Assembly: GCA_017301995.1 (NCBI GenBank)
Contig: JAFLEH010000020.1
Coordinates: 62,001 to 126,000, forward strand
Reading direction: 5' to 3'
Source of the DNA: Verrucomicrobiota bacterium
GTDB taxonomy: Bacteria; Verrucomicrobiota; Verrucomicrobiia; Verrucomicrobiales; Akkermansiaceae
Length of the DNA: 64,000 bases
This document shows positions 1-64,000 of the stretch, piece by piece; position 1 is the stretch's first letter, and each line of letters starts with the position of its first letter. The position numbers were made by a program, and so were the translations under genes. The notes beneath the pieces were generated by a model. It saw nothing but the letters and a program-made list of their open reading frames with translations. It searched no databases and had not been told where the DNA came from.

Positions 1-2
1 CC

Positions 3-3000
3 ACTGGCAGGGTTGTCGCCTCGGGGTTGGTGGTGGACGACCGTGGGAGCAGCGGTGGGGCCACCGTTGCTCCGGTAGCCCGGAGTGGCGGCGCGGTCAC
101 GATCCTCGGATACTCGGCAAATCTCGCGTCTGGGGGGGTGGTTGATGTCTCCGGTGGAGCGTTGATCAATGGCCGGGGAGCGGTGAGTTATGGCAACGGC
201 GGCAGCCTGTCGATCACCGCCGGTCGCGAGCCCGGATTCAGCGCGACTCTGGGGGGGGCTCTAACCCTCGATTCAGATCTGCTGGGCTATTCCGGAGCGA
301 AGGCGGGATCGTTGACGATCACCGGCCCGGCTCTCCGGATTGGTGGCTCGATCACCGATCCGCGGATCACCATGGTGGATCCGGAGCGGTTCGCCAGCAG
401 GGGATTCGGAACGATCTCGCTGAGTGGTGTTGGTATACCCGCGTCGTCCTCATCGTCCCCGATTCCGGGAATCCACGTCCGCAGTGGGGCGGCGGTAACA
501 CCGGTTGTCACCGGTTGGTTGGGTTCCGTTGGCGCGGATGATGTCTTCGCGTTGACTCCGACCCTGCGTGAGGAGACCGTCAGGACCCCGGTGCAGCTCA
601 CGCTTGCTGCGATCGGGGCGAGCTTCGGCGGTGTGCCGCTGGTGGTGGGTGAGGTTAGGCTGGAGAGCGGATCCACCATCACCACCGATGCGGGAGGCGC
701 GGTATCGCTCAAGGGACAGACGGTCACGGTGGATGGCTCCATTGTCTCGTCCGGCGGCTTGATTTCCGTGGAGGGCGGGACTTCATACCCCGCCGCAGGG
801 AGCGTTCTCAACGCCCTTCCGACGGTGCATATCGCCGCCGGTGCCATTCTATCCACCGAGGGTCGGCAGGTTCTGGTGGCAGATCCATTTGGGCGCCGGA
901 GTGGCAAGGTGTTCGCCGGCGGCAAGATCACCGTGACAGGCAATATCCTGGCAGAGGCCGGAGCCATTCTCGATGTTTCCGGCACAAGTGGCACCCTCGA
1001 TTTGCCTCCTACCTCGCTGTCGCTTGACCAGGCACTGATCGGTTCCTCCGCAGGCAAACCTTACGTCCCGGTGTTGATCGATTCCAATGGAGGATCGATC
1101 ACGCTTGCAGGTTCGCAAATGCTTTTCATGGACGCCACCCTGTTGGGGCGGCCGGGCGGTGATTCCGCCACAGGCGGCTCGGTTTCCATCTCGTCGGGCG
1201 TGTTCCTCGCGGAAGGCAAGTCCTATACGACGGCGGATGCCAACCTCATCGTCAGGCAGCAGGGAACCATCCTGCCTCCTTCCAACATGAATTTGGGAGT
1301 GGGTCAAATCGTTCGGGATGCCTCGGGCAATCCCCTTGCGGAACAGGGATATTTCTCCGTTTCCTCCCTGGATTCCGGCGGTATTGATTCGCTGGCACTG
1401 GGCGGGAACGTGCGCTTCGAAGGCGATGTGTCTATCCAGCTTCCCGGCAGGGTTTCGATCGCGGACGGAGGGGTGATCTACGCGGACGGGGCGGTCGCAT
1501 TGAACTCCGGGCAGATTGTCCTAGGCCGGAATTTCCGCAGCCCCACCCAACAACAGGATATCCAGTTGTTCACCTCTGGAGTGGTTGGCAGCAGCAATCT
1601 ATCAAACTATCAATTTGCCCCGCGAGCGGGGACTGGCACCTTGACCATCAACGCAGGACTGGTCGATATCGGTGATCTTTCCCTGGACGGCATCGGCTCA
1701 ACAGGAATCGATGCGTCCGGGGGCGACATTCGCGGCAACGGAACATTCCAGATGGCCGGGGACCTGACTCTGGAGGCAGGGCAGATCTACCCCCCGACAC
1801 AGCGGCAGTTCAACATCTTCGTCTATGACAGCGGTGCTCCGGGAGTGGTCAAACCCGGTACGATCAACATCCTGCCGGGGACCGAACGCAACCTGCCCCT
1901 ATCCGCCGGCGGCACTCTCTCCATCCACGCATCGGAGATCCATCAAAGCGGAACGCTGCGGGCGCCGCTCGGCACGATCAATCTCGGTTGGGACGGCGCC
2001 GGAAGCGCGCCCGTGAATCCAATCGCAGGTTCCTCCGCCGCCGTTCCCGTCACGTCGTCGCTGACCCTATCATCCGGCGGCCTCACATCGGTTTCGGCGA
2101 TCGACCCGATCACCGGCAAGGGTGCTGTCATTCCCTACGGGATCAGCCTTGATGGCTCCAAGTGGGTCGATCCGGCCGGCAACGACATCACGGCGACCGG
2201 CCCGATCGGCAAGGCGGTGAATCTTGCCGCGGTGACTCTCGTCACGGCGGCGGGAGCCACCATCGATATCAGTGGTGGCGGAGACCTTTACGCCTACCGC
2301 TGGATTTCCGGAAACGGTGGCACCGAGGATATTCTCGCCTCGTCGGAGGCTTTCGCCATCGTGCCCGGCTATGGATTTGATTACAGTCCCTACGCTCCGT
2401 TCAACACCGACTCCTCCGCCGCCAATCTGGGCGGCCAGCCTGGCTACACGAATTCCACGCTCAGGGCTGGCGACCAGATCACGTTAGCCGCGAGCAAGGC
2501 GCTTCCGGCGGGAACCTACACCCTGTTGCCCGCGCGTTACGCCCTTCTTCCGGATGCGGTACTCGTGACTCCCATCCCGACGATTCCCGCAAGTGCCGGG
2601 GTTGCTCCCGATGGATCTTCGCTGGTGGCCGGGTACCGCTCCAACAATCTTGATCCGGCGCGCACCGGCCCCACCGTGATCGGAGGGTTTGAAATCGCCC
2701 CGGCCGCCGTGGTGCGTAGCCGGGCCGAGTATCAGGATCTGCTAGCGAACTCCGTTTTGAAAGCGGCCGCCATCGACCGTGAGTTGGCGGTGCCAAGACT
2801 GCCGGTGGATGCGGGGTATCTGTCATTTTCGGCGACTTCCAGCATGACGTTGCGGGGTGGAGTTGGCTCCGCAACTCCGGAATCGGGACGTGGCGGTGTG
2901 ATTGATATCAACAGCTCATCCAACATTCTGATCAATGCCGCTGGATCGGGCGGCTCCGGTGGGCTGGTCCTCAGCGCCGCCACGCTCAACGCGTTCGGAG

Positions 3001-6000
3001 CGGAGAGCCTGCTCATCGGCGGACTTCGCAGGTTCGGTTCATCAGGCGTGGAGGTGACCGCAAACTCCGCCGATGTCACACTCGACAACGCCGGGGCCGC
3101 CCTTGTTGGCTCCGATATCGTCTTGATTTCGCGCGAGAATCTCACCCTCGGCACGGACTCGGAAATCAGTGCCCCCGAGGAGGATCTCCCGCTCGATGAT
3201 CTGACCATCGGTAGCGCGGGGGTCTCCGGCAGCGGCAATGGAGCGCTGGTGCGGGTCAGTGCCAGTTCCTCCGCGAGGATCCTGCGATACGGTGTGGGCA
3301 CGAGCGTTGCGCCAAATCTGGTGATCTCCGGCGGATCGGAACTCACTGGCGGCAGCATCGTTCTGGATTCCACCGCCGGCACGGACCTTGCGGGGTCGGC
3401 GGCATTGGCCGCGGATGATGTTTCCCTCAACAGCGGTCAGATCAGCATCGTCCTAAGCGACCCCGGTGTCCTGAATCCCACGACGGGTCTCGTGCTGGCG
3501 GGGGATGCCCTCTCAAGCCTCCAGAATTCCGCAAAACGGCTCGGCCTGCTGAGCTATTCCACGGTGGACGTCTATGGCCGTGGCGAGGTCGGTTCGCGTT
3601 CCTTTGAGAGTCTGTCGTTCAATACAGGCGCCATCCGGGGATTCCATGCCGGAGATGGTGGAGCGACATTCACCGCGGCTGGTCTCTCGCTGGGGAACAG
3701 CGCGGGAAGCACGGCTCCCACGCCTTTGGCGGGGGGCGGCACGGGATCCATCGCATTTGACGCCGATCGGATCACCCTGGAGGCCGGCCCGATCCGCGTG
3801 GAGGGATACGCCCGGACCACCCTGTCCCCAACGGGCGGCATTCTGACGGCCAGCCAGGGATCATTGGAAGCGGGCGGGGACCTCGTGCTGGCCAGCCCGG
3901 GCATCACCGGCGCCGCCGCATCCAATTACCAGATCGGCTCGACCGGTACACTGCGACTCGACCGGCCTGCCGTGACCCGGCCCGCTCCTTCCGGTGGTGG
4001 CTTTGGCGCGGACCTCACCCTGCGCGGTGCGGGCGTGCTGGTGAATGGCGACATTACCCTGCCAAGCGGGAAGCTTACCCTGCATGCGACCTCGGGAGAT
4101 TTGGTACTCGGCAACACGGCTGCAACCACACTCGACCTTGCCGGCACATCCACCACCTTTGTCGATACCATCCGCCACACCAGCGGTGGAACCGTGAACC
4201 TCATCTCGGATGCGGGAGCCGTGACCATTGATAGGTCCGCGGTGATCAACGTGTCCGCCCCAGCGGGCGGCGGCAACGCGGGAGCCATCGGTGTCAAGGC
4301 ATCCGGCGGCGTGTTTGATCTGAATGGCGCCATCACCGGAACCGCGGGAGGAACGGGAGAAACCGGCGCCTTCTCGTTGGATGCCGGTTCGGTGGCCGGT
4401 GGCAGCCTTGCCAGTCTTGACGCCATCCTCAACGGCGGCGGATTCCTCCGTTCGCGCGACTATCGGATCCGCGACGGCGACATCGGCATTGATGGTCTTG
4501 CGGTCTCGCGCATCTATCGGGTTTCCGCCGATACCGGGGCCATCACGGTCTCCAGCATGATCGATGCCTCGGGCACCACCGGTGGCATCATCGACCTCAA
4601 GGCCCGTGGCAGCCTCACCCTCGCCAACGGTTCACTGCTCGACGCGTCCGCCGATGGCTTTGACTCCGCAGGCAAAGGCGGTTCGGTCATCCTCGAAGCG
4701 GGCAATCCGCACAACGGCGCGGTTGATGCCGCGGCGGTTCTCGATCTGCAGTCCGGATCGGCGATCAAGCTGGGGGTGGCGGCCAGGAATTCGGCAAGCG
4801 AATCGCTCGGGATGTTTACCGGTACGCTCCATCTGCGTGCCCCGCGCAATGCCGCAAACTCGGATCTGGCCCTCAACCCCGTCGGCAGTGCGATCACCGG
4901 AGCCTCCAGCATCCTCGTGGAAGGTGTGAAACTTTACGAACTCACCGGAACGGGGACCATCACTTCGACGCTGCAAACCCATATCAAGACGGAGGCTTCC
5001 GCTTTCCTTGGCGAAGCCGGCACCACCACTGCGGGATACTCGTCCATGTTAGGCCGTCTCGCATCGCTCCAACCGTCGCTCGATCTGATCCTCGCGCCCG
5101 GGGCGGAGATCTTCAACCTCGCCGGCGACCTGACTCTCGGTACCACCGCTTCCACCGCAACCAGCGACTGGAATCTTGAAACCTTCCGCTTTGGACCGAA
5201 GTCCGCGCCCGGCGTCCTCACCATGAGAGCCTCGGGAGACATCGTGTTCTACAACGCGCTCAGCGATGGTTTCGCGGCGGTCACTCCGAATGCGGCGAAT
5301 GGCCAGTCATCGCTCTGGCTGGCTCCGCTGATGGCGGGAAACCCGCTGCTTCCGGCAAACTCCCAGTCCTGGTCCTACCGCCTCACCTCGGGCGCCGATT
5401 TTCTATCAGCGGATTCCGGGTCAGTCCTCCCCGAGTCGTTGCTCGCCTCCGGAAAGGGATCGTTCCTGTTGGGCAAAAACTATGGCAACGCCGCGAGCTA
5501 CGGATCCGGCGCCAATTTCACCACCGCGACCGCAATCACCAACCGCTATCAAGTCATCCGCACCGGATCCGGCGACATCGACATCAACGCCGGCCGCAAC
5601 GCGTATATCCTCAACCAATTCGCCTCCATCTATACGGCGGGTACCTTGGTGAACGATCCCACCACCGTCGTCAATCCGGGGGACTTTGTCGTGCCGCTGC
5701 TGCTCAGTGACTCCGGCCGCCACCCCACCCAGGGCACCTTGCTCGGCGCCGTCCAGCAGAAGTATTTCGTTCAATACAGCATGGCGGGTGGCAACGTGTC
5801 GATTCAGGCGTCCAATGATGTCGCGCGGATGACCCGAAACACCAACTCCGCGACCGGTGGATCTCTGATTGACGATTCCAGCCGCCAACTTCCAAACAAT
5901 TGGCTCTACCGCCGTGGCTACATCGATCCGACCACCGGTGAATCCGGGGTTGCGGGAGTCAATGACGGCAGTGCCTCGCTCACGGATCAGGATGCGTCCA

Positions 6001-8891
6001 CCACTTGGTGGATCGATTTCAGCAATTTCTTCCAGAGTGTTGGAACGCTGGGTGGCGGTAATGTGGTTCTGAATGCCGGAAATGATGTCAGGAACATCGA
6101 TGCTGTCGCCCCGACAAACGCCCGGATGCCGGGCGGCAGACCCTCGGCGGACAATCTTATGGAACTCGGGGGCGGGGATGTCACCGTGCGTGCCGGAAAC
6201 AATATCGACGGAGGCGTCTATTACGTCGAACGGGGAAGGGGAATCCTGAGCGCCGGTTCCTCCATCACCACCAACGCCACCCGCTCGCCGTCCCGCGGGA
6301 TTGTCGGATCTCTGACAAATCCTCTGATTTTGGACCCGAACACCTGGCTTCCCACCACCCTGTTTCTTGGCAAGGGCGGGTTTGACGTTGAATCGGGTTC
6401 GGATCTTCTTCTCGGCCCGATCGCCAATACTTTCCTGCTTCCCCAGGGATTGAACAACAAGTTCTGGTACAAGACCTGGTTCAGCACCTACTCGGAGGAC
6501 AGCTACGTGAACGCCATTTCCCTTGGAGGCTCGGTTACGCACCGCACCCAGATCAGTCTGCCTGCGGAATCCGGCGTCCGCTATGCGCTGGAGGGGTGGC
6601 TTACCGCCCAGCAGTTGCTCTCGACCGCCAACGGAGCGGCCAGCTATCAGCCATGGCTCAGACTTGCCGAAACCTCGGTCAGTCCGTTTGGTTTGGTATC
6701 CAGCCTCGTGGCTCCCACCTTGCGCACCACGGCATTCGAAGGTGACATCCGCCTCAATGGCAATCTGACGCTCGCATCATCTCCATCCGGCCAGATGGAG
6801 ATGATGGCGGGGGGCTCCGTCCTGGGTTTGCAACCAACCGGAATCAGCAGTATCACCGGTGTCCAGCAATGGATCGCGTCTTCGGTCAATATGTCCGATT
6901 CCGACCCATCCGCCATGCCTGGGATATCCAGTCCGTTCGCTTACATTCAAGTTGTCGGACGCGCGGTGTCGGCCAATCGGGTTACCGGAGCCGGATCTGG
7001 CGAGGGCTTTCTCGATTTTCTTGATCAGAGATTCACCGAAACCGGTACTCCCAATGGCGGTTCCGAGGAAGAACAGGCGCGACATTCGCCGGGAGGTCTG
7101 CACCTGAACGACCCGCAGCCCGTCCGGATCATTGCACGTGAAGGCAACATCGAAGGCTTCACTCTCTTCACCCCGAAATATGCCCGCATTCACGCGGGCA
7201 ACGATATTGGAGACGTTTCCCTCTATATCCAGAACCTGCGCGCTTCGGATTTCAGTGTGGTTGCATCAACGCGGGACTTCGTCGCCTACAATGCTAACAC
7301 GATTTCCCGGAATCTGGCCGCCGCAGACATCGGGGCCAATCCGTCCGTCATTCTGAATCCGCTCGCCGGCGACTTGCAGATTTCCGGCCCGGGCAATCTC
7401 GAAGTGCTCGCCGGGCGCACGCTGGACCTAGGATTCGGCAGTTCGAAATCCGACGGCACCGGCTCCGGCATCACCAGTATCGGCAACGGCCGCAATCCCT
7501 ACCTCGGCTTTGAGGGGGCATCCATCACCATTGGCGCGGGGATCGGCCCGGCTGCCGGGCTCCCTGCCAGCAACCTGGCGTTCGACGAGTTCGTGGCCCG
7601 GTTTGCCACAAGTCCGGACGGGGACCGCTATCTGGCGGAAGCCAGGGGGATCCTTGGGGTGGTGACCGACCATGAAGGCTCGGAAGCACTGGAAAACGGC
7701 GTGAAAATCCTGTCGGTATCTCCCGGTGGAGCCGCCGATGCCGCGGGTCTGAAAACCGGTGACGTGATTCTAACGGTAGGGGCGAGGAAAATTCCGGGAA
7801 GCTACGATGACAGTTATCTGTTGAGCGGTATCAAGGTGGGGGAGGCAACCCCAATCCGGATCTTGCGCGACGGCAGCCCGCTGGAACTCACCGTCACGCC
7901 CGGCCGGGATCTATTGAACCTGGCGGACCCCGCGCTCACGGTGGAACAGCAGAGACAACTGGCGCTTTCGGTCTTCAACCTGGTGCTGCGCGATACGGGA
8001 CGGGACTTCAACGACCCTTTCAGCGACGGCTACCGGAACTACGACACGGGCTTCGCCGCGATCAAAGCCCTCTTTCCGGAGACCACTCTCTGGTCGGGTG
8101 GGATTCTCACCCGCAGCCGCGACATCCGTACCCGCAGCGGCGGGGATATAACCATCCTCGCTCCGGGAGGTGGCCTTGCGATGGCGGAAACCACCATTGG
8201 CAATCCGCTCACCCCGCCCGGCATCGTCACCGAGGCGGGTGGCAGCATCAACTTGTTCACCGACCAGAGCGTGAGCATCGGCATCGGCCGTATTTTCACC
8301 CTCAAGGGCGGCAATGTTGCCATCTGGTCCTCCGGCGGAGACATCGCCGCTGGTTCGTCCTCCCGGACGGTGTCCGCCGCGCCGCCCACCCGCGTCCTCA
8401 TCGATCCGCAGAGCGCCTCGGTGGAAACCGACCTCGCCGGTCTGGCCACCGGGGGTGGTATTGGCGTTTTGGCCACGGTGGAAGGGGTGGCACCCGGCAA
8501 TGTGGACTTGATCGCTCCCGCTGGGATCATCGACGCCGGTGATGCCGGGATTCGCGTGAGCGGCAATATCAATCTGGCCGCCGTCGTCGTGGTCAATGCG
8601 GGCAACATCTCCGCCGGTGGCAGCAGCGCCGGGTCACCGGTTGCGGCCAGCGCTCCGAGCGTCAGCGCGGTGACCGCGGCCTCGAACACGGCGGCCGCCG
8701 CAAACAGCACGGCGGAGAAATCCACCGACGATCAGAAACCCGCCGAGACCCAGGACAACGCCGATGACGCGCCGTCGCTCTACACCGTGGAGGTCATTGG
8801 TTACGGTGGGGGCGGGGAGCCCGAGGACGAGGACGACAAAGACAATGCGGAGGAAGGCGGACCAGCCACCGGGGAAACGCAAAGCCCGTGA
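3..8891 (+). CDS. Filamentous-haemagglutinin-like giant surface protein (DUF3739 type), 5' end outside window, internal PDZ domain
   Basis: The reading frame is open from base 3, so this is the 3' part of a longer gene; the TTG at 27 is unlikely to be the true start. At least 2950 residues are Gly/Ser/Thr/Asn-rich and made of repeated short beta strands, as in TpsA/filamentous haemagglutinin beta-helices. The region with repeated AGN-like steps and the tail reading YTVEVIGYGGGG resemble the DUF3739 C-terminal region of this family. At about residues 2540-2630 (nt 7647-7910) lies a PDZ-like domain: a GILGV strand, SVSPGGAADAAGLKTGD, then ILRDGSPLELTV. PDZ is not usual in this family. The last 60 residues are acidic and Ala/Ser-rich. 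Such proteins are normally secreted by a TpsB partner, which is not in the window. Family assignment is confident; the adhesin role is inferred. Confidence 0.85.
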   Translation, partial: TGRVVASGLVVDDRGSSGGATVAPVARSGGAVTILGYSANLASGGVVDVSGGALINGRGAVSYGNGGSLSITAGREPGFSATLGGALTLDSDLLGYSGAKAGSLTITGPALRIGGSITDPRITMVDPERFASRGFGTISLSGVGIPASSSSSPIPGIHVRSGAAVTPVVTGWLGSVGADDVFALTPTLREETVRTPVQLTLAAIGASFGGVPLVVGEVRLESGSTITTDAGGAVSLKGQTVTVDGSIVSSGGLISVEGGTSYPAAGSVLNALPTVHIAAGAILSTEGRQVLVADPFGRRSGKVFAGGKITVTGNILAEAGAILDVSGTSGTLDLPPTSLSLDQALIGSSAGKPYVPVLIDSNGGSITLAGSQMLFMDATLLGRPGGDSATGGSVSISSGVFLAEGKSYTTADANLIVRQQGTILPPSNMNLGVGQIVRDASGNPLAEQGYFSVSSLDSGGIDSLALGGNVRFEGDVSIQLPGRVSIADGGVIYADGAVALNSGQIVLGRNFRSPTQQQDIQLFTSGVVGSSNLSNYQFAPRAGTGTLTINAGLVDIGDLSLDGIGSTGIDASGGDIRGNGTFQMAGDLTLEAGQIYPPTQRQFNIFVYDSGAPGVVKPGTINILPGTERNLPLSAGGTLSIHASEIHQSGTLRAPLGTINLGWDGAGSAPVNPIAGSSAAVPVTSSLTLSSGGLTSVSAIDPITGKGAVIPYGISLDGSKWVDPAGNDITATGPIGKAVNLAAVTLVTAAGATIDISGGGDLYAYRWISGNGGTEDILASSEAFAIVPGYGFDYSPYAPFNTDSSAANLGGQPGYTNSTLRAGDQITLAASKALPAGTYTLLPARYALLPDAVLVTPIPTIPASAGVAPDGSSLVAGYRSNNLDPARTGPTVIGGFEIAPAAVVRSRAEYQDLLANSVLKAAAIDRELAVPRLPVDAGYLSFSATSSMTLRGGVGSATPESGRGGVIDINSSSNILINAAGSGGSGGLVLSAATLNAFGAESLLIGGLRRFGSSGVEVTANSADVTLDNAGAALVGSDIVLISRENLTLGTDSEISAPEEDLPLDDLTIGSAGVSGSGNGALVRVSASSSARILRYGVGTSVAPNLVISGGSELTGGSIVLDSTAGTDLAGSAALAADDVSLNSGQISIVLSDPGVLNPTTGLVLAGDALSSLQNSAKRLGLLSYSTVDVYGRGEVGSRSFESLSFNTGAIRGFHAGDGGATFTAAGLSLGNSAGSTAPTPLAGGGTGSIAFDADRITLEAGPIRVEGYARTTLSPTGGILTASQGSLEAGGDLVLASPGITGAAASNYQIGSTGTLRLDRPAVTRPAPSGGGFGADLTLRGAGVLVNGDITLPSGKLTLHATSGDLVLGNTAATTLDLAGTSTTFVDTIRHTSGGTVNLISDAGAVTIDRSAVINVSAPAGGGNAGAIGVKASGGVFDLNGAITGTAGGTGETGAFSLDAGSVAGGSLASLDAILNGGGFLRSRDYRIRDGDIGIDGLAVSRIYRVSADTGAITVSSMIDASGTTGGIIDLKARGSLTLANGSLLDASADGFDSAGKGGSVILEAGNPHNGAVDAAAVLDLQSGSAIKLGVAARNSASESLGMFTGTLHLRAPRNAANSDLALNPVGSAITGASSILVEGVKLYELTGTGTITSTLQTHIKTEASAFLGEAGTTTAGYSSMLGRLASLQPSLDLILAPGAEIFNLAGDLTLGTTASTATSDWNLETFRFGPKSAPGVLTMRASGDIVFYNALSDGFAAVTPNAANGQSSLWLAPLMAGNPLLPANSQSWSYRLTSGADFLSADSGSVLPESLLASGKGSFLLGKNYGNAASYGSGANFTTATAITNRYQVIRTGSGDIDINAGRNAYILNQFASIYTAGTLVNDPTTVVNPGDFVVPLLLSDSGRHPTQGTLLGAVQQKYFVQYSMAGGNVSIQASNDVARMTRNTNSATGGSLIDDSSRQLPNNWLYRRGYIDPTTGESGVAGVNDGSASLTDQDASTTWWIDFSNFFQSVGTLGGGNVVLNAGNDVRNIDAVAPTNARMPGGRPSADNLMELGGGDVTVRAGNNIDGGVYYVERGRGILSAGSSITTNATRSPSRGIVGSLTNPLILDPNTWLPTTLFLGKGGFDVESGSDLLLGPIANTFLLPQGLNNKFWYKTWFSTYSEDSYVNAISLGGSVTHRTQISLPAESGVRYALEGWLTAQQLLSTANGAASYQPWLRLAETSVSPFGLVSSLVAPTLRTTAFEGDIRLNGNLTLASSPSGQMEMMAGGSVLGLQPTGISSITGVQQWIASSVNMSDSDPSAMPGISSPFAYIQVVGRAVSANRVTGAGSGEGFLDFLDQRFTETGTPNGGSEEEQARHSPGGLHLNDPQPVRIIAREGNIEGFTLFTPKYARIHAGNDIGDVSLYIQNLRASDFSVVASTRDFVAYNANTISRNLAAADIGANPSVILNPLAGDLQISGPGNLEVLAGRTLDLGFGSSKSDGTGSGITSIGNGRNPYLGFEGASITIGAGIGPAAGLPASNLAFDEFVARFATSPDGDRYLAEARGILGVVTDHEGSEALENGVKILSVSPGGAADAAGLKTGDVILTVGARKIPGSYDDSYLLSGIKVGEATPIRILRDGSPLELTVTPGRDLLNLADPALTVEQQRQLALSVFNLVLRDTGRDFNDPFSDGYRNYDTGFAAIKALFPETTLWSGGILTRSRDIRTRSGGDITILAPGGGLAMAETTIGNPLTPPGIVTEAGGSINLFTDQSVSIGIGRIFTLKGGNVAIWSSGGDIAAGSSSRTVSAAPPTRVLIDPQSASVETDLAGLATGGGIGVLATVEGVAPGNVDLIAPAGIIDAGDAGIRVSGNINLAAVVVVNAGNISAGGSSAGSPVAASAPSVSAVTAASNTAAAANSTAEKSTDDQKPAETQDNADDAPSLYTVEVIGYGGGGEPEDEDDKDNAEEGGPATGETQSP

Positions 8892-8994
8892 TCCGGGAAC
8901 CCTCGGTCGGGAGCGTTGATCCTGGGAGTTAAAGTTTCAGAACTGGCAGCCCACCTCGTTTCATTGGGGTGGCTGAGCGCTTCCCTCAAGGTAG

Positions 8995-9015
8995 GGCGGC
9001 CTTGATAAGGCCGCC
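8995..9015. repeat. Perfect stem-loop (REP-like)
   Basis: Nine bases, GGCGGCCTT, are followed by a 3-base loop and the exact reverse complement AAGGCCGCC. There is no T-tract on either side, so a REP-like element fits better than a classical terminator. It lies about 100 bases after the giant surface-protein gene. Confidence 0.55.
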
Positions 9016-9220
9016 ACGCGGATGGCAAGCGGAAGCCGGGTCGATAGGTTGACATGCCGGCCCGGTCATCGTCATGATCTTCCTCAACCCATCCTCCGGC
9101 ACCCTCATCGAGGGTGCCCTACCTTTTCAGCGGGCGCAATTTGCTCCGTCTTCGCCAAGGCTACGCCGGGACCCGCCGACATTGCGGTTATCTCGAGAAA
9201 GCCGGGTTCTGTTATAAGAA

Positions 9221-9251
9221 CACCCCGGCCACCCTGCGGATGACCGGGGTG
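9221..9251 (-). terminator. Likely terminator of the 409-residue gene
   Basis: CACCCCGG (9221-9228) pairs perfectly with CCGGGGTG (9244-9251). Read on the minus strand, the stem is followed by TTCTTAT. It sits 35 bases past the stop codon of the minus-strand gene ending at 9286. Confidence 0.5.
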
Positions 9252-9285
9252 CTCCGACCTCAACAAGCAGCCATGCAAACCACAG

Positions 9286-10515
9286 TTAGGGAGTGGTCAC
9301 CTTCAGCCGGGCAAACTTCTTCGGGTTGCCGGTCGGCAGCGCGTATGTAATCGCGCTGGGCGTGTTTGTGGTGGGAGTCACCACTTGCCAGGCATCGGTC
9401 ACGCCAAGATCATCGGACTCTTCGATCGCGTAGGTCACATCGCCATTGGTCACCGCTTCCGCACGCTTGGCGAAACTCACGGTGCCGCCGGAATAGGTGC
9501 CGGCGGCACCGTCCGAGGCGGCCGGATTCAGGTTCAGCGCGTATTCCACAAGGTTCGAGATTCCATCCTTGTCGGAATCCCCATTGGCACCGCCGGTCAC
9601 ATTGTTGGCGGACGCCCAACTCGCGAAGCTTCCGGCGGACGATCCCAATCCTTGGATCTTGAGCGTGCCGGATTGGTCGATGGTCAGCGCGCCGATGTAC
9701 TGTCCCGTTCCCAACACCGCGTCTCCGGTGGAAGCGCCAGCCGTGAGATCGGCACCGCTGGTCGTGTGGATGAAGCGGTAGATGTCAAGCGCCCCTTGCA
9801 CTCCCGCGGATCCCGGAAGGGTTCCGGCGCCAAATGCCTGGCGCGGATCGATGCCAATGCCGAACGAGGTCGTGGTGACAGGCGGCATATACTCGTCAAC
9901 GGATGGCTTGGGATTCGCACTCGGGATGATTGCAGAAGCTGGATTGGTTCCCGAAGTGGAGGCATTGTTATTGATGCCGCCTATCGCGTCATTGACGCTG
10001 CCGGCCATCAGAAAGTTGTAAATTTGCGTGCTGAGCGTTCCACGGTTAGAGGGTGATATCGTGGCGATGGTGCTGTTAGCTCCGGAATCAGCGCTACCCA
10101 GGGATGCCCGCGGGGCTGAATAGTAATTGGTCCGTGCGGGGTCGCCGTTGACCACGGGTTGTCCAGCCGCCACGGTGCCGACCACCAGCCACCGGACGGC
10201 ATTGTCATTATACCAGTTGGATCCGAACGTTGAATCAAGAGCGAGGTCCACTCCGACGCTGGCACTGCCGAGAGCGGTGTTGATGGAGGTGACCGGAACA
10301 TTGTTCTGCGTGTTCTCACGGAAGAGGCTGGCAGGCCCCAAATTCACCACGTAGTAGTTTTCACCAACCACATTGGAAGAATCAAGTTTATAAAAAACAA
10401 CGACAAGGTCGCCGTGATCGACGGAATCCGAGGCGATGGCCACTTGGGTGGCCAATAGGGTGCTGGCAAGCAGAAGAGTTGGGATGGTTGTAAGTTTCAT
10501 GGTAGTGAGTTTCAT
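9286..10515 (-). CDS. Exported protein, paralogue of the PEP-CTERM protein at 12709-13578 but with a D-rich C-terminal module
   Basis: 409 residues. The N-terminus has a signal peptide (hydrophobic TLLLASTLLATQVAIA). The gene starts with a near-duplicated five-codon unit, giving MKLTTMKLTTI, so the ATG at 10500 is an equally good start. Residues about 30-290 match the gene at 12709-13578 along their length: RENTxxNVPVTxxNTAL, DPARTxYYS, RGTLxTQI, IDPxQxFGAG and GALDIYRxIHTTxGADLTAG. Where the paralogue ends in PEP-CTERM, this protein has SFASWASANN, then DSDKDGISNLVEYALNL, and finishes KKFARLKVTTP. The proteins at 37222-43449 and 47136-52493 end the same way. Function is unknown. The signal peptide predicts export and the tail probably directs or anchors it. 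A GTGAC dyad lies upstream at 10622-10637. Confidence 0.85.
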   Translation of the reverse strand: MKLTTMKLTTIPTLLLASTLLATQVAIASDSVDHGDLVVVFYKLDSSNVVGENYYVVNLGPASLFRENTQNNVPVTSINTALGSASVGVDLALDSTFGSNWYNDNAVRWLVVGTVAAGQPVVNGDPARTNYYSAPRASLGSADSGANSTIATISPSNRGTLSTQIYNFLMAGSVNDAIGGINNNASTSGTNPASAIIPSANPKPSVDEYMPPVTTTSFGIGIDPRQAFGAGTLPGSAGVQGALDIYRFIHTTSGADLTAGASTGDAVLGTGQYIGALTIDQSGTLKIQGLGSSAGSFASWASANNVTGGANGDSDKDGISNLVEYALNLNPAASDGAAGTYSGGTVSFAKRAEAVTNGDVTYAIEESDDLGVTDAWQVVTPTTNTPSAITYALPTGNPKKFARLKVTTP

Positions 10516-10619
10516 GGCATGTTGGTTTGCGGATGCTTGGCAAAAGTGCTCACGGTGGATCCGCGTCCGCCGTGAGGAGAGATTAAAGTATGATCGCCTG
10601 TCTCCGATCCATTTGGCAA

Positions 10620-10639
10620 ATGTGACAGCATTGTTACAT
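10620..10639. promoter_or_regulatory. Dyad GTGAC-N6-GTTAC, candidate regulator site
   Basis: ATGTGACA and TGTTACAT form an 8-bp dyad (one G-T pair) around GCAT. On the minus strand it also reads as two 7-mers, TGTAACA and TGTCACA, separated by 4 bases, which is the 11-bp repeat geometry of a Pho box. It lies about 105 bases upstream of the start at 10515, between two minus-strand genes of the PstS-like cluster. Similar dyads lie at 15128-15143 and 17013-17028. Confidence 0.4.
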
Positions 10640-10656
10640 ATCCAGGGGTAGGTCGC

Positions 10657-11376
10657 TCATTGCTCCACCGTGCCCGAAACACCACCGCGAGCCCCCCCTT
10701 GCCCTCTGGTATGAAGAGCCGCCGCGATGGCGGAGAGTTGATTGAAACGATCCCAGCCAAGCGTTCTCCTCAGATACTCATCATGGAGCTCTACCGCCTG
10801 TCGGCGATAGAGAGCGGCCTGCTCGGGGTCGTTTCCGAGAAGCTGTTGCTCCTGATCCAGCGCTTGGCTGAAACTTTCATCCATCCCATGGATCAGCCGG
10901 ATTTCGTTCGGAGTGAATCCCCGCAGAGCGGAAGCTGCCAATTGTACCGCTACAGGAGTCCGCCCCCTGGGCTCACTGGGGATGGCTCTCCCGAATTCGC
11001 TGACACCAGGGATTTCTGGCTGCTCCGATGGCATATCAGCAAAACCTCCCGCATTTGCGTTTCTCCGGGTGTTCGAGGTCGTCAACGGTCGACGAGTCCG
11101 CGGGGCAACGAATGATTCGGGATTCCTGCCTTCGATATCCTGAGAACCCTTGGAGGGAAGGAATCTCGCGACACGCCGATCACTCGATTTGCGGTGTCCG
11201 CCATCGATGGCATTCAATGGGTCGGCCGCGCCATCACCGCACGTCCCGAAGCGGTCCCTTGCACCAAGACCGCTGGATTGACTGGCGGTGGAGGCCTCCT
11301 TATGAATGATTCTTGCACCGGAAAACAGGGCTGCGGCCAAGCAGAGCCCCCCTGCGGCAAGCAACTTGGGATTCAT
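10657..11376 (-). CDS. Hypothetical membrane-anchored or exported protein
   Basis: 239 residues, starting MNPKLLAAGGLCLAAALFSG, an uncleaved anchor or signal peptide. The middle (about 30-130) is polar, basic and low in complexity. The C-terminal 90 residues look helical and contain FTPNEIRLIHGMDESF and a Gln/Glu-rich stretch. I do not recognise a family. It lies between the PstS-like gene and the 409-residue gene, after a terminator-like hairpin, so it may have its own promoter. Coding status is supported by the hydrophobic start and the lack of a better frame. Confidence 0.6.
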   Translation of the reverse strand: MNPKLLAAGGLCLAAALFSGARIIHKEASTASQSSGLGARDRFGTCGDGAADPLNAIDGGHRKSSDRRVARFLPSKGSQDIEGRNPESFVAPRTRRPLTTSNTRRNANAGGFADMPSEQPEIPGVSEFGRAIPSEPRGRTPVAVQLAASALRGFTPNEIRLIHGMDESFSQALDQEQQLLGNDPEQAALYRRQAVELHDEYLRRTLGWDRFNQLSAIAAALHTRGQGGARGGVSGTVEQ

Positions 11377-11411
11377 GATGTGTCAGAGGGGTTGGAACTG
11401 GATAATGGAAA

Positions 11412-11443
11412 ACTCCGGCACAGCGGAATCACCGTGCCGGAGT
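11412..11443 (-). terminator. Rho-independent terminator after the PstS-like gene
   Basis: ACTCCGGCAC (11412-11421) and GTGCCGGAGT (11434-11443) form a perfect 10-bp stem with a 12-base loop. On the minus strand the stem runs straight into TTTT. It lies 63 bases past the stop codon of the gene at 11506-12639. Confidence 0.75.
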
Positions 11444-11505
11444 CGATTTGGTGTTATTCGAATCCACCCGTCATCGTGCGGAAGCGACTCACTAGGTAAC
11501 GTTTC

Positions 11506-12639
11506 TTACTTGGGAGAGACGGGAGCACCGTCGGCGGTACGCTCGACATTCATCAATGAGATTGCCTCGAGACCGGAGCCCGGAGCCGTAGTGATTTCAT
11601 CCCTGAGGTCTTCGTAGAAAGCAAGGGTGGTGCCAGTCAGATTCATGCGGGATTGATGGAGGTAGCCCCAGAAGGTGTAGCTACCATTCTGAAGGGCAGC
11701 CACAGAATAGGTTACACCGTTCCATTTCAGCTCGACACCTGCGGCGGCGGTGCTCCAATCGGAAGCGCCAACATAGCCGACGTAAATGCCGGGTTGGCTA
11801 TCTGGCGACGTGGCGGCCATCATCTTGGCCACGTCGCTTCCGCTGGAATAGCCGCCATCGTTCGCGAAGAAACTCACACCGTTCATTTTGCCACTGGAGA
11901 TCGTGGTGTATCCCCACTGGTTGAGGCTGGCAAACACCCCGGAACCGGTCTCGGCGAGGGTCGTGATACGGGTGCCCGATTCCTTGTTGCGACCGGTCGC
12001 ATACACCATGGTGCCAGCGTCCGCAACGTCACCGGTGAACATCGAGAGGGGAGTCTCGCCCAAAGAACCATACAAGTTGCGGAATCCAAGCGGAGTCATG
12101 CTCGTAATGCCGGTGGAACCTTTGTTGGCGAAGAACTTGAACGGAATGATCGCGACTTTATCATCCTTCACGAGCCCGGGGCTGGTGTATTCGGTGGATG
12201 ACTGGAACACATCCGAGAACCCGATCTCCGAGACGGTTTCGGTGGAAGCCGGAGCGAAGGCGGAAGGATTCGCTGCGACCGTGCCGCCGTAGGTGCCGCT
12301 CGTCGAGCCAACCACGGAGGTGAGGATGTAGCTGTTGTTCAGTTGTGGAGCAGTGGCCACGTCGCGGATGCCGGCTGCGGAACCCGACCAGAAGGTGCGG
12401 ATGATGACGGGCTGGCCATCGTAGGTGCCGTGGAAAATACAGGCATCATGCTTGTTGGCGGTGCTATCCTTGCCGTAGTATTGGAAGGTATAGCCTGGGG
12501 CAAGGAGTGCCTTGATCTTGGCATCGACTGCCGACCGACCAGCGGTCGAACCGGTGATGTCGATCACGGTCTGGGCGTTCGTGGCTCCGACGAGTGCCAG
12601 AGTGGCGGCAGTGGCGAACGATAGTGATTTCAGTTTCAT
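11506..12639 (-). CDS. PstS-like periplasmic binding protein
   Basis: 377 residues with a signal peptide ending ATNAQ. The mature start, VIDITGSTAGRSAVDAKI, matches the N-terminal ligand-loop region of PstS-type phosphate-binding proteins; later parts (IGFSDVFQSS, VAIIPFKFFANKGS, MTPLGFRNLY, GYVGASDW) follow the same two-lobed fold. It is longer than the two PstS-like proteins at 15-17 kb and clearly diverged. No PstCAB transporter genes are in the window. The leader before the ATG carries a tandem CAACACAACCAA repeat and no Shine-Dalgarno sequence. Phosphate as ligand is inferred. Confidence 0.8.
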   Translation of the reverse strand: MKLKSLSFATAATLALVGATNAQTVIDITGSTAGRSAVDAKIKALLAPGYTFQYYGKDSTANKHDACIFHGTYDGQPVIIRTFWSGSAAGIRDVATAPQLNNSYILTSVVGSTSGTYGGTVAANPSAFAPASTETVSEIGFSDVFQSSTEYTSPGLVKDDKVAIIPFKFFANKGSTGITSMTPLGFRNLYGSLGETPLSMFTGDVADAGTMVYATGRNKESGTRITTLAETGSGVFASLNQWGYTTISSGKMNGVSFFANDGGYSSGSDVAKMMAATSPDSQPGIYVGYVGASDWSTAAAGVELKWNGVTYSVAALQNGSYTFWGYLHQSRMNLTGTTLAFYEDLRDEITTAPGSGLEAISLMNVERTADGAPVSPK

Positions 12640-12690
12640 GGATTTATGTTGTTGGTTGTGTTGTTGGTTGTGTTGTTTGTAGTACGAAGG
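12640..12690 (-). repeat. A/C-only tandem repeat in the 5' leader
   Basis: Directly upstream of the PstS-like start the minus strand reads AACACAACCAAC twice, then AACATAAATCC and the ATG. There is no purine-rich ribosome binding site. Other leaders in this window share the ACCAACA flavour. Confidence 0.6.
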
Positions 12691-12708
12691 ACATTGGTGA
12701 TATTCCGA

Positions 12709-13578
12709 TCAGCGACGGCGGCGAACGCAGAGGCCGAGGGCGCCGGCGAGACCGAGCAGCATTGAGGAAGGCTCCGGAATGACGGTGAGAAGGCCGGAGG
12801 AGTTGATGGCGAGCGTGCCGATGTACTGGCCGCTGCCAGCCACCGCGTTGGTAGGCGAATAGCCCGCGGTCAGGTCGGCACCGGTGGTCGTGTGAATGAT
12901 TCGGTAGATATCGAGCGCGCCCTCGAGCGATCCCACGGGCGCATCGGTGATCGAACCTGCCCCAAAAGTCTGCTGGGGATCAATATTGATGCCGAATGCG
13001 TTCAAATTCGCCGGCAGCACATACTCATCCGCAGACTGGGGCGAACTCTTCGCGATCACCGCGCCAGCGCCATTGTTGCCAACCGTCTGAGCGGCGGCGT
13101 TATTCGTGCCGGCATTGAAGTTGGAGATCTGGGTGTTGAGAGTTCCCCGTTGGGTCGATGATAGGGTCGATCCCCACGTCGTGCTGGCCGCATAGCTGTT
13201 GCGGGCTAACGAATAATAGCTTGTGCGGGCCGGGTCGGAGTCGACAGCGGCGCCGGCATTGACGGTTCCAACAATGTACCACCGGACATCGCCGGTGTTG
13301 TACCAGTCGGCACCGAAGTTGGATACCAGATCGGCGCCGATGTTGGCACTCGTGAGCGCGGTATTGACCGTGGTTACGGGCACATTGTAGCCGGTATTCT
13401 CGCGGAAATCCGCTCCTTTGCCCAGATCGAAAACGTAGGTGTTCGTCTCAAGCGGGTTGGTGGAGTAAAACGCGACTGCAAGGCCGCCGGATTCGATGGT
13501 GATTGCGGCCATCGCTTGCGAGGTGAAGGCAACGACACCTGCGAGAGCGAGCATTGCTGGCTTGAAATTGTGTTTCAT
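12709..13578 (-). CDS. PEP-CTERM exported protein, paralogue of 9286-10515
   Basis: 289 residues. The start is set at 13578 because MKHNFKPAMLALAGVVAFTS begins a good signal peptide; upstream in-frame sequence is polar and lacks signal features. The body matches the protein at 9286-10515 (see there). The end is a PEP-CTERM signal: VIPEPSSM, a hydrophobic span, then CVRRRR. PEP-CTERM proteins are processed by an exosortase, which is not in this window. It is the first gene of a minus-strand cluster with a PstS-like protein 69 bases downstream. Function is unknown. Confidence 0.85.
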   Translation of the reverse strand: MKHNFKPAMLALAGVVAFTSQAMAAITIESGGLAVAFYSTNPLETNTYVFDLGKGADFRENTGYNVPVTTVNTALTSANIGADLVSNFGADWYNTGDVRWYIVGTVNAGAAVDSDPARTSYYSLARNSYAASTTWGSTLSSTQRGTLNTQISNFNAGTNNAAAQTVGNNGAGAVIAKSSPQSADEYVLPANLNAFGINIDPQQTFGAGSITDAPVGSLEGALDIYRIIHTTTGADLTAGYSPTNAVAGSGQYIGTLAINSSGLLTVIPEPSSMLLGLAGALGLCVRRRR

Positions 13579-13992
13579 CGTTCGTTGTGTGTTTGTTTTT
13601 GGTGTGATTTTCCGAGGCTCGGGTATTGGAGTGCGTGAAGCATTTCCCCGCCCGACGCAGCGAGCATTGGGCGTCACGGTGGGGCGGTCAACGGACCCTA
13701 GGTGACAATCTTGACATAAACCACGCTGCGATGATCGACAGGTGGATCATGATGTATGCGGGGGTTCCGGCTGATTCGGGTCGTCTGTGGAATATGTGTT
13801 ATCTCGTCGGATAAGCGGGGACCATGGGTGCGCCGCTGATGCGGCATACCGGCGCAATGGCTGATAGAAAAATCGGCTGTTGTGAGTTGGATGCGTATCG
13901 CTTTCTCAGAACTTGGCGCTTGCATCGCAGCCCAATTTGACGCAGGGTGAACCGCGGCGCGAATGCGCCATCCAGCCCAATTCATTTTTCCC
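13579..13992. other. Divergent intergenic region
   Basis: This 414-base stretch separates the divergent PEP-CTERM gene and the phosphofructokinase gene, so promoters for both should lie here. I see a weak ATGATC/GATCAT dyad near 13731-13751, a GCGCCG/CGGCGC dyad near 13830-13855 and a GGTGACAATCTTGACAT stretch at about 13702. No pair of promoter boxes is convincing, and no credible gene is present. Confidence 0.4.
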
Positions 13993-15114
13993 ATGAGCAA
14001 ACACATCGGCGTTCTAACCAGCGGGGGCGACTGCCCCGGACTCAATGCCGCCATCCGCGGCCTCGGCAAGGCGGCGTGCGACAGGTTCGGCATGCAGGTC
14101 ACCGGGTTTCTCAACGGCTTCCGCGGGTTGGCACTCGACCAGTCCCGGGTGCTTGACAGCGCGATGCTGTCCGGTGTTCTAACCGACGGTGGGACGCTGC
14201 TCGGTACCAGCCGCGACAAGCCGCACCGGATGAACATCGGCGGCAAGACCAAGGATATGACCGATGCCGTGGTGGCCACCTATCAGCGCCATCATCTCGA
14301 CGCGCTGGTGTGCCTCGGCGGCGGCGGCACCCAGAAAAACGCGCTTCGGCTGGTGGAGGCGGGGCTCAACGTGGTGACGCTTCCGAAAACCATCGACAAC
14401 GACATCGCTCTAACCGACCGGTCGTTCGGATTCGACACCGCCCTCGGGATCGCCACCGAAGCGATCGACCGCCTGCATTCCACGGCGACCAGTCACGAGC
14501 GGATCATTGTGGTGGAGGTGATGGGCCACCGTGCCGGATGGCTGGCTCTGGAAGCCGGCATCGCCGGCGGCGCGGATGTGATTCTGCTGCCTGAGATTCC
14601 CTATGATGTGGAGAAGGTCGCGGCCGCGATCCGCCAGCGCACCCAGCGCGGCAGGCGGTTCAGCATCGTGGTGGTGGCGGAAGGCGCGATGTCCGTCGAT
14701 CACGCGGGTCAGGTGAAGGAGTTGTTGGAAGGAAAGGCCGCAGCCACGGAGAAGCCGGAGCGTGCGGAGTTTTCCGAGCGGCTCAAGCAGTTTCACGAGG
14801 AGCACGTGGGCCATACCATCGCGCTCACCCGCAATCTGGAGAAGCTAACCGGACAGGAAAGCCGTCTGACCATCCTCGGCCATTTGCAGCGCGGCGGCAC
14901 ACCGTCCGCCGCGGACCGGGTGCTCGCGTCCTGGCTGGGAACCGAATGCGCGCGGGTGCTGGACCGTGGACAACACGGCGTGATGCTCGCGTTGCAGGCC
15001 GGAGCGATCGTGCCGGTTCCCATCGCGGATGTCGCCGGGCGCAAACGTCTGGTCCCGGTCGATCACCCCCTGATCGCCGCCGCGCGCATGGTGGGAACAT
15101 GTTTCGGGGATTGA
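13993..15114 (+). CDS. pfkA: 6-phosphofructokinase (ATP- or pyrophosphate-dependent)
   Basis: 373 residues; phosphorylates fructose 6-phosphate in glycolysis (cytoplasm). The start at [12 protein letters not shown] is chosen because the fold begins with [13 protein letters not shown] (residues 6-18); ten extra upstream codons have no support. Catalytic PKTIDND is at 131-137, MGHRAGW follows, and GHLQRGG lies near the C-terminus. The nucleotide motif is GGGGT (109-113) instead of GGDGS, so the usual Mg-binding Asp is Gly. The Lys in PKTIDND is typical of pyrophosphate-linked and some ATP-linked enzymes. The phosphoryl donor therefore cannot be settled from the sequence. Confidence 0.9.
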
Positions 15115-15127
15115 TGGAATGGTAGTT

Positions 15128-15143
15128 GTGACGGAAATGTCAC
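15128..15143. promoter_or_regulatory. Dyad GTGAC-N6-GTCAC upstream of the first tandem PstS gene
   Basis: A perfect GTGAC/GTCAC dyad has a 6-base spacer. It also reads as TGTGACG, four bases, TGTCACG, the 11-bp direct-repeat geometry of a PhoB box. It sits 126 bases upstream of the PstS-like start at 15270 and just after the phosphofructokinase stop. Confidence 0.45.
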
Positions 15144-15269
15144 GATCTTCCGCTATCCGGAACGGATTTAGGGTGGAATGGTCCTACTCGCGGGCCGTCG
15201 GGCCGATGCCGCGCGGCACTCCGAAATCCGCGAAACACCCCACCAACCAACACGACATCCATCACAGCC

Positions 15270-16085
15270 ATGAAATCCATGTTAACAAATTTGCTTGCCG
15301 TCTGTGTGCTGACGGCGACCACCGGTGCCCAGACCCTCAGCCTCAAGGGATCCGACACGCTTGGCGCGAAGCTTGTGCCCCAACTTGCGGAAGCTTTCAA
15401 GGCAGCCGGCAACACCAAGGTGAAGTTCGAGATCGCCGCCGAAGGCTCCACCACCGCGTTTCCGGCACTGGCCAACGGAACCGCGCATCTCGGGATGTCA
15501 TCACGCGAGGTCAAGGATGACGAGCGCACTTTCTGCCGCACCAAAGGGGTCAACCTCGTGGAGCACAAAATCTGCTATGATATGCTATGTGTCATCGTGA
15601 ACCGGAACTCGCCTGTTAGCAAACTCACCAAGGAGCAGGTCGCCAAAATCTTCACCGGGCAGGTCAAGGACTGGTCGGAAGTCGGCGGAGTCCCCGGGCC
15701 GGTTTCGATCTACACCCGCAACACATCTTCCGGCACCTACAAGGACTGGCAGAAGCTGGCGATGAACGGCCGCGACTATCCGGCGAATTCGCAGAAACTC
15801 GCCGGTAACGAGCAAATCGCCCAGGAGGTTGCCAAGAACAGGAATGGCATCGGCTATGTGGGCCTCGCGTACTCGAAAACCACCGGCACCAAGGCTCTGC
15901 CGATCGACGGCGTCGAACCGATCGGCAAGAACGCCGAGAAATACGCCTATTCCCGCCCCTGCTTCATCTACGCGCCGGACAAACCGACCGTCGAGGCCGC
16001 CGCGTTCATGGCATTCATCGAACAGCCGGAGGGACAGGAGGTCGTGCGCAAGGTGGGCTTCATCCCGGTGAAGGACCTGAAGTGA
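15270..16085 (+). CDS. PstS-like phosphate-binding protein, tandem copy 1
   Basis: 271 residues. The signal peptide MKSMLTNLLAVCVLTATTGA is followed by LSLKGSDTLGAKLVPQLAEAF, the N-terminal ligand loop of PstS-type proteins. AAEGSTTAF, LGMSSRE, FTGQVKDWSEVGG and YTRNTSSGTYKDW are the further anion-binding and hinge motifs. It is short for PstS, as in the PBP_like_2 group. Copy 2 follows directly. Binding of phosphate or another oxyanion in the periplasm is inferred; no ABC permease is adjacent. The leader is rich in CACC/CAAC and has no Shine-Dalgarno sequence. Confidence 0.85.
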   Translation: MKSMLTNLLAVCVLTATTGAQTLSLKGSDTLGAKLVPQLAEAFKAAGNTKVKFEIAAEGSTTAFPALANGTAHLGMSSREVKDDERTFCRTKGVNLVEHKICYDMLCVIVNRNSPVSKLTKEQVAKIFTGQVKDWSEVGGVPGPVSIYTRNTSSGTYKDWQKLAMNGRDYPANSQKLAGNEQIAQEVAKNRNGIGYVGLAYSKTTGTKALPIDGVEPIGKNAEKYAYSRPCFIYAPDKPTVEAAAFMAFIEQPEGQEVVRKVGFIPVKDLK

Positions 16086-16191
16086 TTGCGATCTTTCCGG
16101 CGGCATGCATCCGGCCAAGGGCAAGCCGCCGGGACATCCCGTTCCCCGGCCGATGACTTCTCCTGGGGCGTGGCCGGTCGGCCGTTTCAGC

Positions 16192-17007
16192 ATGCCAGTT
16201 CCAGTCAGAGTTCTGCTAGCCACCTTCCTGTTCTCCGGCGGGCTTCTGGCGGAGGTTATCAGGATTCAGGGTTCTGACGTCCTTGGAGCGAAGCTGGTGC
16301 CAAAACTTGCTGAGGCCTTCAAGGCGGCTGGCAACCCCGAGGTAAGATTCGAAATCGTCGCCGAGGGATCGCCTAGTGGGTTCCAACTCCTCGCAAACGG
16401 CGCGGCGGATCTCGGCATGTCGTCGCGCAAGATCACGGATCAGGAGCGAACGCTGTGCGAAACGCGGGGCGTCACCCTGGAGGAGCACCGGATCTGCCAT
16501 GACATGCTGTGCGTGATCGTACACAAGGACTCATCCGTGGCCGAACTGACCAAGAATCAGGTGGCCGGGCTATTCACCGGTGAAATCCAAAATTGGTCCG
16601 GGGTGGGCGGTTCGCCGGGTCCGGTTGCCATCTACACCCGCAACACCGCATCCGAATCCTACAGGGTTTGGCGGCATCTGGCCATGGGAGGGCGTGATTA
16701 CGGACGTGCCTCGGTCAAGCTCGCCAGTGGCGAAAGCGTCACCCAGCAGGTGGCAAAGGATCGCAACGGTATCAGCTATGTCGGTCTCGCATCATCGAAA
16801 ACGCCGGGCATCAAAGTGTTGCCGATAGACGGCGTCGAACCGATCGGCAAAAACGCCGAGAAATACGCGTTTGCGCGCCCTTGCTATATCTACGCGCCGG
16901 ACAAGCCGACCGTACAGGCCGCCGCGTTCATGGCATTCATCGAACAGCCGGAGGGCCAGGAGGTCGTGCGCAAGGTGGGCTTCATCCCGGTGAAGGACCT
17001 GAAATGA
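16192..17007 (+). CDS. PstS-like phosphate-binding protein, tandem copy 2
   Basis: 271 residues, exactly the length of copy 1 once the start is placed at 16192, where MPVPVRVLLATFLFSGGLLA gives a signal peptide. The same motifs appear: IQGSDVLGAKLVPKLAEAF, VAEGSPSGF, LGMSSRKITD, FTGEIQNWSGVGG, YTRNTASESY. Two positions that are Thr in copy 1 (GSTTAF) are Pro/Ser here, so ligand preference may differ. The last 93 bases are almost identical to copy 1 while the rest has diverged, which suggests recent gene conversion. Confidence 0.85.
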   Translation: MPVPVRVLLATFLFSGGLLAEVIRIQGSDVLGAKLVPKLAEAFKAAGNPEVRFEIVAEGSPSGFQLLANGAADLGMSSRKITDQERTLCETRGVTLEEHRICHDMLCVIVHKDSSVAELTKNQVAGLFTGEIQNWSGVGGSPGPVAIYTRNTASESYRVWRHLAMGGRDYGRASVKLASGESVTQQVAKDRNGISYVGLASSKTPGIKVLPIDGVEPIGKNAEKYAFARPCYIYAPDKPTVQAAAFMAFIEQPEGQEVVRKVGFIPVKDLK

Positions 17008-17011
17008 TTGC

Positions 17012-17029
17012 GGTGACGACCTTGTCACC
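17012..17029. promoter_or_regulatory. Dyad GGTGAC-N6-GTCACC just after copy 2
   Basis: A perfect 6-bp dyad with a 6-base spacer begins five bases after the stop codon of the second PstS-like gene. It is the same core as the dyads at 10622-10637 and 15128-15143. It could be a binding site or a short hairpin. Confidence 0.35.
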
Positions 17030-17131
17030 CTATTCCTCTGGCGATGAGCGGGGTGGGAGCCATACTGGGATTGATCCAAACGCGGATCGTTCCGGAGATA
17101 CCCGCATGTGCTTCCGGTTCGGAGAAAAGGG

Positions 17132-17161
17132 GGTCCCCGTCCTCTGGGTTGGACGGGGACC
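17132..17161. terminator. 11-bp hairpin, putative terminator
   Basis: GGTCCCCGTCC (17132-17142) and GGACGGGGACC (17151-17161) pair perfectly across an 8-base loop. There is no T-tract on the plus strand; the minus strand has CCCTTTTCTCC after the stem. It is the strongest structure after the PstS pair and could end their transcript. Confidence 0.4.
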
Positions 17162-17186
17162 TCTGATCCCGAACCCTCGCTCGAAC

Positions 17187-17229
17187 GGCCGCCGGCCATT
17201 CGGGCGTCTTCGTTTTGGAAACGAGCGTT
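17187..17229. repeat. 43-base dispersed repeat, copy 1
   Basis: It differs from 27756-27798 at four positions. It contains TCGTTT-TGG-AAACGA, a 6-bp stem with a 3-base loop. Both copies are in the same orientation. Copy 2 covers the 3' end of the PHP phosphoesterase gene. Confidence 0.65.
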
Positions 17230-17751
17230 ATCTAACGATTGCGACGGCGGCGGTCGGGCGCGGCAAGCGCGCGGCCATCGTCGTGTGGAAAGGATTCGGA
17301 TGGTGGGGTTTTGTGACGGGAATGGGAAGCCGGGGTCGGGCTAACGGAATGGGCTGGTAGGGCAAGGGGAGCAAGGATGAATTACGAAGGGAATGATGAA
17401 GTGGGCGGCGTGCCCTCCGGGGATGGGCGATGTGCCGATGCCCGCGTCGAAGGTGGCGAAGCGGCCCCTGTGTCTCACTGCGAGGCCGATGAGGCAGAGG
17501 TCGGTGAGTTCATTTCCGTACGACCGGACTCGAATCGCCGGGTCGGAGGGCTTCGAGCACATGGGTATCCGGCAGGCGGGCGGCGGCCCTTTTCGAAGGT
17601 GACCAGCGGCAGATGGGCGGCTCCCGATTTGGCGTGGATGTGGCGATCCGGAAAACCGGGATTGGCGGTTGCCATGCCATCGGCGGCAAGAAGGGAAAAT
17701 TCTTGACCGGGAAGAAATGGCCATCTATCCAATCGCAAGTCGCTCAGTTCC

Positions 17752-19983
17752 ATGGCAAAAAGAGACTCACCACGACCCGGGGCCACCGACCACCTGACCG
17801 ACATGGATGTCGGGAGCTTGCTGGCGCTCGGTTCCGCGGACCTGGTGGAGCCGGTTCCTGACCGGGAGGCGCTCGACGAGCAGCTTCCGGGTTACTCGAT
17901 CATATCTGTCATCGGCCGCGGAGGCATGGGCGCGGTCTATCATGGAGTGCAACTCAGCCTCGAGCGCGAGGTGGCGATCAAAATCCTTCCGCCCGGGATC
18001 GACGCGTCGGATCCCGGCTTCGCGTTGCGCTTCGAGAGCGAGGCCAAGGCCATGGCGCGGCTCAGCCACCCGGCGATCGTGTCGGTTCATGATGCCGGGG
18101 AAACCTCTGTCGGATTGCGCTATTTCGTCATGGAATTTGTCGATGGCGGAGATCTTCAACAACTGCTGGAATCGCGCGGTCGCCTGCCACTCGGAGAAGC
18201 GCTTCCCATCATCAACTCCATCGCCGCAGCCCTTCGTTTCGCCCATCAAAACGGCATCTTCCATCGCGACATCAAACCTTCCAACATCCTCATCGACCGC
18301 GCCGGACGCGTCAAAGTCGCGGACTTCGGCCTGGCCCGCGTGGCAAACTCCGCCGTGTCCCCAACGCTCACGAATGTGGTGATGGGATCGCCCGACTACC
18401 TCGCGCCCGAAGCCTATGCTCCCGGCGTGATGCCCGATCACCGGGCGGACATCTTCGCCTTGGGCGCGGTGTTCTATCAGATGCTCGCGGGCCGGCTTCC
18501 CCGCGGGCGGTTCGAGCCCGCGTCCGCCGTGGTGAAGGGTCTTGACCGGAGGATCGATCAGGTCATCGACAAGGCGTTGCAGGCGAATCCCGACAGCCGC
18601 TATCAGAGTGTTAGGGAGTTCATCGAGGCCCTGCAAGCCGCCGCGGGTGGCGGAACTCGTCTTGTGGGACGCCGCAGGTGGATGCTTGCCTGCCTGGGCA
18701 CCGTCGCAACAGGCTCGGCCTGGTGGTTCTGGCCACGCGCGCGGGATTCTTCACCGAAGCCTTCCCCGGCTGCGCCAAATCACCCGAAGATCGGTCTTTT
18801 GTCGAAGCTGGATTTGAAACACGATGTGCTCGCTGGCCAATGGAGCCTCAATGCCGATGGTTCCCTGGTGGTTCTGAGAGGCAGTTTCTCCACTACCGGA
18901 GGCAAAGGCATGCCTCGGGTTCACATTCCCTACCGGCCTCCCGAGGAGTATGACTACGAAATCGAGTTCACTCCCGCGGCGGAGGGAGACGGAGAGGTCT
19001 TTCTGCTCTTTCCCGCTGGCGGCAATCCGGTGATCTGGCGCCCCAGCCAGTGTTCCGACAAACCGCGTTTTTCCGGCTTCGGCGATCTCGACACACTTTG
19101 CATCTCCCGCCAGAGCGAAGCCGTTGTCCGTATCGACGCCACGCCGAAATACGGAGAACGGAACGTAACGCGAGTTGAAGTGCGCAGGGATAGCCTTCGT
19201 GGATTCCTCAATGGCAGGGAACTCGTTTCATGGAGCGGGGATTTCCAGCGCTTTTCCACCAATCCGGATTTTTCGCTGCCGAATCCGCTGGCTCTCGGCA
19301 TCGGCGCTTACCGCACGGATGCCACCATTCACCGCGCGGAACTGACGGAGATCTCAGGCACCGGACATTCGTTCCCCGCACACAATGGAGCCTACACCCC
19401 CGGCCGATGGGTTTCCGTGTATCACGATGACGCCGCAAGGAAGATGTTCAGATCCAATGCCGACTGGATCGACGGGTGGATCGTGCCAAAACCGGAAATC
19501 GGAGGGAAAATCAGCCTGTCCGCGCCCATGGCAAAGCCTGGAGCGAATTGGGGCGCGCGGGCCACTTACCGCTGGAGTGATCGCGTGCCCACCGCGCGCT
19601 CGGGGGTGACCATGCGGAAACAGACGGGCGGGATGAACGGTGCGAAGGCGACCCGCGAATATCTCCTCGAAGTCTATGGGAACCGCGCGGGGTTCCATTA
19701 CATCGAACAACACGAAACCGACGGCCGGAAGGACCAACTCATCGGACAAACCGTGCCATTGAACCTGAGCCCGGAACAGATCGTCACCATCGAAGCCTGC
19801 GTGATCGGCAACAAACTCTTCGGGAAAATCAACGACACCCGGCTAACGGCGGAAGCGAACGGCCTGCTCGACGCTGGCAATTTCGAACTTTTCTGCTACC
19901 ACATGTCCTTCCGCGACCTCGCGTTCATCAATCTCGACGGACTTACCGAACAGGAAGCCCGCCTGGCCGCCGGATTCCCATGA
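17752..19983 (+). CDS. Membrane-anchored Ser/Thr protein kinase with extracytoplasmic LamG-like region
   Basis: 743 residues. The kinase domain spans about 48-295 with a full catalytic set: glycine loop GRGGMG (55-60), VAIK Lys77, HRDIKPSN (171-178), DFG (191-193) and APE (218-220), so it should be active. After RRRW comes a membrane span at about 310-326. The C-terminal 400 residues are beta-rich and resemble DUF1080/LamG-like sugar-binding folds (for example EEYDYEIEFTPAAEGDGEVF), probably as a sensor outside the membrane. The stop overlaps the ECF sigma start in ATGA, so the two are translationally coupled. Kinase plus sigma pairs are known in Planctomycetes and Verrucomicrobia; the kinase probably controls the sigma factor. 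Confidence 0.92.
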   Translation: MAKRDSPRPGATDHLTDMDVGSLLALGSADLVEPVPDREALDEQLPGYSIISVIGRGGMGAVYHGVQLSLEREVAIKILPPGIDASDPGFALRFESEAKAMARLSHPAIVSVHDAGETSVGLRYFVMEFVDGGDLQQLLESRGRLPLGEALPIINSIAAALRFAHQNGIFHRDIKPSNILIDRAGRVKVADFGLARVANSAVSPTLTNVVMGSPDYLAPEAYAPGVMPDHRADIFALGAVFYQMLAGRLPRGRFEPASAVVKGLDRRIDQVIDKALQANPDSRYQSVREFIEALQAAAGGGTRLVGRRRWMLACLGTVATGSAWWFWPRARDSSPKPSPAAPNHPKIGLLSKLDLKHDVLAGQWSLNADGSLVVLRGSFSTTGGKGMPRVHIPYRPPEEYDYEIEFTPAAEGDGEVFLLFPAGGNPVIWRPSQCSDKPRFSGFGDLDTLCISRQSEAVVRIDATPKYGERNVTRVEVRRDSLRGFLNGRELVSWSGDFQRFSTNPDFSLPNPLALGIGAYRTDATIHRAELTEISGTGHSFPAHNGAYTPGRWVSVYHDDAARKMFRSNADWIDGWIVPKPEIGGKISLSAPMAKPGANWGARATYRWSDRVPTARSGVTMRKQTGGMNGAKATREYLLEVYGNRAGFHYIEQHETDGRKDQLIGQTVPLNLSPEQIVTIEACVIGNKLFGKINDTRLTAEANGLLDAGNFELFCYHMSFRDLAFINLDGLTEQEARLAAGFP

Positions 19984-20723
19984 AGCCAGATCCCCACTGC
20001 GATCCCTGTTTCCCCGACACCCGCTGGACGCTCATCTCGCGCCTCCGCAGTGGGGACGAATCCGTCTCGCGTCCCGCGCTCTCCGAGCTTTGCACGCAAT
20101 ACCATTTTCCGCTCTACTGCTTCATCCGCCGCCGCGGCCTGAATCACCACGATGCGGAGGACGCTCTCCAGGACTTCTTCGCCAAGCTCCTCCGCCTGGA
20201 CTCCTTCGCCTCCGCCGATCCTGAAAAAGGCCGCCTCCGCTCCTACCTCGCCACCGCCCTTCATCGTTTTCTGATCGACTGGCGGAAAAACGGACATCTT
20301 CCCCGGGACTCCAACGATTTTCAACCCTGCACCCCGCGCGGCGATGCCCTCAACCTCCGTTACGAACGCGAATCCGGCGATACCTCCGACAGCCCCGAAA
20401 CCATCCTCGACCGCCGCTGGGCCCACGAACTGATGACCCGTGTCCTCACCAACCTGCGGGAAACCCAAACCGCTCGCGGCAAAGGCCGGCTCTACGACGC
20501 CCTACTCCCCGTTCTGCTTGCCGGCGGACGCCTCCAACGCGGCCAATCCGCCGAACTCGCCGCGGAACTCGGCATTTCCGAGGGCAACGTCCGCATCTCC
20601 CTCTCCCGGTTCCTGCGCGATTACCGCGACGCCCTCGAAGCCGCCGTCCTCGAAACCGTCCCCTCCCGCCATCAAATTCCGGAGGAAATCTCCTACCTGC
20701 TCAGTCTCTTCTCCAGAGACTGA
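19980..20723 (+). CDS. ECF-type sigma factor, kinase-associated
   Basis: 247 residues, with the start overlapping the kinase stop by four bases. Region 2: CTQYHFPLYCFIRRRGLNHHDAEDALQDFF, with the acidic patch typical of sigma region 2. Region 4: AELAAELGISEGNVRISLSRFLRDYRDAL, the helix-turn-helix that reads the -35 box. The N-terminal FPDTRWTLISRL is characteristic of the kinase-associated ECF groups of Planctomycetes and Verrucomicrobia. No separate anti-sigma gene is adjacent; the kinase is the likely controller. An 8-bp palindrome overlaps the stop codon. Confidence 0.9.
   Translation: MKPDPHCDPCFPDTRWTLISRLRSGDESVSRPALSELCTQYHFPLYCFIRRRGLNHHDAEDALQDFFAKLLRLDSFASADPEKGRLRSYLATALHRFLIDWRKNGHLPRDSNDFQPCTPRGDALNLRYERESGDTSDSPETILDRRWAHELMTRVLTNLRETQTARGKGRLYDALLPVLLAGGRLQRGQSAELAAELGISEGNVRISLSRFLRDYRDALEAAVLETVPSRHQIPEEISYLLSLFSRD
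20702..20722 (+). terminator. 8-bp hairpin at the ECF sigma stop codon
   Basis: CAGTCTCT and AGAGACTG pair perfectly across TCTCC. The hairpin lies within the last codons of the sigma gene. A second hairpin, GGCTCCA-TGT-TGGAGCC, follows at 20739-20755. Together they may end the kinase-sigma transcript, although no T-tract follows. Confidence 0.35.
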
Positions 20724-21305
20724 ACGAGTGCCCGGAGTGGCTCCATGTTGGAGCCATGGCAAGGGCGGGCGCAGGCCACGCCGCCCGCATCTTCCGCAAA
20801 ACGGGGTCACGAAGAAATAACTTCGTAACGCAAGCCCCGCCGCCCGGTAACCAGTTTTGCAGAGGCCCATGCCCCCGCAATCACCTCTCCAGAAACCAAC
20901 TCCCGCCCGGCCCACCCATGACACCTCCGGGCGGGAGGCATCACTTCATCCATCTTATGATCCCTCGATCCGACAATCCCCGATAGATCCCTGATTTCAA
21001 TAAACAGCGAGTCCCCCTCGTTCCGGAAAACCATTGACGCCCCATCCCGGACCTGACACATGAATCATCTTTCGGAATCTGCCCAAAGCCCCCCCGGCTA
21101 TGAATTCTCCTGAAACGCCAATTACCCGTTGCTGGAACAATCTGTTCCAGTCCGTCTCCGGAGCGTCCCGCTCCGATTCCTTTCTCCGCGCTTCGCTCCG
21201 GAACCGGCGAACAGTCACACCGGACCTGTCCCGGCACGGCCAAAGACGACACCATCTTCTTTCCTTTCAGCTTCTCAGCATTTCAGAATTTCAGCTTTTA
21301 CCACC
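20724..21305. other. 582-base intergenic region rich in palindromes
   Basis: There is no credible gene. It holds perfect or near-perfect hairpins at 20739-20755, about 20805-20828, 21132-21150 (CTGGAACA-ATC-TGTTCCAG) and 21159-21175 (CGGAGCG-TCC-CGCTCCG, followed by ATTCCTTT). The promoter of the next gene must lie in its 3' part. The last 40 bases before the ATG are rich in T and C. Confidence 0.5.
21132..21150. promoter_or_regulatory. Perfect 8-bp palindrome, operator-like
   Basis: CTGGAACA, ATC, TGTTCCAG: a 19-base near-continuous dyad 156 bases upstream of the SUMF1-like gene. Its short loop suits a repressor site or a REP unit. A second 7-bp dyad starts nine bases later. Confidence 0.35.
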
Positions 21306-22307
21306 ATGAAACTCCCCATCCTCCTTGCCCTCCTCAACCTCCCTGCTTCAGCCGCCGTCTCCATCGACTGGGTCACTATCGGGGATCCCGGCAATGCTGC
21401 CCAGTCCGCCGCCAACCGCACGCATTTCTTCGGCAGCGGCGGAGATAGCTACGGCGCGGTGGCGGACACTTTCCGAATGTCGCGCAACGAGACGACCATC
21501 GCCCAATACGCAGCCTTCCTAAATGCCAAAGCCAGCAGCGACCCTTACGGTCTTTGGAACTCCAGCATGGCATCGGATAGACACTTTGCTGGCATCACAC
21601 GCAGCGGCACTTCTGGCAGCTACACATACTCGGTGACAGGTAGTGGACTGCGACCAATCACCTACGTAAGCTGGTTTGATGCAGCGCGCTACACTAACTG
21701 GATAAACAACGGCCAGGGCAGCGGCGACACTGAGACCGGAGCCTACACCTTAGTCGGTGGACAAATCAGCGGCACAGCACCGGCGCGAAATGTTGGAGCC
21801 ACAGTTTGGATTCCCACCGAAAACGAATGGTTTAAAGCGGCTTACTATGATCCCACGCACATAAGCGGCGCCGGCGGCTACTGGCTGCATGCCAACCAAA
21901 GTAACAGCATGACGAGTAACAACATGACCCACGCAGGTGCCGCTAATTATCACGATGGTAACCAAGCTATCGCAGAAAATGGCTTGCCATCAATTCTTTC
22001 GGATGTGGGAGCCTATGGACAGGATTCCCAGAATTATTATTTGCTCAGTGATATGGCTGGAAATGTTATGGAGTGGAATGATCTGCTTGCAGAATCTGGT
22101 GCCTTACGCGGAGTGCGAGGAGGCTATTGGAACATGAACGAGATTGGACAACAATCCGATTACAGGCTCGAATGGTCTACATCTTTTGAATTTAATGGAC
22201 TGGGCTTCCGCCTCGCCGCCGCAATCCCCGAACCCTCCTCCCTCGTCCTCTCGCTCCTCGCCAGCGGAGCGTTCCTGACCCGCCGCAGGCGGCACCCTGA
22301 ACTGTAG
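21306..22307 (+). CDS. SUMF1/FGE-like domain protein with PEP-CTERM tail
   Basis: 333 residues. The start at 21306 gives the signal peptide MKLPILLALLNLPASAA. The body is a formylglycine-generating-enzyme (SUMF1) fold: FRMSRNETTIAQYAAFLNA, ITYVSWFDAARYTNWINN, WIPTENEWFKAAYYD, LLSDMAGNVMEWN, LRGVRGGYW and GLGFRLA. I see no catalytic Cys pair, so it is probably not a sulfatase activator; many bacterial SUMF1-fold proteins are binding or display proteins. It ends IPEPSSLVLSLLASGAFLTRRRR, a PEP-CTERM signal. Bases 21901-22140 are about 46% GC against about 63% nearby, and the codon use there is AT-rich, suggesting different ancestry. Confidence 0.88.
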   Translation: MKLPILLALLNLPASAAVSIDWVTIGDPGNAAQSAANRTHFFGSGGDSYGAVADTFRMSRNETTIAQYAAFLNAKASSDPYGLWNSSMASDRHFAGITRSGTSGSYTYSVTGSGLRPITYVSWFDAARYTNWINNGQGSGDTETGAYTLVGGQISGTAPARNVGATVWIPTENEWFKAAYYDPTHISGAGGYWLHANQSNSMTSNNMTHAGAANYHDGNQAIAENGLPSILSDVGAYGQDSQNYYLLSDMAGNVMEWNDLLAESGALRGVRGGYWNMNEIGQQSDYRLEWSTSFEFNGLGFRLAAAIPEPSSLVLSLLASGAFLTRRRRHPEL

Positions 22308-22360
22308 CGTCGGTCTGTGACCGTCGCTGATTTTCCAACCTTTCCACCTTTCACGCCCCA

Positions 22361-23284
22361 ATGAAACTCCATCGCTTCCTGCCGGTCCCCGTCTGCGTCT
22401 GCTTCGCCAGCCCATCCTGCTCACAGGGCGACTTGGTTTTTGCCGCCCGTTCATCCATTGGCCTTGAAGTGGCGGGGGATGTCTCGAAACTCCCCGACCA
22501 TGTGAACTTCGGATACCGGCGGCGCGAATTTCTCTACGCGGGAGATAAAGCTCCCAAGAATGAAAGCGCGCTGGCCAAGATGGATGTCGAAACAACTTGG
22601 TTTGACGGCATGGCGCTCCGCGAAACCTTTGCAACCGGAACCGCGGCGGAAAAAATGGTTGGCAAGCCGGGCGGCTCCCCCGCGGAAAATAGTGGAACCC
22701 AGCCGGTGGTTTTCGGCTCCCACACCCGGATCGGCCTGGCCATGACGCTTCCCAGCGCCGGAGCGGCCGAGTCACCATCGTTGCTCGCGGGTTTCTCCCG
22801 CCGTGTGGCCACCATTGTCCGCTCGACCGACGGCGAGAAGCTTCCTTCCGTGGCGGCCACCATGCAATTGCACACCTCGGGCATCAATCCCAAGGGTTCG
22901 GCACCTTCCGCCAGCCTGCCGGAGCCTGCGAAACTCTCCGACCAAGGCGCCACCACGGCGGCCAATGCGCGCGTCAGACAGTTTTTCGCCGTCGGCAAGG
23001 CGGCCGACGAGTTGGACAAGCAAACCCAACAGAAGATCCTCGCCGCGACGACCGGAAATCCGCTCGAAACCAAGGAGGAGGCGAAGCCGGAACCTCAGGA
23101 CAATTCCGAAAACCCCACCAAAGGAGGCACCCAGAAGAAGGATGTCATCTATCTGGCGTTTCCGGGAACGGGCAACCAGAAACCCCGCCCCCTTGGCGAA
23201 ATAGAATCCATCGCCAACCAGGCATTCGATGCATGGGGCGGACTGGATCGCCTGGCATTACTATTGAGCGCCATCCGGGCGTGA
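22361..23284 (+). CDS. Hypothetical exported protein
   Basis: 307 residues. The N-terminus (FLPVPVCVCFASPSCS) is moderately hydrophobic with Cys residues and could be a short signal or lipoprotein signal, though no clean lipobox is seen. The middle is Ala/Gly/Pro-rich with GFSRRVATIVRSTDGEKLP. After a polar linker (about 235-265) the C-terminus reads DVIYLAFPGTGNQKP and DAWGGLDRLALLLSAI. I do not recognise a family. It lies 53 bases after the SUMF1-like gene on the same strand, with a similar MKL start. Confidence 0.6.
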   Translation: MKLHRFLPVPVCVCFASPSCSQGDLVFAARSSIGLEVAGDVSKLPDHVNFGYRRREFLYAGDKAPKNESALAKMDVETTWFDGMALRETFATGTAAEKMVGKPGGSPAENSGTQPVVFGSHTRIGLAMTLPSAGAAESPSLLAGFSRRVATIVRSTDGEKLPSVAATMQLHTSGINPKGSAPSASLPEPAKLSDQGATTAANARVRQFFAVGKAADELDKQTQQKILAATTGNPLETKEEAKPEPQDNSENPTKGGTQKKDVIYLAFPGTGNQKPRPLGEIESIANQAFDAWGGLDRLALLLSAIRA

Positions 23285-23350
23285 TCCACCAAAGTTGGTC
23301 TTCTTTCCATTCATACACAACCACTTGAAACTTCCAACTTGAAACTTAAC

Positions 23351-26300
23351 ATGAAAACACTCCGACTCCTGCTCTTGCTTTTCTTCACATTCCTGTCGCC
23401 CGGACTTCTCCACGCCCAGACGCCGGATGGTTTTGATCCGAATGCCAACAATCGGGTTTATTCCCTGGCCGTGCAGGCCGATAGCAAGCTCCTCATCGGC
23501 GGAGCCTTCACCGCCATGAGCGGGGTAACACGCAATCGAATTGCCCGCTTGAACGCGGACGGCACGCTGGATGGCTCCTTCAGTCCCGATGCCAACCATG
23601 TGGTCAATTCCCTCGCCGTGCAGGCGGATGGTAAGATCCTCATGGGGGGATTCTTCACCACGGTAGGCGGGGTGACACGCAATCGAATTGCCCGCCTGAA
23701 CGCGAACGGATCACTGGACAGCTCCTTCAATCCCAATGCCAACGATTCGATTAATTCCGTTGTTCTGCAGGCGGATGGCAAGATTCTCATCGGGGGGGAT
23801 TTCACAACCGTGGGCGGGGTGGTTCGCAACCGGATCGCCCGCTTGAACGTGGACGGCACATTGGATAGCTCCTTCAACCCCAATGCCAATAGTTGGGTTT
23901 ATTCGCTCGCCGTGCAGGTAGATGGCAAGATCCTCATCGGAGGAGGATTCACCACCGTGGGTGGGGTGACTCGCAACTACATCGCCCGCGTGAATGCGGA
24001 CGGGACTCTGGACAGCTCCTTCAATCCCAATGCCGACGGTGGAGTCGGCACGATTGCCGTGCAGGCCGATGGCAAGATCGTTATCGGGGGGGGATTCGTC
24101 GTAGTGGGCGGGGTGGCTCGCAACCGGATCGCCCGCTTGAACACGAACGGGACTCTGGACAGCTCTTTTAATCCCAATCTCAGCGGTGGACTCTCCACTA
24201 TTGCCCTGCAGGCCGATGGCAAGATCATCATCGGCGGGCCATTCATTTCTGTGGGCTTGGTAGGTCGCAACAACATCGCCCGCTTGAACGCGGACGGCAC
24301 GTTGGATAGCTCCTTTGATCCCAATGCCAACAATGTGGTCAATTCCCTCGCCTCTCAGTTAGACGGACGCATTCTATTAGGTGGCGGCTTTTCTGCCGTG
24401 GGCGGTATCCCGCGCAGCAATATTGCAAGAATCACAAATGATACCGCCGCGACATCCAGCCTGTCTATCGTCGGGGATAATCAAATCGACTGGTTGCGCG
24501 GGGGGAGCACACCGGAGGTCGGACAAGTCATCTTCGAAAACTGGAACGGAGCCTCATGGGTGAGTCTTGGCACGCCGACGCGTGTCACCGGCGGTTGGCG
24601 TTTGACGGGATTGTCCTTGCCTCCCGCTGGCCAAATCCGTGCACGGGGCAGAACCACAGGCGGCCAATACAACGGCAGTTCCGGCATCATCGAACAAACG
24701 CTGACCTTCGGTCCTCCTGATGTCGCCCTTGAGGCCCCCACCGGAACGACGGTGTCCAACGGAACCGGGACGCTCGCCTTCGGCATGATCGCTCCCGGGC
24801 AAAACCAAGACATCACCTGCACCTTGCGCAACACGGGTGGCACGGAATTAGCCGGCATCACACCCTCGATCACCGGAACCGGAGCCTCTTCCTTCAGCTT
24901 GCCCACTCCGCCGCCCAGCACTCTTGCCGCAGGCGGCAGCGCGACCTTCACCGTGAGATTTGCAGCGACCAGCGGGGCGAAGACCGCCACGCTCTCGATT
25001 GCCAGCGATGACCCCGACGAAAACCCGTTCACGCTCACCCTCACCGGCACGGGCAACACCGCGCCGACCTTCGCGGGCTACAGCGTGGTCACGCCTTGGC
25101 AGACGGCGGCCAGCATCCCGCTTTCCAAGCTCCTGTCGAAAGCCTCCGATGCCGATGGCGACACGCTCAGCGTCACCGCCGCCGGGCCTAGCAGCACGCA
25201 GGGCGGCACGGCGGTGTTGCAGAGCGGTGCCATCCTCTACACTCCGCCCGCCGCGTTTTCCGGCAACGACACCTTTTCCGTGACCATCGCCGATCCCTAC
25301 GGCGCTACGGTTTCCGGCACGGTGACGGTCGGCGTGGCGCCGAATCCCACTTCCGGCGGCGTGGGAGTGAATCCGCCGCAGATCACCATGCCGGGCAATG
25401 GCACTGCTTTGATCAGTTCCCAAGGCATCCCCGGCCGCACCTACATGGTCCAGCGTTCCACCGACCTGAACTACTGGACCACCATTGGCACCACCGTTGC
25501 CACAAGCCATGGCGTCGTTGCTTTCGTGGATAGCAATCCGCCGCCGGGCAGCGCGTTCTACCGGATGGGCCGCGATGTGCCGGAAATGAACTTCTGGGGC
25601 AATGGCTCCGACGGGGCTCTAACCACGACCGGCAACATCAACTTCGGCAGCGTGCAGGACGGGGATGTGGTGGTGAAACAATTCACCAATCTCACCATCA
25701 ACGCCGGCCACACGGTGACCACTTCCAACCGCTGCCGCGGGCTGGTCATTTATGTGAACGGCGACTGCACGATCAATGGCACGCTCAGCATGACCGCACG
25801 CGGAGCCAATGCGAATCCCACCCTGGCCGATTCCATCCCCGCCACCGGCATCCGGCTGGCGCGTTTCAAATTCGGCTCCAACGAAACCCTCGCCGCCTCC
25901 GATCTCGGCGGCACCGGTCTGGGTGGCGTGGGGGGCGCGTGGCGCGCCGCCGAATCCCAACAACTCGGCATCGCCGGGAATGGTGCGATCTACACCATCG
26001 CCCGCGAGGGCGGTGCGGGGGGGGCAGGCCGTTGGGACAACACCTATCAAGCCGCAGCCCCCGGCTACGCGGGAGGAACCTCTGCGAATGGAACAGGCGG
26101 GGGCGGATCGGGTAGCGTTTGGAGTGGTGGAACCAGCGGTGCGGGTGCCCAAGGCACATGCTATTCCGGCGGTGCCGGTGGTGGTGCCGCATCGAACGGC
26201 CGTAACGGCGGCTCTGGCCAAGCCTACGGCGGCCAAGGAGGCAAAGGCGAGGACTACGCCGGCGGTGGAGCGGGAAACCCTGGCGGAGGTGGGGGATCCG

Positions 26301-26569
26301 CGGGCGGTGGACCGGGATCGAACGGAACCGGCGGACTCCTCGTGCTGGGTGTTAAAGGAAATCTTGTGATTGGCCCGTCCGGCAGCATTCGTTCCGAAGG
26401 ATCCGCGGGTGGCACCGGTGGCGGCACAAACGGCGGCGGATCCGGCGGCGGACGCATCATCGTGCTGCAAGCCGGTTCCCTTACCAACACGGGGGTCATC
26501 TCCGCGGCCGGAGGAAACGGCGGCCATGGTGGTGCCGGAGCCATCACCATCGACCGCATCGACCCCTGA
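23351..26569 (+). CDS. Delta-60 repeat surface protein with choice-of-anchor D and cadherin-like domains
   Basis: 1072 residues. ATG 23351 is chosen over an upstream TTG because it opens a clear signal peptide (LLLLLFFTFLSPGLLHAQ). Seven 49-residue delta-60 units span residues 28-365, each with SLAVQADGKILIGG, FTTVGG, RNRIARLN and GTLDSSF. A choice-of-anchor D (ASPM-SPD2-Hydin) domain follows at about 460-570 (FGMIAPGQNQDITCTLRNTG), then a cadherin-like domain at about 575-670 (ASDADGDTLSVTA, ALYTPPAAFSGNDTF-like). The last 330 residues contain a beta-helix-like part and a very Gly-rich tail with no PEP-CTERM motif. Probably an exported adhesive or structural protein; it ends 49 bases before the next gene. 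Confidence 0.85.
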   Translation: MKTLRLLLLLFFTFLSPGLLHAQTPDGFDPNANNRVYSLAVQADSKLLIGGAFTAMSGVTRNRIARLNADGTLDGSFSPDANHVVNSLAVQADGKILMGGFFTTVGGVTRNRIARLNANGSLDSSFNPNANDSINSVVLQADGKILIGGDFTTVGGVVRNRIARLNVDGTLDSSFNPNANSWVYSLAVQVDGKILIGGGFTTVGGVTRNYIARVNADGTLDSSFNPNADGGVGTIAVQADGKIVIGGGFVVVGGVARNRIARLNTNGTLDSSFNPNLSGGLSTIALQADGKIIIGGPFISVGLVGRNNIARLNADGTLDSSFDPNANNVVNSLASQLDGRILLGGGFSAVGGIPRSNIARITNDTAATSSLSIVGDNQIDWLRGGSTPEVGQVIFENWNGASWVSLGTPTRVTGGWRLTGLSLPPAGQIRARGRTTGGQYNGSSGIIEQTLTFGPPDVALEAPTGTTVSNGTGTLAFGMIAPGQNQDITCTLRNTGGTELAGITPSITGTGASSFSLPTPPPSTLAAGGSATFTVRFAATSGAKTATLSIASDDPDENPFTLTLTGTGNTAPTFAGYSVVTPWQTAASIPLSKLLSKASDADGDTLSVTAAGPSSTQGGTAVLQSGAILYTPPAAFSGNDTFSVTIADPYGATVSGTVTVGVAPNPTSGGVGVNPPQITMPGNGTALISSQGIPGRTYMVQRSTDLNYWTTIGTTVATSHGVVAFVDSNPPPGSAFYRMGRDVPEMNFWGNGSDGALTTTGNINFGSVQDGDVVVKQFTNLTINAGHTVTTSNRCRGLVIYVNGDCTINGTLSMTARGANANPTLADSIPATGIRLARFKFGSNETLAASDLGGTGLGGVGGAWRAAESQQLGIAGNGAIYTIAREGGAGGAGRWDNTYQAAAPGYAGGTSANGTGGGGSGSVWSGGTSGAGAQGTCYSGGAGGGAASNGRNGGSGQAYGGQGGKGEDYAGGGAGNPGGGGGSAGGGPGSNGTGGLLVLGVKGNLVIGPSGSIRSEGSAGGTGGGTNGGGSGGGRIIVLQAGSLTNTGVISAAGGNGGHGGAGAITIDRIDP
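23432..24443 (+). repeat. Seven in-frame tandem repeats of 147 bp (delta-60 units)
   Basis: The units are coding and 49 codons long, beginning at Phe in F(N/D/S)PNAN. DNA identity between neighbours is high (for example GGCAAGATCCTCATCGG recurs), which allows copy-number change by recombination. The seventh unit is cut short at about 43 codons. Confidence 0.85.
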
Positions 26570-26618
26570 CATCTGAATCGAGACATTCGCGATCCACGAT
26601 CCACTATCTTCCATCCAT

Positions 26619-27440
26619 ATGAAAACATCCCCTTTGCGTTCCTTCCTGCCCGCCATAGCCTTCAAGGCGAAGGCGGGGGCGGCCTTCGCGGCTTGGCGGT
26701 ATAAATTCTTTTCATCGGCTTCCCGCGCCGTTGGCGACAAGTGGGCCGGCCACGGCGGGCCAGCCCTACCTTTGGTGAAAATGTGGGCGGGACGCCCACA
26801 CTCCTTGATTCTTGGCGTGTTGGCGTTTCAATCATTCGCCACTGCCGCGACGGTTTGGAATGGTCCCACCTGGGCCGTGTCCACCGCGATCCCGGACAAC
26901 GACGATGCCGGGTTTGTCGATACCCGCGCGGTCAGCATACCGGGCATGGAATTGATCGCGGATGTGACCGTGACCCTCAACTTCACCGGCGGTTGGAACG
27001 GCGACCTGTATGCCTACCTCGTCCACGGCGGCGGTTTCGCCGTCCTGCTCAACCGCCCCGGCCGGAGTCTAACATCTACCGACGGTTCGGCCACGGTGGG
27101 CATGGACATCACCTTCAGCGACAGCGCGCCCTCCGACGTCCACACGGCCATCCCGATGAGCGGCGGCAGCGTGAGCGGAACCTATCAACCCGACAGCCGG
27201 GAAGCCGATCCGCTCGCCGTGCTCGACACCGCGCCGCGCACCGCTTTTCTATCGAATTTCGCCGCTCTCGATCCCAACGGCACCTGGTCGATCTTCGTAG
27301 CCGACCAAAGCCCTGGCGAAACCAGTACCCTGCAAAGCTGGAGCCTCAACATCACCACCGTGCCGGAGCCTTCCAGCGCCCTTTTCACCCTCCTTTCCAC
27401 CGCCGTACTACTTCGACGCCGACGGAACCCAAAATTGTAG
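26619..27440 (+). CDS. PEP-CTERM protein with proprotein-convertase P-like domain; N-terminus carries inserted repeat DNA
   Basis: 273 residues from ATG 26619; ATG 26781 is an alternative. The mature part (about 78-245) is a P-domain jelly roll: DVTVTLNFTGGWNGDLYAYLVHGGGFAVLLNRPG, then FLSNFAALDPNGTWSIFVADQSPGETSTLQSWSL. It ends VPEPSSALFTLL and LLRRRRN, a PEP-CTERM signal. The N-terminus is odd: the signal peptide looks split. MKTSPLRSFLPA opens it and LILGVLAFQSFATA closes it, with about 51 codons of palindromic repeat-like sequence between (see findings). If the insert blocks export from the first ATG, translation from 26781 could restore a short signal. Confidence 0.8.
   Translation: MKTSPLRSFLPAIAFKAKAGAAFAAWRYKFFSSASRAVGDKWAGHGGPALPLVKMWAGRPHSLILGVLAFQSFATAATVWNGPTWAVSTAIPDNDDAGFVDTRAVSIPGMELIADVTVTLNFTGGWNGDLYAYLVHGGGFAVLLNRPGRSLTSTDGSATVGMDITFSDSAPSDVHTAIPMSGGSVSGTYQPDSREADPLAVLDTAPRTAFLSNFAALDPNGTWSIFVADQSPGETSTLQSWSLNITTVPEPSSALFTLLSTAVLLRRRRNPKL
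26652..26804 (+). repeat. REP-like insertion inside the signal-peptide region
   Basis: The segment starts with CCCGCC...GGCGGG (about 26650-26678) and ends near TGTGGGCG-GGA-CGCCCACA (26782-26800, perfect 8-bp stem). It shares GCCCTACCTT with 8988-9126. It is in frame (about 51 codons) and has no stop. Boundaries are estimates. Confidence 0.45.
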
Positions 27441-27764
27441 AGGCAAACCACTGGGAGCGCCAACGACTCTGCAACCTTGACCGATTATTATCTGTGGTAG
27501 AATCCGGTTGACTTATCCCCCGGCCGCCCAATTCTTTCACCCCCGTGAGACGTGCGCGCTGAATGATCAAGCCGAAGCCCGAATCACGAAAGCCGGTTAT
27601 CTCCCACCGCGTCGGTCGGGTGGCAAGTCGGGATTTTCTGTTCCAATCCGCGCATCCCGGCGTCCCGCGATCCCGTAAAATTCCGCACCATCGGCTCCGG
27701 CAATACCCGCGGCATGCGCGGTTGGACGAATGCCCCTGAGCCGCACCCGTTTTCGGGCCACCGG
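27441..27764. other. Intergenic region between converging genes
   Basis: This 324-base gap holds no credible gene. Its right end contains the first bases of dispersed repeat copy 2 (27756-27798). I found no clear bidirectional terminator. Confidence 0.4.
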
Positions 27765-27798
27765 CTATTCGGGCGTCTTCGTTTGGGAAACGAGGGTT
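27756..27798. repeat. 43-base dispersed repeat, copy 2, overlapping the PHP gene 3' end
   Basis: It matches 17187-17229 except at four positions. The stop codon (27765-27767, TAG on the minus strand) and about the last ten codons (LVSQTKTPE) of the phosphoesterase lie inside it. The equivalent position of copy 1 reads TGG, not TAG. Confidence 0.65.
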
Positions 27799-28955
27799 GT
27801 TTCCAGATTGCGGTCGCTGCGGATGAAAGCGTTGGCGACTTTCCAGCGGGTTTCCTCCATGAGTTTCCCGATGTTGGCTCCTTTCAGCAGGACGCTGCGG
27901 CGCGGATTGAGCGTGAGGGTCTCGGCGAGTCCGGCCGGGCCTCCGGCTTTCACCAGCTTGAATGTTAGGTCGCTCCGGTTGGTCACCTCCACGAACCCGA
28001 TCCCTTTGGCGGACTGGTGATGGATGGGTCCGACCTCCACCGCGCCATCGAACAACGCCCGGACGAGATTCTCGGGACCCGCGAGGTGCTCGCTCGACCA
28101 TGCCACGGTCCGCGCCGATTGCAGCGCCTCGCGGATCGCCTCCGTGTTGCGCTCTTTGGCGAACACCAGGGTCATCGTCCGGGTGCGGCCGATCGTGAAA
28201 TCGTATTCGTGGCCGGTTAGGGTGTGGATGTCCGTGTTGCCGAGCACCGCGAGGGATTTGTCAACGCACCAATCGAGCGCCTTGCGGTGGAAGCCGAATC
28301 CGTTCATCACCTCGATGCCATGGAGGTTTCCCTGCTTGTGGACTTCATCCACGAACGGAATCCACTCGTAGGATTGCGGAATCTGCCGGACTTTCCAGCC
28401 GGGATGATTCCAGAAAACAAACGCCTTTTGGGCCACCGCTTTGCGGATCGCTTCTTTGTCGGCATCCGGTCCCTTTCCGGCATCCAACGCCGCGCAGTCG
28501 TCCACGAACAGGGCGTTGAAATGGCCGGGTGGCGTTTCGCGGGTCAGCTCGCTGCCTTTGATGAGCAGGATATCCATTTCCGCCGCAGGTTCCTTGGCAA
28601 GTTCGTAGGGCCGGTTGTGTTGGGTCGGAACATCTTTCACATGCGGCTGATACTCGATGTGGTCGGTGATGCATATCGCGTCCAATCCCTCATACCAGGC
28701 TTCCTGTACTCTAACGCCCGGCCACACCTGGCCGTCGGAAAAAACCGTGTGCATGTGGAAATCGCACTTGAGGGTTTTGAAACCCGGAATCTCCGGGAGG
28801 ATCAGATGGATCCGTTCCTGGGGACGGCGGTAGGAGTCCATCGATGTTAGACCGTTGTCCGTCTGGGCATGCAAAGATGGGGTGGTTAGACACGCGGCAA
28901 GAACCACACCGGTTCGAAAAGCGATGGAAACGGATGGAGTCGGGAAAAGGATCAT
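27765..28955 (-). CDS. Exported PHP-domain phosphoesterase
   Basis: 396 residues. The start at 28955 gives MILFPTPSVSIAFRTGVVLA and cleavage after LHAQ. PHP-fold metal-site motifs: CDFHMHTVFSDG (HxH), ITDHIEY, KGSELTR, FWNHPGW and GNTDIH. PHP enzymes hydrolyse phosphoester bonds with a trinuclear metal centre; the signal peptide places this one in the periplasm. The C-terminal 120 residues look like a small beta domain. It is the last gene of the phosphorus-related minus-strand run, 141 bases after the glycerophosphodiesterase. Its final codons come from a dispersed repeat. Substrate unknown. Confidence 0.85.
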   Translation of the reverse strand: MILFPTPSVSIAFRTGVVLAACLTTPSLHAQTDNGLTSMDSYRRPQERIHLILPEIPGFKTLKCDFHMHTVFSDGQVWPGVRVQEAWYEGLDAICITDHIEYQPHVKDVPTQHNRPYELAKEPAAEMDILLIKGSELTRETPPGHFNALFVDDCAALDAGKGPDADKEAIRKAVAQKAFVFWNHPGWKVRQIPQSYEWIPFVDEVHKQGNLHGIEVMNGFGFHRKALDWCVDKSLAVLGNTDIHTLTGHEYDFTIGRTRTMTLVFAKERNTEAIREALQSARTVAWSSEHLAGPENLVRALFDGAVEVGPIHHQSAKGIGFVEVTNRSDLTFKLVKAGGPAGLAETLTLNPRRSVLLKGANIGKLMEETRWKVANAFIRSDRNLETTLVSQTKTPE

Positions 28956-29096
28956 GGTGGATTGGCAGGTTTGCGGTTGGGTCATGATACGGCGGCAACC
29001 GCACCCGAACTTTCCGGAAAACCCGAGGAACGGATGGGCCGCCAATCTGGTGGGCCGGTGTCCGGAATGGCCCGCTTGCGTCAATACCCGGAAATC

Positions 29097-29891
29097 TCAA
29101 TCCGCAAGCCGCGCGCGCAGGACTCCGGGGCGGTTGGTCGTGACCGAGCCCGCGCCAAGCCCGAGAAATTTCCGCGCCACCTTGGGATCATCAATGGTCC
29201 AACAATGGTACTCGAAGCCGCCGTCGCGGATTCGCGCGACGAATGCCGCGTCGATCCGTTTGTCGGCCTTGGAGCTGAACCCGTCCGCTTTGATCTCCCG
29301 CAGCGTGGCAAGCACGCCGTCGGCCGATGGATCTAACGGACCGGTGTCCCTGAACGAGGAAAGCCAGAACGCGCGGATGTCCGGCGCGAGCTTCTTGCTT
29401 GCCGCGATCGCCGCTTTGTCGAAGGAGATGATCACCACCTGGGTGGGTTTGAGCTTGGTCCTGCCCATTTCTCTAACCAGAACCCGTGCGGTTTCCGGGC
29501 CGGATTTGATCTCCACATAGAACTTTCCGGCCGGGGGCACCGTGGAGGCGACTTCGGCGAAGGTGGGCAGCCGGGTGCCTTTCCACTCCGGCTTGAACCA
29601 CGCGCCGGCATCCAGGGCGCGGAGTTCGTCCAAAGTGCTTTTCGCGACAATCTTGGAGACACCGGTGACGCGTTTGATATCCGCGTCGTGGATGCACACC
29701 AGCTTGCCGTCGGAGGTGAGATGGAAATCGGCCTCGATGGCATCGGCCCCCTGTTTCCATGCCAGCTCAAAGGCGGGCAGCGTGTTTTCCGGCGCGTCAT
29801 GCGAAGCCCCGCGGTGGGCGACGATGAACGGCGCGGCACTGATGGGAGGACCTAGCAAGACCGGAAGCGAGGCGGCTAACAAAAATCTCAT
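29097..29891 (-). CDS. Glycerophosphodiester phosphodiesterase, exported
   Basis: 264 residues; start at 29891 (MRFLLAASLPVLLGPPISA, a signal peptide). Hydrolyses glycerophosphodiesters to glycerol 3-phosphate and an alcohol. Family motifs: VAHRGASHDAPENTLPAF, ADAIEADFHLTSDGKLVCIHDADIKRVTG, FYVEIKS and HCWTIDDP. All the usual catalytic residues (His-Arg, Glu, Asp, His) are present. It starts seven bases after the DUF5690-like transporter stop, so the two are co-transcribed. It could feed glycerol phosphate from lipid headgroups to that transporter. Confidence 0.92.
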   Translation of the reverse strand: MRFLLAASLPVLLGPPISAAPFIVAHRGASHDAPENTLPAFELAWKQGADAIEADFHLTSDGKLVCIHDADIKRVTGVSKIVAKSTLDELRALDAGAWFKPEWKGTRLPTFAEVASTVPPAGKFYVEIKSGPETARVLVREMGRTKLKPTQVVIISFDKAAIAASKKLAPDIRAFWLSSFRDTGPLDPSADGVLATLREIKADGFSSKADKRIDAAFVARIRDGGFEYHCWTIDDPKVARKFLGLGAGSVTTNRPGVLRARLAD

Positions 29892-29898
29892 GGCAAAA

Positions 29899-31191
29899 TC
29901 ACGGGTGGGGCGGAGTATCCTTGTTGGCGGGGCACCGTCGCGAGAAAAACAGGATGGCATACACCAGCGCCGCCAAAGAAAGACCACCGGCCACCCATCC
30001 GATCAAGAGAAAAAGCTCCAGCACGCTGCCGCCGGGATGGAAAAGGTTCTTCAACACCATCACCGCGACATAGCCGAGGTAGCCGAAAGCGTCCGCCAGA
30101 TAGATCAGATAGCCAATGTTTCCCCGCTCGCGGGTCATGGCGATGAAGCGCTCGAAGACCGTGGTGTGGACCGCCACGTATGGCAGATAGAGTCCGAGCC
30201 CCATGAGCACCACGAAGGGAAACGGCGGCAGAACTCCGCCGGCCCTGGCGGCCAGCACGGCCAGCAGCAGCCCGAGGCCGCCGGCCACAACCGACAGACT
30301 CAGGAAGAACGCCCGGCGGCTGTCCCAGACAAAGACCAGAAAGCCGTTGACCGCCAAAACGCCCAATGCGACAATCATTTCCGAGCGGGTGAACACCCCG
30401 GCATCGATCTTCACACCGAGGCCCTCCCAGATTTCGGGTGCGAAATCCGCCCGCATGCTGCGCAGCACGGTGATGAGCAGATAGACCGCCGAAACCGCCA
30501 CCAATCCCGGGGCATAACGGCGGAACAGCGCGGACCGGTCCGCCGCGTTCATGGGTGTCCGCTCCGATCTCGCCTCAACATCCTCACGATCCGGCGGCGG
30601 GACCTGCCGGAGCATCCAAACGAAACCGGCCAAGGGCGGCAGGAAGATGAAGCCCGCCGCGGCAGGCATCCACCGTTCCGGCACGCCGCTTTCCAGCAGC
30701 CACGTTCCGACGGACTTGGTAAAGCCGTCGGCAAGGATGAAACTCGCGCACAAGCCGGCCACGAACGCCTCGGTCATCCGCCGCCCCTCCAGGAATCCCA
30801 ACACCAGACCGAAGACCATACCCAACGGCAGGCCGTTCAGGAACAGGCATGCCGCATTCCAGGGCGGAGGCACCAGACCGAACAGCGCCAGCGCCAGCTC
30901 CGCAAACAGCACCAGTCCCATCAGGACCACGCAGCGCCTCGCCGCCGGCATCTCGGACACCACCTTGATCCCGATGAACTTCGATATCGTATAACCTAAC
31001 ACCTGTGCCAGCACCAGCCAGGTCTTGAAGCCGGCCTGGAACGGGTCGTGCCCGTAGGTGCCGGCGGTGAACGGCTTGCGGAATCCATACATGCAGGCGT
31101 AGGCGCCGAACGCGGCGACCACGCACCAGCAGCCGAGAAACCATCCGCGGTGGAACGGCAGCAGGGTCGGTTGGGTCGGTTTGGGGGACAT
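29899..31191 (-). CDS. DUF5690/MFS-like membrane transporter
   Basis: 430 residues with about twelve hydrophobic segments. The N-terminus, AAFGAYACMYGFRKPFTAGTY, resembles the first helix of DUF5690 proteins and, distantly, organophosphate antiporters such as GlpT. A charged loop (about 190-220) separates the two halves. The glycerophosphodiesterase is seven bases downstream and the dehydrogenase 19 bases upstream. An organophosphate or phosphonate cargo is suggested by context only. Confidence 0.8.
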   Translation of the reverse strand: MSPKPTQPTLLPFHRGWFLGCWCVVAAFGAYACMYGFRKPFTAGTYGHDPFQAGFKTWLVLAQVLGYTISKFIGIKVVSEMPAARRCVVLMGLVLFAELALALFGLVPPPWNAACLFLNGLPLGMVFGLVLGFLEGRRMTEAFVAGLCASFILADGFTKSVGTWLLESGVPERWMPAAAGFIFLPPLAGFVWMLRQVPPPDREDVEARSERTPMNAADRSALFRRYAPGLVAVSAVYLLITVLRSMRADFAPEIWEGLGVKIDAGVFTRSEMIVALGVLAVNGFLVFVWDSRRAFFLSLSVVAGGLGLLLAVLAARAGGVLPPFPFVVLMGLGLYLPYVAVHTTVFERFIAMTRERGNIGYLIYLADAFGYLGYVAVMVLKNLFHPGGSVLELFLLIGWVAGGLSLAALVYAILFFSRRCPANKDTPPHP

Positions 31192-31210
31192 GGCGGGTTG
31201 TTTCGGACTA

Positions 31211-32305
31211 TCAATCCGACATGCGGATGCCGATCCGGAAGGCTCCGGAATTCAGGCCACGGTCGAACGCTTCATTGACGCCCTCGAGCGTATGTCCGTC
31301 CTCCACGAGGTCCGCGAACGGATAGTCCCGGTGGGTGCGTTCCATGAAATCGACGGCGGCAACGAAATCGCGGTCGTTGTAATTGTGCAGTCCCCGGATG
31401 GTATGCAGGTTGCGGACCAACCGTTCGGCGTCGATCGCCAGCGCGCGTTGCGGATGCGTTGCGCCGACCAACACCGCGATGCCGCCAATGCCCAACACAT
31501 CGATCATCCGTTCCATCGTTTCCGGCACGCCGCTCAGGTCGATGGCAACGGTGACGTTCCCTCCGGGCAGCGCCGCGGCGAGCGATTCCTTGGTTAGGCC
31601 GCCGTCGCGGGCCGCGTTGAGTCCGACGCTGGCACCGAATTTTCCCGCCACATCGAGGCGTCCGTCGTTCACGTCCACCGCGATTACATGGCGTGCTCCG
31701 GCGCTGCGGCACATCGCGCAGCCGATCACTCCGAGCATCCCCGCGCCGGTGACAAGCACGTCCCGGCCCTCCACCGGCCCCGCAAGACGGAGCGCGCCCG
31801 ACATCGTCGCGACCGAACAGTTGATGAGCGACAGAACGTGCAGCGGGACCGCTTCGGTGATACGGATGACCGGGGTATGGCGGCGCAGGATGCAGTAGTC
31901 GGCAAGGCCGCCGTGCAGATGGTTGCCCGGTTCTATCCGTTCGTGGCCGTATTTGAAAAGCCCGGGCGCCTTCTGGGGGATTCCCTCCCGCGAGAGCGCC
32001 GCGGCGGGGTCCGATGCGTAGATCGCCCAGGTGACCAGATCGCCCACGGCCAGCGGATTTCCCCGGCAGTCCGTCTCCGGTGCTCCGGGGCCCATTTCCT
32101 CGATGTGGCCGACGATTTCGTGGCCGAGGATGGTTGGGGTTTTTTCGGTGCGTTTTCCGCAAAACGTGTTGAGGTCGCTTCGGCAAAGGGTGGTGTAGGC
32201 GTTGCGCACGAGGATCTCACCCTCGCGCGGTTCGGGCACGTCAACCGATACGAGGGTGAACGGTTGGTTAGGTCCGTGGAAAATGGCGGCTCGGCTTGTT
32301 CTCAT
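31211..32305 (-). CDS. Zinc-type alcohol dehydrogenase of the phosphonate-associated (HpnZ-like) group
   Basis: 364 residues of the medium-chain dehydrogenase family. Catalytic zinc ligands are visible: Cys41 (TTLCRSDL), His62-Glu63 (LGHEIVG). A Rossmann GxGxxG-like motif, VTGAGMLGVIGCAM, follows. The usual lobe of four structural-zinc cysteines is missing: the loop at about 95-125 (ASDPAAALSREGIPQ) has none, although QKAPGLFKYGHE, typical of the phosphonate-associated subgroup, is kept. It starts one base after the phosphonatase-like hydrolase stop, so the two genes are tightly coupled. Possible substrate: a phosphonate-derived alcohol or aldehyde. Confidence 0.85.
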   Translation of the reverse strand: MRTSRAAIFHGPNQPFTLVSVDVPEPREGEILVRNAYTTLCRSDLNTFCGKRTEKTPTILGHEIVGHIEEMGPGAPETDCRGNPLAVGDLVTWAIYASDPAAALSREGIPQKAPGLFKYGHERIEPGNHLHGGLADYCILRRHTPVIRITEAVPLHVLSLINCSVATMSGALRLAGPVEGRDVLVTGAGMLGVIGCAMCRSAGARHVIAVDVNDGRLDVAGKFGASVGLNAARDGGLTKESLAAALPGGNVTVAIDLSGVPETMERMIDVLGIGGIAVLVGATHPQRALAIDAERLVRNLHTIRGLHNYNDRDFVAAVDFMERTHRDYPFADLVEDGHTLEGVNEAFDRGLNSGAFRIGIRMSD

Positions 32306-32306
32306 A

Positions 32307-33041
32307 TCAGCAGAATTCGGATTCTATCAGTCGGGGGAGTTCTTTCACGCTTGGGATGACATGGGTGTGGCGGTAGTGGCCCCATGCGGTCACGGGCAAC
32401 GGCCCGCTGAGAACTCCGATCACCCCGCGGCAGCCTGCGTTCAGTCCTTCCAGCATGTCCGCCGGCGTGTCGCCCAGCTTGATCACCTCGTGGACACTCT
32501 GGATGTCCAACTGGGCCATCGCATGGAAGATCATGAATGGCGCCGGGCGGCCGCGATGGTTGGGCGTGTGCTCCACATCCACCGCCAGATCGACGAGGCC
32601 GTCCCGCAGCCAGCCGAGGCCATCCATGATCGCCTCGGTCACCTGCCGATGGAAGCCGGTTCCGGTTGCCACCTTGATGCCGTGCTCGTGGCACCACCGG
32701 AACGTGTCTTCGGCGCCGTCGATCGGCACCACACCGCGCCTGTAGAATGCGATCATGATTTCCTCGTAACGATGGAAGATCCGCGTGGCTTCTCCGAGCG
32801 TCTCCGGCGACTGGCGCTTTTCAAAATCGCGGAAATCCGTTTCGCCACCACGCGAGCGGGCGATCAGAAATTGATAGAGGTGGATCTTGTTCGTGCCCAT
32901 CAGCAGTTGGATCTCCTCCTGCGTCGCGGGCAGTCCGAACTCGCGGGCGGCCTCGAACAGGCATCCGCTTACGGCATCGTCGTCGCGGATCGTGGTTCCG
33001 GCGAGGTCGAACATCGCCAGTTTGATTTTCGGTGTGGTCAT
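32307..33041 (-). CDS. Phosphonatase-like HAD hydrolase
   Basis: 244 residues, HAD superfamily. The nucleophile motif LAMFDLAGTTIRDDDAV has the Asp-Xaa-Ala-Gly-Thr form of phosphonoacetaldehyde hydrolase (PhnX) and its relatives. MGTNKIHLYQFL sits where PhnX has its Schiff-base Lys. VATGTGFHR and VIKLGDTPADMLEGLNAGC supply the later HAD motifs. It matches the phosphonatase-like group more than PhnX itself. The phosphonate-associated dehydrogenase is directly downstream. No PhnW transaminase or C-P lyase gene is in the window, so the pathway is incomplete here. Confidence 0.85.
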   Translation of the reverse strand: MTTPKIKLAMFDLAGTTIRDDDAVSGCLFEAAREFGLPATQEEIQLLMGTNKIHLYQFLIARSRGGETDFRDFEKRQSPETLGEATRIFHRYEEIMIAFYRRGVVPIDGAEDTFRWCHEHGIKVATGTGFHRQVTEAIMDGLGWLRDGLVDLAVDVEHTPNHRGRPAPFMIFHAMAQLDIQSVHEVIKLGDTPADMLEGLNAGCRGVIGVLSGPLPVTAWGHYRHTHVIPSVKELPRLIESEFC

Positions 33042-33071
33042 TTTTGATAGTCAGGTGTTTGGGGTGAGGCT

Positions 33072-35108
33072 TCAGTTGACGGGCACCAGGGCCGGATTCG
33101 AGCAGCGCTCGGCATGCGCTCTCGAAGGCGATTCATCCAACAATCTCAGACCGGTGATCTGGTCCAGATTTAGCAGCAGGCAGGTTTCGGGATCGCTCGC
33201 GGGGCGCGCCGGCGCTTCCGCGCCGCTTCCCTGATAGCGGGCAACGGTGGAGACCCGGACGTAATCGATCTGGCCGGCGAAATGGGAGGTGGCGGTGCCC
33301 GCCCCGTCCACGTCTCCGCCGATCACGAGCGGCAGGTCGTTGCGTTTGCGGAGGCCCTGGCGAGCCGCGGAAGCCACCAGCTTTCCATCCAGATAGAGGC
33401 GCGCTTCCTTACCGTCGTAAACTCCGGCCAAATGGTGCCACCGTCCGGTTTCCAAGATCGGCTTGCCGGGCCTGACTGATAGATAATCGTCGCCGATGAA
33501 GACGCTGAAAGTGGGTCGGCCACCGTTCACGAAGATTCCATAGTCCGACCCCTGCGCCTTGGTGACCAGGCCGGTCCGTTTGCCAAATGAGTCCGCCTTG
33601 AAACGGCACTCAAGAGTGAACGTTTCGCCGGGATCGAAACTCTTCGAAGGGACCCTGACAAAATCGTCCTTGCCATCGAAGCGAAGGGCTCGGTTGGGAA
33701 TCGACGCTCTAGCCGCCGGGTCGAGCGCCACCGGAATCGCGATGGGCCGCGTGGGGATCGCATAGCGGTATCCCGGAGCCAGATAGCCGGCGTCCAAGGT
33801 CAACACCGGATCGCGGAACGACTCGTCGATGGGCGAGGCAAGCCGGGCCACCTGGAATTCGAGCGAGGTTGCCGCGCCGGGCGCAAGCACTCCGGTCCGG
33901 TGATCCGGATCGAAGGACCAGCGGCTGTCCTCGCTGCCCGCGGCCAGGGTGTACTCGACGGGGCGGCTCGTCGGATTGGCAATCTTGGTTAGAACCTTGC
34001 CGGTGGCGGACCCGTCCGCCCGGACCGGCAGATCCGGAGCGGGCACGATTTTTTGCTCACCGAATCTGGCGGTTTCCGCTATCAGGGTGCCGGACATCTC
34101 CCGTGGATCGAGCGTCTTGCCGACAGGGATCGCGGCCAGGGAGATGCCATCCTTGCGGACGGTCACGACATCGAAGTGATGGAGAAAGCCGAGCGCCTCC
34201 CCATACCCCGGAACATGGCCCCCGGTTGTTGCCAGGGTGATATATTCGATGCCGTCGCGGGGACCGTCGCTGCGCATCTGATGGATATGTCCGCCGAACA
34301 CGGCGCGGACGTTTCCGTTGGCCTTGAGCAACGCGTGGACCCGGTCCCAGTCGTCGCCGTAGCCGCCATGTTCGATGGTCCTGAGCCAGCGCGGGTGATG
34401 GATGAAGATGAAGACATGATCCGCGGACTTGGCTTTTGCCAGAGTGGATTTCAGCCAATCGAACTGACTCGCGCTCATTTTCTGGGCTTGCTGGTTTTTG
34501 AAGTCCTTGGATCCATCCGGGTTCGTGCCTTCGTCCCCGAACAGCACGACGAACCAGCAGCGGCGGTGTTCGAAGGCGTACCAGAGGGGACCGAAGTGCT
34601 TTTCAAACAGTGATTCGTTCTCGCCCTCCGGCCGCTTTGCGCCCTCCGGGTCCCTCCAGTAAACATCATGGTTTCCGGCCACAGGAAACCACGGGCAAGC
34701 AAGGTGTTTCATCACCGATTTGAATTCATCGGCCTGGGGAACCCATTTGTCAGCCGAGTTATATCCTTGCACCATATCGCCGACCATCATCACCAGGTCG
34801 GGTGAGAGCAGATTCGCGTCCCGCACCGCGTCGGCCAACACACCAACGCCTTCGGGAGGCCCGCCGGTCCGGTCGCCGAAGACCACAAAACGGAACGAAT
34901 CCTCCGCGACAGGCAGGCGCAGCGCGGCGGCGCCATCGCGGGTGGTGGTGAACCGGGCCGGACCGGCCGGCACGGACGGGAGGGCATCCTGATAGCGGTG
35001 ATGGTGGCGGGTGTGGCCGATGTTAGGATAGGCGGGCTCCTCGCAGAAACCGAAAGAGGCGAGGGCGGAAATGGCCAAGACGGCGGAAAACGAAGTGGAG
35101 CGGCTCAT
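33072..35108 (-). CDS. Exported calcineurin-like metallophosphatase with C-terminal LamG domain
   Basis: 678 residues. The start at 35108 (MSRSTSFSAVLAISALASFGFC) is a signal peptide; upstream frame is non-coding. Metallophosphatase core at about 70-330: VFGDRTGG, MMVGDMVQG, VAGNHDVYW, IFIHHPRW and FGGHIHQMR. A beta-rich linker follows, then a LamG/concanavalin-like domain (about 500-660): LRFDGKDDFVRVP, WHHLAGVYDGKEARLYLDGKLVA. LamG probably binds a glycan or surface. It lies 31 bases upstream of the phosphonatase-like gene in the same orientation and 185 bases after the anti-sigma-like gene. Confidence 0.88.
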   Translation of the reverse strand: MSRSTSFSAVLAISALASFGFCEEPAYPNIGHTRHHHRYQDALPSVPAGPARFTTTRDGAAALRLPVAEDSFRFVVFGDRTGGPPEGVGVLADAVRDANLLSPDLVMMVGDMVQGYNSADKWVPQADEFKSVMKHLACPWFPVAGNHDVYWRDPEGAKRPEGENESLFEKHFGPLWYAFEHRRCWFVVLFGDEGTNPDGSKDFKNQQAQKMSASQFDWLKSTLAKAKSADHVFIFIHHPRWLRTIEHGGYGDDWDRVHALLKANGNVRAVFGGHIHQMRSDGPRDGIEYITLATTGGHVPGYGEALGFLHHFDVVTVRKDGISLAAIPVGKTLDPREMSGTLIAETARFGEQKIVPAPDLPVRADGSATGKVLTKIANPTSRPVEYTLAAGSEDSRWSFDPDHRTGVLAPGAATSLEFQVARLASPIDESFRDPVLTLDAGYLAPGYRYAIPTRPIAIPVALDPAARASIPNRALRFDGKDDFVRVPSKSFDPGETFTLECRFKADSFGKRTGLVTKAQGSDYGIFVNGGRPTFSVFIGDDYLSVRPGKPILETGRWHHLAGVYDGKEARLYLDGKLVASAARQGLRKRNDLPLVIGGDVDGAGTATSHFAGQIDYVRVSTVARYQGSGAEAPARPASDPETCLLLNLDQITGLRLLDESPSRAHAERCSNPALVPVN

Positions 35109-35293
35109 GGAGAGAAATGGATCATACGCGCCTCGCCGGAGACACCCATCAAACAGTGTCGATTTCGACACATTGCGCGCGATGTGGCCGCCAATGGTTC
35201 GGGGGCTTGGAATCCCCCGACTGTCGGGTTGCCGCCAGCCAAGCCTTCCGGCCGAGCGTGCGGCTTTGCCCGTCTGGCCGCGGCTCGCCTTCA

Positions 35294-36367
35294 TCACGGG
35301 GCCGCCGCCCCACCCGGATCGAGCAGTTCGGCGGTTAGATCGTCGAGAAACACGGCCGGATTGTAGAAATTGTCGATGGAAAGCGACAGCGCCTTGCCGT
35401 CCAAGTCGAGCGCGGCGTTGGTGTGATCCCCCCATTCCTTGTGTTTCACCTCGGTCTTCAGGCTGAACGGCGAGAGATCGAAACGGATGGAAAACGGCTG
35501 CCAGGAACCACCCTTGAGGCTGACATAGCCGCTGTCGGCCACGTATTGGATCATTTGCGGATGGGTGCTGGCGACGTGGCGCAGGGAGATTTCTATCGAT
35601 TTCTGTTGCGACGGTTCGTCCTCCAGATACGCCCAACCCCGGACCACGACCGCCATGCCTTTGCGGGCGAGCAGCGGCGAGCCGTCGGCTAGATTCAGGC
35701 GTTGGGTGATCCACCCCGGTTTGTTGGACCGGAAGCGAGCGACGTTGTGTCCGCCGCGGGCCTTGAATTTTCCTTTGCTGTATTTTTCGAGATCGTAGGC
35801 CCCGGTGTCGGGACAGGGAAAAAAGTCGTCCCAATCCCGGATGGTATCCGAGCGGCCTTCCGGATCATCCGACGCCGGATCCAGCTCGAATCCGCCGTTG
35901 CGCAGGATGAGTTGGGGGAGCACGGCGGGTGCGTTCACCGGGGCCTGCCGATCGCGTACAACGAACCAAGAGCCGAGTGCCGCCGCCAATCCGACTGCCA
36001 GCCATCCGGCGATGAATCCTCCCCGCCGATACCATGGCAGGCGCTCGCGGTCGGGAATGCGGATCAGGCTTGGCCGGCTTCCGATCCGGGTCTCCCGGGT
36101 TTCCCCGAACAACACCTGGCGGTCGGGCCCCTCGCCGTCGATGACGATCCGGCGCTGTTGGACCAACTCGATCCGCACCGGCCGCACCGACTCGGCAAGC
36201 TCGGAGTGGAACACCAGCCGCCCGGCACAGTATTCTAACAATACCGGATCCTCGCGCATTCGGTCTTCGAGCCGTTGCTTTTCCTCCGGTGAGGCGTGGC
36301 CGTCGATCACGGCATCGACCAGATTCCGGAATTCGTCATTGGGGGGATCGCCGGACGGATGGGTCAT
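35294..36367 (-). CDS. Anti-sigma-factor-like transmembrane protein
   Basis: 357 residues. The N-terminal cytoplasmic part (FRNLVDAVIDGHASPEEKQRLEDRMREDPVLLEYCAGRLVFHSEL) resembles the FecR/anti-sigma N-terminus of Verrucomicrobia and Planctomycetes. One membrane span at about 117-136 (GFIAGWLAVGLAAALGSWF). The outer part (about 150-357) is a beta-rich, carbohydrate-binding-like domain beginning LILRNGGFEL. The start overlaps the ECF sigma stop in ATGA, which supports a sigma/anti-sigma pair with an outside sensor. Confidence 0.8.
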   Translation of the reverse strand: MTHPSGDPPNDEFRNLVDAVIDGHASPEEKQRLEDRMREDPVLLEYCAGRLVFHSELAESVRPVRIELVQQRRIVIDGEGPDRQVLFGETRETRIGSRPSLIRIPDRERLPWYRRGGFIAGWLAVGLAAALGSWFVVRDRQAPVNAPAVLPQLILRNGGFELDPASDDPEGRSDTIRDWDDFFPCPDTGAYDLEKYSKGKFKARGGHNVARFRSNKPGWITQRLNLADGSPLLARKGMAVVVRGWAYLEDEPSQQKSIEISLRHVASTHPQMIQYVADSGYVSLKGGSWQPFSIRFDLSPFSLKTEVKHKEWGDHTNAALDLDGKALSLSIDNFYNPAVFLDDLTAELLDPGGAAAP

Positions 36368-37041
36368 GGAGAATCGTGGTGGGTGCGGCGCTCAACGCAT
36401 TCCCGGAGCAGGGTGCGGAGGCGTTCGAGTTGTTTATACAGCGACGCCATGCCGCGGCTTTTGCGGTCGGCGAGGTCGGCCAGACTGTGGTCCGCCATCG
36501 GATCGTAGCGTGCGTGGATGATGTCCCGCTGCTCGGGGGCGAGGCGGTCGATGCAGTGGCGGAGCGCGGTGATCCGCCGTTCGGTGCGGTCGGCATTGGA
36601 GCCGGCGTCCACCATGACGCGCTCGGCGAGCTTGGCCACGATCTCCGGTTCGGAAAACATCAGGGTGGACGGCTTGTTCTTTTTGAGCCAACCCAAGGCC
36701 TTGAAGCGGGCGCAGGTGAACGCCACCCTGCGGAAATCCTCCGCCGTCCAATCCGGCCGGACTTTCTGCCAGACGACCACCGCCGTTTCCTGGAGGCAAT
36801 CGTCGATCGCCGCCTCGTCCCGCAGAAACACATGCAGGTAGGCGCGCAAGGACACCCGGCTCTCCAGATAGAGAGCGGTGAATTTCCGTGAGAGTCCGGC
36901 GTTTTCACCGATGGCCAGGTCGCGTGGCTCGCTCACCCCGTCCTCCACCGGTCCGGCCGGGAGGTAGCTCCCGTCGGCGGTGGAGGCGGACTGTCCTGGT
37001 GGTCGCATGGCCGGTAGGCGAGAAATGGGGCGGATCGTCAA
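36364..37041 (-). CDS. ECF-type sigma factor (Rhodopirellula/Verrucomicrobium group)
   Basis: 225 residues. Region 2: YLHVFLRDEAAIDDCLQETAVVVWQK, then FRRVAFTCARFKALGWLKKNK. Region 4: CIDRLAPEQRDIIHARYDPMADHSLADLADRKSRGMASLYKQLERLRTLLREC, the helix-turn-helix. It matches the short ECF group with an anti-sigma partner containing FecR-like or LamG-like domains. An alternative start is Met12 (37008). It heads a minus-strand run reaching to 27765. Confidence 0.88.
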   Translation of the reverse strand: MTIRPISRLPAMRPPGQSASTADGSYLPAGPVEDGVSEPRDLAIGENAGLSRKFTALYLESRVSLRAYLHVFLRDEAAIDDCLQETAVVVWQKVRPDWTAEDFRRVAFTCARFKALGWLKKNKPSTLMFSEPEIVAKLAERVMVDAGSNADRTERRITALRHCIDRLAPEQRDIIHARYDPMADHSLADLADRKSRGMASLYKQLERLRTLLRECVERRTHHDSP

Positions 37042-37169
37042 TCGTAGGTCCCGTTGGTTCCATTGGCGGAAACCCGCGGTCGTTCACCCCCAACGATACC
37101 CGGATCTTGCATTGTGCCAAGTGTTTTAAGGCGGTCGCCGGCCGGAGTCCCCCTCATGAAACGCGGGAA

Positions 37170-37193
37170 GCCGCCTGGCGCGGGCCAGGCGGC
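37170..37193 (-). terminator. 10-bp GC-rich hairpin after the GH43 gene
   Basis: GCCGCCTGGC (37170-37179) pairs perfectly with GCCAGGCGGC (37184-37193) across a 4-base loop. On the minus strand it is followed by TTCCCGCGTTT. It lies 29 bases past the stop of the 2075-residue gene and probably separates it from the ECF sigma gene. Confidence 0.65.
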
Positions 37194-37221
37194 CGGGGGA
37201 ATGGGTCACGCGCCGGGAAAA

Positions 37222-40200
37222 TCAGGGCGCGACGACCAATCGGCAGAATTTGGCACCGCCGCCCGCGGGCAGGGTGTAGCTAACGGAATCCGCGGCGATT
37301 TGGAGATCCGGGTCGGCGGGGGCGACATCCGTCCAGGCGGATAGATTTTCGGAAACCTGCACCTTGAACGAGGACACCACGGCGGCCGGGTCGCGGGGCC
37401 AGGTCACCCGGCGGTCCGTCCCGATGGCCGGATTGGCGGTGAAGCCGGAACCGGTCGCGCCCATGAAGTATTCGATGCCGTTGGGCACGCCGTCGTGATC
37501 GAAATCCAGATCGGCGGATTGGCCCCCGGCGTTGGCCAGCGCCCAGTTGTCATAGCTGGCGTCGGATTTCAGCAACCAGATTTCGTTGAAGCCGGTGCCC
37601 TTGCCGTACTCCACGGTGTAACCCGGGGTCACGGAGGCGAAGCTGCCGATCAGGGTGCCATAGGTGGCGATCACGTAGTGCGGCGCGGTGAAGCCGCCGG
37701 CCAGCAGGCCAACCGACAGGGTGGATCCGGTTAGATCGAGATCGCTGCCGATGGCGAGCGCGTCCGCCGCCGCTCCATCCACCTCGCAGGCATAAGTGCC
37801 GGTGAGGACGAGCGCGCCGGCCGTCAGGGCGCCGGTGCCGAGGCCGGGGGCAACGGTACCGTGGACGGTTAGATTGCCGTTCACCGCGCCGGTTCCGCGC
37901 AGCGCGGCTCCGGCGGCGACGGTGACGGCGGATTGGGTCAGCGTGGCGGCATTCAGTTTCAGATCGCCCTGGCCTACGGTGGTGGCTCCGGCATAGGTCT
38001 GGTTGCCGGAGAACTCCAGCGTGCCCGCTCCGGTTTTGATCAGGCTGCCGCTGCCCTGGGTTTGGGCGGAGACGAGCAGGTCGGTGCCGGCCGCCACGTC
38101 GTTGACCGCGATGGTGCGCGCTCCATCCAGCGCCATGCCGGATAGAGAGGTGGTCGTGGTGGACAGGATCCGGGACATTTCGGTTCCGGTCACCGTGAGG
38201 TCGCCGAAGAGTCCGAACGATTCGCCGTTCCAGGCGGTGCCGGCACCCGAGTAGGTCATCTCGATGGTGCCGCCGTCCAGCGTGATGTTGCCGAGGTGGG
38301 CGTGGCTTTCACCAGCGGATCCGATCTTGGCGCTGCCGCCGGAGACGACCCGCAGAATGCCGCCGGAATGGATGGTGAAAGAGCCGATGTTCGCTTCGTC
38401 CGGCAGCGGATTGGTGCCACGGATCTCGAAGGCGCCGCCGACGACATTGACCACGTAGTTGGCCGGCAGGCGGGAACGCGAGTGGTTGCCATCGACAATC
38501 AGCGTGCCCGCCGTGACCAAGGTGCCGCCCGCGTGGCTGTTGGCCGTAGTCAGCATCAGGGAGCCGGGGCCGGATTTTGTCAGAACGCCGGAGCCGGTTA
38601 GGGATCCCGCCTGATCGAGGGTGGCGGAGGCTTCCGTAATCTCGATGGTGCTGTCCGCCGCTTCGAGGATGATCGGGCGGTTGGTGGAGTCGTTGGCCGC
38701 GCCGGTGTAGGCCAGGACGCCGCTGCCGAGCCTGACCGCATCGCCCGCGCCAAGCGGGCTTGGCTGGCCGACGTTTTCCATCGCGGACACCGCGACGCGA
38801 CCGCCCTCGATCCGCATGCGGCCGGTATAGGTGTTAGGGCAGTTGACGGTCAGCGTGCCGGGGCCGGTCTTGATCACATCCACGGGACCGGCGATCGCGC
38901 CGGTGCCGGTGAAAAGGAAACCGGTGGTGTTGTCCACAACCACCGAGGCGGGCGACACGGAACCGGTCAGATCCACGGTGAACCCGCTGGCGGTATCGTC
39001 GAAGCGGACGAAATCCGCGTTCTGGAATTTGCTGTCGGTTCCCGTCCAATTGGCGGTCGTATTCAGGTCCCAACGGGCGGGATTGGCCGGGTCGTTGCCT
39101 TTCCACACGAGGCTCGCGGGTTGGCCGGTCACCTGGAGCACCACGCTTTTGCCAACGATGGCAAGGGCGAAGCTCTGGCGGGTGGTCGGCACGAGCCCGG
39201 TGAGTGTCAGATTGGCGGTGGTGCCGTAAACCGTGCCGGTGCATGTCGCCAGCGTGTAGGTGCCATTGGCCAGATAGGCGCCCAGCATGGCGACCGCGAT
39301 CTCGTTAGACCCTGAAAGGACCAGGTCGCCGTTCACCATGAGATGGTCGTTCACGCCATCGCCGGTCACCGGAGTGTCCGCCAGGTCGAAATGCAGCAGG
39401 TTGTCGCCAAGTGATAGATTTCCGCCGATGGTCAGGGTTCCTGCCAGGGGCGTGATGCCGGCGATGTCGAGGGTGGCGTCGTTGAGCGTGAGATTTCCCG
39501 CGAAATCGATCTCGGAGGCGGCCGCCCGCCCGCCGGAGAACGACGTTCCCGCGCCGAGACTGAAACCGCCGGAGGTGGTGCCTGCCACATCGAAACGGGC
39601 GCCGTCGGCGATGCGGAGGGCGGACGTCGGCAAGGTCGCGGATCCGGTGAGGGCCAGCGTCCCCGCGTTGACATGGGTGGGGCCGGTGTGGGTGTTGATG
39701 CCCGTTAGAACGAGGCGGCCCTGGCCCGCCTTGATCAGCGGCGCGTTCGGATAGGTGCCGCTCAGGCTGATCTCCGAGCCGATTTCAAGATCGGTGGCGG
39801 CGTTTCCATCCTCAGTGGTGATCGTCAACCCGCCGGCTTGGCGGATGCCGAGACGCACGCCGCTGATGGTGGAGGGATTGTCGGCTGCCAGGGAAACGAG
39901 CGCGGATGGAGTCGCGCCGGCGGGATTGCCTTGATAGAAATCGAGGTTGCTGCCGGTGACGCCGGAGATGCCGCCCTGCGCCAGGGTGACCACGGCGCCG
40001 CCGAGCGTCTGATTGGCGGTCGTGTTCACATACATAACCCCGCCGTCCAGCAACAACGCCGACAACCGACGTCCGGTGCCGGTGTATCCGAGCGCGTCCT
40101 GGGTGGAAAGCCGGAGCGTGGCACCGGTGTTCACCACGCAGTTGCCGATGATGACGCCCTCGGCTCCGCCGCCACCGGTTAGATCGAGGACGCCTTCCTG

Positions 40201-43200
40201 GAGGGTCGTGCCGCCGGTGTAGGCGCAATTCCGGTTGAGCGCCATCGATCCGGGGCCGGCCTTGACCACTCCGCCCGCAAGCGTTTCCGAGTCGTTGAGT
40301 TCCACCGACACCGATAGATCGATCACCGGACTCGCGCTGACATCGGCCACCGTGAACGTCCGGTTGCCCGCGAGACCGACGCCCTTGCCGGTGATGGAGG
40401 AGAGACCGGATCCCCCGACGGTGACATCGCCCCAGATGAGCCAGCGTTCCCAATGGTATTCACCGGCTCCGGAACCGGTGCTCACGGCGCCGCCATTGAG
40501 TGTTAGATCCGCCAGGTGGGTATGGTTGCCGCCGGAGGCGGTCAGCGTGCCGCCATTGAGCACGACGCTCGGCGAGGCGGCCTCACTCTCGGCGGGGGTC
40601 GGGTTGGTGCCGGAGAAATCCAGGACCGCGCCCGCGGCCACGGTGATCAGCGCGCCGGGTGCGAGCCGGTTTTTGTCCTGCTCGCCCGCGATTTCCACGG
40701 TTCCGGCGGTGATGTCCACGGAGGACAGCGTGTTGGCGGCGTCGAGCACGATCCTGCCGCCGCCATTCTTCTGGAGACCGGTTCCGTTCAATCCCACGCC
40801 GAAGGTCGCGGTGTCGGTGGATAGAGCCGTCGTGACCGGACCCAGCCCGGTTAGGTTAATCGCGCCGGTGCCGGTGAACGAATAGCTGTTGTCGAACGAC
40901 AGACCACCCGCCGTGATGGTTTCAACCAGATCGATGGCGCCACCGGTCCCGCCAAAGACCGCGGTGTCGAGCGCGGTGTTGTTCCAGGTCCCCATCGTTC
41001 CCCCGGAGTTCCAAAGCGCGGCTGACGTATTCCAGATTCCCGAACCACCCGTATCGCCGCCCGCGACTCCATCCGCGTCCCAGACCACGCCGGCCAGGGG
41101 AGGTCCGCCCGCCGCGGCCGCCAGGCTGGCGACATCGGCGGCGCTCAGTGCGATGTCGTAGAACCGCACGTCGTCCAGCGAGCCCTGGAAATACCCGCCG
41201 CCACCCTGGATGCGGCCGATTCGGACCGACGGAGGGGTGGTTCGCGCACCGCGCGCGCCATTCGCCGACGATTCCAACACCCCGTCCACATACAGTTTCA
41301 TTTGGCCGGTGGCGATGTTCCAGGTCGCGGCCACATGATGCCAGGCGTCGTTGTTCACCGCCGTGGCCGAAGTGATTGTTAGGTCCGGGTTGCCGATGCC
41401 GAAGGCGACCTTGTTGCCTACCAGCGAGGTTCCGAAATCCGCATGCCCGCCGCCGACTTCCGCGTCCACCAAGCCCTGGCCCGCCCACCAGTCGCCGGTG
41501 CCGCCGGTGGCGGTGGTTTTCATCCAGAACGCGATGGTGAAATCGTTCTCCCCGATGGAAAGCGGGACCGAAACCGATTGGCTGGTGCCATTGAACCGCG
41601 CCGCCTGGCCGCCCACCTTGCCCGCTCCGAAGGTGGCCCCGGAATTGGTGCCCTGATAGACGCCGGTGCCGGTGTCCTTGAAGTCACCCTCGAACGCATA
41701 TCGGGCCCGCAAGGCCGATGGCGAGAATCGCACCGCCGCCGCATCGGCTCCCGCTCCGAACCAGTTGTTGGCCGCCACGGTGTAATAGACGGCCGCACCA
41801 GCGGCCGCGTCGATGGTCAGGCTCGGCACGATCACCGGTCCGCCCACCGGAGTGAAGGGGCCTTCCGGGCTGAGCGAGCGTTTGACCTGATAGGACGTCG
41901 CCATGCGCAGGGGCGTCCAGTCGAGCCGCACCTTGGCGTGCTGACCGTACGGGACTCTCGCTGTTAGATTCTGCGGAGCGGCCGGCAGATTGGAGTTGCC
42001 CACGGGAATGAACGCCCATTCCTGATGGGTGGCCCCGCCGCGGTCCCATTGCACCACGTCCAGCCAGTCTTCGCTTGAGCCACCCGGAAGATCGAGCGCC
42101 TTGCGGCTGTTGACGCCTAACAAACAGTAGTAGCCGCTGTCCGTCGGGCAGATCCGCCATTTCTGATTGCCGCCGCCGTTGCTGTCCCAAACATCGATGG
42201 CCGCGCCGTTGTCGGAGGAGTTGCCGCTCACATCGAGCGCCTTGCCGCTCAACACGTTGGTGATCCGGTAGGAGCCTTCGGTATTGCCCAGATGGGTTAC
42301 CGTCCATTTCTGGTGGTCGCTGCCCCAGTAGCCGAGCTGCTCGACGGGTGCGCCGTTCCAGTTATAGGCGCCCAGGGCCTTGCCGGTGGCGCGCGAGACG
42401 ATCTGATAGGTTCCGCCCGCCAACACGTTGGAGCCGGAACTCCAGGTCCCCGCCACGGTGTCGATCGTCCAGGCGTCATACCAGCGGATGCTCGCGGTGG
42501 TGCCGCTGATGGTCAGGGGCAGCCAGATGGTCCGGTCCTGGCTGTGGGCATTCGGGTGCCAGCGGTCGCCCATGAACATATAGGTGGTGCCGGCCGTGCC
42601 GGTCACCGCCAGCGTGTTGTAGCACTGCGAGTAGAAGGTCACGCTGCCGTCCGGGACGAACTCGCCGCGGTTGGTCCACGGCCCCCACATTGAGGTGGCC
42701 GTGCTGTAGTAGTTGTCATTGGGCGGCCAGCCGCCGTAGCCGGATTTGAACCAGAAATAGGTGCCCCCCACCTTCAGGATCGAGTGCCCCTCGCCGTTGA
42801 TGCCCCCGCCGCTCGAATAAATCGCGTTGGTCGGGCAGTCGGTGTAGTCATCGCTGAGTTGATAGATGGCGGACTGGGTGTTGCCATAGACGGATGCGAT
42901 CAGATAGGCCTTGCCGTCGGTGTCCTGAAACACGCTCATGTCGCGGCTGTCCGCCCCGCGCGGACGCCAGTGCCATTTGAGCTGGTAATCGCCGTCGATC
43001 GTGTCGCAGGTGGCGATCCCCACCTCGGCCAGGCTGTAGCCGCTGTTCTCATGATGCCACCACAGCACATATTTCCCGGTTGACGGGCAATGCAGGATCT
43101 TCGGACGTTCCACCACCCGGTCGTTGAGGTCCGCGTGCGACCAATAGGCCATGATCTTGTTCCGGAACGTCCAGTGGACCAGATCGGTGGAGGAATACAT

Positions 43201-43449
43201 GTTGATCGAATGGAACCAACTGTTGTTCTGGGACCGGTCGGTGCCGTACAGATAGAAGGTGCCGCCTTCCTGGATCACCCCTCCCTCGTGCGCCTCGATC
43301 CGGTTGCCGGCGGTGTCGCGCCAATCGGCACCGGACAGGATCGGCTGCGGGGCACCGCGGACGGGCAGGCACAATGCAACCAGCGCGGCCGCAACGCAGC
43401 CGAGCCATCCGGGCCGCGGCATGTGGCGATTTGGAATCTTCGAGGTCAT
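37222..43449 (-). CDS. Giant GH43-family glycosidase with ricin-B, LamG and autotransporter-type repeats
   Basis: 2075 residues with a signal peptide (GCVAAALVALCLPVRGA). GH43 five-blade domain at about 37-340: AHEGGVIQEGGTFYLYG, RDMSVFQDTDGKAYL and INGEGHSILKVGGTYFWF carry acidic active-site candidates; the layout resembles GH43 subfamily 24 (exo-beta-1,3-galactanase). Ricin-B/CBM13 at about 345-480, fibronectin-III-like at about 485-580, LamG at about 583-780. From about 840 to 1950 there are repeated autotransporter-associated strands (KAGPGSMAL, KTGPGTLTV, KSGPGSLML, KTGAGTLEF). The tail (about 1963-2075) is the DFDHDGVPNGIEYFMG module ending AKFCRLVVAP. It probably degrades galactan-containing polysaccharide at the cell surface. 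Confidence 0.9.
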   Translation of the reverse strand: MTSKIPNRHMPRPGWLGCVAAALVALCLPVRGAPQPILSGADWRDTAGNRIEAHEGGVIQEGGTFYLYGTDRSQNNSWFHSINMYSSTDLVHWTFRNKIMAYWSHADLNDRVVERPKILHCPSTGKYVLWWHHENSGYSLAEVGIATCDTIDGDYQLKWHWRPRGADSRDMSVFQDTDGKAYLIASVYGNTQSAIYQLSDDYTDCPTNAIYSSGGGINGEGHSILKVGGTYFWFKSGYGGWPPNDNYYSTATSMWGPWTNRGEFVPDGSVTFYSQCYNTLAVTGTAGTTYMFMGDRWHPNAHSQDRTIWLPLTISGTTASIRWYDAWTIDTVAGTWSSGSNVLAGGTYQIVSRATGKALGAYNWNGAPVEQLGYWGSDHQKWTVTHLGNTEGSYRITNVLSGKALDVSGNSSDNGAAIDVWDSNGGGNQKWRICPTDSGYYCLLGVNSRKALDLPGGSSEDWLDVVQWDRGGATHQEWAFIPVGNSNLPAAPQNLTARVPYGQHAKVRLDWTPLRMATSYQVKRSLSPEGPFTPVGGPVIVPSLTIDAAAGAAVYYTVAANNWFGAGADAAAVRFSPSALRARYAFEGDFKDTGTGVYQGTNSGATFGAGKVGGQAARFNGTSQSVSVPLSIGENDFTIAFWMKTTATGGTGDWWAGQGLVDAEVGGGHADFGTSLVGNKVAFGIGNPDLTITSATAVNNDAWHHVAATWNIATGQMKLYVDGVLESSANGARGARTTPPSVRIGRIQGGGGYFQGSLDDVRFYDIALSAADVASLAAAAGGPPLAGVVWDADGVAGGDTGGSGIWNTSAALWNSGGTMGTWNNTALDTAVFGGTGGAIDLVETITAGGLSFDNSYSFTGTGAINLTGLGPVTTALSTDTATFGVGLNGTGLQKNGGGRIVLDAANTLSSVDITAGTVEIAGEQDKNRLAPGALITVAAGAVLDFSGTNPTPAESEAASPSVVLNGGTLTASGGNHTHLADLTLNGGAVSTGSGAGEYHWERWLIWGDVTVGGSGLSSITGKGVGLAGNRTFTVADVSASPVIDLSVSVELNDSETLAGGVVKAGPGSMALNRNCAYTGGTTLQEGVLDLTGGGGAEGVIIGNCVVNTGATLRLSTQDALGYTGTGRRLSALLLDGGVMYVNTTANQTLGGAVVTLAQGGISGVTGSNLDFYQGNPAGATPSALVSLAADNPSTISGVRLGIRQAGGLTITTEDGNAATDLEIGSEISLSGTYPNAPLIKAGQGRLVLTGINTHTGPTHVNAGTLALTGSATLPTSALRIADGARFDVAGTTSGGFSLGAGTSFSGGRAAASEIDFAGNLTLNDATLDIAGITPLAGTLTIGGNLSLGDNLLHFDLADTPVTGDGVNDHLMVNGDLVLSGSNEIAVAMLGAYLANGTYTLATCTGTVYGTTANLTLTGLVPTTRQSFALAIVGKSVVLQVTGQPASLVWKGNDPANPARWDLNTTANWTGTDSKFQNADFVRFDDTASGFTVDLTGSVSPASVVVDNTTGFLFTGTGAIAGPVDVIKTGPGTLTVNCPNTYTGRMRIEGGRVAVSAMENVGQPSPLGAGDAVRLGSGVLAYTGAANDSTNRPIILEAADSTIEITEASATLDQAGSLTGSGVLTKSGPGSLMLTTANSHAGGTLVTAGTLIVDGNHSRSRLPANYVVNVVGGAFEIRGTNPLPDEANIGSFTIHSGGILRVVSGGSAKIGSAGESHAHLGNITLDGGTIEMTYSGAGTAWNGESFGLFGDLTVTGTEMSRILSTTTTSLSGMALDGARTIAVNDVAAGTDLLVSAQTQGSGSLIKTGAGTLEFSGNQTYAGATTVGQGDLKLNAATLTQSAVTVAAGAALRGTGAVNGNLTVHGTVAPGLGTGALTAGALVLTGTYACEVDGAAADALAIGSDLDLTGSTLSVGLLAGGFTAPHYVIATYGTLIGSFASVTPGYTVEYGKGTGFNEIWLLKSDASYDNWALANAGGQSADLDFDHDGVPNGIEYFMGATGSGFTANPAIGTDRRVTWPRDPAAVVSSFKVQVSENLSAWTDVAPADPDLQIAADSVSYTLPAGGGAKFCRLVVAP

Positions 43450-43504
43450 GAAATGGGTGGGGTTGGTTATGGATTTCCGTTTTCAAACAAGAACCGTGCG
43501 GCGT

Positions 43505-44422
43505 TCACCGGCGGCGGCGGAGCATCACGCCGAGACCGAGCGCCGCCAGACCGAACACGGACGACTCCGGGACAAGGCTCACGCCCGTCACATCCGTCCA
43601 GGTGTCGCCGAACCGGATGGCGTCGAGTTCGCCGCCGCCGCTGCCGTTCATCCACAACAGCAGGTTTGAGGCGACCATGCTGGAGTTGACGCTGGCGCTC
43701 GCGGACCACGCGATTGAGGTTAGATCATTGTCGATCACCGAGTTCTCCGCGTAGCGCTTGAGGTCGATCACATCCGGACCGGCGGCATGGATCGTGATCC
43801 GGCCGACGAGCAATCCGAAGCCGTTCACGCTCCCCGCGGCTTCGTGGGCGCGCACCGCATAAACGCCGTCGTTGTTGCCGGTTAGGTTCTGGCCCAGGGT
43901 TCCGTAGGCGATGTAGGCCGCGTTCGCCGCGGACTGGCTGTCCAATGCGGTCATGGTGTCCCAATGCAACCCGGCACCGACAAACTGGGCCGCACCGTCC
44001 TTGCCGGAAGCCAGCCCCACTCCCATCGCCGAGTCGCCGCCGTTGTTGAGGCGGACGCTGAAATACAGCACCCGGTTCACGCCGAAATCGATGGTGGTCG
44101 CGAGGCTGCGGGTCGTGTAGATGTCCGTGCTCCAATTGGTGCCGCCGCCTTGCCAGACCCCGCCGTTCGAGCCGTTGTTGGACGGCAAACCGGGCAGGGT
44201 GTTGCCGTTCACGTTGAAATTGTTGGCGTAGCGGACCGACGGCAGGTTGCCATTGGTCACCCAGGTTCCGGTCATGCCTAACGAGGTCGTCCCGTCTCCC
44301 CAACCGTTGAGATTGGTGTCGTTGGTGCCGATGCCGTCGAACAATTCCTGGACGATCACGGCGGCGGGCGCGGAACAAACGGATGCTCCCAAGAGCAGAA
44401 TGGATGCGATGCGGGGGTTCAT
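43505..44422 (-). CDS. PEP-CTERM exported protein
   Basis: 305 residues with signal peptide MNPRIASILLLGASVCSAPAA. The body is beta-rich, beginning VIVQELFDGIGTNDTNLNGWG, in the style of LamG-like PEP-CTERM proteins (TTIDFGVNRVLYFSVRL). The C-terminus, VPESSVFGLAALGLGVMLRRRR, is a PEP-CTERM variant with Ser in place of Pro after Glu. The GH43 gene starts 55 bases downstream, so they probably form an operon. Function not known; a surface or matrix role is inferred. Confidence 0.88.
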   Translation of the reverse strand: MNPRIASILLLGASVCSAPAAVIVQELFDGIGTNDTNLNGWGDGTTSLGMTGTWVTNGNLPSVRYANNFNVNGNTLPGLPSNNGSNGGVWQGGGTNWSTDIYTTRSLATTIDFGVNRVLYFSVRLNNGGDSAMGVGLASGKDGAAQFVGAGLHWDTMTALDSQSAANAAYIAYGTLGQNLTGNNDGVYAVRAHEAAGSVNGFGLLVGRITIHAAGPDVIDLKRYAENSVIDNDLTSIAWSASASVNSSMVASNLLLWMNGSGGGELDAIRFGDTWTDVTGVSLVPESSVFGLAALGLGVMLRRRR

Positions 44423-44849
44423 GGTGATGATGGGTTGTGGTTTCCGGGGTTTCGGTGGCCCGTGTCGTCGGGCCTCCTTCGTTTCTTCACAGGTTCATTT
44501 CCCCACCACGGCTTTTCTGACATGAAAAATCCGGAAATTTCGGATTGGGGAGGATTCTACCGGTGTCAGGCAGGTTTCGGACCGAAAAATCGGGCGCGTG
44601 TTCCGGGGGGATCCACCGTCCACTGCGGCTGCGATCCATACGCCAGCCCGCAAGAACGGGCAGTTGCGCGGCTTGCCTGATAGAAGCTGCCGCGCAACAA
44701 GGCCCGGGGCAGAAGTCGCACACCGCGCGCTGACTCCATCATGGGTTGTCGGACGGGAACGCCGTCACTCGCCATTGGCCGCACGCCATCACCCAGGAGA
44801 TCCTACGGTCAACGGCATGACCGGGGATCGGTGTTTGCGATTGGTCAGA
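44423..44849. other. Intergenic region with a 10-bp inverted repeat
   Basis: This 427-base gap precedes the PEP-CTERM/GH43 pair on the minus strand and should hold its promoter. It contains the inverted repeat at 44663-44698 and no credible ORF. Bases 44500-44600 are locally AT-richer. Confidence 0.45.
44663..44698 (-). terminator. 10-bp inverted repeat, possible terminator of the saccharopine-dehydrogenase-like gene
   Basis: GTTGCGCGGC (44663-44672) and GCCGCGCAAC (44689-44698) pair perfectly with a 16-base loop. It lies about 150 bases past the stop at 44850 and has no T-tract, so it may instead be a regulatory dyad. Confidence 0.35.
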
Positions 44850-46040
44850 TTATTCGCAGGTGGAGAAGTCATAGGCGGAGATTTCCTCCACGGTTTCATG
44901 GATGTTGATTCCCCGGAGCGCGAGGGCGGGAAGGATGTCGTCCGGATGGAAAGCGCGCTCCGGGATGTGGACACCGGGTCCGCAAGCCACGCCCAGCGCA
45001 AGTCGTTCCGCCGCGATCCCCATCGGGATACCGACGTTCCGGGTGTAGGCGCGCAAGCCGGCCCATTCGGGGATAGAGCCGTCCGAAGCCGGGTGCGTGT
45101 GGGTCAGCGTGTGGCGGAACAGCCTGCCTTCGCGCTCACCCTCGACCTCGATGTGAAGCGCATAGCCGTAGAGCGCGGTGGTGGTGCCTTCGCGGGACTG
45201 GCCGAGGTAGTCGCCGATCACATCCATGATCCGGAGATTTTGGCCGCGGAAGTTGAAGGATTCGTTGCGCAGGAGTCCCCATTCGTAGAGCGCGCGGACG
45301 AGGAGCATGTTGGCTGGCGGCCAGGTTCCGCGCACCTCGATGAGCTCGACGCCCCGGCCTTGCAGGTATTCGGCCAGCGTTTTGGTTTCACTGTGCGGAA
45401 TGATATATTGTGGATGGGTGCCGTAGGGACTCGGCAGAGCGATCATCCTCGGGCGGGCGAAAGGTTTCACCTGGATAAAATCCCCGTGTTGGAAAACGAC
45501 CCGGCCGGGGAGGGCCGGATCATATTCGTAGGTCGTGGTTTCGGTGATCGATTTGGAGAACGCCACCGGACGAAAGGCACCGTGGCTGACGCGTACCACA
45601 ACCACCTTTTCGAGTTTGTCCGCTGCGCGCACCGCCATCAGGTTGGTGGTCCCCGGAGTCATGCCAAATCCCGGGACATGAACCCGCCCGGCCTCACGAA
45701 ACAGTCCGTCAAACGCGTATTCCTCTCCGAAGCCGTTGAGATTGATGCCGTGGCATCCCGCCAGACCGATCAGGCGCGTGGAACGGCCGTTGAGCGATAT
45801 GGTGGTGCCGTCCAACACGGCGTCATGCCCGCGCATCGCCGCGATGGTGCCAGCCTCGTCATCGAGATCAACTTTCACGAACGAGACGCGCGGATCGTTC
45901 AGCCATGCGACGACCTCGTGGCCGGCCGTTTCATCCACATCGCCGATGGTCAGACGGGCGACAGCGGCATGTTGGAGCAGGTCGAGCGCGGACTCGCGGC
46001 ATATTCGGCCGGCTCCGCCCAGACAGAAGTAGGAGTGCAT
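44850..46040 (-). CDS. Saccharopine dehydrogenase-like oxidoreductase
   Basis: 396 residues. An N-terminal Rossmann-type start (YFCLGGAGRICRESALDLLQ) is followed by IGDVDETAGHEVVAWL and VDLDDEAGTIAAMRGHDAVLDGT, the NAD(P)-binding half of the family. The C-terminal half (GFGMTPGTTNLMA, TTTYEYDPALPGRVVF) fits the catalytic domain. The family includes lysine and carboxyspermidine/homospermidine enzymes; the substrate cannot be set here. No other amino-acid pathway genes adjoin. Confidence 0.8.
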   Translation of the reverse strand: MHSYFCLGGAGRICRESALDLLQHAAVARLTIGDVDETAGHEVVAWLNDPRVSFVKVDLDDEAGTIAAMRGHDAVLDGTTISLNGRSTRLIGLAGCHGINLNGFGEEYAFDGLFREAGRVHVPGFGMTPGTTNLMAVRAADKLEKVVVVRVSHGAFRPVAFSKSITETTTYEYDPALPGRVVFQHGDFIQVKPFARPRMIALPSPYGTHPQYIIPHSETKTLAEYLQGRGVELIEVRGTWPPANMLLVRALYEWGLLRNESFNFRGQNLRIMDVIGDYLGQSREGTTTALYGYALHIEVEGEREGRLFRHTLTHTHPASDGSIPEWAGLRAYTRNVGIPMGIAAERLALGVACGPGVHIPERAFHPDDILPALALRGINIHETVEEISAYDFSTCE

Positions 46041-46109
46041 GATGTCGGGATGGTTGCGTTAGATTTGGGTTAAGGAGGTGGATTGGAGATCGGGCGCTGC
46101 CCCTGGTTT

Positions 46110-46898
46110 TCATCGCCTTGTTGAGGAAGCGCTCCCCGAATTGGATACGATTTCCGAGGAACCGGACGCTTCTTCGATCCGGACGACTTTCACCGGCAGT
46201 TTGGGCCGCTTGCCGTCCGCCATGTGGATGATGAACCTCTTGAATGTTCCGCCAACCGGCTCGAGCATCGCGGTGTGGCATAAGACCAACCCGCCGGTGG
46301 CGCTCGGATAGGATATCTCCAACGGAAGCGCGGGCGAACCAACAGCTTGTTGGCGGGTGATGGTGACTCCCGGATTGAGGCGGATCTTCTCCTCGCCGAT
46401 CACCACCGCCATCGGGCCGGCGGCGAGATTTGTGAGGTGGATGGAACCCTCGGCCCGCGCGGTCGCGTCGTCCGGTATCACGAGTGCCGCGGCCTCCTTC
46501 CAGGTTTTGCCTTTGCGCCACGCCAGAACGAGACTCGCGCCGCATTCGTGCAGGGGAACTTCGAGCCACTTGTCGCCTTCATCGTCCAGAATTCCGGCAA
46601 CGTTCCGGTTGGGAAGCGTGAATTCCACCTGCTCGGAGACGCGGCCCAACCGCACTCTGATGCCGATCGGCGCTCCTGCCGTCGAGCCGCCGGGCAATAT
46701 TCCGGCATTGCGGGGGGGGATCTCCCCGGCGGGTGGCGCAACCTCGTAACGAACCCCATTCCTGACTTCCTGAACGAAGGGTGGGGGATCCCCCAGCGCG
46801 AGCACCCGGAGGCGGCAATGGACCTCCCCCTGCGCGCGCGCCGGGGAAGGCAACTGGCATAGGCCGGTTAGGACGAGGACAATCGCGGTGCGGATCAT
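46110..46898 (-). CDS. Hypothetical exported protein
   Basis: 262 residues, signal peptide MIRTAIVLVLTGLCQLPSPARA. The mature part is beta-rich and starts VHCRLRVLALGDPPPFVQEV; later RVSEQVEFTLPNRNVAG and GSIHLTNLAAGPMAVVIGEEKIRL suggest two immunoglobulin-like sandwiches. The C-terminus is polar and Ser-rich. I do not recognise a family. It is 69 bases upstream of the saccharopine-dehydrogenase-like gene on the same strand. Confidence 0.65.
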   Translation of the reverse strand: MIRTAIVLVLTGLCQLPSPARAQGEVHCRLRVLALGDPPPFVQEVRNGVRYEVAPPAGEIPPRNAGILPGGSTAGAPIGIRVRLGRVSEQVEFTLPNRNVAGILDDEGDKWLEVPLHECGASLVLAWRKGKTWKEAAALVIPDDATARAEGSIHLTNLAAGPMAVVIGEEKIRLNPGVTITRQQAVGSPALPLEISYPSATGGLVLCHTAMLEPVGGTFKRFIIHMADGKRPKLPVKVVRIEEASGSSEIVSNSGSASSTRR

Positions 46899-46984
46899 GG
46901 CGCCATCATGCGCCCTCGCGCGGATCTCCCACGACCGGGCGTGTGACGATTTCGTCGCTTGCGACGGGGCTCCCGGCGCCCAAT

Positions 46985-47060
46985 GGTGGCAATTTTCCCA
47001 TATAACAAAATGGACGAAAATACCGAATGCAACATTATTGTCGCATGATAGCGGTTTGCC
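46985..47060 (+). promoter_or_regulatory. AT-rich island, likely promoter region
   Basis: Within very GC-rich sequence this short stretch has AATTTTCCCATATAACAAAA and AACATTATTGTCGCATGATA. It lies 75-150 bases upstream of the start at 47136, between divergent genes. I cannot assign -35 and -10 boxes with confidence. A GTGAC-N6-GTCGC imperfect dyad lies just upstream at about 46942. Confidence 0.4.
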
Positions 47061-47135
47061 GACGCGCGCTTTTTAAGTCATGGGTTGGCGTGTGGAGCGT
47101 CCCTGCGGATGTTCCGCCCCATCCCCACAACCAAC

Positions 47136-50100
47136 ATGAGATCTATCAAAACAACCACGCTGCTGCTCGCCGTGATGTTAGGCGCGCGAGCGCTCTCCCC
47201 GGCGGCGGAACCGGTCACGGTCGTATTCCAAAACGGACTCAACGGCTACACCGGAACATTCGACCGCAAGATCGGCGCCGCCGAAATCGACGGATTGTCG
47301 GTCTCGGGCACCACAAGCTACTATATCGACGGAGGTTCCTCCTCGCTGAATGATGCCGGCTTCGCACACGGGCTGCTTCGTTTCAGCGACATCGAGACGC
47401 ACATCCCGGCCGGTGCCAAGATTGTCAAAGCCACGGTCACGCTCGTGCAAAAGACCCACACGGACGCCCAAAGCGGTGACTCCTTCAACATCTACCGCCT
47501 TACCCGGCCTTTCAACAGCGGTTCCAGCAAGAGCACCGATTTCGGAGCGGATGGCATCGCCGGCGACATCGACTGGATCGCGGGCAGCTTTTCCGCGGTG
47601 AACACGCAAAGCTACGGCGGACCGGTGACTGCGGATGTCACCCGCGTGGTCCAGTCATGGGTGGACGGCAGTCCCAACCACGGCTTCGGCATCCGGAGCG
47701 ACCGCGGGACCAACGGATGGAGCACCCATACGACCGGAGCGACACAGACCCTGCGTCCGAAACTCGAAGTCACCTATTTTGTCGAGGAAGCCACGTCGGT
47801 CAGTGAGTTTCAGAAGGGCCTCAACGGCTACACCGACAGCATCGACATCTATCTGAACGGAACCGCCGCCACCTCGCTGCTGCCCGGCGCGACGATTGTG
47901 GGATCGACCGTTTCCGAATCCTGGCTGGACGGTTTGAATCCGCCCACCACTGAGCCGGACATACCGGCGATGCTGCGGTTTGGTGGAGTGGAAACCGCAC
48001 TCGCGGGACGCAAGATCGAGTCCGCAACGCTGCGGATCGTCACCGGCTTTTCGAGTTCCGCTGCTGATAGCCCCGGCCCGTTCACGGTGCATCGGTTGCT
48101 GGTTCCGTTCAGTGAGGCGAGCCAGTATGCGGACTTCGCCGGTGATGCCGGGGCCATGCTGGCGGCCGGCCAGATCTCGCCTGCGCTCGGCACTTTGACC
48201 GACCTGGCCGATTGCGAGGTTGTGGATGTGGACGTGTCCGCCGCGGTTCGCAGTTGGCTGGATGGCGCGCCCAATTACGGATTCTACATTGGCAGCGGCA
48301 CACCTAACGGTTGGCAGGTGTTCACCACCGGGGCAGCGGACCCTAACTTCCGGCCGCTGCTGCGGGTGGTCTCCAATCCGGCGCCAGTGGTGATCGGTAA
48401 TCCGTCAAACGGTTCGCGGCAAACGCTCGGATCCACGCTGGCCATCAGCGCGAATACCTTCGTGGCCTCGCCCGCTACGGCCTCACAGGTGGAATTCTTC
48501 GTCAACGGAGTCTCGGCACACGTTGACGACAGCGCTCCGTTCACCCTCGATCTGCCGCTTTCCGCTCTGGGAACATTCGTTCTAACCGCCGAAGTCACCG
48601 ATAGCAACGCGGTCAAGGATCTCAGCGAACCGATCACCATCACCGTGGTTCCGGCCGCGGGATCCGGCGGGCTCTACTTCGACGGCATTGCCGACCATGT
48701 CGCGCTCGGTGATCCGGCGGAACTGAAACTGTCCACCTTCACCCTGGAAACCTGGTTCCGCCGCGAGACGGCCGGAACTTCTGTTAGCACGGGCGGAGTG
48801 ACCGCCATTCCGCTGCTCGCCAAAGGCCGCAACCAGGCGGATGGATCGACCCTCGACACCAATTGGTTCCTCGGCGTCCGCGCCAGCGACGGCGTGCTGT
48901 GCGCCGACTTCGAGGGCACGGGTGGCGTCAACGTTCCGGTGGCCGGCAGCACGGCGATTTCCAACGGTGCCTGGCATCACGCGGCAGCCACGTTCGACGG
49001 CACCGAGTGGCGTCTCTATCTGGACGGCAATCTCGAAGCCGTGGCCAATGCCGGCGGTCTCACTCCCCGTGCCGACAGCATCCAGCACGCCTCCATCGCC
49101 ACCGCAATGAACTCCAACGGCCTGGGCGAAGGCGCGTTCGGCGGCTTCATCGACGAAGTCCGGATCTGGAACGCGGCGCGCACCCAGGCGGAAATCCGCC
49201 AGACCATCAACTCGGAGGTCGCCTCAGCAAGCGGTCTCGTTGCCCGCTGGTCATTCGGCGAAGGCACCGGCACGAGTATCACCAGCACGGCCGGCGCGGC
49301 CACCGTCGGAACCTTCGGCGGGCTGCCGGTTTGGACCGCCGGCATGACCTTCAGCGGCAATGCAAAGCCATCGATCTCGTTCTTGAGCCCGGCCGATGGC
49401 AGCTCGCGGCTCACCACCGACGGTCCCCTTGAGATCACCGTGCTTGCGGCCGATCCGGACGGCACCGTGGCCCAGGTCGAGTATTTCGACAACGGTGCTC
49501 CGATCGGAGTTTCCGCGACTTCGCCGTTCTCGTTCAGCTACCCGAATCCGCCGGCCGGCACGCGGCGGATCTCGGCGGTGGTGACGGACAACGGCGGGGA
49601 AACCTCGCGGACCGACGCCGTTCTAACCTGCCATGTGACTTTCGCGAGTCCGACCGTGCCCGGATATTCGGCGGGTCTGATAGATGGAGGCGACGCGGAT
49701 TTGTTCACCGGCACCCCGGCCGCCGATCCCGCAGCCTGGACCGTGGTGGCTTCCAGCCCCGGCGCCCGCGCGTTCAACTCGCCCGGCACGGTTCCGGGCG
49801 ATCTAACGGTCAATATCAACGGCGCGCCGGCCGCCTTCGCCACCGGCGTCCTGCTCACCACCAACGCGGTGGTCAACGGCAACCTCGCCCCTCTCGACAA
49901 CATCGCGGCGCCCTACGAGTCCGCCGGCTTCTATCATGTCAGCAGCATGGACAACAACGGCCCAGGCGAAGTGGAACCGGTGGTCAGTCCCGAATCCTCC
50001 GCATTCGCCCTCGGCTGGTTCCCTTACGCGGATGGTTGGATCGGTGCGAATATCGAGGCGGACGGATCGGTCGCGGCGGGGAGCAGCAGCCTGCCCGCAC

Positions 50101-52493
50101 ATATCACGATCACCAACACCACGGCGGGCACTTATGTCATTTCCGGCCTTCCGGATTCCGGCAACATGATCGCGGTGGCAACCGGCAACGCCTCCGACAA
50201 CTGCGCCTCCGTCGGCCAAAGCGGCGACAACTGGATTGTCACCACGCGCGACAACAACCAGAACCTCGAGAACGCCGGATTCGCCCTTTTGTATATCCCG
50301 ACGACCGCGAACCGCGTGTTGAGCGGCAAGATCGGCAATCTCGGTGAACTGACCACCCTGAATGGCGAGCTTGCCCTGCTCGGCGCGACCTGCCAGCTCA
50401 CCTCCCAGGGCTATCAGATCACCTTCGGTGACGGCACCGCGATCAATCCGTCCAACACCGCGCTGTTCGTGACGGCCGATGCCAACGCGGGCAACGGACC
50501 GGACAATATCTATTCCTATATGGCCAACGGCAATTCCTTCGTGGTGTTTTCCCACGATCTGCCGGGACTCAATGGGGCGCTTCAGAACGGCGGCTTCCGC
50601 TTCCTCGCCACACCGCTCGATCCCCTCGCCCCGGTCGCGAACGAAGTGGTGCTTCAGGCGACCGACCCCCGCGCGGCGGAAGACGGCGGAGACCAGACGC
50701 TCGCCTTCATGGTGACCCGCAGCGGTGATACCACCGCCGCTCTAGCCGTCAATTACACCGTTACAGGAACGGCCACCGCCGGTGATGATTTCACCGCCCT
50801 TTCCGGTGCGGTCACCATTCCTGCTGGCTCGGCCTCCGCGGTGGTGACGGTCACCGCACTGCCCGATACCGCTCTGGAGATGCCGGAAACAGTCACCCTC
50901 ACCCTCGCCACCGGTGCCGGTTACGCGATCGGCATCGCCTCCACGGGCACCGGCATCATCAACGACGCGGCCTCGTCTCTGCCCACCACCACGGTGGTTT
51001 TTCAGGACGGTTTCAACGGCTACGCCGGCCAGTTCCAGAAGCGGATTGGTAACGACAACGGAAGTTATATTGCCCAGCTCGGCTCCTCGGTCGCTTCCTA
51101 CATGATCGATGGCGGCAACCCCGACGTCAACGACCTGATCCGCTTCGACGGCATTGTCGGCAACGGCTCCGGAATGATTCCTGCCAATGCGACGGTGCTT
51201 AAGGCCGAGCTTGTTCTAACCACCGCAACCACCGGCGACGCCCAATCGGGCGGCCCGTTCATCGTGGACCGGCTGACCGCCGCCGTCGATGCCAACACCA
51301 CCTACGACGCCATTTCCAACGGAATCGGCTTCGAGGGTGTGCGCGGAATCTCCACCGGCCTGCCGGTCGCGGGCTTTCCGGCCCTTGCCGCAGGCCAGGC
51401 CGGCGCAGCGGATGTCACCGACATCGTCCGCGCCTGGGTGTCCGGCGAACCGAACCACGGCTTCGGGGTATTCTCCGGCGGCACCACGGATGGCTGGGCC
51501 TACTGCACCGTCGGCAACGCCGACGTTTCCCTCCGGCCGAAGCTGGTGGTGACCTACATCGCCCAGGGAACCCGGCAATATACCTTCGCGGCCGATCGCT
51601 CGGCCCGGATCAACAGTGCGCCGGGATCCGCCACGCTGGATGGTTCCACGCTGGACGCCGAGTTCATCGACCAGGCAACCAACAATTCGCAGGAAGCGCT
51701 GATGCACTTCCCGGTGGCGTTCGCCGATGGTGTCCAGGGCGCGATTCCGCTCGATGAAGAGATCGTCAAGGCGGAATTGTTGGTCACGACGGCGCCGTCG
51801 TTCTACAGCACGGGCGCCCATAGTCCGGGACCGTTCCGGGTTCATCCTATGCTAACCGACTGGACCACGGCGACAAGTTATGGATTGTTCGGCACCCAGC
51901 AGGGCATTCACATCGCCGACAGCGTTGGCGCTCTGACCGGGCTTGGCCAGGGATCCACCACATGGATTGATATCACCCCGGTGGTCCGCGCCTGGCGCGC
52001 GGGAGCCGCCAACCACGGCATCGCCATCAAACCGGGAACCACCGACGAATGGATGCTGTTCTGGCCGGGCTCGCCTAACGGAGCTTCGGTGATGCCACGC
52101 ATCCGCGTGACCACCGCCGGCGGATCGATTCCCAACCTGACTCCATTCGAACAATGGGCGCAGGATCAGGGAGGCGCAGGCGTGACCGCCGATTCGGACG
52201 ACGATCATGATGGCATCCTCGCCGTGGTCGAGTACGCGCTCGGACTGAGCCTGTCCGCCCCGGACACCCTGCCCACGCTCGTGCGCAATGGCGGTTCCAT
52301 CACCCTGACGTTCGCCAAGGGCACCATCGCCGGCAACGATCCGGCTCTGTCCTACCGCATCATGGGCAGCGAGAACCTCGTGGACTGGATCCCGGAAACA
52401 CCCGCGGTCAACAATGCCACCACGATCTCGGTGAGCCAGCCGATCAGCGGAGAGCGGAAATTCTTCCGCCTCGAGGTCGTCCTGGCCCCGTGA
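47136..52493 (+). CDS. Giant exported protein with DNRLRE, Ig-like, LamG and Calx-beta domains
   Basis: 1785 residues. The start at 47136 gives the signal peptide MRSIKTTTLLLAVMLGARAL; the leader is CCCCACAACCAAC. Four DNRLRE (CBM96-like) domains lie at about 28-218, 222-412, 1285-1478 and 1480-1658, each ending with VxSWVDGxPNHGF-like and RPKLxVTY motifs. Ig-like at about 415-507 and 738-835, LamG at about 510-733 (WHHAAATFDGTEWRLYLDG), Calx-beta at about 1167-1281 (DDFTALSGAVTIPAGSASA). The tail (about 1668-1785) is DSDDDHDGILAVVEYALGL ending RKFFRLEVVLAP, the module shared with 9286-10515 and 37222-43449. Probably a carbohydrate-binding surface protein; no catalytic domain seen. Confidence 0.88.
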   Translation: MRSIKTTTLLLAVMLGARALSPAAEPVTVVFQNGLNGYTGTFDRKIGAAEIDGLSVSGTTSYYIDGGSSSLNDAGFAHGLLRFSDIETHIPAGAKIVKATVTLVQKTHTDAQSGDSFNIYRLTRPFNSGSSKSTDFGADGIAGDIDWIAGSFSAVNTQSYGGPVTADVTRVVQSWVDGSPNHGFGIRSDRGTNGWSTHTTGATQTLRPKLEVTYFVEEATSVSEFQKGLNGYTDSIDIYLNGTAATSLLPGATIVGSTVSESWLDGLNPPTTEPDIPAMLRFGGVETALAGRKIESATLRIVTGFSSSAADSPGPFTVHRLLVPFSEASQYADFAGDAGAMLAAGQISPALGTLTDLADCEVVDVDVSAAVRSWLDGAPNYGFYIGSGTPNGWQVFTTGAADPNFRPLLRVVSNPAPVVIGNPSNGSRQTLGSTLAISANTFVASPATASQVEFFVNGVSAHVDDSAPFTLDLPLSALGTFVLTAEVTDSNAVKDLSEPITITVVPAAGSGGLYFDGIADHVALGDPAELKLSTFTLETWFRRETAGTSVSTGGVTAIPLLAKGRNQADGSTLDTNWFLGVRASDGVLCADFEGTGGVNVPVAGSTAISNGAWHHAAATFDGTEWRLYLDGNLEAVANAGGLTPRADSIQHASIATAMNSNGLGEGAFGGFIDEVRIWNAARTQAEIRQTINSEVASASGLVARWSFGEGTGTSITSTAGAATVGTFGGLPVWTAGMTFSGNAKPSISFLSPADGSSRLTTDGPLEITVLAADPDGTVAQVEYFDNGAPIGVSATSPFSFSYPNPPAGTRRISAVVTDNGGETSRTDAVLTCHVTFASPTVPGYSAGLIDGGDADLFTGTPAADPAAWTVVASSPGARAFNSPGTVPGDLTVNINGAPAAFATGVLLTTNAVVNGNLAPLDNIAAPYESAGFYHVSSMDNNGPGEVEPVVSPESSAFALGWFPYADGWIGANIEADGSVAAGSSSLPAHITITNTTAGTYVISGLPDSGNMIAVATGNASDNCASVGQSGDNWIVTTRDNNQNLENAGFALLYIPTTANRVLSGKIGNLGELTTLNGELALLGATCQLTSQGYQITFGDGTAINPSNTALFVTADANAGNGPDNIYSYMANGNSFVVFSHDLPGLNGALQNGGFRFLATPLDPLAPVANEVVLQATDPRAAEDGGDQTLAFMVTRSGDTTAALAVNYTVTGTATAGDDFTALSGAVTIPAGSASAVVTVTALPDTALEMPETVTLTLATGAGYAIGIASTGTGIINDAASSLPTTTVVFQDGFNGYAGQFQKRIGNDNGSYIAQLGSSVASYMIDGGNPDVNDLIRFDGIVGNGSGMIPANATVLKAELVLTTATTGDAQSGGPFIVDRLTAAVDANTTYDAISNGIGFEGVRGISTGLPVAGFPALAAGQAGAADVTDIVRAWVSGEPNHGFGVFSGGTTDGWAYCTVGNADVSLRPKLVVTYIAQGTRQYTFAADRSARINSAPGSATLDGSTLDAEFIDQATNNSQEALMHFPVAFADGVQGAIPLDEEIVKAELLVTTAPSFYSTGAHSPGPFRVHPMLTDWTTATSYGLFGTQQGIHIADSVGALTGLGQGSTTWIDITPVVRAWRAGAANHGIAIKPGTTDEWMLFWPGSPNGASVMPRIRVTTAGGSIPNLTPFEQWAQDQGGAGVTADSDDDHDGILAVVEYALGLSLSAPDTLPTLVRNGGSITLTFAKGTIAGNDPALSYRIMGSENLVDWIPETPAVNNATTISVSQPISGERKFFRLEVVLAP

Positions 52494-52554
52494 GCGTCCA
52501 TCATAATCAAACATGCCATCCCGTTTCCGATCCCTCCATCCGATCCCGCCCGCC

Positions 52555-55500
52555 ATGAGAACCGTATCAAGCCGCCGCCAGCAGGGGTTCGCCCTCGTGG
52601 TGACTCTGACGCTGATGGTGTTGCTCACCTTGCTGGCGGTAGGGTTGTTAAGTCTGTCTTCGGTGGAGTTGAGGAAATCCGGCAACGGGGCGGCGGCACA
52701 GGCCCGGGCGAACGCCCGGTTAGGCCTCATTCTCGCGCTGGCGGAGATTCAGGAGCATCTTGGCCCGGACCAGCGGGTCTCGGCGGATGCCACGGTGGGC
52801 ACTCATGGCACTCCCGCCCATCCGCACTGGCTGAGCGTCTGGACCACCACCAGCCCGGACGGCTCCCCCTGGATCACCCGCAACGGTGAACAGGGGGGGC
52901 TATCCGACCGGAGACAATCGACCGGCTGGAAAGCCCGCGACGAACGGATTGCCTGCCTTGTCAGCGGTAACGAAAGCGGAATTATCTATCAGGAAGAGCA
53001 GGCGGCCAGCGGAGACACCATGGTCCCGCTGGTGGACCAGGGAAGTTTGGGAGAAGACGTGAGTCCGGGAGAAATCATCCGCGCGCCGAAAGTCGCGGTG
53101 GCGGATTCCAAGAAGGGGAGCGGTTCATACGCGTGGTGGGTCGGCGATTTGGGGGCCAAGGCCAACATCGCCACCCGCGACCGCACGGAAGCCGATCCGA
53201 ACGAGATCTATCACGCACGGATGCTCGCGCAGGACGCTTCGTGGCAGGCATTCGCCAAGTCAGACATGCCGGATGACGTGCGACAGAAGCTGGCTGACGA
53301 TGCCCAACTCGCATTGGCCGGCGGGGACAGGAAGGACCGGAAGTTCCATGATGTCACCGTGTGGTCGGCGGGCCTGCCGGTGGACGTCCGCGAGGGCGGA
53401 TGGAAACGCGATCTAACTGCATTCATCGAGAGCAAGGGCGAGATTTCCGGTTTCAACCGCGACGGCGTCAAACTGCCGGGTTTGAAAGACTCGGACAACT
53501 TGGTGGGCCCGGCTAACAAACAAGCCGACACCCTCTCCGCCAATCCCGGCCAGGCCGGGCGGTTTTCCGAAACCTCGCCGAACTTCGGCCTGATCCGGAC
53601 CTGGGCGCAGCGTGCGTCGGCCCCGGCCGGTTCGTTCCGCGCGGACTCCGAACTCGGGCAGATCGCCAACCGGCCGACCGGCGGCGGCAACAGCAAGTCG
53701 GTCGATTTCCGGGACCGCACCACCACCCATCTGATGCCGGTGCTCACGGAAGGGTCGTTGTATTACAATCTCAGTTATTATGATCCGGCCAAACCGGTCG
53801 CGGGCAATCCCTATGCGATGCGGGTCCACTTCTACCCGCGCGTGGCGCTGTGGAACCCCTACAATTTCGCCCTCAAAGTCCCGGAGTCCGCCGTGTTTCT
53901 CCATATCAACGGATCCAAGTCAGTCGAGGTCACGCTGGCGGGAGGGCAGAAGCAGTCCTACCGGATGTATTGGGGTCTGGGCGACGGTGCGACCGGTGGC
54001 TCGACCCGCGGCAGCATGTTTTTCAAACTGGAGGCCGCCACGCTCGAACCGGGCGAGACGCTCGTCTGGTCGGTGGCGCGCAACGCGCCCTATGATGAGA
54101 CGAACTTCGCGAACAACCTGCTGTCCTGCGCTCAGGCTCCGGCTCCGGGCCGCTCGTTCTATCAGGACAAGCGGTCCGATGGCTATCCGCTGTTCCAGGT
54201 GATCCAATCGTTTCCGCCGAAACCCGGTCTGGCGAACAACCTGCTGCCGGCAGTGCCCGTGGAGTGGCGCGAAATGGTGCCACCCCGGCCCGCCGGCAAC
54301 ATCCAGAGCACGGCGTGGACCCAGGCCGACGACTATTTCATGTCCTGGAAACCGATGAGCGGCTCGTATTTGAACGACGCCTCGTTTCGCAATCTGCCGA
54401 TGGGCCGGTTCGTCTCCTGTGCCTATCAATATGGCGACGAGGATGAAATGCCGGTCGAGTGGACGGCGCTCGATCCGGTGCCGTTTCTCAAATCCTCGCT
54501 TGCCAGCCCGTCGGTCACCGCGGTGCCGGACCGTCGCACCCGTGACGGATTCCGGCTGCGCTGGTTCGCCGAAACCGAGTCCAACATCATTGGCGGCGGC
54601 AGCCTGGCCGGCACCCCCCATATGGAATCCGCGCCGGTCGCCAACTGGAACATGCGCGCCTCATGGGCCTATCGCACGCCGTTTGACAATGTGACCGACG
54701 TGGCCCCGCATTTCTTCGGGATCTACACCCGCGACCTGTTTGACGGAGAGGTGGACTGGTCTTCAATGAATCCGCGATCGGCCGGCGGCCGGATCAACGG
54801 CGATCCTTTCGACCAGCCGATCCGCGGGACCACCTCGCGGGTGTTGTTCGACGTTCCCCGCCGCGGGTCGGAGATTGCTTCGCTCGGCGCGCTCCAGCAC
54901 GCGAACTTCTCGGAGTTCGTCTGGCATCCGACCTATCCGCTGGGAAACTCGCTCGCCGACCCCCGAGTTCCCCTTCTGCATACCGAACCGGACCGTTCCG
55001 AAGCGATCAACAAGGACAAGGGCGGCTGGAACCAGGACAGCATCGGCTATTCGACGGACGGACGTTCCAACACCAACGGCGAAACCAACCGGACCCACGA
55101 GGACAACTGGGCTTGGCACGCGCGCAATTTTCTCCAACAGGCGGCACTCGATGAAACCCTCATCTATGATCTCAGCTACGAGCTGAACCACATGCTGTGG
55201 GACGGCTATTTCCTCTCCAGCGGCACCGCCGCCGGGAAGGAACGGCTGCTCAAGGACCCCGTTGGCTCACCGTTACCCAACGGCCGCATCCTGCCGAACC
55301 CGCTGGCGGGCCGGATCATGACGGATGATCTAACCGACTATCATCGCGCGGCCCCGTGCCTGATGATCGACGGCGCTTTCAACGTGAACTCCGCCAGTGT
55401 CGGGGCCTGGGAGGCGCTCCTGCTATCCGGGCTCGGCGAGGGCCACGGCGCGGAAGGCGTGGCCTTTCCCCGCATCCTCGATCCCGCGGGCGGCGAATGG

Positions 55501-56124
55501 ACCGGCGGACGGGCCAACACCAAGGCGGCCTGGTCCGGCCAGCGGGTGTTCAGCCGCGCGGAAATCCGCCGGCTCGCCGAGCGGATCGTGGTGGAAGTGA
55601 AAAACCGCGGGCCGTTTCTCGGCATGGCCGATTTCGTCAACCGCCGCCTGGCGGACGATGAAACCGGCCGCAAGGGAGCCCTGCAGGCCGCCATCGACCG
55701 GGCCGGACTCAATGAGGCGTTCACCGGCGAATGGCCGCTCGATAACAAGGTCTCGCTCCCCGATTACAAGCACATGGATCACATCAAGGATCCCACCCGT
55801 CTGGAACAAACCAGCCTGCCCGACACCACCGCCTGGGGCGCGCTCGGCTTTCTAACCCAAGCGGATCTGCTCCAGTTCATCGGCCCCGCGCTCAGCGCCC
55901 GCTCCGACACCTTCCGCATCCGCGCCTACGGCGAAAGCCTGGATGCCAACGGCAAGGTCGCGGCCCGCGCCTGGTGCGAAGCGGTGGTCCAGCGCTCGCC
56001 CAACTATGTGGACGCGGCGGATCCCGTGCTGCAGGTCCCCGCCGCACTCAATCCGGTCAACGCCCGCTTCGGCCGCAAATTCGAGATCGTCTCGTTCCGC
56101 TGGCTCCGGCCGGAGGAAGTGTGA
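52555..56124 (+). CDS. Verru_Chthon cassette protein A homologue
   Basis: 1189 residues from ATG 52555 (ATG 52513 would add 14). The N-terminus, RRQQGFALVVTLTLMVLLTLLAVGLLSLSSVELR, is a type-IV-pilin/pseudopilin-like membrane segment preceded by basic residues. The long body contains YAWWVGDLGAKANIATRD, YPRVALWNPYNF and ADFVNRRLADDETGRKGALQAAIDRAGLNE, as in the roughly 1200-residue cassette A proteins of Verrucomicrobium and Chthoniobacter. Those are usually next to cassette proteins B, C and D; none is seen here. Its start is about 60 bases after the giant DNRLRE gene, perhaps in one operon. Role unknown, probably an export- or pilus-linked envelope protein. Confidence 0.85.
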   Translation: MRTVSSRRQQGFALVVTLTLMVLLTLLAVGLLSLSSVELRKSGNGAAAQARANARLGLILALAEIQEHLGPDQRVSADATVGTHGTPAHPHWLSVWTTTSPDGSPWITRNGEQGGLSDRRQSTGWKARDERIACLVSGNESGIIYQEEQAASGDTMVPLVDQGSLGEDVSPGEIIRAPKVAVADSKKGSGSYAWWVGDLGAKANIATRDRTEADPNEIYHARMLAQDASWQAFAKSDMPDDVRQKLADDAQLALAGGDRKDRKFHDVTVWSAGLPVDVREGGWKRDLTAFIESKGEISGFNRDGVKLPGLKDSDNLVGPANKQADTLSANPGQAGRFSETSPNFGLIRTWAQRASAPAGSFRADSELGQIANRPTGGGNSKSVDFRDRTTTHLMPVLTEGSLYYNLSYYDPAKPVAGNPYAMRVHFYPRVALWNPYNFALKVPESAVFLHINGSKSVEVTLAGGQKQSYRMYWGLGDGATGGSTRGSMFFKLEAATLEPGETLVWSVARNAPYDETNFANNLLSCAQAPAPGRSFYQDKRSDGYPLFQVIQSFPPKPGLANNLLPAVPVEWREMVPPRPAGNIQSTAWTQADDYFMSWKPMSGSYLNDASFRNLPMGRFVSCAYQYGDEDEMPVEWTALDPVPFLKSSLASPSVTAVPDRRTRDGFRLRWFAETESNIIGGGSLAGTPHMESAPVANWNMRASWAYRTPFDNVTDVAPHFFGIYTRDLFDGEVDWSSMNPRSAGGRINGDPFDQPIRGTTSRVLFDVPRRGSEIASLGALQHANFSEFVWHPTYPLGNSLADPRVPLLHTEPDRSEAINKDKGGWNQDSIGYSTDGRSNTNGETNRTHEDNWAWHARNFLQQAALDETLIYDLSYELNHMLWDGYFLSSGTAAGKERLLKDPVGSPLPNGRILPNPLAGRIMTDDLTDYHRAAPCLMIDGAFNVNSASVGAWEALLLSGLGEGHGAEGVAFPRILDPAGGEWTGGRANTKAAWSGQRVFSRAEIRRLAERIVVEVKNRGPFLGMADFVNRRLADDETGRKGALQAAIDRAGLNEAFTGEWPLDNKVSLPDYKHMDHIKDPTRLEQTSLPDTTAWGALGFLTQADLLQFIGPALSARSDTFRIRAYGESLDANGKVAARAWCEAVVQRSPNYVDAADPVLQVPAALNPVNARFGRKFEIVSFRWLRPEEV

Positions 56125-56330
56125 TTCCCGCCATCTAACAAGATCGCCCATTCTGACGAATCCGACGGGGGGTAGCCATGCCCACTTTGGCTATCCTGTC
56201 GCTGTAGCCGGGATCGTTGGAATCCCATGCCGTGTGACGAAACCGTTTCACTCCCGCTCTGGAGCAATGCTGGCTGTGGCGCACGATTCGGCCTGCGCCC
56301 CGCGGGTGCCACAATCAGCAATCCAATCTC

Positions 56331-57161
56331 ATGAAACGCTCGAAATTTCCAGTCATCATCATTTCCGCGATCGCCATGCTTGTTGCGGGCGCCAACGCGG
56401 CCATCACCACCGGATCGATCTCATTCATCGGCGCCAATTCGGACGAGGCGGAGCATTTCGCATTCGTTGTCACCAGCGCGATCGGATCCGGCGAGGTGAT
56501 CAACTTCACGGATTCATCGTATGGGGATCCGGCGGCGCCCGACCGATTCAGGTGGTCGGAGCATCTGAACGCCACCCCCACGCCGGGTCCTCTCACATGG
56601 ACCACGGGCACAACCATTGCGGTCGGGACCGTCGTGATCTACGATGACGCGGACAACCGGTTCGAGCTCGCCGACGGAAGCGTCACCGGAACCGTGGGCG
56701 GAGCCGAATTGGACTTTTCGACTTCCGGAGATAACATTTTCGCCTATCAGGGAGCCATCACGTACAACGACATTACCGGAAACTATGACGGTGTTTCCAC
56801 CGGTGTGACTACGTATGGAGGCGGCTTCCTGTGGGGGAAAAACGTCGCGGGGTGGCAAACCAGCGGGGCGGGAGCCACCGACAACAGCTATCTTCCCTCA
56901 TCCCTGACTGACGGAACCTCCGCCTTCGCGCTGAACACTTCTCTGGACAACTATCGCTACAACGGAAGCCGGTCCTTCAATTCGGTCGCGGAAATGCTCG
57001 CCGCCATCAAGTTGGAGTCGAACTGGACCGGAAGTGACTCTGTCGCCGCCGGTCCATTGGACTTCGGCGGGAATTTCACCATAGTCCCCGAACCCGCCGC
57101 CACCTTGTTGGGTGGATTTGGGTTGCTGGGGCTGCTCCGCCGCCGCCGCCTGTCAAATTGA
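56331..57161 (+). CDS. PEP-CTERM exported protein
   Basis: 276 residues, signal peptide KFPVIIISAIAMLVAGANA. The body resembles lamin-tail/choice-of-anchor-like folds (ISFIGANSDEAEHFAFVVTSAIGSGEVINFTDSSY, TVVIYDDADNRFELADGS). It ends VPEPAATLLGGFGLLGLLRRRRLSN, a standard PEP-CTERM signal. It follows the cassette A gene by 206 bases containing a weak hairpin near 56171-56197. No known function. Confidence 0.88.
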   Translation: MKRSKFPVIIISAIAMLVAGANAAITTGSISFIGANSDEAEHFAFVVTSAIGSGEVINFTDSSYGDPAAPDRFRWSEHLNATPTPGPLTWTTGTTIAVGTVVIYDDADNRFELADGSVTGTVGGAELDFSTSGDNIFAYQGAITYNDITGNYDGVSTGVTTYGGGFLWGKNVAGWQTSGAGATDNSYLPSSLTDGTSAFALNTSLDNYRYNGSRSFNSVAEMLAAIKLESNWTGSDSVAAGPLDFGGNFTIVPEPAATLLGGFGLLGLLRRRRLSN

Positions 57162-57267
57162 AATATTCCCCGTGCCCCGCGGAGCGTGGAGGCAAGTCCC
57201 CCTGTGTGGCGGGATTGTCACGGATTGACGGTTGGAGCGGCTGAATCCTTGGTCAATACGGAGCCTC

Positions 57268-58599
57268 ATGCACGGCAGTTTGAACGGAGGATTTGGCAAA
57301 TTCTGGGTCGTGACCGCGGACATGGGTTACGGGCACCAGCGCGCGGTTCACCCCCTGAGGGACATCGCCGAGGAGGGCATCATCACCGTGGGCTCATCGG
57401 CGTCGATTCCGGAATCCGAACGGAAACTGTGGAAGCGGTTGCTGGGTGCCTACGAGTTTTTCTCCAGGGCCAAAGGGCTGCCCGTGGTGGGACCGCCGCT
57501 GTTTTCCATGCTCGATTCGATGCTGAAGATCCCCGCGTTCTATCCGATGCGGGATCTTTCCAACACCACCTTCCAGGTCAATCTGCTCGAATCGCTGGTC
57601 GAAAAAGGCCTTTGCCAGGGCATGCTTGAGACCACCGCGCGCAAAAGGACCCCGGTCATCACCTCTTTCTATGCCTCGGCGATCGCCGCCGACCGGAAGG
57701 GGTTCAACAAGGTGTATTGCATTGTCTGCGACGCGGACATCAACCGGGTGTGGGTGGCGAAAGCGCCATGGGAGAGCAGGGTGGAATATTTCGCCCCCTG
57801 TGGCAAGGCGGCCCAGCGTTTGCGGGCCTACGGTGTGCCAGACTCGCGGATTCATCTAACTGGATTTCCCCTTCCGATGGAGCTGCTCGGCGATGAGAAT
57901 CTCGGCGTGCTCAGGAGGAATCTGGCCCGGAGATTGCGCAGGCTGGATCCGCAGGGGAAATTCCGGGCCCGTCACGGGAGGAATGTGGACCATTTTCTTG
58001 GACCGTTCGAGGGATCCACTGGAAATGACGGGGCGCTGACAATCACCTACGCCGTGGGCGGCGCCGGCGCGCAGAAGGAGATCGGCTGGAGAATCGCCCG
58101 CGGTCTCAGGGCAAAACTGATTGCGGGAGAGGTCCGCTTGAATCTGGTCGCGGGAATCCGGAGGGAGGTGAAGGACTACTTTGACGAGGTCAAGGCCGAC
58201 ATCGATCCCGGCGGGGATGGCATCCGGATCATCCACTCCGAATCGCTGCACGGGTATTTCGATCGGTTCAACCAGGCCCTGCACGAGACGGACATCCTTT
58301 GGACCAAGCCGAGCGAGCTTTCGTTCTATTGCGGGTTGGGAATCCCCATCATCATGAGCCCCACCATCGGCTCGCAGGAAAAGTTCAACCGGAAATGGCT
58401 CAGGGAGATCCGAGCCGGAATCAAACAGGAGAATCCGGACTATGCGGACCAATGGTTATATGATATGTTGAACCGCGGAACACTGGCCGAGTCCGCATGG
58501 GACGGTTTCCTGAAAGCAAGGAAGCTCGGAACATTCAACATCATGCGAGTGCTCGGCAACGGCTTCCTCGAACGGGCGACCGATCCGGTGATGAGGTGA
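57268..58599 (+). CDS. GT28/MGDG-synthase-like glycosyltransferase homologue
   Basis: 443 residues; the ATG at 57268 is preferred to a TTG at 57232. The N-terminus, KFWVVTADMGYGHQRAVHPL, resembles the first strand and Gly-His loop of MurG/MGDG-synthase-type GT-B enzymes. The second half has ALTITYAVGGAGAQKEIGWRIARGL, LNLVAGIRREVKDYF, DILWTKPSELSFYCGLGIPIIMSPTIGSQE, the donor-binding pattern of GT28-like proteins. No membrane segment is seen. The next gene is an OlsF-like acyltransferase 72 bases away. A role in lipid glycosylation is inferred from fold and context. Confidence 0.75.
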   Translation: MHGSLNGGFGKFWVVTADMGYGHQRAVHPLRDIAEEGIITVGSSASIPESERKLWKRLLGAYEFFSRAKGLPVVGPPLFSMLDSMLKIPAFYPMRDLSNTTFQVNLLESLVEKGLCQGMLETTARKRTPVITSFYASAIAADRKGFNKVYCIVCDADINRVWVAKAPWESRVEYFAPCGKAAQRLRAYGVPDSRIHLTGFPLPMELLGDENLGVLRRNLARRLRRLDPQGKFRARHGRNVDHFLGPFEGSTGNDGALTITYAVGGAGAQKEIGWRIARGLRAKLIAGEVRLNLVAGIRREVKDYFDEVKADIDPGGDGIRIIHSESLHGYFDRFNQALHETDILWTKPSELSFYCGLGIPIIMSPTIGSQEKFNRKWLREIRAGIKQENPDYADQWLYDMLNRGTLAESAWDGFLKARKLGTFNIMRVLGNGFLERATDPVMR

Positions 58600-58671
58600 T
58601 GGGACCGCGGGCGGAAATTGTCACAATTCACCGATTGACGGGCGACTTCCGCCGACGGCACGCTCCGCACC

Positions 58672-60534
58672 GTGACTGATAGGAATTCGCCACGGCCCGA
58701 AAATGAAATCAATACGATCCTGATGCCAACCTTCGCGACGCGGGGACCGCTCCGTCTGGTTGCGGCCGCCGCCAACCGCCTGCTGGCGGTGGACCACCTC
58801 AACCAACTCTATCTGGATGCCACCGCGGATGCGACCGGAGGTGGATTTCCCGACCGCGTCCTGCGCCGCCTGCAGCTCCGCTACGAGGTTTGTGAACGGG
58901 ACATCCGGCGGATTCCCAGGGACGGTCCGGTGGTGGTCGTGGCCAATCACCCGTTCGGCGGCGCGGAGGGACTGATCCTCGCCTCGCTGCTGGAATCGGT
59001 GCGGCCGGATGCCAAGCTGATGGCCAACTTCCTGCTGGATCGTGTTTCCGGCTTGCGGGAAAAACTCATCCTGGTGGATCCTTTCAACGGCCCATCGTCC
59101 CGCGCGACGAACTTCCGCCCTTTGCGCGAGGCGATCTCATGGCTTCGCAAAGGCGGCATGCTGGCGGTCTTCCCGGCAGGCGAGGTGTCCCACTTGCAAG
59201 TGGGCAAGGGCGGGGTGACGGACCCGCCTTGGAGCGACACGGTGGCGCGCATCATCCGTCTATCAGGAGCAACCGTGGTACCGGTGTTCTTCGCGGGATC
59301 GAACGGCCCGCTGTTCCAGTTGGCCGGCATGCTCCATCCGAGATTGCGCACGGCTCTTTTGCCGAAGGAGTTGCTCAACAAGCGCCAGCGGACCATCACC
59401 CCCCGCGTCGGCAATCCGATCCGTTTCAAAAAACTGGAACACATGTCGGACGAGGAAATGATCGGTCATCTCCGGGTCAGAACCTATCATTTGGCCGACC
59501 GGGCCATGCCGGACAAGATTGGCAAAGCGAAATGGAAACTTCCGCTGGTGGCCAGCCTGCCGCGGCCGAGGTTGGAGCCACTGATCGATCCGGTGGATCC
59601 CGCCGTGGTGGCCGAGGAAATCCGCAGGCTTGCGGATGACCGGCGGCTTTGTTCGTCCGGCTCTCTGGAGGTGTATTACGGAAGCGCCCGAGAGTTGCCG
59701 CAGACGCTGCGCGAAATCGGGCGGCTGCGGGAACAATCCTTCCGCGCGGTGGAGGAGGGCACCGGATGCGCGCTGGACCTCGACCGTTTCGACGCCACCT
59801 ATCTGCATTTGTTCCTGTGGGACGCCAGGGAGTCCCGGATCGCGGGAGCATACCGCCTGGGCCGCACCGACGAGATTCTGGCGGATTCCGGCAAGAAGGG
59901 GCTGTACACCACCACGCTATTCAGGATCCGCAAGAAGCTGCTCAGGTCGATCGGGCCCGCGTTGGAAATGGGCCGCTCCTTCGTCTGCCCGGACTATCAG
60001 CGCCAGTTGTCCCCGTTGATGTTGTTGTGGAAGGGTATCGCCGCCTATGTGGCGCGCCATCCCCGGTACAAAACGCTCCTCGGACCGGTTACCATCACCC
60101 ACGAATACCAATCCATGTCAAAACATCTTCTCGCGGCGTTTCTCAAGCGGCATGAAAGTCTCCCGCACCTCGCCAGGTATGTTAGGCCGCGCAAGCCGAT
60201 GTGGGTCGATCCGGTTTCCCGTACCAAGCTCCGCAAGCTGCGCAACGCCGCCGCCGACATCGATGACGTGGACCAACTCATCAGCGACATTGAGACCAAG
60301 TTCGAAGGCATGCCGGTGCTGCTGCGCCAGTACCTCCGCCTTGGAGGAAAACTGCTCGCGTTCAACATCGATCCGGACTTCTGCAATGTGCTGGACGGGT
60401 TGATTCTCGTGGATCTGACAAAGAGCGACCCGCGCATTCTCGGGCGCTACATGGGTCCGGCCGCTCTCGCGGAATTTCTGAAATACCACGGCGCGGAACT
60501 GAAACTCGTGGCGGGCGAGGCTTCAGACGGTTGA
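58672..60534 (+). CDS. Bifunctional acyltransferase, OlsF-like (ornithine-lipid synthase type)
   Basis: 620 residues from GTG 58672; ATG 58723 is an alternative. The N-terminal half (about 85-300) is a PlsC/OlsA-like O-acyltransferase: VVVVANHPFGGAEG (catalytic His), then FPAGEVSHLQ and VPVFFAGSNG. The C-terminal half (about 330-510) is an OlsB-like GNAT N-acyltransferase: REIGRLREQSFRAVEEGTG, EMGRSFVCPDYQRQLSPLMLLWKGI and TITHEYQSMSKHLL. This order, O-acyl then N-acyl, is that of OlsF, which makes ornithine lipid from ornithine and two acyl groups. The acyl-acceptor amino acid is not proven here. It lies in a lipid-related locus. Confidence 0.85.
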   Translation: MTDRNSPRPENEINTILMPTFATRGPLRLVAAAANRLLAVDHLNQLYLDATADATGGGFPDRVLRRLQLRYEVCERDIRRIPRDGPVVVVANHPFGGAEGLILASLLESVRPDAKLMANFLLDRVSGLREKLILVDPFNGPSSRATNFRPLREAISWLRKGGMLAVFPAGEVSHLQVGKGGVTDPPWSDTVARIIRLSGATVVPVFFAGSNGPLFQLAGMLHPRLRTALLPKELLNKRQRTITPRVGNPIRFKKLEHMSDEEMIGHLRVRTYHLADRAMPDKIGKAKWKLPLVASLPRPRLEPLIDPVDPAVVAEEIRRLADDRRLCSSGSLEVYYGSARELPQTLREIGRLREQSFRAVEEGTGCALDLDRFDATYLHLFLWDARESRIAGAYRLGRTDEILADSGKKGLYTTTLFRIRKKLLRSIGPALEMGRSFVCPDYQRQLSPLMLLWKGIAAYVARHPRYKTLLGPVTITHEYQSMSKHLLAAFLKRHESLPHLARYVRPRKPMWVDPVSRTKLRKLRNAAADIDDVDQLISDIETKFEGMPVLLRQYLRLGGKLLAFNIDPDFCNVLDGLILVDLTKSDPRILGRYMGPAALAEFLKYHGAELKLVAGEASDG

Positions 60535-60744
60535 TTGAACCCACTCCGCGCTGCGCGGCATGGGGGCCGGTTTGCCGGTGCTTTTGTGTTTGCGCCACGG
60601 GCGCGCTTGGGCGCGTTCATAGCGGGATTCACCGGCGGCCATGCGGCACCAGCGCACGTCCCGGTTTTGCAGCCATTGTTGGATCAGGTGGCCCGCGCAA
60701 AGGCCGGCCGCGGTCATAAACGCGATTTTTTCAAGACGTTTCAT
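60523..60744 (-). CDS. Small membrane protein, unknown
   Basis: 73 residues. A short hydrophobic segment (IAFMTAAGLCAGHLIQQW) near the N-terminus is followed by a basic tail. The start overlaps the upstream small ORF stop in ATGA, which suggests translational coupling. Its last 12 bases overlap the 3' end of the acyltransferase gene on the other strand. Weak evidence, no family recognised. Confidence 0.4.
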   Translation of the reverse strand: MKRLEKIAFMTAAGLCAGHLIQQWLQNRDVRWCRMAAGESRYERAQARPWRKHKSTGKPAPMPRSAEWVQSTV

Positions 60745-60992
60745 GGTTCGGTTTGATTTGTGGAATCGTGGTTGCGGAGCCCGGCGCCGCGGCGGGATCT
60801 GTCGAAGCAGCCCCAGGGTTTCACCCGGATGTTCCGGCTGGCCAGCCATGCGGTACATGCGGCCCCAACCTCCGCGCTCAAACCGCGCATCCGGCGGAGT
60901 TCGCGGTCCTGCGGGCTTATCAGGTTGCTGTGATTCAATTGGTCGCGCCACGCTGAGTGCGGGCGTGGGTTGGGTTTCGGGAGCGCTTTCAT
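60741..60992 (-). CDS. Small hypothetical protein
   Basis: 83 residues, basic, Trp-containing, with LRRMRGLSAEVGAACTAWLASRN in the middle. Coupled to the next small ORF by an ATGA overlap. No family recognised; coding status rests on the overlap and plausible composition. Confidence 0.35.
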   Translation of the reverse strand: MKALPKPNPRPHSAWRDQLNHSNLISPQDRELRRMRGLSAEVGAACTAWLASRNIRVKPWGCFDRSRRGAGLRNHDSTNQTEP

Positions 60993-61065
60993 GCGAAACC
61001 AAGCTAGACCGGGCGAGGCGATGCCATCAATAGGCCAACTGTAGCAATTTCTTCACATTGCCACC

Positions 61066-61090
61066 GGAATGACCGCAATGGCGGCATTCC
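61066..61090 (+). terminator. Hairpin with T-rich tail in the 60.99-61.18 kb gap
   Basis: GGAATG-A-CCGC pairs with GCGG-CATTCC (one bulged A) and is followed by TCTTTATG on the plus strand. It is the best terminator-like structure after the acyltransferase gene, though about 530 bases past it. A GAACCCCC/GGGGGTTC pair flanks 61105-61161. Confidence 0.4.
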
Positions 61091-61181
61091 TCTTTATGAA
61101 ACGCGAACCCCCCAGCAGAGGTTCCGGGCGCATGGGATCCTTGAACGATGCTCGGGGGTTCCGAATCGGATTTGTGGAGCG

Positions 61182-63161
61182 CTAAAGGGCCCGCGCCAGT
61201 GCCTGAGGGAGCTCAGCCTCCACCGGGCATGGGGTTTCCACCGGCTTCAGTTCGGGGACGGCGGCCGGGGCGCGCAGGCGGCTGACGAATTCCTGATAGC
61301 GCACGAGTTCCAAGCCGCCGTCGTGGTGCTCGACGATCGCGGTCAGGCTTTCCACCCAATCGCCGGAATTCATATAATGGACCGCGCCTACCTGTTTGTC
61401 CTCCGGGGTGTGGATGTGGCCGCAGATGATGCCGTCGCACCCGCGGTGGCGGGCGAGCTGTTGGAGAAGGTCCTCGTAGCGGTCCACGAAGCACACGGCG
61501 GATTTGACCTTGGCCTTGATGCGCTTGCTCAGGGAGTAGTACTCCTTGCCGCGCCAGGCCCGGTATTTGTTATAGATCCGGTTGATCTGGAGCAGAAAAT
61601 CATATCCCACCGAGCCGACCACGGCCAGCCAGCGGTGGTTGGTGGAAACGCTGTCGAATCCGTCGCCATGCACCACGAGATACTGCCTGCCCGCCGCGGT
61701 TCGGTGGATGTGTTCCTTCACCAGCCGGACCCGTCCGAACGCGAGCGGCATGAACCGTTCGAGAATGTCATCGTGGTTGCCGCGCAGATAGATCACCTCG
61801 GTGCGGTCGCGTTCGGTCAGCTTGAGGATCTTGCGGATCACCCGGCTGTGGCGCGACGACCAGCGGGACCCGCGCTTGAGCGCCCAGGCGTCGATGATGT
61901 CGCCGTTGAGCACCAGCTTGTCGCATTCGATGTGTTTGAGAAAATCGACCACTTCGTCGGCCTTGCTGTCGGGCGTTCCAAGGTGCAGGTCGGATAGAAA
62001 CACGGTGCGGCAGGAAAGTTTGGGTCGCTTTCCGGGTTTCCCTCGGGTGCCGCTCTGGCGTCTCCCGGCGAGTTCCAACAGGTGGCGTTCGAAGTCCGCC
62101 ACCACCGGTTCCCACGCGAGGCCCGCGGCGGTTTCCCGCGCCTCGGCACGCAGCGGATCCTGAGGCTTCAGTCCGAGCGCCGCCAGCGCGAGCGCGGTGA
62201 AGCTCGCGGCATCGCCTGGCGCCGCTTTGAAGCCGTTCTCGCCGTGAAGCACGTGCATGGCGGCGGCCGCGTAATCGTAGCTCACCGTCGCCAGACCGCT
62301 GGCCATGCCCTCCAGCAGAACATTGCCGAAGGTCTCCGTTTCGCTGGAAAACACCAGTACGTCGGCCGATGCGTAATGCCGGGCGAGTTCGGGGCCGGTT
62401 AGGATGCCGGTGAAACATACCCACGGATATTTCCGCTCGAGTTCGCCGCGCAGCGGGCCGTCACCCACCACCACCACACGGACATCCGGGACCTCGCGGC
62501 GCATGCTCTCGAAGGTGGCGAATGCCAGTTCCAGATTCTTCTCCGCCGCCAGGCGGCCGACGCTCAGCGCCACCGGGGTGCCCGGGCGCGCTCCCCACGA
62601 CGAGCGCAGCGTTTCGCAACGCTTCGCGGGATCGAACAGCTCGCAGTCCACGCCGCGGCCCAACAGCCTAACAACACCGAATCCCTCCGCTTCGAGTCTG
62701 GCGCGGACGTCGGGCGACGGGGCGATCGTGCAGTCGGCCAACCGGTGGAAATCCCGCAGGTAGGCCGTGGTGATCGGTTCGAGCGCCCGCAGGTGGTATT
62801 TCTCGGCGTAATGTTGGAAATTGGTGTGGAAACCCGCCGCCACCGGGATGCCCAGCGCCTTGGCGGCGCGGATCGCGGATTTTCCAAGCGGGCTTTCGGT
62901 GGCCACGTAAACCGCGTCCGGACGCCGGCGCTGCCAGCGGGCCCGGAGTTGGAACGGCTTGGGGAGGCCCACTCTAACCTCGGAGTAGCCGGGCACCGGA
63001 ATCGCGGCCACGCGGGTTTCGCCGTCGGCCTCGGTCTTGCCGGTATGGACCACACGGACGCTGTGGCCACGCGTCCGCAACCCGTCGGTTAGGCGGCCGA
63101 GGGTCATGGCGACCCCGTTGACATCGGGCCGGAAGGTATCGGTGACAATTTCGATTCTCAT
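61182..63161 (-). CDS. Glycosyltransferase (GT4) fused to PlcP-like metallophosphoesterase
   Basis: 659 residues; start at 63161, MRIEIVTDTFRPDVNGVAMTL being the usual GT4 N-terminus. The GT4 domain (about 1-370) has VAAGFHTNFQHYAEKY, VALSVGRLAAEKNLEL, VVVGDGPLRGEL and ETETFGNVLLEGMASGL (Glu-x7-Glu donor motif), as in MgtA-type lipid glycosyltransferases. The phosphoesterase domain (about 385-615) has SDLHLGT, NGDIIDAWALK, RGNHDD, VVHGDGFD and CGHIHTPE, then MNSGDWVESLTAIVEHHDG, a signature like the PlcP phospholipase C often labelled UDP-2,3-diacylglucosamine hydrolase. PlcP makes diacylglycerol from phospholipid and Agt glycosylates it; here both would be one chain. No membrane segment is seen. 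Biochemical role is inferred. Confidence 0.88.
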   Translation of the reverse strand: MRIEIVTDTFRPDVNGVAMTLGRLTDGLRTRGHSVRVVHTGKTEADGETRVAAIPVPGYSEVRVGLPKPFQLRARWQRRRPDAVYVATESPLGKSAIRAAKALGIPVAAGFHTNFQHYAEKYHLRALEPITTAYLRDFHRLADCTIAPSPDVRARLEAEGFGVVRLLGRGVDCELFDPAKRCETLRSSWGARPGTPVALSVGRLAAEKNLELAFATFESMRREVPDVRVVVVGDGPLRGELERKYPWVCFTGILTGPELARHYASADVLVFSSETETFGNVLLEGMASGLATVSYDYAAAAMHVLHGENGFKAAPGDAASFTALALAALGLKPQDPLRAEARETAAGLAWEPVVADFERHLLELAGRRQSGTRGKPGKRPKLSCRTVFLSDLHLGTPDSKADEVVDFLKHIECDKLVLNGDIIDAWALKRGSRWSSRHSRVIRKILKLTERDRTEVIYLRGNHDDILERFMPLAFGRVRLVKEHIHRTAAGRQYLVVHGDGFDSVSTNHRWLAVVGSVGYDFLLQINRIYNKYRAWRGKEYYSLSKRIKAKVKSAVCFVDRYEDLLQQLARHRGCDGIICGHIHTPEDKQVGAVHYMNSGDWVESLTAIVEHHDGGLELVRYQEFVSRLRAPAAVPELKPVETPCPVEAELPQALARAL

Positions 63162-63410
63162 TTCACGCGCGCGGCGGAAGGTGCCGCTGCGATGCCTATG
63201 CCCGATTGCCGGACGGCGCGCCATACCGCTCATGTGGCGGTTTCGTCACATGAGCGGGGATGGATGGTGGGTGATGTGGCCGCCGGATGTGGAGATGATA
63301 GTCCCGGAACCGTGCGATAATCCGCCATGCGCGCGGGAAATTTCCGGCTTTTCGGGATTGCGGCGGGGGGTGAACCGGGTGAAACTGCGTGCCGCAACCG
63401 AATTTCCGCC
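63162..63410. other. Divergent intergenic region with an 11-bp palindrome
   Basis: This 249-base gap lies between the minus-strand fusion gene and hemL. CCGCTCATGTG (63226-63236) and CACATGAGCGG (63247-63257) pair perfectly around a 10-base loop, 65 bases upstream of the fusion start. It must hold the promoters of both genes. The palindrome fits an operator or a leader hairpin. Confidence 0.5.
63226..63257. promoter_or_regulatory. Perfect 11-bp dyad upstream of the fusion gene
   Basis: CCGCTCATGTG, 10 bases, CACATGAGCGG. Position between divergent genes and 65 bases from one start favours an operator; a leader-RNA hairpin on the minus strand is also possible. Confidence 0.45.
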
Positions 63411-64000
63411 ATGAATCCGTCCGATCTCTATCCGCTATCATCCAAGTTGTTCGCCACCGCCAAGGAGTACATCCCCGGCGGGGTCAATTCGCCGGTTAGA
63501 GCGTTCCGCAACGTCGGCGGCGAGCCGTTTTTCGTCCGTCGCGCCAAGGGCAGCCGGATCGAGGACATCGACGGCAAGACCTACATCGACTACATCGGCT
63601 CCTGGGGCCCCAACATTCTCGGCCACGCGCCTGCGGTGATCACCAACACGATCCACGAGGTGGCGAAGGACGGCGTTTCCTTTGGGATTCCGAACCCGTT
63701 CGAGGTGGAAATGGCGCGGACGATCACCGAGTGGGTGCCGTCGGTGAAAAAGGTCCGGATGTGCAACTCCGGGACCGAGGCCACGATGTCCGCGATCCGG
63801 CTGGCGCGGGGATTCACCAAGCGCGATCTCATCGTGAAGTTCGACGGATGCTACCACGGCCACAGCGATTCGCTGTTGGTTGCCGCCGGTTCCGGGGCGC
63901 TGACCCATGGCGAACCGGACTCGGCAGGGGTGCCCGCGGATTTCGCGCGCAACACGCTGGTGCTGCCGTACAACGATCCCGAGGCTCTAACCAACCTGTT
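63411..64000 (+). CDS. hemL: Glutamate-1-semialdehyde 2,1-aminomutase, 3' end outside window
   Basis: The first 196 codons are present, to the end of the window, from ATG 63411. HemL makes 5-aminolevulinate from glutamate 1-semialdehyde, the C5 route of tetrapyrrole synthesis (pyridoxal phosphate enzyme, cytoplasm). The sequence shows [52 protein letters not shown] and [20 protein letters not shown], all hallmark HemL segments. The PLP Lys lies beyond the window edge. Confidence 0.95.

Follow-up and report, generated by a model that had tools for sequence, protein, structure and literature searches.

A glycosyltransferase fused to a PlcP-type phosphoesterase in Akkermansiaceae, with a predicted role in lipid remodelling under phosphate limitation

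The window analysed here, a stretch of 64,000 nucleotides from a Verrucomicrobiota bacterium of the Akkermansiaceae, carries a fused agt-plcP gene on the minus strand (63161→61182), which encodes a glycosyltransferase (GT) and a metallophosphoesterase in one uninterrupted reading frame of 659 aa. With a probability of roughly 0.8, we read its product as an enzyme that remodels lipids in two steps on one chain and is expressed when phosphate is limiting; its catalysis, lipid substrates and sugar are those that we infer from sequence. PlcP-Agt lipid remodelling is well described (PMC4796936, PMC9239053, PMC8528852), while our search of the open literature found no report of a PlcP-GT fusion or of biochemistry on one, nor of a Verrucomicrobial Pho operator. 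What is new here is a conserved palindrome, a candidate operator, that lies before the fusion, before unfused genes and before phosphate genes.

The results show three Pfam domains in the fusion protein, all scoring above their cut-offs: Glyco_transf_4 (14-174), Glycos_transf_1 (184-331) and Metallophos (385-586). The Agt2-like GT4 domain (residues 1-366; 62064..63161, minus strand; EX7E motif E276/E284, H112, R203/K208) presents the GT-B fold, EX7E motif, R/K donor site and catalytic His of Agt-type GT4 enzymes, and in the 62 fusion homologues EX7E, R203, K208 and W350 are invariant or nearly so. A short linker (residues ~367-383; 62013..62063, minus strand) leads to the PlcP-type metallophosphoesterase domain (residues ~385-620; 61302..62009, minus strand). 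Every esterase motif listed in the original prediction is found in the frame, namely SDLHLGT (S390), NGDIIDAW, RGNHDD, VVHGDGFD, CGHIHTPE and NSGDWVES. The dinuclear-metal, calcineurin-like motifs characteristic of PlcP are conserved, with the metal ligands D391, H393, D421, N462, H463, H498, H582 and H584 invariant among the same 62 homologues. An alternative in-frame ATG lies upstream at 63233 and would give a protein of 683 aa; because it overlaps the conserved operator at 63233-63250, position 63161 is the likelier start codon. We collected 72 distinct fused sequences, and the fusion is therefore neither a chance event nor an assembly artefact, so that the single-chain architecture first proposed for this gene stands.

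We propose that the fusion would be expressed when phosphate is limiting. The C-terminal PlcP-type esterase would then remove the phosphate-bearing head group from a phospholipid, PG and/or PE, a step that leaves diacylglycerol (DAG), and the N-terminal Agt2-type GT4 would transfer a sugar, glucuronate or a hexose, from a UDP-sugar onto this diacylglycerol, yielding a phosphorus-free glycolipid. The two active sites would probably be tethered at the membrane in a 1:1 ratio. Against this reading we count the published report that A. muciniphila makes ornithine lipids whatever the phosphate level (PMC9981464).

The original prediction had also suggested true channelling, in which the esterase site would hand diacylglycerol to the GT site inside the protein. 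The retention of the fusion through the whole family and its short linker would suit such a route. However, in the AlphaFold model each domain is well predicted while the linker, which is short and flexible, is of partly low confidence (residues 371-376 below 50) and the inter-domain placement is not fixed (pTM 0.59). Moreover, a second fusion, known from a single genome outside the family (G040), contains a much longer, Pro-rich linker, and in some species the GT has decayed while the esterase is retained. The low-confidence linker, together with the very different linker of the second fusion, favours loose tethering over a tunnel, which makes tethering the more likely arrangement, and we regard channelling as unlikely. 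The same holds for a more ambitious picture, to which we give equally little weight: that the human gut commensal Akkermansia has a one-chain phospholipid-to-glycolipid enzyme with direct diacylglycerol hand-over, controlled by a palindromic Pho box specific to Verrucomicrobia.

To characterize the GT half we compared it with known lipid glycosyltransferases. Its best match in the plasmid collection is a P. aeruginosa protein (43% identity over 361 aa) encoded beside plcR, plcH and cerN, which we take from this plcHR region to be PA0842 (Agt2). In E. coli, Agt2 makes glucuronosyl-DAG (GADG) (PMC8528852). The GT tree places Agt2 inside the Verrucomicrobial GT clade and Agt1-type enzymes outside it. 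The likeness to Agt2 extends to the catalytic motifs and the HMM profile, although Agt2 stands on its own: its gene lies beside plcH/plcR, with no fusion to a phospholipase. Residues of the DAG site have been described for the SAR11 enzyme GTcp (PMC8231724), and H112, R169 and W350 appear to correspond to them. The sequence, profile and tree comparisons support Agt2 as the nearest characterised relative found for the GT half, in agreement with the earlier view of a lipid-type glycosyltransferase.

The curated models leave some room for another acceptor. The closest one to the GT domain is NF053787 (GpgS), a phosphatidylglycerol GlcNAc-transferase, so that PG might take the place of DAG as acceptor; the GT would then glycosylate phosphatidylglycerol and the esterase would turn over phospholipids separately, with no common intermediate. 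Although it is the best curated model, the window GT reaches only 125 bits on it, far below the cut-off of 480, and Agt2, a demonstrated DAG glucuronosyltransferase, scores alike (135 bits). On the Mgs NCBIfam model both enzymes also fall below the cut-off, with 96 bits for Agt2 and 82 for the window GT. In addition, the gene has no adjoining gpgD deacetylase or flippase, and sister families carry the GT gene together with an esterase gene. We therefore hold a GpgS-like activity to be improbable, somewhat more so than channelling, and keep diacylglycerol as the preferred acceptor.

For the esterase half, tblastn gives 47% identity to P. aeruginosa PlcP (PA3219), whose gene copy is immediately followed by a glycosyltransferase gene. 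With a S. meliloti match, flanked by an AHL synthase and a LuxR regulator (sinR/sinI), the identity is 38-40%. By these sin-locus neighbours we presume the latter to be SMc00171, the original PlcP. NxGDWVES, GNHD and HGDxFD are common to the fusion esterase and PlcP, whereas the LpxH enzymes of E. coli and Neisseria have GNRDF and HGDTLC in place of the PlcP-type motifs. On the LpxH model the domain scores 44.6 bits against a cut-off of 134, and known PlcPs score similarly low (38-55 bits). The resemblance to PlcP also covers the pairing with a DAG-using glycosyltransferase and, as judged here from the promoter, phosphate-type regulation; on the other hand, known PlcPs are separate proteins, while here PlcP forms the C-terminal half of a fusion.

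The proposed phylogenetic check gave a divided answer. A long branch, supported at 100/99, separates LpxH, but the tree does not fix where that branch joins: owing to its great length, a placement of LpxH next to the fusion stem passes the AU test (p 0.64). The assignment to PlcP therefore rests on similarity, motifs and context. LpxC is present, and the window's own genome has LpxI, an unrelated enzyme that performs the LpxH step; LpxI is found in 50 of 59 relatives (40 of the 42 good genomes), and none of the 59 genomes has an LpxH above the cut-off. Lipid A synthesis thus makes no demand on the fusion esterase as LpxH, and the objection named beforehand, an Lpx context that needs this domain, fails because LpxI is there. 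Taken together, the evidence largely supports a C-terminal domain that is PlcP-type, not LpxH-type, as had been proposed. That the domain is instead the lipid A enzyme LpxH (UDP-2,3-diacylglucosamine pyrophosphatase), with the GT acting elsewhere in LPS synthesis, is very improbable: the two share a superfamily and a fold, the nearest solved folds are LpxH (TM about 0.5), as expected if the structure library holds no PlcP, and PlcP-type plasmid homologues are annotated 'UDP-2,3-diacylglucosamine diphosphatase', but the LpxH score, the absence of the E. coli-type GNRDF, the presence of LpxI in this genome and nearly all relatives, the identity to known PlcP and an operator common to phosphate genes all speak against it.

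PlcP-type esterases also adjoin other glycosyltransferases. At two further loci (L062:2977-4898 and L224:2369-4410), the partner is a non-GT4 glycosyltransferase in Parabacteroides and a ceramide glucosyltransferase in Pannonibacter, so that PlcP-type esterases pair with several lipid GT families.

We investigated the promoter of the fusion across the family and found a conserved palindrome, TGTGACGAAATCGTCACA, whose distance to the start codon is mostly 71-74 nt, and 46 nt in Akkermansia. At least 10 of the 12 core bases are matched in 35 of the 72 promoters, compared to 0.4 expected from shuffles. Many unfused GT genes in sister families have the palindrome ahead of them too, while solo GT paralogues lack it. 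In the window, the Pho-box-like copy TGTGACGAAACCGCCACA (63233..63250, minus strand) lies 71 nt before the fusion start codon and outscores every other site in the 64 kb on a matrix built with that copy left out, at 25.3 vs 18.5 in a shuffled window. Genome-wide, near-exact sites number only 4-11 in each genome, and the reversed pattern yields none.

The company that this palindrome keeps points to phosphate. In the window's own genome it stands before pstB (376 bits, cut-off 343), which is clustered with a response regulator and a histidine kinase, before pstS, and as a double site before a PhoU-like/PiT operon; in a relative (G004) it stands before a Na/Pi cotransporter and a PhoB-like regulator. 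The E. coli Pho box is a direct repeat, while the Verrucomicrobial operator is a palindrome, and a candidate E. coli-type Pho box upstream of the fusion was discarded after showing no enrichment (8.8 vs 8.7 shuffled). The palindrome looks like a Verrucomicrobial Pho box, and binding of PhoB to it is predicted. Pho control, as expected of a PlcP, is thus indicated at the sequence level by an operator common to pst, PiT, Na/Pi and phoB genes. This shared operator is the strongest new evidence, and it supports the view that the fusion belongs to the phosphate response, the link to phosphate starvation drawn in the original prediction. Two points speak against our reading of the enzyme: the operator occurs upstream of genes with no clear phosphate role as well, and its palindromic form departs from the direct repeat of E. 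coli.

Further Pho-box-like palindromes occur in the window at 10620-10639, 15126-15145, 35154-35173, 46941-46960, 56232-56251 and 57204-57223. Downstream of window palindromes lie the genes for two PstS-type binding proteins (15270-16082 and 16105-17004) and, at 33072-35108, for a secreted metallophosphatase that carries a laminin-G domain and has its palindrome 47 nt ahead; phosphate-regulon genes seem abundant in the window. Candidate members of a Verrucomicrobial Pho regulon, all preceded by the palindrome (L250, L251, L252, L253, L259, L262), are pstB, PhoU-like/PiT, Na/Pi cotransporter, phoB-phoR, TonB receptor and DUF3450 genes.

Convergent with the fusion, at 57232-60534, lie a GT28/MGDG-synthase-like gene (DUF6938) and, directly after it, an OlsF-like ornithine-lipid synthase (388 bits, cut-off 620). 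These neighbours were not found near the fusion in relatives and were dropped as conserved context.

The survey of Verrucomicrobiota suggested at the outset shows that the fusion is family-wide: most members of the window's genus have it, and it extends throughout the Akkermansiaceae, with Akkermansia muciniphila CSUN-56, Haloferula, Luteolibacter marinus, Rubritalea marina and Persicirhabdus among its carriers. Sister families encode the GT and the esterase in neighbouring genes that run agt→plcP, as in the fusion, and the sequence comparison shows a gene-pair origin in which an ancestral adjacent agt-plcP pair was joined. The Proteobacteria examined have the reverse order, plcP→agt. The gene pairs of P. 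aeruginosa, Roseomonas, Sphingomonas, SAR11 and methanotrophs likewise encode the two activities together, but as two genes with plcP first, in contrast to the agt-first, single reading frame described here. A single origin for this fusion and the second one in G040 is rejected by the GT tree (p 0.0076) and is borderline in the esterase tree (p 0.05). Apparent extra fusions in G185, G277 and G059, with equal frame lengths, proved on inspection to be separate genes, and no clean fusion was seen on reading G214.

The fusion is strong gene-fusion evidence for PlcP and Agt acting in sequence, and it offers one protein for assaying the whole phospholipid-to-glycolipid conversion. It also leads us to expect glycolipids that depend on phosphate in Akkermansia and related bacteria, a gut group that has drawn the attention of immunologists through its lipids. 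The palindrome, for its part, provides a candidate Pho operator for the phylum, from which the phosphate regulon may be predicted.

The two halves do not always persist together. Some Akkermansia fusions keep the esterase although their GT is missing its catalytic His, its donor-site motif and the leading Glu of EX7E; in L131 and L132, of the Akkermansia-type genus g18, the catalytic motifs HTNF, EKN and EX7E are gone from the GT half and the esterase half is intact. Akkermansia glycaniphila (L166:1479-2387) has the esterase alone, without any GT half, and several other g18 genomes lack the fusion protein altogether. Since the esterase is retained where the GT is decayed or absent, it can be useful without the sugar step.

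Conversely, fusion genomes contain stand-alone GT paralogues (L096:4818-6083, L085:2956-4119) that lie inside the fusion GT clade without the operator and are apparently copies freed from the fusion. Finally, the fusions of four metagenome-assembled genomes titled 'Akkermansia muciniphila' (L138, L141, L146, L147) resemble those of the window's genus, not Akkermansia, and a fifth so titled (L197) has separate genes that group with Verrucomicrobiaceae; all five names look wrong.
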